Origin: Ascidia mentula
Lineage: Eukaryota; Chordata; Ascidiacea; Phlebobranchia; Ascidiidae
Assembly: GCA_947561715.1 (NCBI GenBank)
Contig: OX387205.1
Span: 253,001 to 317,000, forward strand
Length of the DNA stretch: 64,000 nucleotides
Direction: 5' to 3'
The position numbers and the translations under genes are program-made. The first letter of the stretch is position 1. Every line of letters begins with the position of its first letter. Of the stretch, positions 1-64,000 are shown piece after piece. Under the pieces are notes generated by a model that was not told where the DNA came from, ran no database searches, and saw nothing but the letters and a program-made list of their open reading frames with translations.

Positions 1-3000
1 AGGGTCAGATGTTTGTTCCACCATATCTTCCTCCACAACCTGATCTCGCTGTGGATCACTTCAAAGACACAATGTGTGATTTGTGTGACAAGGTTCACCC
101 CTACCCTGTCACCTACCACATGAAACAGGTCGGAATCACGGTCATATCTCGAATATGTTTGTTGCTTTTTAGCGTTTAATCATAATCAGTAATTACCAAT
201 GATGAAGGTGCTAATGAAACTTCTTTCTTGAAATAATCAATAAAGTATTGACTTAAGTTTTGAATATATTATGGCAATTATTGTCATTTTCATGGTGTTT
301 TGAGGTTGTTAATTTTTAAACAGTTTTTGGTTGAACCCAAAATAAAAAAAATCATGTGATAAGTTGTTTTTTAGGCTCACCCAGGTTGCAGTAAATATGC
401 TGGAGGTCTTGGATACAACAGCAGTGGTCATTATTGTGGGGGTTGGGCTGGAGAGTGTGGGGATGGTGGAATAGGTGGAAGCACTTGGTATCTTCTCTGT
501 GTGGATTGCCGTGGAAAGTAAGATGGAATAACTTGTATAAATATTTGTTTCACATGTTTGCTGACAATCAGGTACATGGCAAGCAAGTCAAGCGGTTCAG
601 ATTCATCGAAGAAAGATCAAATTAAAACTGTGGGAGATTGGAAGAAACAATTCCACAGGAGTTTGTTGCAACCTGCCAATGCACACCAGGTAAGTTGCAA
701 CAACAAATAGTCCAATGTTTATTATCATGTTGGACGTCACCCCTGAAATATATTACGGGAATTACTGAGTATTTGTCATCGATAAACCAGTAATCACTAA
801 TAAACAAAAAAGAAACTCAATGTGAATGTTTCACATAATCTGCAACAAATGTCTTAAAACTTATTTCAGATAATGAAAAACAATTCCATGTTCTTGCTGG
901 ATCTTGTCAGTTCATCAAATGCATCAACATGCTTAGAAATGCAAAAGCTAAGCAGTACAGGTAGAAAAACATGAGACTCTAATGTTGTTTATCTGAATCT
1001 ACGATCTTGTTACATTATTCCCAGGTTCTGAACAAATCAATAGCTGGAAGGAAGAAACTAATCCGGGGAAACCCCCATCATGGGATAACACAGGTATGTT
1101 TTGAATGAAGTTGAAAGGTCGTAGTACAATGATACTCCACTCTAGATCTGCTTCCAGTTTCAAAATTCAGCCACTGTCCATTTCCTGCTGTACCTTGCTC
1201 ATATTTGTTAAAAATCGGTGAAGCGAAACAAAGCACTCCCTCCAGCAATAAAGAAACGTAAGAAGTTGTCATGAATATTGCCTGAATACAAGATTGTTGA
1301 ACAATCGCTTGTTTGTTCCAGAAGTAAGTTTCGTCCCGGAAGTGAATATAGGAATCGTTCTCTATCAAGTCAGGTGACGCCATCTAGTGACCATTTTAAG
1401 GATGTGTTGCAAAGATTGTCGACGACACCAGAGGCAACACCATTGAAGGTAAAATGTTTTGTTTTTAGAAAACAGACATTTTTCTGTCAGTTTTAATGTG
1501 GATGTGTTTGTATGAAATAAACATTTAAATAGTTTTTGCTCATGTGTTTGTATGCAATAAACATTTAAATAGTTTTTGCTCATGTGTTTGTATGCAATAA
1601 ACATTTAAATAGTTTTTGCTCATGTGTTTGTATGAAATAAAAATTTAAATAGTTTTTGCTCATGTGTTTGTATGCAATAAACATTTAAATAGTTTTTGCT
1701 CATGTGTTTGTATGCAATAAACATTTAAATAGTTTTTGCTCATGTGTTTGTATGCAATAAACATTTAAATAGTTTTTGCTCATGTGTTTGTATGCAATAA
1801 ACATTTAAATAGTTTTTGCTCATGTGTTTGTATGCAATAAACATTTAAATAGTTTTTGCTCATGTGTTTGACCATTTCTTAAATTAATGATATTTTATGT
1901 AGAGTGAGACCAAGAACTTCTACCGCAAAAGTCGACTGATGCGTTCGGTGTCGACCGGATCCCAACCAAGTGGCCAAAAACCCAAACACAACAACAACGA
2001 GGACAATTGTAAGGAGTTTCGCTTTAAATAATCCTGTGTGGCTTGGCAGACTGACCATAATTTTTTGTCTTAAACATCATCTGAATTTGTCTAAGATTTT
2101 AAATTTGTGAATTTTTTTTTGTTTTGGTGTAACTTGAAGACCATCTATTAGCATAAGTTTGTTTCTTAACAAGTGTTTGTATCAGGTACTGGATCCCACC
2201 TTTTACACCACCCCTCACCTTGCATGATGAAACTTATGAAGCTTTGTGAGAATAACAACATCGCGAGTGAAGTAGTTTCTCAATCAAGCGTGTTGGCCTT
2301 CGTCATGCAACGTCATGACCTCAAATCCCTACACTTGACCTTGCAAATGACCTTGAGAAGAGCGGCATTGAGAGTTTATGTTTTACAGGTTCGTCAATTA
2401 TTTTTGTAATTGGCAGACAGGACCAAGGGTCTTTAAAGCAGACTTGCAAAGTATTGTAATATTATTTGTGATGTATAAATAATTAAAAAATTATCACACC
2501 TTAAATATTAAAACTGACATTTAATATTGTTTTAGGCTATGACATGGTTGCTTCGAACTGTGCTAACAGAGAATTGCATTCATGATATTTTGTGGTATTT
2601 TGTCTGTGCCCTTGCTGAGACAAATGTGACGGATAACAAGAACGAGACCAAGGTTGCAGAAGTTGGGAGTGAAAGTGCTGATGAGGACGTGGAGGTTTGT
2701 GCAAATAATATTCTTGGACCTTTAAAGAGCAGTGCAAACACAGACCTTCTGTGTTTGCTACATGTTGAGGATTTGTCAAATAACCTACTTTTATTTTGTT
2801 GAAGGAAACGAAAGCTTTGTGTCAGCATCCAGTAAAACACATGGCTTTGGCTGGACTTGATTCAATGAGACCACTTATAGAAGCTTTCCATGGATTTCTC
2901 CAAACAGTATCTGATATGATGATGCATCTACCACCAAACAGTCCTGTACAACTAATGGCCATAAGGTTAACCAGATAAAGATTATCATCTTACATATTAA

Positions 3001-6000
3001 TTAACCTGTCATATACTATTGGTATTATCAACAAAAATATGCTTCTACTTACAAAAATTTTGCTGTGCTTGTAAAGGCTTGTCTTTATTTGTAAATTGTC
3101 CCTATTTTCAGAACAAATCATGTAGTTGACTTGGTATAAGCAACTGTATGGGTGATTTGTCTTCAATTAATTCGAAGTTAGTTTTAACTTGGTTTTGTTG
3201 AAATCAGATGCTGGAGTTTAAGAGTCCTTCCATCAGATCATCATTTTCTCCATGAAAGTCAGGTTTTCTCACATATTAGTGAATTGCTCTCCAAGGTCGA
3301 TGTCAAGGTCAACAATTCTGAGGTCACTCCTATGAAGAAAAAACTTGTCAAGGTCAAACCAAAGTCATCGTCTTATGTACCAGTGGATGCTGTGAGTTGA
3401 AATGATTATTTAATCACAAAAATAGACAGCTTTAATTACATTTATTTCTGTTGAAGCCAAGCTATAATGTATCTTCTGTTTGGCACAAATCAATATATTT
3501 TATTACACAAAGCTGATACTGTTGTGTAACTTATTTGTTTTGTCATATTCCAGAAAATTGATGAACGTCTGAAAGTTGTGATTTCTGAAGACTTAACTGG
3601 AAAAGTCCACATCAAGACTTCCAGTCACGCAGCGATCGCAAGCAGTCTGACTGATGGATCAACTGAGACCTTCTGGGAGTCTGGTAACAAATAATTGATA
3701 TAGTGTTGATTAATTTTAAATGTTTTTGATTTTAAATTATTTGTTGTTGTTTTCATACAAAGTGGAAGTTGTAGCTTTACACATTTTACACAAAGTAAAT
3801 TTTGAATTTCAGGAGATGAAGACAAGAATAAACCTAAAAGCATTGTGATTGATGCCATGAGTGATAAAGATGGACATGTGAAAAATAATGGAGATCTTCA
3901 TATTGAGGATATTTACATTCATATCGACAACACACGGGATGTACAGGTGATGAGGGGTTACTTGGGACTCATTGATGTCAAAGTTTTTGCTCCAACTTTC
4001 CTAAAGTTTTAATGCATAACTTTACAAACAGCAAAAACATTAACTGTTTGCTGAATTTGATCTTCAGAAAAAAGTGATTTCAGTCTCATTCTGGATAATG
4101 TTGGAAGAAGATGATTGGAGTAAAATGAATGTGAAGGAGTTGAATGGACAGTTTGCAGGATGGGTTCAATTCTCATCCCCATCTGATTCAACAGTAAGTA
4201 TCAACTAGAAACGGAAGTTTCACAAAATAAACATTTTGAGTGAAAAGTTTTAAGTGAAAGGGAATGTTGCACAAATATGGACCTCCAACAATCTATATAG
4301 GGGTCCATAAACCCCAGGATAGGAACCACTGGTTTAACAGAATTTTTATTTTTTTATGGATTTTAACCAACCTAACCAATATAGTGGGTACAAGGCTTAT
4401 TTTCATGTTTACAGAAATTTAAGTTTGAACTTCGTGGACCCGACAATGGTTTGCGAGTTCGTCAGATAAAAGTGCTCGGGTTCAACAAAGCTGAAGGCCC
4501 AAAACTTTTACCACAAATTTCTGCGAAACTTTTACAAGCACGAACATGTGAAGTGGAACTACTGAAAGTCTTCAAGCTTCTAACTGCAGAGGTAAGTTGG
4601 TGGCAGTTACACACTTACCAACAGCATTGAGATGGTGAAACGCTTTGTCAACACTGATCCCTATCAAGACTTGGAAAAACAACATTGCGTTACAACCTTA
4701 TAAGACTTTCATTCTTCCACACTTTACTCTCACTACTTTACAGGGTTGCTGATGCAACTCACTGCGCATTATTATACACTTGTGATGGCAATTCAACCAC
4801 ACACATAGTTGTTGTAATGCCAAGTTAATATATGCTGGTTTGTCTTTTATCACTGCCACTGTTTTGTCAACAAATACATGCATGTTTTAATTGGTGGAGA
4901 TCGAGGGTCAAATTTTGTTGTAATTGGAAACTTCAAGTCTGTGTTTCTTTCCCAGGTATTCGGTCAACTTCTATCTGAAGAAACGTCTACAGCCAAGAAC
5001 AGCGCAAGCACCCCGACAGCCACAGAAATACCTGCAGAGGATGTGAAACCACTTAAAGATGATGTAATGGTGCCGTCAACTTCTGCTACTCCAGCCAGTC
5101 CGAGAGACGTTGATCCAAATCTTCGGGAACACATGGTTGGGATTTTGTTTAGCAGAAGCAAACTCACAACTCTGCAGAAAAAGGTGACAGTTAATGTTTG
5201 TTGCAAGCCAGTAACCTAATTATAAAATAAGATCAGTAAATAAATTTTTTTTGATCCCAAATACCCAGGTTTCAGTTTACAGTAGAAATTATTTGTTTCA
5301 GGTTTTTGAACACACGGTCCAAGCAATTCACAACGAAGCATCGCACATAAAAAAAACTTGGGAAATATCGTTGGATTCTTTAAACTCGCAAGCAAGTTTA
5401 AAACATTCATCACTAAATACATTTCATGTTATTGTGTTTTTAACTGTAGGGATGGTTTAAAAACCAAGAAATGAGTTGGACTTGTAAATATTTCTTAACA
5501 ATGAAAAAGATAAAAACTGTTCATTTGAAGTCTTGATGTTTTTAAGATTGTAAAAATTCCATCCTCAGGTTCCAAAAACAGTGGATATGGACAGCTATTG
5601 TTTTGAGTTGCTTTCTATGATTCTTGCATTAACTGGGTCGGATGTTGGTCGCCACTATGTGGCACAACAGAGCGCACTGATTCAGGATATGATTTCTCTG
5701 CTTCACACTGGTTCACCCCGCATACAGAGACAGGTATGATGGGAACGAGGGGTTCTCTATGTGGGTGCTGGGGACGTTTGCCATTTAAAATGGATTGGGG
5801 CAATTGGAAGGTGCTGAAAAAAATGAGTAATCAGCATTTAGTGGTCACAGATGTCATGTGACTTATGATACCAAGCTGAATTGTTTGTAGTTTTATAGTG
5901 TAAACTAAAGTTTGAGAGACTTAGTCTCATCTATCACAGAGGTGATGTAACAATGCAAGTAAACATGTTAATTTCGCTAATTTGGGAGCGGAAACATTCC

Positions 6001-9000
6001 AGGGTCATACAAGATGTTGTGACCTCATCAAATCTTATCCCAGGTGACGTTGCTTCTCAGACGAATATTATCAGAGGTTCCTCCAGGTCGGATGGCTTCA
6101 ATACTTGAGGCAAGAGTTCCAACCCAAGATAAACTCACAGAATCATTATCAGAGGTAGAAATGTGTTGTAAATATCTGAGCAAAACCAAGCACTAAATAT
6201 GTAAATTTTTATGATTCTTATTCTGCAAATAAACCATGTAGTTTAAGATTTTTAACCTGACGTTACTTACAGACATCATCGTGCAGTTCACTGTCAGAAT
6301 CACTGGAGAAATCGGAACCACGTTTCAGTGTACTTGACCCTCTTCTCGCGTGCATTTCCAAATCACTCAGTGTTCAAGTTAAGAGAGCAATGCAAGTTGA
6401 GTCACAGCCCGGAGGTGACGGAGACGCTTCAAATACTCTTAAACCTGGGAAGAGAACACAGTCCATAACTATGAGCACCTTGTTCACACAGAGGTAGGGT
6501 TCAACACAACAATGAATATGTTTTGATTCGAAGAGACCAAATATTACCCAAAAATTGTTGTCAATTCATATTACCATGGAATGTTTAACAAGTGCCTTGT
6601 TGCAGACATGCAAGTGAACACATGTGGTGGATGCAGGGGAATATGGAAGATAAATCAATTGTGGAAGCTGTAATGAAAATTTTGATTGACATGACTGAGG
6701 TAACCTTATATATTCTGCATACATTTCAACATAATAATGATCCACAAATCAAAATTAGGTGCCTGAAAAAATAGTTACAAGTAACAGAGGTTCTTGTATT
6801 TTCGAGTTATTGAAACAAAAAATTCTTGATAGTTTTTTTGTACACCACTATGTGGCACTACAGAGTGCACTAATCCAGGATATGATTTCTCTGTTTTGCC
6901 TTATTTCTGTGTGTTGTATTTCCAGAACCAGATAAGTCAGCAGTGGTGTACTGCCACCAAGTGTGCAGTATCTGAATCCCTCCTGGCATTAACGAGGCTC
7001 TCGGATGCCGAAAGGGAATCCGAGGCTTGTCTCAACAACCCCACCTTGTGGCGTGCATTGGCAGCTTTGTGTGTTCTGAGTCAAGATCATGTTGAAAAGT
7101 TGTCGTCAGCAAGATCAGCCAACAACAAAAACAAGGTACTTGCATGTTTGTTTACTAAACTTGTTACATGACAAATCAGTGATGTGATGTTAAGAAGAGT
7201 TTCAGAACGTATATTTTAAGTAAAAGGGCTGTTCGGTTATTATTAAACAACTGTTCAAAACTTTTTGTTTTTTTATTACTTTTGCATAAAAAATGTCTTC
7301 AAAACAATAATTCAGATATAAATGTTTTAAACACGCATAGGTTGATGGAATTTTTATGACAGGTTGCCAATATATACGACCTTGAAACATTCATTTTTGC
7401 ATCCAAACCTTTAAATATTCAGGTTTTTAATTTGCAACATGTTAAGTATGAGTGGTTTGTTGCGGTATCGTTGAAGGGATCAAGTAGCAAACACTTGTTA
7501 GTTTGAAAAGCATTCAGTCGGTCCAGCATCAAGTTAAGAGCCCTCCAGCAAGGCATACCAGTTACACAATGACACTCCAACTTTATTGTGGTTCTCCATC
7601 AGTTTTGCCACCAACACACACGAACACTTACAGCAAAGTTTTCTGACAAGTTGCTCTGTTTTTATTGATTAGATGTTGGATTAAGGCTCGAGTGTTTATG
7701 AACAACTAATTTTGTGTCACAACCACATTTTTTTGTTTAAGATTGCTTTTGAAAATAGGCAACATTTGGTGGCATAAAGTGTTCATGTTGGTGAAATAGC
7801 TTTGAAAACCTAAGTACTTATAAAGTCATCATATATATCAGCTATGTGTTTCACTTTGAAATAATAATTCAGAAATACCCATTTTCACATTTGCAAACAG
7901 CAGAGTAGCTTCGAGGGAAAGCTAAGGCAGATCTAGTGTGGTTTGAAAGCAGAGTAGTGAAAAGTTAGATGGCACCTTGCATACAACTGCACAGATTCCT
8001 AGCATTGCAAGACAAAGAAAGGACAAATATATTTACTTTCCTTGTTGAAAACCCACAAGAAATCTCCAGTTTTGATGTTCGCTCGAGAGAATTCCAGTTT
8101 GCCGGCCACAGGTGGTATGTCTACACTGGAAAACCCAACAATGAGTATTTCAGGTAAGTTTTGTATTTAAAAAATGTTTCACAATTATCATGTTGTGTTG
8201 TGTATGTAATTTTGCACATTTGTACTTTTTTTCTGCACTCTCCAGTATTGGATTAAAAAAATATTCTCACATTTCAGTTTTTACTTGAGAATTGTTAACT
8301 TGGGGAAGGAGGTTAGAGTTCACACCGTATATTCATTCAATGTTGTGAACTTGGTTAACTACCAGAACAATTACACCTACCATAGTCCACCTGGAGGGAG
8401 GATATTCTCAAGGGATGATGATGCGTTGTCATGGGGATGGAAAGAATTTATTCGTAGAGAGGTAACTTTATGTTAAAGATTAATTGTGATTCTCGCTTAT
8501 GATGTATGAGATATTAGTGTACAAACTCTGCTGAGAACTGTATTGAATTTTTTCAAACAGACATTGTTGAAACCAAATGGTGGATTTATATTTGATGGTA
8601 ACAAAGTTTTGGTTGAGCTCGAATGCAAATCGTACAAAACTGTGTTTGAAGAATCAATCCAACTTCCAAAAATAACACAAGAAAATCCTTTTCCAATGAT
8701 CCACACTTCGCCATTCAGTGTCGGAGGCTTCGCATGGCAGGTGATTAAATTTGTTTGAATTTTGTCATACTGTAGCATGTTTAAATAATTACTTAAATAA
8801 ATTGAACCTGTTTATTATATGGTAAACATTAATTAGCAACCAAAAAAATATTTTGTCCCTTAAAAATTATGGTAGAAACACAAAACTATCATAACAGTAA
8901 AAGTGCAACCTCATTTCCAGTGTAATTATTTGTTTCAGATAAGAATATTCCCTGATGGTCCGGATGAAGACAACAAAGGGAACGTTGCTCTGTTTCTCCA

Positions 9001-12000
9001 TTGCACGACCTCAAACCATCTGGCTAAAGTTAAATCAAAGTTTCTTATAGAAGGCCAGGTAAACGGTCTGGGATTGAGTGCACGATATGTTTGTTAAACT
9101 TTGAGCTTTGCAGCAATCCCCGGCAGTTTATGAACACACGTTCCCTCCAAACAGCATCAGTGAAATGCCAAGTGGGGTTGCTTTCCCAAATAAAGGTGAT
9201 TTCATGAACTCATTGAAAGGAAACAAACTTAAAGTTGGGATTGAATTTCTCACAGTGATGGAGGTAAGATCTTTACTTTGTATAAAGTAGTTGGTATTTA
9301 TCAAGCAGTTTATGCAGCATTTCTATTCTTTATTGAGTACCAGACTGGAACATATAAACCAGTGGTTTTAAAACTGATCCTCGCTGTACTCCAGTGCGTC
9401 ATTTTGTGTTTTCATTGTTCACTTAGTATGGTAAAATTTGTCATATGCATTGCTCATGAAAAAGTTTCGAAACCACTGATATAAGGCATAGTCAACAAGA
9501 GTTGATGTGGTGTTGATTTTTGTTGTAGGTAAACGAGGTTCATGTGACACTGTCTGAACCAAACATGTACCCAACAGTATGTGTGACACCTTTCGAAGAT
9601 ATTAATGGCTGCCCATGGGTGCTCAAGACTCTACAAGCCACAAAACTAAAATTAAAGATGGATCAGAATGAGAAAACGACCAGCGGTTTGATGGAATTTT
9701 ACCACAGGCATATTATGTGGAACGCAACCTTGGTGTCACCCGGCTCCGAAGATGTTTCTCTAAATGTCCCACTTAACACTAAAGGTCCACTGATTGGATA
9801 TTTTGGTGAAAATTGGTCAGATGCAGATGTGATAAAGTCTGACCTTGCTGTGGAAGATCTTGCGGTCACAGATAATCCATACAGGACTGATGTAGATGAT
9901 GGGTATGACAGGTTAGTTGTGTATATGAGTAACACATGATTTGCTTCTGTAATTCTGACACTTTAGTAATTCATTTCTTATTGTGACACCAAAGCATAAT
10001 TTCTGCAGCATTTTTGAATGTTAATTTACTGAGTTTGGATCCAAGTGCGCCAATGACCCAAAAAGTTTAAGATGAACTGGTTTTGGTGATTTATGTCAGA
10101 TTATGATGCCTTACCATCACCTTAGACATGACGTATTTAGCTTGTAACGCTATTTGTTGTTCAGGTACTCGTATGTATCAATCCATGTGGAAATCGTGTC
10201 GAATCATCTTTTGTACAAAACTCCTGCCCCATCGCCCACTGGAGACAGAGAGCGGAAACTACTTTACAATGCAAGGTATTATATTGCTTGAAGTATTGAG
10301 GTGTTTGTGTGTTGATAATTGTGCTATTTGGATTTTGTTGCAGAAAAGACCGAACTCATATTCACAGCAAATACCAAGAACTCCTTCGACAAAAAGCTTC
10401 GTTGGAAAATAAATGTGACAACCTGACAAGAGAGAGAACAAGATTGATTAAAACGGATGATGGGAGTGAAGCTGATTCCTTTGTACAAATTGTTCCTGAC
10501 TTCTCCAAGTTCTTGTTTGATGTTTTGAGTGACTTGGCTTTATGTGGGACAACCAAAGGTAGATTATACCCTGGAAAGGTGCAACTTATATGTTTAATCA
10601 CTGCAAGGGATATCTTGAAAACTAGTTGTTGTTTAATAAAAGTATTTTTATGTATATTAAAATATATGTTTTTTGTATATTTGTCGCAAAAGTTTAGTGC
10701 ACAGATTTGTGGCGATTTTGGTTCCACAACGTTGTTAAAAGTACTTTAAAATAAACACTTGATAATAACACCCATGAGTGTAATTGCTGTTCATATTAAT
10801 TTTATACACCAAACTTAACCATTGTATATAAGATAATTACATTTATCCCTGAAATCCTGTTCCCTACTTGGTTTTCTTAGCAGGTAAAATTATGGAGAGT
10901 CGAATTGGTAGAGTTTACCGACCGACACATCAACCTACAGATGCAGAAAAAATGAATCAATTCACAAGTTACAGGGATAACTTCAGTTTGTAAGTGTCCC
11001 TACTCATGTTCATTGCTGTGAATTGAATGTTAATGTGGTTGCAATGATGGTTGGAAGCAATTTATTTTGAAACTCTTTCCAGGTTAGTTTCGGATGCAAG
11101 ACCAAACCCAGCTGAATTGGCCGCTACCTACCAAGCAGTGGAAAACTTTAAAAATCTACTGGTGGAATTTATACAAGCAAAGACAGCACTCAGAATAACT
11201 GAAATAATAATGACAGGTGTGTGTTACAATTTCATACATTGCTATGTGTGTTAACCATTGTATGTGTTTATCCAGGGTCACTTGGAACTAACACAACATG
11301 TAGTAACAGGTGGGACGTGGACTTTGTGTTGCTTAGTGCTGATATCCCACAGAATGGGCACGCTAATTGGATGCCTTCATTCATTGTTGCCCTTGCTAAA
11401 ATGTTGGAAGAAGGTAGCATTGATGGAAAACTTCCAGATTCTTCCAACTTCACACATACGTAAGTTGAATACTTTACTTGCACACAGTTCCAAGCATTTT
11501 TACAATTTTAATTTTTTTGAAAATTTGACGGTGGAGGCAAACCAACTTATTTTCTCTCACAGAATGTACAGCGTTCAGTTTGACTTTCGCAACAAAGTGG
11601 AAGTCGATCTTTATCCTGTTTATGACTGGCAGAATGAGGAGGGTTATGAATCCTTGTACGATGAATTACTGAGACAAAGAACTTCGGAAAATTTATCATG
11701 GTTTTGTCCAGCGGCTGCTCACAGACAAAAGATATTTATTGAAGAACAACCTGATCAAGTAAGTGTCTTTAAATACTTCTCTAGCAAGTGTAAACCTTAG
11801 TCTTCAAGGTACAACTGTGCGGGGCTTATGCAGTACATTACTCTGTCATATGAGACAAAAATAGTTTGATAACTTATTTTTGGTTGCCACACAACTATGC
11901 TGTATACATTGATGCTTCCATGAAGTTCATGTGCAAATCTATGTAAAACTTTTTAAGGTAAAAGATTTGATGAAAGTTATTAAACATTGGAGGAATGCAT

Positions 12001-15000
12001 GTGATTGGAGTGAGAAACGTTGGAGGCCTTCCTCTTATTTACTTTGCCTCCTGTTGATCCGTGCATATGAGAATGCATGCCACGTTATTGAAGGAAGTTT
12101 GCCAAGCAATCGGACAGTGCTCAAGTGTTTTGTAAAACTTGTACTTTCAACTGGCAATGCAAGGTAGTCAAACAAAAGAATATTTAACAAGTCTGCTGTA
12201 TATAATATTATCTTCATGCAAACATCAATACATGAGTTGTAACAAGTAAAATTCTCATAAACAAACCTATGAATTAAACCGAAGGAGCATTTTAGTGAAA
12301 TTGATTTGTTTTAGAATTTATACACAATAGACACATCCATACTTTTCTTTAAAATTTTTTTTTTTACTCAATAAATTCCAATTTTGTTTAGGCCGGCTCC
12401 AATGAGGATATCATGGGGTCGCTTTTATGATCCTAAAGATTACAACATCGAGTATAGCAGCAGCTCTAACACGGAATGCCCACCTATTGTGCAAGACCCT
12501 GCCAACCCAGCAAACAATGTCGCTGAAAGACCAGTTTCATGGCTTCCATTTCGACAAATGTTGGAGAGTTGGGCACATGCACTTGGCATGATGGAAGAAG
12601 GCACATTGTTGCCAATTGAATCTGCCAGAAGATGATATTTTATATTGTTTTCTGCCTTAGTGACAATTTGTCCTGCAATATCTTGTTTAATATGAATGTT
12701 ATTATGTCGTTGTGTATATTTTGTAGAAAACTGTTACTTCTTGTGAATAAAATATTTTCAACTGGACTAAATATGTTTTGACTGAACGAAACAAACTGTA
12801 ATTAAACCCACTTGTCATAAATTCATATGAAACAAATACTTACAATAATATGTTTATAGCTGACATGTGAGAACCATGATGATGGATTAACACAAGCCAT
12901 CATCCAGTGCAATGAGTGTGGGAACTTATGTTCAGAATGTGACCGATATCTTCATCTACATCGAAGAACAAGATCACATCAACGTCAGGTTAGAAACAAA
13001 TGCAGAACTTTCATACTCAATGCAAAATGAATCAGTCTATCTGGCTGTAATTCCTGTTCTTAATGTGCCATGTTATACCTAAAATTTACATTCTCTATTA
13101 CACTCTATTTATTGTTGTTTGTGCACAGCTGTGTACCTTAGCAAACCTCACTCAATGTCATCTCCTGCATTACAGATCAATAAAAAAAAGTCTTATATGC
13201 TTAACACAACATACACATTATACATGTTTTTTTGATGCAAAATCATCATTTCCTGTTTTGAGTTGTCAAAACAGCCCAAATGGTAGTGATATTATTGCAG
13301 TCTGTGTAGAAATAATTGTATGTTGCAGATATTCAAAGAGGAAGAAGAAGCGATCAGAGTAGACTTGCATGAAGGTTGTGGAAGGATTAAACTTTTCTGG
13401 TTCAAGGCACTTGCAGACTCCAATACACTGAAGGCCATGGTCGAGTTCAAGAACAGATCAACAGGTAAGGAGTGACATTCAAATTTATTTACTTCTATGC
13501 AAAAAACATTCTTCTCGAAAATAACATTTCGTGTCTACGTTATTGTAAACAACAGTTTTAATACAGATTCTTGTGTTATTCCACTGTATGTATTGAACTA
13601 TTTGTCAATTTGGTGTTATGTAAAAACTTGTTTGTTTGAAGGTCAAATGCAACCAGTGACAACTGATGCTTGTCGGTTTTGTGGAAATGCATGTGATAGC
13701 ACACAACTTGTGATGAGCAATATTTGCAATGATACAACTTGCCAGAAATATGCTGCCATGGTAACTCTTTTTAGCATATTTGTAATTTTTTACAAAAACT
13801 CATCTTTGTATGTAAACCTTTTACCACATAAAACATTTCTTGACAATGATTTTTTGAATAATTATATGATAATTTCCACAAAGCGATCTGTGGATAGCTC
13901 AGATGGTGGAAGTTTATCGAGAAAAATGTTTACCTAAAAAAGGCATCGTCAGTTTCTCCACCTTTATTAAAATGGAATCTTTTGACTGGTATCATTTTTG
14001 GATAAATTGCACAATTTCTGTGCAATTGCTGGAGATTCTTTGCGACATATTGTTGTGTCAATGTTTCAAGTTACCTAAACTTTACAGGTTTGCACCAAGA
14101 CCCACTCTTGTGGACATCTCTGTGGTGGAGTAAAGGATGAAGAAACTTGCCTTATGTGTCTCCATTCCTCATGTAATCCTGGTTTAAATCAGGATGCTGA
14201 TGATATGTGCATGATTTGTTTTACCGATGCTTTGTCAGCTGCTCCTGCAATCCAGGTAGAAATGCGTGTAACAGAATAAAATATTGTAGAGTACTCTCAT
14301 CGTACCACTGAATTTCAGTTAAAATGTGGCCACATATTTCACATCCACTGTTGTCAAACACAACTGCAGAAGCAATGGGCTGGACCTAGGATAACATTTG
14401 GTTTCTTGCTGTGCTCAATTTGTAAGGTATGTAATATTGCAAGCTCAGGGTACATTAGCAACTGTAGCATGTATGTAAACAAAAAAGTAGTTAAAAAAAT
14501 CAAACATAGTGGAAATGGTTTGGTGATTTCCATCAGATACAAGTGTTTTCATGAGTCATGTGTCCTAATAAATAAGGTAAAAAATTGTTGCTCACAGAAT
14601 GAGGTAAATCATGAAGCTTTGGAAACATACTTAAAGCCTTTGCGGGAACTTATGCAAGAAGTCAAGCGCAAGGCATTACAACGCCTCGAATATGAAGGTC
14701 TTAAAGAATGTGAAACTATCACCACAGTGGGTGGGAAGTTTTACAAGGACCCAACTGGATTTGCCCTGAATAAATATGCCTACTACATGTGCTGCAAGTG
14801 CAATAAGGTATGTGGTGGTTAATTTGAACTTGGCCAGTTCAATCCATGTTTGTGTGTAACAATTAAACTCTGTAGGCATACTATGGTGGAGAAGTGAGAT
14901 GTGATGCTGAAGCAGATGGAGACCTGTTTGATCCCCAAGAACTAATCTGTGGTGCCTGTTCTGATATTTCATGTGCACAAATATGCCCCAAACATGGAAC

Positions 15001-15353
15001 TGATTTCTTGGAGTATAAGGTAGAAGCCCTTCAAAGAGCTACCATATAATAAGTTCTTATAACTTAAGCCTAATTAAAAGTATTACTAAATGTGGAACCA
15101 TTATACTTAGTGTCGTTATTGCTGTTCTGTGGCTGTCTACTTTTGCTTTGGAACAACACATTTTTGCCAACCTTGTCATGATGACTTTCAACGAATTACT
15201 GGAATGCAAAAAAGTGAACTTCCCCATTGCCCAGCTGGTCAAAAAGCCCGACAGTTGGATGGCAAAGAATGTCCATTGCATGTTCAACACCCACCAACTG
15301 GAGAAGAGTTTGCTCTTGGTTGTGGTGTATGCAGAAATGCTCACACATTTTAG
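1..15353 (+). CDS. MYCBP2: MYCBP2 (PAM/Highwire/RPM-1) E3 ubiquitin ligase, 3' part; 5' end outside the window
   Basis: Giant atypical E3 ligase that restrains synapse growth and axon integrity and esterifies Thr/Ser of substrates. Spliced exons match the last third of vertebrate MYCBP2 in order: a Cys/His-rich segment (1-128, 375-517, 572-689), a region with [10 protein letters not shown] (about 2190-2390), an APC10/DOC domain with [18 protein letters not shown] (about 3554-4592), helical segments (about 4957-7135), ENHDDG zinc region (from 12860), RING-H2 (14089-14255 and 14319-14426, starting DDMCMIC) and the tandem-cysteine module ending [11 protein letters not shown]. The two relay cysteines known from human (C4520, C4572) are present at 14900-14902 (RCDAEA) and 15144-15146 (FCFGTTHF). 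The stop is 15351-15353. Intron 7136-12859 is phase 0 and holds another complete gene. Exons are joined by hand; identity is very secure. Confidence 0.96.
1501..1870 (+). repeat. 40-bp tandem repeat, nine full copies plus 10 bases, in a MYCBP2 intron
   Basis: The unit reads catgtgtttgtatgcaataa followed by acatttaaatagtttttgct. Copies begin at 1501, 1541, 1581, 1621, 1661, 1701, 1741, 1781 and 1821, and the tenth stops after 10 bases. They are almost identical; the first and fourth copies differ by one or two bases, so the expansion is recent. Every copy carries AATAAA in the sense direction of MYCBP2. Confidence 0.95.
6841..6897 (+). repeat. Duplicated fragment of a MYCBP2 exon inside a later intron
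   Basis: This stretch repeats 5650-5706, part of a real MYCBP2 exon coding for [16 protein letters not shown]. The copy stays open in the same frame and reads [16 protein letters not shown]. Most of its roughly seven differences are silent third-position changes, with one Gln to Leu. It lacks the rest of the exon. It sits just upstream of the next MYCBP2 exon (about 6924-7135) without an obvious acceptor of its own, so it is probably a relic rather than a used exon. Confidence 0.8.
7819..7860 (+). promoter_or_regulatory. Possible core promoter of the nested MATH-OAS gene (TATA box and IRF-like site)
   Basis: TATAAA is at 7819-7824, about 145 bases before the chosen ATG, and GTTTCACTTTG at 7848-7858 is one base off the ISRE/IRF core TTTCNNTTTC. 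Both lie within the MYCBP2 intron upstream of the nested gene. Such short matches arise often by chance in AT-rich DNA, so this is only suggestive. Confidence 0.25.
7969..12635 (+). CDS. MATH-domain / OAS-like nucleotidyltransferase (candidate cGAS-like receptor), nested in a MYCBP2 intron
   Basis: Predicted 865-aa protein from exons 7969-8153, 8278-8461, 8561-8740, 8939-9058, 9113-9263, 9529-9911, 10165-10275, 10344-10558, 10885-10989, 11083-11216, 11276-11459, 11563-11758, 11958-12163 and 12392-12635. All have GT-AG borders and the sum (2598 nt) is in frame. Domains: MATH-like at about residues 33-150 (WGWKEFI, then LLKPNGGFI), a second beta-rich MATH-like unit at about 170-275, a possible third at 295-415, a coiled coil at about 440-475, then a nucleotidyltransferase. 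The last has G590-S591 (TGSLGTNTT), D603 and D605 (WDVDF), D666 (VEVDLYP), then [11 protein letters not shown] and [13 protein letters not shown], matching the OAS C-terminal domain. OAS enzymes make 2'-5' oligoadenylate when bound to double-stranded RNA. The start is the first in-frame ATG; upstream exons cannot be excluded. No cGAS zinc thumb is visible. The ligand and product are unknown. Confidence 0.9.
9360..9478. mobile_element. 119-bp hAT-type MITE in an intron of the MATH-OAS gene
   Basis: The ends are inverted: CAGTGGTTTTAAAACT on the left and, read from the right end, CAGTGGTTTCGAAACT. CAGTGGTT is a common hAT terminus. The flanks are ATATAAAC (9352-9359) and ATATAAGG (9479-9486), an 8-bp target duplication with two mismatches. 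It has no coding capacity. Confidence 0.75.
12746..12751 (+). terminator. Polyadenylation signal of the nested MATH-OAS gene
   Basis: AATAAA lies 111 bases after the stop codon and 109 bases before the next MYCBP2 exon at 12860. This supports a separate transcript ending inside the MYCBP2 intron. Confidence 0.6.
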
Positions 15354-15467
15354 CAAAGCTAACCATTGGTTTTTGTTCTGTTTGCTACTGCAGCGAATTC
15401 CTAGAATGAAATATTTGTTGTAAAGTTCAGTTCTGTTGTCAAGTGTTGTGTTAAATACTACGGCAAC

Positions 15468-15473
15468 AATAAA
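15468..15473 (+). terminator. Polyadenylation signal for MYCBP2
   Basis: AATAAA lies 115 bases after the MYCBP2 stop codon, a usual 3' UTR distance. It sits about 90 bases before the end of the convergent gene on the other strand, so the two 3' ends are tightly packed. Confidence 0.6.
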
Positions 15474-15560
15474 AAAACAAATTGAAAAGCATTTTATTGT
15501 ATTACAAACATTTACTCATTTCATTAGTAGAAAAAGGTAAAAAATGTAATAAAGCTACCC

Positions 15561-17114
15561 TCATATATTGTCAGGTGATAAATGACCTTCCTCTAAATTG
15601 CCAACAAAAGTTTCATCCCTTTCCAAGATTTTCAATTTACTTTCATTCTGCAGGTGGCCATCATTAAAAATGTTGCCACGAAATTGCCTTTCGTCAGCAA
15701 ATGTCAAGGCATGGTACAAATTGGAAGAAAACTCCACGGGGTTACTTATACACTTTGTTAATGAATAACAAGTTTCACGAAACAAACTGTTGCAACTGTG
15801 TTTGACAATATCTGATATAGCTTGCACAGTGTTTTCACTTGCAGCTTTGTACATTGCATCTTTTTCTGGCTGAAATGCCATTGGATGACCTTCATCTAAG
15901 ACCAAAATGCAAGCTTCTTTAATTTTTCGTCTGTTGCTTTTTATTATGTGTTCGTAATTGTTCTGGACATAATTAAGGATGTTCCACTTGGAAGGCAAAT
16001 CAAATTCATTTTTCCCATCAATTTCTAAGTTAATTACTATTACAATACTGAATGGTGGAAACTCCTGCTTCCAACCAATAGTCCATTTGCCATAGGGCTG
16101 TAATCTGTAAGTTTTGTTCACTTGTAAGTCGTCGCAGACCACGAAAGGACAGCGTGTTATTGGTAGAAGGTCCTTTATGGTTAATTTATTATTGTTTGCC
16201 GATTTAAAGGGTAATTTAAATGGACCGTAAAAGTAAACCAAGACGTCACTTTGTACTGAATCACATTCAAGGAATGCAGCGGCAACAGTCAAAGAGTAGT
16301 TTACTTTGTCAAATGTACAAGTTATTGGGTTGCAGACGGAGAAATTAAGCTCTTGTTTTTTGCAACTATCTGTATAAAAATCAGAAAACGAAATAAGGCC
16401 AAGTGATTCCTGGTTGTAGCTTAAAGCCCATTTCTCAACTCTTCTGTCTTCAACAGGTTCGAAAGCAAAAGATATAGACAAAAATTCATTGGAAATATTG
16501 TAAAGATGTTTCAAGTATGCACTCAACTTTAAGCTTAATGACAATGCAAAAGCAGAAGAGCAAGCAAAGTTCATTGAAAAAGATGATGTGCAATCATCAT
16601 AAAAATTGCTTTTTAAACTTCTTTTAACCAAAGTGCACTGGGAATGCCTGTTAAAACTTACCGTTTGGACGCCACACTTATGTCCCTTGGATTGTATTTC
16701 AGTTTTAAAACTGACACTAAGCGGCTCGTCTCCATACAAGTTGCAGCACAGTTCACATAAATCACCTTGAACGTCTATACATCTAGACTCGATTAACTCG
16801 TTCAGCTCCAAAATAGCAAGATTTTTCACTGCAATCTTTACTAGATGTTCACACTGTTCTGTTGATGTCGGTTCAAGTTCGGTGACAAATATTTTTACTT
16901 GGCAAGGTGAACTGTCCGTTTTGTCCAAGAAAGACAACTTCAATACTTTCAAAGCACAATTTGTTAAAATATCTTCGTACTTTGACCACGAAACATTCAT
17001 CACAAATTGCAGCAGTCCACGCCAAAACTTACCAAGTTTAAAGAAAATAATTTTTCCTTTTCGCAGACCAGAGTCATAGAAATCTATGGACTTTGTCGCA
17101 GACAACATAATCAC
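15561..17114 (-). CDS. Unrecognised intronless 517-aa protein
   Basis: A single uninterrupted reading frame, far longer than chance in this AT-rich DNA. I do not recognise the family. It is Cys- and Ser-rich in its first 250 residues (for example LCELCCNLYGDE), with no signal peptide and no clear membrane segment. The central part has LQPYGKWTIGWKQEFPPF followed by a hydrophobic strand (SIVIVINLEI), and the C-terminal third is helical (HIIKSNRRKIKEACILVLDE). It ends 208 bases from the MYCBP2 stop (convergent) and starts 307 bases from the DUF1349 gene (divergent, possibly a shared promoter). Lack of introns among intron-rich neighbours suggests a retrocopy or a fast-evolving gene. Cytosolic or nuclear location is inferred only from the absence of targeting signals. 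Confidence 0.75.
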   Translation of the reverse strand: MIMLSATKSIDFYDSGLRKGKIIFFKLGKFWRGLLQFVMNVSWSKYEDILTNCALKVLKLSFLDKTDSSPCQVKIFVTELEPTSTEQCEHLVKIAVKNLAILELNELIESRCIDVQGDLCELCCNLYGDEPLSVSFKTEIQSKGHKCGVQTVSFNRHSQCTLVKRSLKSNFYDDCTSSFSMNFACSSAFALSLSLKLSAYLKHLYNISNEFLSISFAFEPVEDRRVEKWALSYNQESLGLISFSDFYTDSCKKQELNFSVCNPITCTFDKVNYSLTVAAAFLECDSVQSDVLVYFYGPFKLPFKSANNNKLTIKDLLPITRCPFVVCDDLQVNKTYRLQPYGKWTIGWKQEFPPFSIVIVINLEIDGKNEFDLPSKWNILNYVQNNYEHIIKSNRRKIKEACILVLDEGHPMAFQPEKDAMYKAASENTVQAISDIVKHSCNSLFRETCYSLTKCISNPVEFSSNLYHALTFADERQFRGNIFNDGHLQNESKLKILERDETFVGNLEEGHLSPDNI

Positions 17115-17421
17115 GTGATATGCATATTTTCACACGGTTGGGCGTGATTATGTGAATAGTTAACCTTTACGGTCACACGCCTGTGAGTACTGTTCCTTTA
17201 AATTATGTTTTCATGATAGTGTTTTAGATAATTTTTCTCGTTTGCATTAGAAGCTAACAACAACTCGCCAGTATTTAAAAAAACATCCGAGCGTATGGTG
17301 TTGCAACCCTTGCAACGTCAATCGCGCCAACAAATATTTGCCTCCAGCAAACAGCAACAGGTAGGTACAGAGGTACTTGCACTTTACACCATTCATTCGC
17401 GCACCGAATCAATTAACAATA

Positions 17422-18394
17422 ATGGATTTTATAGAGGTTCAATTGGATTCTATCAATACTTTGCCTGCCAAATTGCAATGGATGATAGCAAAGGAACCTG
17501 ATCTGAATAAACTGACCAATGGAGAAGGGTAAGCTTTTGTGTTTGTTTTGACCAATTTTTTTTTATAACTGTAAGCATTTGTTGCAGGTTATGGGTGCGT
17601 CCAAATTTCGAAACAGATTTTTGGAAGAACACGTACTACAACCCAGTGCTGGACGTTTACAATGGACATGTTTTGGGTTTTGACACAGCAGAGAAAATGT
17701 TCATGGCTGAAACTCGATTTACCTTTAAACCTAATGTAGGCATTTGTTTAACTGTAGCCAGTGGGCAAAACATAACAATGGTTTTTGTTTAGGTGAAATT
17801 TGATCAGGCCGGCATATTTGTTGGCCAAGATGAAGAAACATGGCTTAAGGCTGGTGTTGAATTTGTTGATGGGGAAGCATGGCAAAGTGTTGTTGTCACC
17901 AGAGGGAACTATTCTGATTGGTCAACTGCTACCATACCTTGGAAGCAAGATAAAGATGTCTATGTAAGGGTTTACAGGTAAACTTGTTTTCAAGCTAAGC
18001 AGGTTTTAGGATGTATTCAGACTATTCTTTGATTTTTGTAATTTTTTGGAAGGTTAATTGCAAATAATTTGTCCATCCTTAATATCAAAAAAGTAACAGA
18101 ATTTAACAAAGGATTATACAATAGTTTTATGAATTGATGTAAATAATATGTTGGTGATTGTAGAGTATATATTTTTTTAGGGAGAACACCAGCTATGTTG
18201 TGGAAGTCAGTGATGATGGAGTCAATTATAGATTTGTGAGAATTGCACACATGCCAACAAATGACAAAGTTACTGTTGGCATGATGATGTGTCGGCCACC
18301 AACTGAAGGAGGGGAAGGCAGTGATCAACCTGCAATGTTATTCAAACATTTCAAACTTGCTGAAAACAAAGGCTACCATCATAGTGCAAACTAG
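17422..18394 (+). CDS. DUF1349-family protein (concanavalin-A-like fold)
   Basis: Four exons, 17422-17528, 17588-17735, 17793-17977 and 18181-18394, give 654 nt in frame, a 217-aa protein. The series [55 protein letters not shown] and [14 protein letters not shown] is typical of DUF1349 proteins, beta-sandwich proteins related to yeast Ree1. Biochemical function in animals is not established. There is no signal peptide, so it is probably cytosolic. The length fits the family, and the start is the only ATG that opens the family's N-terminal region. Confidence 0.88.
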
Positions 18395-18823
18395 CGAAAT
18401 ACATTTTTTAAACCTCTGTTATTTTCCATGCTTCAATTTGTCTACCTAAATGTTCTCACTTTTACTGATAAATTTAACAAAAAACGTTTTGCAAAAACAA
18501 TACATTAACAGCATTCTGGAGCAGGTTTTCTTGCTTGCTTTCAATATTGATTGTCTTTTATTTGTTTTGGCTTGCTGTGGATGAAAGTTTAGCATTTTAA
18601 TTTTACTATCTTTCAATTCTGTGATTTCAAATCAAACAATTTAATTCCAGTATTATTGTTGCTCAGTTGTGCACTTACAGTTTCCTGAATTGATTTGCAG
18701 ATAATCAACCTCGAATTTGTTGAAATAAAATTTGTTGAGACAAACCTGCTTTGCCTGGAAGCTTTGCTTGAGGGAGAATAATTTTGTCCAAATAATGAAA
18801 GAAAATTACAATTGTACCCGCAG
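18395..18823. other. Gap with no recognised gene
   Basis: AT-rich spacer after the DUF1349 stop. It has short open stretches only and no convincing signal-peptide exon for the downstream Ly6 gene. Confidence 0.5.
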
Positions 18824-18957
18824 GGCTTGATGAAGATCGTATGAAAGAGTGTAAAAGTGTTCATGATTTAGCTCGATGCAAAGCATTGCAGAAGGATGAA
18901 CTTGATGAATTCTCTACTCTTGCTGCTGATCAATGTCGTCCTACTAGTGCAAGGTAA
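18824..18957 (+). other. Orphan exon-like open stretch of unknown gene
   Basis: A good acceptor (tacccgcag) opens a frame reading LDEDRMKECKSVHDLARC and onward to CRPTSAR, followed by a good donor (AG/gtaatg at 18954) or, read through, a stop at 18955-18957. The frame ends in phase 2, whereas the next Ly6 exon (19172) needs phase 1, so the two do not splice directly. It may be the last exon of a separate small gene, or a missing exon may lie between. Not recognised. Confidence 0.35.
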
Positions 18958-19093
18958 TGTATTGAGAGCAAACGATGTAAAAAAATTTTGATGGATGCTG
19001 CGCTTTAATTTCGAATCAAATATAAAAATATGTCGTGGGTTTATTAATAAGAGTAAAACGGTCACAAATTCCACTACAAGCACAACAAGTATA

Positions 19094-19142
19094 TTTGTTG
19101 AAACGAATAGCATTCCACAACAATGCTATTCGTTTCCACAAA
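19094..19142. repeat. Hairpin: 21-bp inverted repeat with 7-base loop
   Basis: The left arm 19094-19114 and the right arm 19122-19142 are complementary at 20 of 21 positions around the loop ccacaac. The hairpin lies in the non-coding stretch just ahead of the first Ly6 exon. It is too short for a standard miRNA precursor. Confidence 0.85.
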
Positions 19143-19171
19143 ATAACGCAGTGATCGGCATTTTTTGTGTA

Positions 19172-21073
19172 GGTTTGGAATGCTGGCAGTGTTCTGCAAG
19201 AAGCCACGAGGAGTGCATGCGAGAAGGACAACTGATGACATGTCCTCCTGAGGAGGTTTGTTCAAAATCTATCGTTGCTTATCATCAATATATCTTCTCA
19301 TTGGGCTCGTAAATCATAAAAACACACCCCGCTTCCATTGATCGGTATTAATTTTTTGGGCATTTGTTTGTTTTCAAACAAACGATTATAATATAAGCAG
19401 TTAATAAATACAAACGATAACGGCTAAAATTTAAAGTTTTACGCAGGACATCTGCACTACAGTTGTACGAAGATATGTGTCGACTTACCAAATTCGAAAG
19501 CAATGCAAACAACGCGATTCTTGTTGGAATGATAGAGAACAGGTGATTTTTTTTTCAACAAATAATTTACTAACAGACATTCGTCAATATTATGTTGTTA
19601 AGAACTGGGATAAATACGGTGGGAGGAACCAGTGCAACGAACATCATCAATCATCTGTGTGTACTTGCTGCTGCGGAAAAGACGCTTGTAATCGAGGGGA
19701 AACATGTCAGGGTGTGCTGGTGCATTTATTTCACAGCGTAATTGTGTTCGAAATTTCGCTTTGTTTCTTTTGTCTAAAAAGCTGAAATCGCGTCACCGAA
19801 GTGTCCACAGCAGCGACCTTCACTACAGCACGGTCACGTTACATGCACTAACAGGAACAGCCTTGGTTCAAAGTGTGTGTACAGCTGCACAGAGCCAGGA
19901 TATTCTCTGAACCCATATCATACAAGAACTTCCCAATGCATCGGTGATGGGCAATGGACGCCTAAACCGCCATGCTGTACAAGTGAGTTGTGGGGTCAGA
20001 AATGGGATGAAATAAAAATTAAACCTAAATTTATGTCAATCAGGACCATGTCCTCCATACGTTCCATTTGACCTGATGTGGGCTTTCACCAGACAGATAC
20101 GAGAGGACCAATCAGTGGTCGAGAGGACATTGTTCAGCACGTTTACGAAGTAAACAAATTTCTGTTGTTTTTTAAAAAGCCCCGCTGCGTTTATGCACAT
20201 TTCACTACATCCTAATGAAGGCTGCTGCATAGAAATCAAACTGTTGAAATTACAATTATTTTTACCAAAAGGGCTGTCTTGCAGTAAGTTACAAAAAGCC
20301 AATGAAAATGCCATTAATTTGTTTAGACAAAGAGAGGCAAGCAAGGAGACTTTCCGCTTGGGTAGAATTATTTACAGTGACACAGTTCACCATGGCTTGA
20401 CCTTGAACATGACATTGGATTGGCAAGATGTTAATTTCAGAAAACTTAGCCAGGGACTGCGCTTTCTTCCGCCTGGTATGTAATACAAGCAGTTATACTT
20501 TTGTTTTCCATTCAAAATATTTCATGATGTCCAACCGTCAAAGCGGCTTTAGGATTTTATACCTTGCACAAAACAATATTTTCGTGGACTTATATTTTAC
20601 ATTTCTGTTTTTATTTATTTATTCTGTCAGATAAGGGGATAGTCAACACTGGTTTGGCGCTTCAATATCTTCGCGACCACGCGTTTGGGAAAGGACATTG
20701 GGATCTTGCACATGCTGACGTCATAATATTGGTTACTGACAAAAAATCCGACGATGACGTCAAAGTGGCTGCGAAAGCCCTCCGTGACGGTGGTGTCATT
20801 GTAAGTTTTGGAAACAAGCAAAAATTGTATAACAAGCAGATACACTCGAGGAGCTAGCCTATTTCAATTGGCCAAGTTTGTGTGTAGATCTATGCCGTAT
20901 TTTTAAAACACGCCAAGAGCGACGAAGAAGTTGATATGCAGGAACTTCTTGACATTGCTGGAGAAAAGGAACATATATTTGTCATTAAAGATAACATTGA
21001 GGGAGTTGAAGGAACCGGTGGCCAAATTGCAGATGAGCTTATAACCCATTTGTGTCAAAATCTGTGTGAATAA
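19172..21073 (+). CDS. Extracellular-type protein: Ly6/uPAR-like, sushi (CCP) and VWA domains; 5' end unresolved
   Basis: Exons code for three modules in order. A Ly6/three-finger unit (about 19172-19700) starts LECWQCSARSHEEC and ends CTCCCGKDACN, the family's CC-D-CN close. A sushi module (about 19801-19981) runs from CPQQRPSLQHGHVTC to GDGQWTPKPPCC. A VWA domain (about 20044-21070) includes GRIIYSDTV, NTGLALQYLRDHA and DVIILVTDKKSDDD. The VWA keeps the Thr and second Asp of the metal site, but its first DxSxS motif is replaced by DLMWAFTRQ, so classical metal-dependent ligand binding looks lost. The module mix implies a secreted or surface protein, perhaps adhesive or immune. No signal peptide exon was found, and some inner borders are uncertain. 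The stop is 21071-21073. Confidence 0.8.
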
Positions 21074-21605
21074 AAAAATAATTTCTGCGTGTAATATAAA
21101 TGTTTTCATTTCATTTACTAATACACAAAAAATGCCAATAAACTACTCGAGAAATTATGTCGAATATTCTTATTTTATACGGCGTAAAACGATGGAAAAG
21201 GCAGGCGACACACGACACGCGACATTTTGACTGTGCAACTGCAAAACTGCAAAACATTCACCTTCAACAACTAAAATACTTAACGTTTAATCAAAATAAA
21301 CACGAATTGGTTGCTGAAATTTAATTTGCTTCTTTTTGTTGTGACGTTGCTGCAAACAAAACAGTTTGTTTAAACGTGTTTGTTATATTCAACGTTTTCC
21401 CTGCACCTGATCAACTAGTTGTTTCGAGCTGATAAGTATTGCTCCCTCCCATCCATGTGATTATAACGCTGACATTCCTAGGTCTGCACTTGTGATAATA
21501 AAACCCTTGTACACATGTTTAATGTGCCTGTTGTTGGGTGAGAATACCCAATGAATTGCTGTCTAAAAAATAATCTGTAAACAAAAGCCCATTATTAAGT
21601 GAAAC
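21074..21605. other. Spacer holding the NDUFS1 promoter region
   Basis: A 532-base gap between the VWA gene and NDUFS1. Overlapping AATAAA hexamers follow the VWA stop closely. No RNA gene, repeat or clear TATA box was seen near the NDUFS1 start. Confidence 0.4.
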
Positions 21606-26543
<4,938 letters not shown>

Positions 26544-29500
26544 CGTCACTAATCGGTGGCTTCTTACGTCACAATAAGTTCATACACTAAAGTTTATTTA
26601 TATTTTCCGGCGTAAAACTTTCCGTTTCGTTCGTGAATAAAAAATCGATACGATTTCAAATTGCGACACTTGGTGGCGACAGAGAGACGGTAGAGCAGAT
26701 GATCTCGGACTTTGGGTCGCAAGAAACCTGAAGGAAATTGTTACTTAACTATTTCATTTTAATGCGCTATTAACGTGTAGGATGGTAGATGTAGGGGTGA
26801 TATTGAAGTTTCTTGTGTTGAAACATTTCAATCTTTCAGCTCGTGGAAGGTGATGTAGTGGCGGCTTGTCGTGAAAGGTGGGATTCTAAATATTCTGCAA
26901 TTTATTATCTGTTGGTGGTGATGTCACAAATCGTTCCATCATTTACATAATTAAGTTAAACCTCCTTCTCCACGTTTCACTAGGTGTGACGTCATCACAT
27001 CCTTGTGTTTATTCCAACAAATTGTTTCAACAATAATACAAAAATCGATCCTGTGCCTTGAAATATTAGGTTTGATTTTTTCGTTCAAGTTACGCACAAA
27101 TAACTTTTCCGCGTATATTTCGGGTCGAAATCTTGACAGACTTCAAACTAAAATAAATTTCGTGAACAAAACGAATTCCACAGTTGTGTCATTTGCCTCG
27201 TTTTGTGAATCAACGATGAATTCATTGAGTTGTCGATCACCTAGAGTAGAAATGTGAGCAGCACCCCTTGTGTAGTCGCAATATCTCTACCTTGTGCAGT
27301 GGAGGGCGATGGCATGAATCCACCGGGTTGTGGGGGTACAGCTAATTACCGAGCAGATCGAACCTTCGGACATCCGTCCTCTCTCTTTCACCTTCGCCGT
27401 GTAATAGTCAGCGTTATTACTCCTTCTCCTCTTAGCTTTGTTTCTTTCTTTCTCCTGGAGAGCGCGCGCCTTTTCTTCGCGACTCGATAACGATTATTTT
27501 ACTGCAGTCGACTTCTTGCAATGTCTTCTCTGTCTTGCGCTCGATCTTCTGCTGTCGTTTCTTTTCATACTCGAGCAGCAGCAATTACGTCAGGTCTGTT
27601 TGTTCAGTCCGTATTATTTGCATTAATGCACAAACTCGTACAGCAGAAGGAAAATATCGGAGTTTTTCGTTAAATTTATAGATTAGGTTTGTTTTAAATA
27701 AGAACGAGGACAGAAAATAATTAAAAATATTTACTTTGATGACAAATGAAAATGTTTGCTGGCAGAAAACTTTGAAAAAACATCTCCAAAAAAACGATGG
27801 CATGATATTTGCAGTCGTAACGCGGCTGTGTTTTCTAAACATTATCGCCGACACTGAATAAACAGAACAAGTCAAAAGATTTTATGATTGGTGAAAAAAT
27901 CTCAGCAGTAATTTTTCCCGCAGGTGTTTTGTTGGAAAGGAGGCAAAATATTTGAGTAATTTACGTGATTGAAAATCAGTCCGTTGGAATTTCGGGAGGT
28001 AACAATTTTGCTTCAGGGAAAGACTTTACAACTGAAGGTTCTGCAGCGCGAATAGAGGTTGGTGGTAAACTTTTAACCTATGACATGTTGGATTTAATTA
28101 AAATGGTGAAACCCAGTAGACATGACTTATGCGTAATTGCCCGCAAGCATTTAAAAAGACGATCGGCGCCATTCTCTGTATGTCGATTTGCAAGCAAAGT
28201 AAAAATGGCTGATCGGTCGAAACGCATATTTACACGATTTGACAAACAGACAATTGTGTTTCTGAACAATATGTCTGACAACAAGTACTACAGTGAATAT
28301 CGTAGCATGAGTTACATTATTGAGTTCGATCAATAATGTAACTGTAATTAACCCCCCAGTATTACGCATCAAGGCTGTTCTGTTCTCATGGCAGTAAAAC
28401 ATTCGAAAATTCGACAGTGGATAAGTTACAATTTATACTTTTCAAATTGTGGAGGTTTCTTGCCTGGGGAATAACGTTCATACACACAATAGAAACAACT
28501 AAGAGTCCCTCCGTTGCATTTGCAGCTTGTAATTATATTCGAGTGAGTCAACCCGGCTAGATTATCGACGAGGGAAGATTAGAACGTCTCGCTTAATCCG
28601 AACCTTCTGCTGCCAGTTTTTACAATTGTAGGTTGCTTTTGTCTGCTATCAACCGCAATGTCCACTATTATAAGGTCACCCACCAACAAAGAAAATGTTA
28701 GCATTATTATACATCCCCATTGCTTAAAAGGTACAATATTCAGTAACAAAGTTATTTGTTAAGCGTACGTTGACCACCGAGTAACAAGAAAACAACCCTA
28801 AAAATGTTGACTGAAATATTCGTTGCAAGGTTTGTCTGCGACCATTAACAAGTGGCTGTAAAATGCATTGACTTACAGGTCGAAGCACTCTGCAGTACTG
28901 TCTGAGGAAGTCAATGATTATCATGGCTTTTGCATATACAAGGTTGTAAAATATTTCACAAAACCTAGAATACTAGATTTCACTTGGTTTTGTGATGTGT
29001 TGAATTTTGTGTACGAGATCGATTAAATTTTAGTGATTTTGTTGAATTCCAAACACGTCACTGCGCAGTAGAAGTTGTGTAATCACATGTTGTACTTATA
29101 AGTGGACTCACCGAGTAGACGTCAATCAAACGAGAAGCAGACATTCCACTGTTGTGAAATTATATTTTAATCAAACCTTTTGCATTAGTGAAGAAATATT
29201 GTAGTGTTTGCGTCATAATCAACAACTCGACGTCTTGTCTGTGACGTATGCTGATTTCAGATTATTGACAGGTTTTGAGTGAAGATTGCTCTCGTTGTTA
29301 TGATTCGTTCTCTTGAAGGAAAGTTGGGATTAAATTTTAAGGTACTTTTCTTGTATCCGCTCTACAACAAACCTGGCTCAGAATAAATCGTCCTAAAAAA
29401 TACATGATGTCGAATTAATTTAAGATGGCCTATTTGTTTTCTGTGACGTTCCGTTGTATTCTGACGCTCACATGAGGTTCTATTGACGAAAAAGAGCAAA

Positions 29501-32500
29501 AACACTTGGTTTGTGACGTCATCTGATGATCAAACGCACTTACATTTCCACTTCACGTAATTACCAGGTGTTTATTACACAGCACCTGCAGCAGCAACCG
29601 ACTAAACGAGCAACACAACCTTTCACACACGCTGTGTTCATTGTTCGAGGATTTCGCAGTCACCGAGCCAAGGGTTTGACGCATGAATGTTCAGACAACA
29701 AACACACGTGGAGTGATTTAAACACGTTCAAACAAGGCTTCTCGTAGAAATATTTCATAACTTTGAGGTTATTTGGGTTCAATGATAGCGTTGATAACCT
29801 TTACTCTAACTTTCAACACCTTTGGATTGTTTTGGGCGTTTTCTTTGTGCGGTAACAATCAAAATGTGTTCCTCGAATGATTTTGTTCCTTTCCATCCTC
29901 CACCGCACGAAGGATGGCAGTCATAGATCACGTGATTATCGTGCGGGTAACTTGCATCAATAATTCAAACACGGGGAACGCGTTTAAAGTCAGGAGATGT
30001 TTTGGTGGTGGGGCAGCTGCTTTTCCAATAACTTTCCTATTTTTCCCAACACGAGAAAATGAACTGAGTGCGAATCCGCGAAAATTTCGGTAACAAAATT
30101 TCTTTAGAAATGCTTCTGGATTCTCAATTATCGTCACCACATTAAGATAGCTTTGTATTCGATATTTCTTTAAATCGTATTTTCGAGTTCAATCTGATCT
30201 TCGATATTTAACGACGAATTGTTTTGTGACAAAACTGGCGAATATTCCATCTTTCTTAACACTAGAATAGTTCCACAAATCGTTCGTGTGCTAAGGTGAA
30301 CTCCACTGCATAGTAATGCACAGAAACCAAGTTTTGTTTTAAATTAATTTTACTTCTGATAGTTTTGTTTCTTCATGAAAATGATTATAAGTTTGGTACC
30401 AAATACTTAACCTTGAAACGAAGAGTTTTGACATTGCATGTTCTTTGTCCTGGACGCAGTTGTATTTAAAATGTATACTGAACAATATTGGCTATTACAT
30501 GGTATTTTGGAGTAAACCAATAGAAATGTGAAAGCCAAAGCTAATATGCTGTTGATTGTATTACCAAAAGTAGACGTTTCAAACACTAACTGCGTTCATC
30601 ATCAGTGCTATATTGAGCTACACGCAGCAAAGCGTCGACGCTTTTAGGTAATGTGATCAACAGCATACTGGCTTCCACTTTACTATTTAACATGGTATTT
30701 TATTTAAGGAATAACTTTGTAAACCACAGGCAGAAACACGACGGGCAAAAGTCAAATACTTTCTCTCGCATTGGTCAAACGTGGTATCGGTAATTTTATT
30801 GATCCGCGACCGCAGGGTGGACGCATCTGTCCGCTCATTACGACTGATTCGCTTCATCTGCGAGTGTCGTAAACTTCCCGGTTTATTGCCCCCCTCCCTC
30901 AGCTCCGCAACACCAGAGACCGAGCTGGTTTTAAAGCGACGCGAATCGCTCCATGTTCGAATATAATTTGTGTTGCCAAGACCAGCAACGAATCAGGTTT
31001 TTATTTCTTCCGTCGACCATCTTTATTCGAATACAAAACATACTTTGTGCGGCGTCAAAACTTAAAAATGATTCCTTTCTGTGAAAACACGCATGGAACA
31101 ATGTTGGAACAAATATTAAGATTAAACTTTTCTTTCGCAACTTTCACAAAATGGGGTTGAAATTTCAAACAAACTTGACGATTTGTTCCCCCACAATAAA
31201 GTGTATTGAAGTATGTTGAAGGGCGTGAAGGTTGATTCCATGCAGTCAGTGTATACATTGACTCGGTTGCCCCATATGGTATATCTGCAGTCGCATGACT
31301 CCAATTTGATTCACCAGCCTTGAAGACGAGGTTACGAGTTCAAGTCACGTGGGAGGGCGAAGTGTTCGACATCAAACGTCGGCTACGCGCGCGCGCCGCG
31401 ATCGCAATTAGCTACAGGCGACCGTATTGGCAAGCTATGATTGGATCGCTTTAGGAAGCCACATGTCCAAATTCATGTTGCTTATCAAATCCCTGGTGGT
31501 TCCAAGGTTGCGGGGTGTTTTTCTTCAAAGTTGCTCATATGGTGGTCAGGTCTGTGGTCGCTTAGGGCAAAATTTTCTGTCACTTTTGTAAGTTTGGTTT
31601 CTTTGTGAAATGTTTTGTCTTTGACAATTTTGCTGACTTTAAAAGTGAGGGCATAGGTTTCAATTTAATACCAATCAAATCAAACCAAATCATGTGCATT
31701 TTGCGGAAAAAGCATTAACGCGAAAGAACACTAAACAAAGAAAACTAAATAGAATGGGCACCGATTAAACCACAAAGATTATCAAGCGCCCAAACGGGTT
31801 CAGTAATCCCAACTTCACGTTCAGTTTTAACCAATATAGGTTGGTTTTAAGTATGGCGTCGTTGAAACTTTGACATTTGCAGAAATACCTTAAGTGGTTT
31901 AAATTTACCGGAAAGTCACAGAGAAAACCGCGCCCTCTACTTTCCTGAAAAGCCGGCAAAATTTTCCGGCCTCGTACTTTTAGCGACGGCGCCAACCCCC
32001 TCATCAATTATTGAAACTCTTCTGCCCGTCCTTCGCTTCTCCGGCGCTTTTACATTTAGTAGAAAGGTCGCACCGTCGCCCGGTTAACGCTTTGTGACGT
32101 CCAGATTTAACTCGTTTATGACGTAACACTCAAACTTAATTGTTTTTATGACAGCTCTTGTTCCGTTTCCGGGCATTATTTGATTTTTGTGCATTTTGTT
32201 TCTTCTCAGTAAAGTTTTAAGTACGACGATATTTTCAGATAACTGCAGCGAATTTCAATCTGTGAGGGCAAAGAATGCAGCGGTTTTACAAACAAACAAA
32301 GTTAAATTATCAGTCAGTCATCAGTGGGAGGGTCCGCTATACACGTTCAGCTCATGGTTTATTTGACGCACGAATTTCACAACAAACATACAGCGATCCG
32401 CAGCAAACCACACCTGATGTAGAACAGAAATAGTCTCAAGAATTTTCGAGAAATTTATGATTTGCTGCTGCGACTTTGCCGTGAATTTTTGGACTTCCTT

Positions 32501-33396
32501 TTTAGAATTGTTCGTAATGAGAATACATTTGTTTGCCTGATGTAGGTTTTTGGTGAAGTGTAACTTTTGGTGTGACGCTGGTTAACTTGTCCCCAAAACA
32601 CAAGAAACAACGTCAACAATAAAGTAAGTCCACCGCGTCGCTATTTGTGACGAAATAGAGAGTTCTTTCCGCAGCGAAATTTGTTTGAAACAGTTGTGCA
32701 CTTAGGCGTGACAGTTAATTAAAAAGCACCGAAGCGTGACGGGGCACAGGTGACGATGAGCTGGTCATGAATATTTCAAAATCAAAACCAGGTCGACTGT
32801 GAAATGGACCAGATTGTTGGAAACTAACAGAAGGTGCCTCGATGTCCGCCATCTTTCGAAGATTGTTTCAAAAAATATATTTTGTGATGCCTTTTTTTTA
32901 CTGTGAAAGTAAAAAATAGTCATAAACATGTAAACATATTTGCAATATTTGCACATAAAAATATGTTACAACGTTGATCAATCGTATGTTTGTGTTTTGA
33001 CTTTTTGATCCAATATTACAACAATGACGTTGAAATTATCACAGTATTTCTGCTTTAAGTTTTACTGAGGATTTTTTATTTGTTCAAGCGGGGCGTGTTT
33101 GGCGAGGTAGGGGAGCTCAGATCAACGTAATTACGACCGATCGATAAATTCCCATTCATGCCAAGTCTTCATTAAGTTCAACTGCACCACCAAAAAAAAT
33201 CATATTCGATGACGTGTAACGCAGTAGTGACGTCATTGCAGACGTCAGGTAGTTGTTTTACGAGAAACTTGATGTGATGTTCGTGGGGTCGGGGTTGCGG
33301 TTTCAACCAGATAACACCCAACTTGTAAACTAACGTTTCGTGTTTCACAGGACAGCGGACACCTTTCTCCGAATGACGTAATCGGTCGGTGACGTC
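26544..33396. other. Long region between NDUFS1 and Nav1 without a recognised gene
   Basis: About 6.9 kb. I see one 123-codon open stretch (27965-28336) without family resemblance, a foldback repeat (30519-30689) and a short CpG-rich patch near 31384. No tRNA, no conserved exon and no virus-like sequence were recognised. Its place directly upstream of a neuronal gene makes untranslated first exons and enhancers of Nav1 likely, but none can be pointed to. Confidence 0.5.
30519..30689. repeat. Foldback (imperfect inverted) repeat, possibly a MITE
   Basis: The left arm about 30519-30580 (with ATGCTGTTGAT and ATTACC) matches the reverse complement of about 30628-30689 (with ATCAACAGCAT and GGTAAT) over some 50-60 bases with several mismatches. 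The 12-mer ACATGGTATTTT occurs just outside on both sides (30497-30508, 30690-30701), but with a 10-base gap on the left, so it is not a clean target duplication. Confidence 0.55.
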
Positions 33397-51419
<18,023 letters not shown>

Positions 51420-51987
51420 CCGGAGAGTGGCGGGCTACAGCATGCTGTGATTCTGATAGTTAAGCCAAGAGGTTTTGCGCACCCTGATTGAAGTTGGGGC
51501 GGTTTTCAACCTGGATGAGCTCGTTGAGGAAGTGATGACGTTTCCTTGCTCAAATCCACTTCTGTGTTTCTACTTTCTCGTCACTACTTATTCGCTACAG
51601 CGAACAAAAATTCCGGAAAGGTGCAGCCTGCGATCAAATTCTATTTGCACTGAACTTACCGCAAGATCAACAATTGTCAGCATCTTGCGATCAAATAACG
51701 CAAGCCCCTGTGTGTGGGCAAACCCCCTCCATACCTTCCTGTTCTTTTCTCTATTTGCTGTGATGCGTTCAGTGTTGAAATGTACAAATCAGATTGACGT
51801 TATATACGTGTCTTAATTCATTGAATAAACATCCTTATCCCAAATTATTGCATTCCAGGAGTTCTCGAACACACGTGTGTCACGTGATCGCTGTTTATTT
51901 ATTGCACGGGCGCATTCAACGCAGATATTACTTTTTAACAATCAATTGGGAATCCGTTTAATATCATAGGAATATAATTGCTGACGT
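51420..51987. other. Spacer between the convergent Nav1 and EXOC2 genes
   Basis: It holds the 3' untranslated regions of both genes: AATAAA for Nav1 at about 51823 and TTTATT (AATAAA on the minus strand) around 51893-51902 for EXOC2. Nothing else was recognised. Confidence 0.55.
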
Positions 51988-54900
51988 TTAACCAACAACT
52001 TCCAATGAACGAAGTTGAAATAGTAGACGACTTTTAAAACGCACAATCAGTTCATCCAAGTTGCTGCAAAAAACAAGGCATTTAGTGAGTGAACTAACTA
52101 GTGTCAATGTATCTGTACATACAACGTCAGCTTACCGGCGTTCAAGACTGTTTGTGAGCGGTGGCAAAGTTTTCAACGCGTCTGAAAAAGATTTCCTGCA
52201 AAGTACGGAAACCACATGAACCGATATGAAAATGACGTAAGTCAATTGAAATTTCAGCACAAAAAACCCTCATGATTGTGTTATTTTGGCTCCATTTCCA
52301 ATGATATTGGTTCCATGTCACAAACACAACATGAGCTAATTTTCAAACAAGGCAACAGAAAAACTTACCCGGATTCTGGTGATGAAAACGACACAGTTGC
52401 TTGTTGTATTGTTTCTATGTCGAGACGTGCCTGCTGCGAACCGTTCACACCGATTCGTGTAACACACTGCATGAGACGACACAACTCCTCCGCCACGCCC
52501 TGTATGACGTCATTCATCACCCTGACAACCAGGGCGGGACAAATCGAATAAACCTGAAAGTATCAAGTCGTGGTTTGGGGGTTTCACCACAATAATAAGT
52601 CATCTAACCTCGGAATGAATTGAAATAATTGACATCAGGGCAGACTTGATGTACGGGCGGACGTCTGTATTACGTACAACATGTTAACACTAGATAGATA
52701 TCACTGAAATCACCTAGTACCTGAAGGTTTAAGACATTCGTTCCAATCAAAATCACCAGCATACATTCCCAGCTCCAGGGCGCCAGTTAGTGGTTCAACA
52801 CGATGTTCCAAGTAAGCATCGAAAAGTTTTTTGTCAAGTTCGCTTGTTGAAGATTCGCACGTCTGCGAAAATCACCACAAGTTTAAACACGAAAACTTTA
52901 GTAACACTGGGACATGATTATCTGAGCTTTCACCCACACCAAATAAACAACACATATTCCTACTTGTTCCGTCACTTCAACGTTTGGAAAGTCAAGTTGT
53001 TTAAAATGTTGCAGCAATGGGAAGATTAGGTTTGTGGTGGTGTAGAATAAATTACTTATTCCAATCACAAGTCTTTGCTCCTGAGTACAAAAAATTATTC
53101 TTCAAACTTATCTTGTATTTTAACCCAGCATTAGAAGAATCTGTTTGTTGTAACATACTTTCTTCAACATTTATTTAAAATATATAAATATCAACAAAAA
53201 GACAAACCAGCGGGGGTGGAGTTGGGGCGTTGTCTCTACTTGGATCTGGCACAACGTCATCTAGGAATGACGTTCGTTCAATACATGATGTAAACACCTA
53301 TTCAGTTGCCATGGAAAATATGAAAAAACTTTGGTAAAACAGTGAATGGTTCAATTTAAAAAAAAACAACAATGATTGAGAAGCGCATATAGTAGTGCAC
53401 ACTGTTACAATCTGTCACCAGCTGCACTGATGGCACTGTGCTAGTTTTTAACTAGCAGGCAAAAAGATTTCCAATTTGTGGTACTTTTGGTCAATGTCGA
53501 TCCTTTGGTAACCAAATTGGAATCACTAGCTGCACTGATGAGACCTTATAGGTTGAAACATTGTACACCACTATCTGTAAATTACAATGTTTTTACCAGA
53601 AAAAGGTTTGTGAGCAGGTGTGAGATTCTGCTTTGCACAGCGACTCTTGCAAACACTGGTTCTTCACCTGGCAAGGACTGGAGAAGGTCGCGAACCACAG
53701 CAACCAACTCCTGTACTATCGTGTTGAACTGGGATGGCTGAAAATAATCAGTCATTTGAGAAGGTTATATAATGCATTGCATAAATTATTGCTTCAACAC
53801 AAATGTTACTTGTATATGATTAAAAAGTAACATACAAATCACCAACCAACTGTGTAACACCCTTGTTATTCACTTTCCAATCTTCCTTCAGTCTCAAGGC
53901 ACGAACATCTAGAAAAAAACAGCAGAAAACACCTTTTTTAATATCCAAAATCAACCTGATTATTTTGGATTACAACAGGTGTACATACTGTACATATTGC
54001 ACCTAAACTTAAAGGTCATTCTGTACATCTCATTCAAATACATTCATTAGTTTAGTCACATTATATTTACTCCTAATAATCACCTTCCATTGCTTCTGCT
54101 AAGAAAGTGCTAAGGGATAAAACTCGCATGTCATGAATAACATCTTTCAAAGATTGTAATGTACCAGTAGGAAGGTTAAGTTGGGAAAGTTCACTCAGAG
54201 CTTGTCTGCAAACAAATCCAAATCAGCATCATATCAATTTTTATAGCACGCTTGATTTTTATTAGCTCAATAAGCAAAAGATAATTTAAGAAACAAAAGT
54301 GTATATATGGCATTAAAAGTTTTGACAGTGGAATGAGATTATGAGAATGTGTTTGAATACCTTACTGATCTAACACAATCAGAGAGGACTGTTGCAGGAA
54401 GGGGGATCTCCCCTGGCCAGACTCCATAAGATTCTCGCTCCTTGATATCTTCCTCATCTTCCGCCTCAACATGAAGCGTGGCAGGAAGAAAGGCTGCTCG
54501 TAGAAGATTCACAAACAGGATCACTGTATCTCGCAACAAACTCTGCATAAAGTAATATTCATTACTGTGAAAGAACAATTCTCAGACACAAAATTAACTC
54601 ATGGTTGCTTAGGAAATAAATTCAATACTGTTCACACAGCACACAAGTGAATATTGATCAAAATTTTAAGAATTTCAGTGATTGGTTCAGTAAACTGCAT
54701 TTGTCATTCAAGAATTGGCATGTCAGTTTACACAACGGGTTTAATAAGGCGTGTATTGTCAAGTACTTGGATAAAAAAAGGCCCAGCAATGGATAAAACA
54801 GATGTACTATCAGTTGCTATATTACATTTAAACAAATTTGTTTTACCTTCATTTGTTTAAAGTTCTTAGACGCAGCTTCCTTCAACTTATCGACATCCGC

Positions 54901-57258
54901 TGTCTTTTCTCCAGTTTCACTTAAAATCACACCGGTTGAGTAATGTTGCCATAAATGCCAATGCTCAGGGATTTGACTGACAGCAATGCTTGTGAGTTCC
55001 TGAAACAACAACATATATTTGATGTTAATTTGCGGTAAAGTATAATTTTCACTGAATGAAACGTTTACTTTCTATCTTAATGTTTGCAATAAAACTTAAC
55101 AAAAGGACTACCTGCAAATATTCTTCACAAGCCTCCACCTTCCCTTGTTCATCTGAGTTTTTCGTGCACTTTGAAGCTAAAAAAAGACAAATTAAATAAA
55201 TTTCAGGTAGAAATTTAAGTTCAATGATTATTTAGGTAAGTTCTCAAACAACAGAACAGGATTACCGAGATAAAACAGAAAACTAACCCTTCTCAAGATA
55301 CTTGTTCTTGCAGATAAGCATGGACTCCTGAATCCACTCATGTTGATGAACTAAACATTCCCAAGCTGGATCTCCAGTGTCCCCAAGTCCGAGCAGATAT
55401 CGAATCAATGTCTTTTGTCTGGCAAGCGGAGAAGGAAGTTCTTGTACTTCTTGTTTAAGCTGAACGCGGAATTGCTCGATTCTCTTTTCCACCTCATTGT
55501 AGACTATTTAACATTCAACCATCTTGTTGAAGCAACAAAACTTTAGCAACATGTTTAGTTACCTCTCTTGAAAACTCCAACATTGGTGTCGGAGAATAAT
55601 GATTTAGCTTTTTCATAGTCATTGATTACTACACCATAATCTCCTTTTTGAATGTTTCTATCAATACTTAGTGGCAGATTGAACAGAAACTAAGAAAATA
55701 GTGTAAGTTTTTGTCGAGTCACCCGTAACAGGAAAACATACCTTGAATCGTTGCAGAACATTGAGAGTATTTCTTATGGAGTCAGCCCTGTCTTTCGATT
55801 GGAGAACAGTGTCAAATAACTGACTTGCTTTTTCACTTGAATCTGTGGGAAGCAATGTAATTGTATGTTTAACATGATGCTGAATTAAATATCAATATAC
55901 CGATAAGTGTTGCCTCAAGCTTGTCTGTAATATTCCCACTTCTGCCCCCTACATCATCCTTCAGCATCTTATGATGGATATCTAAAAGCAAAGTTAACCC
56001 TTATATAATACATTACAGTTTCTGGAACTGTTGCTAATTACATTTCTTAATGTAGCTTGTCCTACAATGAATGCCAAGGCAATTTTAGGGATACTTCGGT
56101 TTGCTCTGTTTACTTGTACACATTTATTATCAACTGAACTCCATCCTCGGCAATGCACTTACTAGATAGGGTTTCATGGACTTCGAAGAACACAGGAAGA
56201 CTATCTTTAACATGATTCAATGGTGCATTATTTGTGTTTCGATTAGCTTTTCTTTTCATATAAGCATGCCCATCCTACAAGAAAATAAGAACAGTGTTAA
56301 AGGGGTTTTATGCAAACAAATTCACACTTGTGCCATCAAACTTGCAATACACAAATATTTATTACCTTGAGGTTTTTAAAGGGGGTATTTTTGTGTCTTT
56401 CAAGTAAAAACCAAGAAGGGACGAAGTTTTCATCTGTAGGATCTGGGCTTCCTTTGACAAACATTTCAGCCAACTGCATGCGTGCTTGTGTTTTATTGCT
56501 AAGAACAAAAACAAGTCAAAATGATGCTTCAAAAGGTCGAAGGGTATTAACTGAATATTTTGTTCACATAAATTAATTTCATTGAGAATATTTCAAGATT
56601 TACCCCAAATCTTCGGAGTTCAATCCTAGGGGGTCAGTGCGTAAAGACAATGCAGCAGTCTTTTGGGTTCTATCTAGTCTCTGATCTACATATTCAGTTT
56701 CATCAACCCAAACCGGGGAACTTTCCAGTGGACCTGCACATAATTGTACTTTGTAGAATAACAGCAATTACAAAGGTACATTTCCTTACCAACTTTACGA
56801 GGTTTAAGCCCAGTAAAGTGTACAGTTGATGTTCCAGATCCACCACTTCTGGTAATAACAATTATTTCACCTTTGCCGAACCCAACGGAGGTACGGCATA
56901 TTAACTTGGAGGGGGACACCCATTCCACAGTCAAAGAACAATTTCTCCCACATATTGCAACACCTGAAAACAAGTGCTGGTGAACCTTAACATGCTGTGG
57001 ATTATCAAACGACATTAGGCCATAGATAATTAGGAGTGCATGAGCAAAGTTTGGTCAAAAATTTATAAACACAAAATATAAAATAGGCTAGCCTACATAA
57101 AACTCGTAACAATGTCAAATATATGCATGCTTATATCAAATTTAAGACTTACCCAATATGTCACTTTGATTATTACCCAAATTTTCTCCACGGATTGTAA
57201 CTCTTGTCCCTGGCAATCCATCCTTTGGAGATATTCCAGTGACAACTGGGGCTAGCAT
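51988..57258 (-). CDS. EXOC2: Exocyst complex component 2 (Sec5)
   Basis: Subunit of the octameric exocyst that tethers secretory vesicles to the plasma membrane; its N-terminal IPT/TIG domain binds Ral GTPases. About 22 short exons run leftward. The N-terminus [20 protein letters not shown] then IRGENLG (57258-57153) and the exon near 56962-56790 form the IPT domain. Later exons give [32 protein letters not shown]-like (55850-55740), [56 protein letters not shown] and the final [17 protein letters not shown] (stop 51990-51988), all in the order of human EXOC2. An upstream in-frame ATG exists but gives a tail unlike the family, so 57258 was chosen. Border exactness varies. Confidence 0.94.
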
Positions 57259-59400
57259 TCTGTTTTTTTTTTTCAACCAGTTGTGGTACTTACTGTACAG
57301 TGTACAGTGTACAACAAATCGACAAACTATCTCGTAAAATAAAACAGTCATAAAACTATGTAGATTTGAGTTTTATTAAACCAAGAAAACTTTAATAGTT
57401 TTTCACAACTGGTACCGAAAAACAAGTAAAAAAATGTTCGGTTCTGAGTCCCCACTAAAAAAATTTCAGCAACAAAACAAGCCACTTGCCTTGTTACGTC
57501 ACTACAGAGTAGCAGTACTAGCAGACAACTTTTGTAAAACAATTCGGCCAGTGCCCAAAGAATGTGGTTGGGAAGGAGGTGATTTGAAATTTCAATAATT
57601 CTGAAAAATGTCTGCAGGTATTTGGAAGATGAAACAGTTCTGAATAAAACAAGCCAAACAGCATGTATTTTCTAATCGCTGCCAGACAAGGTGTTGTTGC
57701 TTCAAGCTATTAATCAAGTGTTAAGTTGATTGCTGATATCAACGCGTGGCGTGATTGATCTACATTCAACCATTATAGGACTTTGAATTTGTCGTTTTTG
57801 TATTTTCTGAATTTTGTTACTGACGACAGTGCAAGATGCTTTTGGATTAACTAGAGTGGTGTTATTGCAACTGCATCACTTGGACAGGTTGTTTTGGTGA
57901 GTAAATTTAGTTTCATTGAAGTCTTTGTTTAAGTTAGGTTTGGAGGTTTTAAAGTGTTTGTGTTGTTATTAACCGCTTAAATAGTTTGCTTATTAGTATT
58001 TACCTTCACCCACAGTAACTTATATGTGCAGTAGCCTACTAATGTCATTCAGGCAGAATCCAAAATTATTTTTTTGTAAATTACGTTCCGCATTATCAAG
58101 CAGCATTTCACGACAAGGTTAAACCTATACAAATGAGTTCCTTCTGGGTTATATCATTCTGATTGAGTACGTGATATCTCTACCGATTTTTATTACTTTC
58201 GCGCTGATCGCAACGCAATTTTTGACAGATACAGAGATTTTAAAAAAATTCTAGGGAGTGGAAAGTTGTTTGGCACTGGATTAAAAGTGACGTCACCGGC
58301 AAAGCAAAAAGCGTAAAAAGACCCGTGTTTGAGGTTTTTCTGATAAACCTTTTTGTAAAATGCTGCTCAATGAAGCGGAAAGTTTTCATTGTAAAATTAA
58401 TTTAATATTCTGCCAGAATGACAATAGTAATAGCCTACATACTTTTCATATATGACTTCACAAACACCGTTTTGCAAGGTTTTTGTATCGATTTATGTTT
58501 GTTGTCCAGAATTCAATTCATTTTTTTTCGAGAGCCTAAAAATCTACACAAATTGCGAACAATAATTAAGTGTAGACGGCGATAACCATACATGATTATG
58601 AAAGGCCGGCCCTAGACAAGGTATTGCGTTGCTGGAAAAAGGCAAAAAACGTCAATTTAAAGGACTGCCCAAATGATCGTACATGCAACACATCCAGGCA
58701 ACCCATGTTGAAAGCAAGATGTAGGTCAACTTATTACGTTAATTTTTAGTGGGACTTGATCAAAGACACCAAAATTTTGAGAATTTTAGGAATTGTTTTA
58801 CGTAAAAATTGTTTTTGCTTTCTGTCAAAACGTAACAACAATTTTTGCACCGTTTCTTTGAAACGCGGTTTAAATCCATTCAATCCACGGTAAAACATAG
58901 ACGATGGTTAAGATCCTGGTAGTTAAATGTACCAACTTTACTCTGTGGAGCCTGTTTAATTACCTTAAAAGGCAATTACTTTAGGACACTAATTGGCAGG
59001 CGCCAGTCACTCTGCTTATATAGTCAGCGGTTGGTCACTTTTTGCGCATCTAGAAGTTGCTATTTGTGGTTGATTGCGCAACTTGAAGTTACCGATTAGG
59101 TCGATTACGTCAGTTACTTATATAGCATGATTACCAAACTACCCTAAATAGGTTATTATGTTTGGATTGACTTTATTTCCGGTTAACTGAAAGTAATTAT
59201 GTTTATTTGGACTTTAATTATCATTTGCCAAAGAAATATCTATGTTTAACGTAGCTTTATTTACGTAGTTAGTTTGGTTGCCTAAGTTACCCATATGAGT
59301 AGTATAAGGTTGACAGAGTAGAGAACAAGGAGACTTCTTTCCAGTTCTCTGAGATTCTCTTTCTGATTGGGACACAGGAAAGAGTACTCTTTTTTTCGAA
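57259..59400. other. EXOC2 upstream region, no recognised gene
   Basis: It contains the probable EXOC2 5' UTR and promoter, including a small direct repeat of gtacagt near 57295. The rest is AT-rich without long open frames. No RNA gene was recognised. Confidence 0.45.
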
Positions 59401-61090
59401 GGCTGGTTTGATATCACGCAAGGTGGCAGCACGCAGCGCTACACGCTCAATGCGGAACTTTACGAAACCGGGCGAATTTTAGTGATCGCAACAGGCGGGT
59501 CGCCGGTTATTAGCCACTGCGGGTCGGAACTTGACGTTGCCACCTGGCGAACCGGCGAAGAAGCGTAAACGCAAAAAACCGGCAGGCAAACGCAAGCGCA
59601 CCCGTGACGACATTTTCGCTTGAGGGATGGCGTTGATCAGCGAGCACTCGATGCGTTGTGCGAAAAGCGAATCGGATTTGTTTACACTGAAGCCGACACA
59701 AACCAAGGTCAACTCGTCGCTCTTCGTCGAACATTTGCCCCTCGCGACGGTAACAGACTCGGGGCCGTATGATTTTCTGATCGCCACGGACGGGGAACAT
59801 AACATTGACTTAAACGACACGTTGCTATCGTGCACGGTGCGTATCACCAAAGCCGACGGTACAAATTTGGACGCCGACGCTGCCGTTGCACCTTCAAATT
59901 ATTTCGCACCAGCCTTGTTCAGTCAAATAGAACTGTCTCTCAATAATAAAACAGTGACGCCCGCCAGTAATAATTACTGATACAAATCGTACATCGAGAC
60001 ACTTTTATCATTTGGATCGGAAGCGAAGAATACACAACTGACCACATCGCTTTGGTATGGTGACAATGCAGGGCAGAATCAGATGAACGCATTGACGCGA
60101 AGTAACAGTGGATTTCAAGTTCGTCGCGCGATGGCGTCCGAGAGCCGTTCAATCGAAATGCTGTCTAAATTACACGTCAGTTTATGCCAGCAGTCTAATT
60201 ACATCTTAAACGGCGTCCACATACGCTTGCGCCTTACGCGCGGTAAGGACGAGTTCGCTGTGATGGCCGCCAGTGATGCGAATGTGAAAATCAAGTTCGC
60301 GTTTTCACTATCGTCGGCGGGAGTATGACCACGGTTTGCGACGCGTTGGTGACCGGCCAAATCCCTGTTAGATGCGTGTTCGGGTTTGTCGACGCCACAG
60401 CCTACAGCGGGGCCTTCGAACGAAATGTTTAAACACATGAACATTACATACCTAGCTTTGTACGTAGATGGACGTATCTACCCCGCCACCGCATTTAAGC
60501 CCGATTTTCAAGGCGGTTATTACACAAGAAGCTATTTATCGCTTTTCACGGGGACCAATTCGCATTGTGAAAACCGGGGCAATTCCATATCGTATCGCTC
60601 GTACCCGCGCGTATACTGTCTGTTTTGTGTGGATTTGACACCCAACCACAGCGACCTTGCAACCTTCGACCTCCGGCGTTCCGGTTCGGTGCGCTTGGAG
60701 GTGCGATTTAAAAACGCGCTCGCCGCGCCTGTGGCGATAATTGCATTTTGTGAATTTGATAACGTGGTGACGATTGACCGCTTTCGAAACGTGGTAACGG
60801 ACTTCGCTTCATCATGGACGAGATACAAATCGATGCCATACTCTCACGTGACTCGGCAACAGCGCATGCGTTTCGCGGTGTGTACGCACGAGACGAATTC
60901 GCTTCGTTACGTCATCGACCCTGCGTTGTATATTGTGAACAGTGATCTATCCGCAGGGCCACAATTTTTTATTTTTTTTCCGTATTTTTTTATTCCGCGC
61001 AGAAAAGGCGACAAAACAAGACAGTTACAGCGCACAAAAATACCGATAAAAAACAAGGCGCAAAAAATTCTTCGACGATAAAATACTCCA
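59400..61090 (+). mobile_element. Fossil virus-like element fragment with a capsid-type gene (Polinton/Maverick or adintovirus kin)
   Basis: The main part (from about 59627) resembles invertebrate F54H12.2-like proteins, which I link to Polinton/Maverick- or adintovirus-type capsid proteins of double jelly-roll type. Recognisable signatures are PYDFLIATDGEH, SQIELSLNNK, HMNITYLALYVDGR and RSGSVRLEVRF. A short Lys/Arg-rich stretch lies just ahead, as small basic proteins do in such elements. The base composition is more GC-rich than the surroundings. It is broken, with about three interruptions, so it is a fossil of moderate age. Polymerase, integrase and terminal repeats were not recognised, so only a fragment remains or the limits are missed. 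Family assignment is moderate. Confidence 0.7.
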
Positions 61091-62506
61091 TTCTACAATG
61101 TGTTGGTTCCTTTCCCCCTAATTTTTTTTTATATAATTCAATTTAAACTTTTTAAATTTAAATTTAAGTTAGTAAAATTTAATGAACAATTTTACCCCCT
61201 CCAAAAATTAGCCAAGTTTATCTTGGGTACGCCCTCGGCGTGCCAAGTTAAACTTGGGCGGGGAGTAAAAGACCTAACCTACAAAGAAAAAAAAATAGTA
61301 TATTTGGGAGTCAGGCATCTGGAAGGGTCTGCATGTTCGGGAGTCAAGCGAATCCGGTATTCGTCATCTTGCGAATCAAAGCAAATCTCTCGGATTCGTC
61401 AATCTCGCGAATCGCACCAAACTGAGAAGTATATCGTTGTAGTAAATCCCAGGTGGGGCTTGAATGCGAGCGTTTCAGTTTGCGAACGTTTAAGCGCACA
61501 GTAGGTTTTCGTCTATAGCATCTAAAAAGTTGTAGGCGGTTAAACTTGCTAACAATAATTAGCAGCATGTTTTTAATCACTGCAAAATGGGCGTGGCGGT
61601 TCAAGACACATACATACAAAGACTTTTGTACATCCTTACGTCTCTCGCCAGACTCGGCGTTTCGGTTAGCCGTGCGTTCTTACTGGCCCTTACTTGTACA
61701 ATGGATTTGCAATGTTGAGTGTATTCAGGGTCAAGGTCTTCTGCGACCCAGGTTGCTTGTGGATTGTTTCGGGCATAAAGAGAACTGTCGGTTAATTTGT
61801 TCTCAGCATCAAACGGCCCATAGGATACATCGCGGCGGTATGCTGTCTGAATGGACCCTGAATACTCCAACTTTACCGGATTGCGTGTGGATTGTTTTCG
61901 GGCATGGAGCACTGACATGTTCGTGTAGGTAGTTGCTATCTCTATCACAAAACCGATGTGTTTATCGCAGCGGGCTGCCATTAACATGGATTCATAATTT
62001 TAATGACATCACGCTGGTCATGTCCTGTTCAAGTTGTCTGGGCTGATTTCCCATCAATCGCCGTGTTTTGTCGGCCGTTTGTTTCCTTTTTGCGACTTTC
62101 GGGCCATATACTCATGTAACGATCTGTATCAGGGATGGTCAACATGGCAGCGAATACGATCGTCAGGAAAACGTTCGATTTGTGTCGAGTTATAGTCGCC
62201 AAACGTTACTAAAATATATTCGCAAAACTCACAACAAAATCAGACGCGATCGTCCAGTTAAACGATTGGCTGATCAATCGTGATCAAAGGAAACTTGTGG
62301 CAAAGAATAATTAAAACATAGACATCTGCAAAACAAGCGAATTGCCTAGCATAGTTCAATGACATCGTGTTTCGTTGAACTTGCTTGTCACTTCGTAGAC
62401 TACCAGGTTTTTGTTCGCTGTATCTTACCATTGTATGGAATATTGTTGTTCTGAAACGGAAGCGGGCAAATACAAAAAAGGAATTTCGTTAAGCCGCACT
62501 TGCGTC
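61091..62506. other. Gap without a recognised gene
   Basis: AT-rich at the start, then mixed. It contains two near copies of TGTGGATTGTTTCGGGCAT (about 61758 and 61887, the second with one extra T) and the left arm of a distant inverted repeat (61598-61683). Confidence 0.4.
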
Positions 62507-63527
62507 GAGGTGTTGGTGACATGTAGCATTTTGATGTTTGTGGCGTAAAGCATTGTGGTGTCAGTGACATGTAGCATTTTGGTGTCAGTGACATGTAGCA
62601 CTTTGATGTTAGTGACAAGTAGCATTTTGATGATAGTGACATGTAGCATTTTGATGTTAGTGACATGTATCATTGTGATGTTAGTAACATGTAGCACTTT
62701 GATGTTAGTGACATATAGCATTTTTGATATTAGTCACATGTAGCATTTTGATGTTAGTGACATATAGCATTTTTGATATTAGTCACATGTAGCATTTTGA
62801 TGTTAGTGACATGTAGCATTTTGGTGTCAGTGACATGTAGCACTTTGATGTTAGTGACATGTAGCATTTTGGTGTCAGTGACATGTAGCATTTTGGTGTC
62901 AGTGACATGTAGCACTTTGATGTTAGTGACATGTAGCATTTTGGTGTCAGTGACATGTAGCACTTTGATGTTAGTGACATGTAGCATTTTGATGTTAGTG
63001 GCATGTAGCACTTTGATGTTAGTGACATGTAGCACTTTGAAGTTAGTGACATATAGCATTTTTGATATATTGCACATGTAGCATTTTGATGTTAGTGACA
63101 TATAGCATTTTTGATATTAGTCACATGTAGCATTTTGATGTTAGTGACATGTAGCATTTTGGTGTCAGTGACATGTAGCACTTTGATGTTAGTGACATGT
63201 AGCATTTTGATGTTAGTGACATGTAGCATTTTGATGTTAGTGGCATGTAGCATTTTGATGTTAGTGACATGTAGCATTTTGATGTTAGTGGCATGTAGCA
63301 TTTTGATGTTAGTGACATGTAGCATTTTCTTGAAATGGCGCAACAATTGAAAAAACACGCATGTGGTGACAATCTATTACAAGCGAATAATACACAGGAT
63401 AAATATTTTGCGGCTGTACATTCAACGGCAAAAGCACCATACGAATGCATTGCATATCTTTGACAAGTCAAGCGAGGGGAAATAAGAACGCACGACCAAA
63501 GTCTTTGTATGTACGTGCCTTTCAACC
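61598..63527. repeat. Widely spaced inverted repeat pair enclosing the minisatellite
   Basis: 61598-61628 (with TACATACAAAGACTTT) is matched by the reverse complement of 63496-63527. Adjoining TGCGTTCTTA (61673-61682) is matched by 63484-63493. On the left the two pieces are about 43 bases further apart than on the right. The pair may be the ends of an old mobile element. Confidence 0.5.
62507..63330. repeat. 24-bp minisatellite, about 34 copies, with higher-order structure
   Basis: The unit is gtagcattttgatgttag followed by tgacat, with three main 24-bp variants (ATTTTGATGTTAG, ATTTTGGTGTCAG, ACTTTGATGTTAG cores) and a 25-bp variant with TTTTTGATATTAGTC. A block of about 110 bases or more from 62761 recurs at 63099, giving a higher-order period near 338 bases. 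Because 24 is divisible by 3 it produces long repetitive open frames on both strands that are not genes. Confidence 0.95.
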
Positions 63528-64000
63528 AACGAGTGAACTCAAAACGAGGCATGCAAAATTTTCGCCGCGGATACAATTAACCAAATGTAAACCAGTGTCA
63601 TATGCCCACAATAGTTTGTAGAGATTTGTCCGCACATTTAACAACAGCAGTCAAACGCCAAAAATATTAAATGGAGTTAAGATCATCAACATACATCGAC
63701 AGAAACACTTACTTGTATCTTTCAAGTTTGTTGAGAAATCATTCCACAAAACGTGTGAAATTCCGACTGTTGGAAATATGTTGTTGAAGGGATCTGATTT
63801 ATCTGAACAACAAAAAAAGCAGAAGTAGCGCCATCTACCGGCTAAAGTATGTTCAACGAAAACTTATTTTCCAATTAGATTTCTTCTGGTGCGAAGTGCA
63901 TACTTTTACGTTAAATCTTTTGTTGTTTCCAATACATTTCAGCTGAGATTGTATAAACCACAGGGCCGTACAAGTAGTTTTGAAACTGTACTTGTCCACA
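63341..64000. other. Right-hand edge without a recognised gene
   Basis: No conserved coding segment was seen apart from the right arm of the inverted repeat (63483-63527). Confidence 0.4.

Follow-up and report, generated by a model that had tools for sequence, protein, structure and literature searches.

The window that we analyzed is a stretch of 64,000 nucleotides from the ascidian Ascidia mentula (contig OX387205.1, positions 253,001 to 317,000), which carries at 7969-12635 (+) the gene MATH-OAS. After re-deriving its 14 exons from the sequence, we obtained a single frame of 865 aa (2598 nt including the stop codon), with GT...AG borders at 13 of 13 introns and no internal stop; the ATG is immediately preceded by an in-frame stop at 7966. 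These features confirm the single in-frame gene described in an earlier note on this DNA. As presented in Table 1, a MYCBP2-like gene on the same strand houses MATH-OAS within one of its introns. The RING exons downstream match MYCBP2 (E 1.6e-23), and two PHR domains lie upstream on the same strand (C73:240237-244695). From human MYCBP2, the exon upstream of MATH-OAS presumably belongs to the same MYCBP2-like gene, and three other upstream exon pieces gave no match in Pfam. We found no second copy of MATH-OAS in its genome, where a canonical OAS is present as a separate gene.

Table 1. Exons of MATH-OAS and neighboring features, in positions of the window.
Feature	Position	Strand	Residues and remarks
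Exon 1, start codon, MATH 1 begins	7969..8153	+	aa 1-61
Exon 2, MATH 1	8278..8461	+	aa 62-123
Exon 3, MATH 1 ends and MATH 2 begins	8561..8740	+	aa 124-183
Exon 4, MATH 2	8939..9058	+	aa 184-223
Exon 5, remainder of MATH 2 (extent inferred)	9114..9263	+	aa 224-273
Exon 6, third beta-rich domain, putative MATH	9529..9911	+	aa 274-400; no Pfam match
Exon 7, end of third domain and linker	10165..10275	+	aa 401-437
Exon 8, predicted long helix, possible coiled coil	10344..10558	+	aa 438-509
Exon 9, poorly conserved linker	10884..10989	+	aa 510-544
Exon 10, nucleotidyltransferase core begins	11083..11216	+	aa 545-589
Exon 11, GS motif (S591), T594 (OAS1 K66 place), Asp D603 and D605	11276..11459	+	aa 590-650
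Exon 12, third catalytic Asp D666, OAS1_C start	11563..11758	+	aa 651-716
Exon 13, OAS1_C; K725/Y743/C746 = OAS1 K213/Y230/E233 (alignment)	11958..12163	+	aa 717-784
Exon 14, OAS1_C end and stop codon	12392..12635	+	aa 785-865
Poly-A signal AATAAA	12746..12751	+	
Intron of the MYCBP2-like gene enclosing the whole MATH-OAS gene	7136..12859	+	splice sites by eye

With the whole model as query, three Pfam families exceeded their curated cut-offs: MATH_2 (E 2e-22, 80.3 bits against a cut-off of 32), MATH (E 7.2e-7) and OAS1_C (PF10421, residues 681-851, E 9.8e-17, 61.6 bits against 19.9). The fourth listed family, DUF1802 (E 0.04), was below its cut-off. When pieces were searched separately, MATH_2 was detected in residues 1-150 (E 3.6e-11, 43.9 bits) and 151-284 (E 2.8e-8, 34.5 bits, a match confined to residues 19-70 of the piece), and residues 422-678 matched NTP_transf_2 alone, below the cut-off (E 0.034). 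Among the domain families that the earlier note had named, MATH and OAS1_C were thus recovered above their cut-offs, but NTP_transf_2 was not. Two of the "two, perhaps three" MATH domains are supported by Pfam, but the third beta-rich domain (274-421) gave no Pfam match and its best profile match, to domain 2, was weak (E 0.14). All comparisons between the three domains were weak (E 0.092, 0.14 and 0.56). A coiled coil is possible: it is based on a helix (428-472) in a structure predicted for the Clavelina relative from four sequences, a weak model (mean pLDDT 46.8, pTM 0.32) whose fold matches are supporting evidence only, and in a crude heptad score windows from 433-434 were among the best but those from 561-563 scored higher.

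A search with the window protein scored the 7998 candidates with the most shared words, and the fusion was indeed present in other ascidians. The nearest named relatives, Clavelina lepadiformis LOC143468872 (79% identity) and Styela clava LOC120348292 (64%), are full-length fusions with the same domain order, both annotated as "uncharacterized protein". A third close relative (62%) comes from a contig of 2948 bases that is most plausibly a transcript, and a distant EukProt protein also shares the domain order. Because these close full-length relatives are collinear at such identities, the architecture is not due to chance; together with Pfam, they bear out a single gene in which MATH domains precede an OAS-type core. 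The fusion is present in more than one species and is conserved across ascidian orders. No relative from Ciona, Phallusia or Oikopleura was named among the matches of three protein searches, which is no proof of absence. In the fusion protein P0004, Pfam detects the first MATH domain only, and as a query for further fusion relatives it matched no protein but itself among 2564 candidates. We found no description of such a fusion in the literature, searched through capped lists of titles and abstract starts with subscription journals mostly missing; in PMC10732462 the strings "math" and "traf" occur only within other words, and PMC6307210 contains no "math" string.

OAS1_C serves as the marker of the OAS superfamily in PMC10732462. 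Judged by its sequence, the core of MATH-OAS is OAS-type, and the best PDB matches were OAS, both for its C-terminal half and for that of Clavelina. In the structural match list, OAS rows were best, with NF90/NF45 (DZF) rows close behind and cGAS rows also behind. The earlier "OAS/cGAS-like" label holds for its OAS part, but a cGAS-like identity was rejected by sequence: unlike cGAS and cGLR proteins, MATH-OAS has no Mab-21 match (PF03281 is not one of the 4 Pfam families reported at E ≤ 10). A Mab-21 search gave one locus, on C72. A search for STING matched nothing, and nor did its control. A match to 9s6c (486-590, E 4.9e-4) is probably due to chance, and was absent when the C-terminal half of the Clavelina protein was searched.

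In the alignment, the GS motif and the three catalytic acids are all present in the window protein and are kept in 4/5 fusion proteins (window protein, Clavelina, Styela and P0003). In P0004, A, E, D and V occupy the S591, D603, D605 and D666 places; since its third Asp is lost, the family may include pseudoenzymes. Like OAS1, OAS2 and OAS3, MATH-OAS has OAS1_C, the GS motif, the Asp triad and equivalents of K213 and Y230, but it carries N-terminal MATH domains and a helix, and most acceptor-pocket positions are changed (5/7 differ from OAS1 in the window protein). The genome's canonical OAS likewise departs from OAS1 at several acceptor positions.

OAS enzymes are textbook dsRNA sensors, and the human OAS core makes antiviral messenger molecules. 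We examined the places of OAS1 K60, K199 and K204, the last of which we take to be a basic dsRNA contact, and found M, E and Q in the window protein; K60 and K204 places are non-basic in 5/5 fusion proteins, and a K or R occupies the 199 place in 2/5. K60 and K199 are described as basic dsRNA contacts from OASL and pig mutants. The dsRNA switch of OAS1 consists of K66, R195 and E233 (PMC13372824). These places read T594, K707 and C746 in the window protein; the RNA or DNA sensing proposed earlier stays hypothetical. None of the five fusion proteins retains the K66 or the E233 residue, whereas the canonical OAS keeps both, with no basic residue at 195 or 204.

If MATH-OAS were a 2-5A synthetase activated by dsRNA, with its MATH domains setting location or stability only, this would agree with the OAS superfamily membership, the intact triad and the Lys at the R195 place in 3/5 fusion proteins. 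Moreover, OASL K66 corresponds to OAS1 K60 and OASL N72 to the OAS1 K66 place, and human OASL, with this Asn, retains dsRNA binding. Loss of K66 alone thus does not exclude dsRNA binding and makes a weaker case against the switch; the loss of E233 makes a stronger one. The replaced switch and contact residues, the altered acceptor pocket, the separate canonical OAS and a search for RNase L in which no candidate was found nevertheless make this explanation unlikely.

MATH-OAS resembles OASL in the fusion of an OAS core to protein-interaction domains and in the absence of Lys at the K66 place; the partners differ, ubiquitin-like domains in OASL and N-terminal MATH here. An OASL-like adaptor without catalysis, whose MATH domains would recruit ubiquitin ligases or other partners, would account for P0004, since human OASL has likewise lost the third Asp, and for MATH domains that change more slowly than the NT core in the relatives alignment; against Clavelina, conservation was similar for OAS1_C (57-81%) and MATH2 (72-80%). 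However, the triad is incomplete in OASL but kept in all fusion proteins except P0004, and we regard this adaptor as quite improbable. A non-immune nucleotidyltransferase, for instance an RNA-tailing enzyme or an RNA-binding partner of the NF90/NF45 type, is also improbable, as the C-terminal half exceeds the curated cut-off for OAS1_C only and its best PDB matches are OAS. DZF is absent from the families listed for the whole model, but the NF90/NF45 rows come close behind OAS in the structural list. Two neighboring genes, or MATH and OAS exons wrongly joined, were rejected as hardly conceivable in view of four complete fusion proteins from further sources, one of them on a contig that could not hold introns of this size, the first Met (within a MAPxIQLHRF start common to the window protein and three close relatives) and order shared with relatives, and a frame open across all 13 introns.

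We propose instead, with about even confidence and from sequence comparison, that MATH-OAS is an OAS-superfamily enzyme whose N-terminal part comprises two, perhaps three, MATH-type domains plus a helical linker, and which would be controlled through a MATH-bound partner or oligomer and not through the OAS1 dsRNA switch. The core would be an active oligonucleotide synthase that makes a messenger from nucleotides. Through its MATH domains the enzyme would bind a conserved protein or an oligomer, and this partner, or clustering through it, would switch the enzyme; such control is suggested because the OAS1 dsRNA-switch residues are missing. A candidate antiviral or stress-signalling role is likely. 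More doubtfully, MATH-OAS could represent an OAS class conserved across ascidian orders, and perhaps older still, with a MATH platform that reads a protein partner, or else a pathogen effector disturbing it, and gates an oligonucleotide messenger neither triggered by dsRNA nor read by RNase L. If true, a MATH-gated OAS would form a counterpart of the OAS pathway that is gated by protein, and a fusion with the triad but without the residues of the OAS1 dsRNA switch would show a second mode of control of the OAS core, in a case from the sister group of vertebrates. With MATH-OAS, the coupling between protein recognition and nucleotide messengers can be probed in a defined protein. It also prompts one to ask which factor reads an OAS product where RNase L is not seen.

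The MATH domains themselves point away from the TRAF-like wiring suggested earlier. TRAF proteins carry RING and zf-TRAF, a coil and then a C-terminal MATH domain. In MATH-OAS the MATH domains precede the possible coil and the core, so that membership of the TRAF family was excluded on domain order; RING and zf-TRAF are also absent from the listed Pfam families. In SPOP and USP7, the MATH domain is N-terminal, ahead of the functional module. MATH-OAS shares this arrangement, but its MATH-type domains number two or three and an OAS core takes the place of BTB or protease; its nearest solved MATH sequence was SPOP (E 5.2e-4).

We analyzed the gene that an earlier note, made from the sequence alone, had claimed to encode a MATH-fused OAS/cGAS-like nucleotidyltransferase. 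Its 14 exons were borne out, with GT...AG at 13/13 introns and 2598 nt, stop included, encoding 865 aa with 0 internal stops. The start codon is supported by an in-frame stop immediately upstream and by the N-terminus MAPxIQLHRF, common to the window protein and three relatives in the alignment. The whole protein matched the Pfam families MATH_2 (E 2e-22), OAS1_C (residues 681-851, E 9.8e-17) and MATH (E 7.2e-7), all above cut-off. With pieces searched alone, MATH was recovered in residues 1-150 (E 3.6e-11) and 151-284 (E 2.8e-8); two of the claimed MATH domains and the OAS-type core therefore stand, whereas the third beta domain (residues 274-421) had no Pfam match and NTP_transf_2, the sole match in residues 422-678, stayed under cut-off (E 0.034). 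Among solved structures matched by sequence, OAS2 and OAS1 came first (E 4e-15 to 7.7e-11), followed by OASL (E 1.8e-5), two 9s6c chains (quinoprotein amine dehydrogenase-like; residues 486-590, in the linker preceding the OAS core; E 4.9e-4) and the SPOP MATH domain (E from 5.2e-4). The 9s6c match was absent when the Clavelina C-terminal half was searched. We regard it as nearly certain that the gene product is a MATH-OAS fusion. As presented in the table, the whole gene lies within a single intron of a same-strand MYCBP2-like gene; the exons downstream match MYCBP2, two PHR domains lie upstream, and other exon pieces upstream had no Pfam match.

Coordinates of the features in the window and on contig C70
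Feature	Position	Strand
MYCBP2-like exon, end	7135	+
MYCBP2-like intron holding MATH-OAS	7136-12859	+
In-frame stop	7966	+
MATH-OAS gene	7969-12635	+
Poly-A signal AATAAA, 3' of MATH-OAS	12746	
Next MYCBP2-like exon, start	12860	+
Stop-to-stop frame, 522 aa; no Pfam family matched by first 150 residues	15564-17129	-
Exon-like frames, similar to those of a voltage-gated cation channel alpha subunit	36237-50101	+
Short tandem repeats, open frames, units reading KCYMSLTS or KMLHVTNI	62757-63576	-
C2H2-like zinc-finger stretches with the canonical OAS 3' of them, same strand	L018:6239-7058 and 7512-9148 (C70)	

Three of 7998 candidates scored with the window protein passed E 0.001: Clavelina lepadiformis LOC143468872 (862 aa, 79% identity), Styela clava LOC120348292 (871 aa, 64%) and the JGI protein P0003 (886 aa, 62%; one listed contig of 2948 bases). 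The search for this fusion in other ascidians, proposed earlier, thus found it in Clavelina and Styela. We took the P0003 contig as a transcript, since its frame takes 2658 of the 2948 bases and leaves no space for introns like those of the window gene; an intronless gene is the alternative. A second search, begun with the OAS half and covering 4296 candidates, found the EukProt protein P0004 (824 aa), which has the same Pfam accessions, although only its first MATH domain was recognised; it aligns with the Clavelina protein across most of its length (21% identity) and lacks a stretch of OAS1_C. Clavelina (Aplousobranchia) and Styela (Stolidobranchia) stand on opposite sides of a deep tunicate split, and the major groups diversified ~450-350 million years ago, according to the abstract of PMC5899321; the fusion must therefore be old within tunicates. 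Among the papers listed by the literature searches, none describes the fusion.

Compared with Clavelina, Styela and P0003, in that order, the window protein is identical at 96, 79 and 87% of positions in MATH1, 80, 78 and 72% in MATH2, 93, 80 and 74% in the third domain, 67, 43 and 50% in the coil, 51, 36 and 28% before the core, 68, 49 and 48% in the nucleotidyltransferase core and 81, 63 and 57% in OAS_C. These values indicate stronger constraint on the N-terminal half than on the core, OAS_C appearing intermediate.

Active-site and switch residues were read from an alignment with a human OAS1 fragment, taken from the solved-structure match. Of the five fusion proteins, all but P0004 retain the GS serine and three catalytic acids; P0004 has A, E, D, V there, sharing with OASL the loss of the third catalytic Asp. 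The OAS1 K213 and Y230 equivalents are retained in 5/5 fusion proteins. The window protein is quite probably catalytic. Among the seven acceptor-pocket positions that Hu et al. single out (PMC6307210, in part; human numbering is pig numbering plus one), it retains V79 and Q194 (2/7) and has Y, Y, C, P, A in place of R130, L150, S187, T188 and T191, the R130 column being close to gaps. The same excerpt ties changes at T188 and T191 to sponge enzymes that retain 3' products. The pocket of the canonical OAS, encoded by a second OAS1_C gene on contig C70, also differs from OAS1, so these residues do not predict the fusion's product.

In OAS1, dsRNA moves K66 to E233 and displaces R195, which then contacts RNA, and charge swaps at pig R194/R198 lower dsRNA-dependent activity ~10,000-fold (PMC13372824, in part). 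Listed for the window protein, Clavelina, Styela, P0003 and P0004 in turn, the fusion residues are T,T,T,T,E opposite K66, K,K,K,V,S opposite R195, E,K,E,N,R opposite K199 and C,A,A,S,S opposite E233, whereas the canonical OAS has K, I, R and E there; the K66-E233 pair is therefore missing in the fusion proteins and kept in the canonical OAS of the same genome. The K60 and K204 places are non-basic in 5/5. Two points call for caution here: OASL, with Asn72 at the K66 place, still binds dsRNA, as part of PMC4446440 reports, and the canonical OAS itself has no basic residue at either 195 or 204. Helix N4 forms without dsRNA through bulky residues in OASL, PAP and CCA enzymes (same excerpt). At the OASL Phe70 place the fusion proteins have L, L, I, I, Y, but the canonical OAS has Y too; a fusion core that would not need dsRNA is compatible with this. 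Control by MATH-bound partners or oligomers, instead of the OAS1 dsRNA switch, is our best inference, at roughly even chances.

All exon matches of the Clavelina protein (13/13) map to the window gene in a genome search at E up to 0.01, which did not reach the canonical OAS and which distant copies could escape. The canonical OAS frames are open across two MATH-OAS intron sites, one lying after the GS motif but ahead of the third Asp, the other preceding VKDL, which disfavours a recent duplication between the two genes. The sole KEN-domain gene found in the genome matches IRE1 (E 1.1e-69). The zinc-finger stretches upstream of the canonical OAS matched zf-C2H2 under cut-off (E 3.7e-4), and a zinc finger-OAS fusion is possible there.
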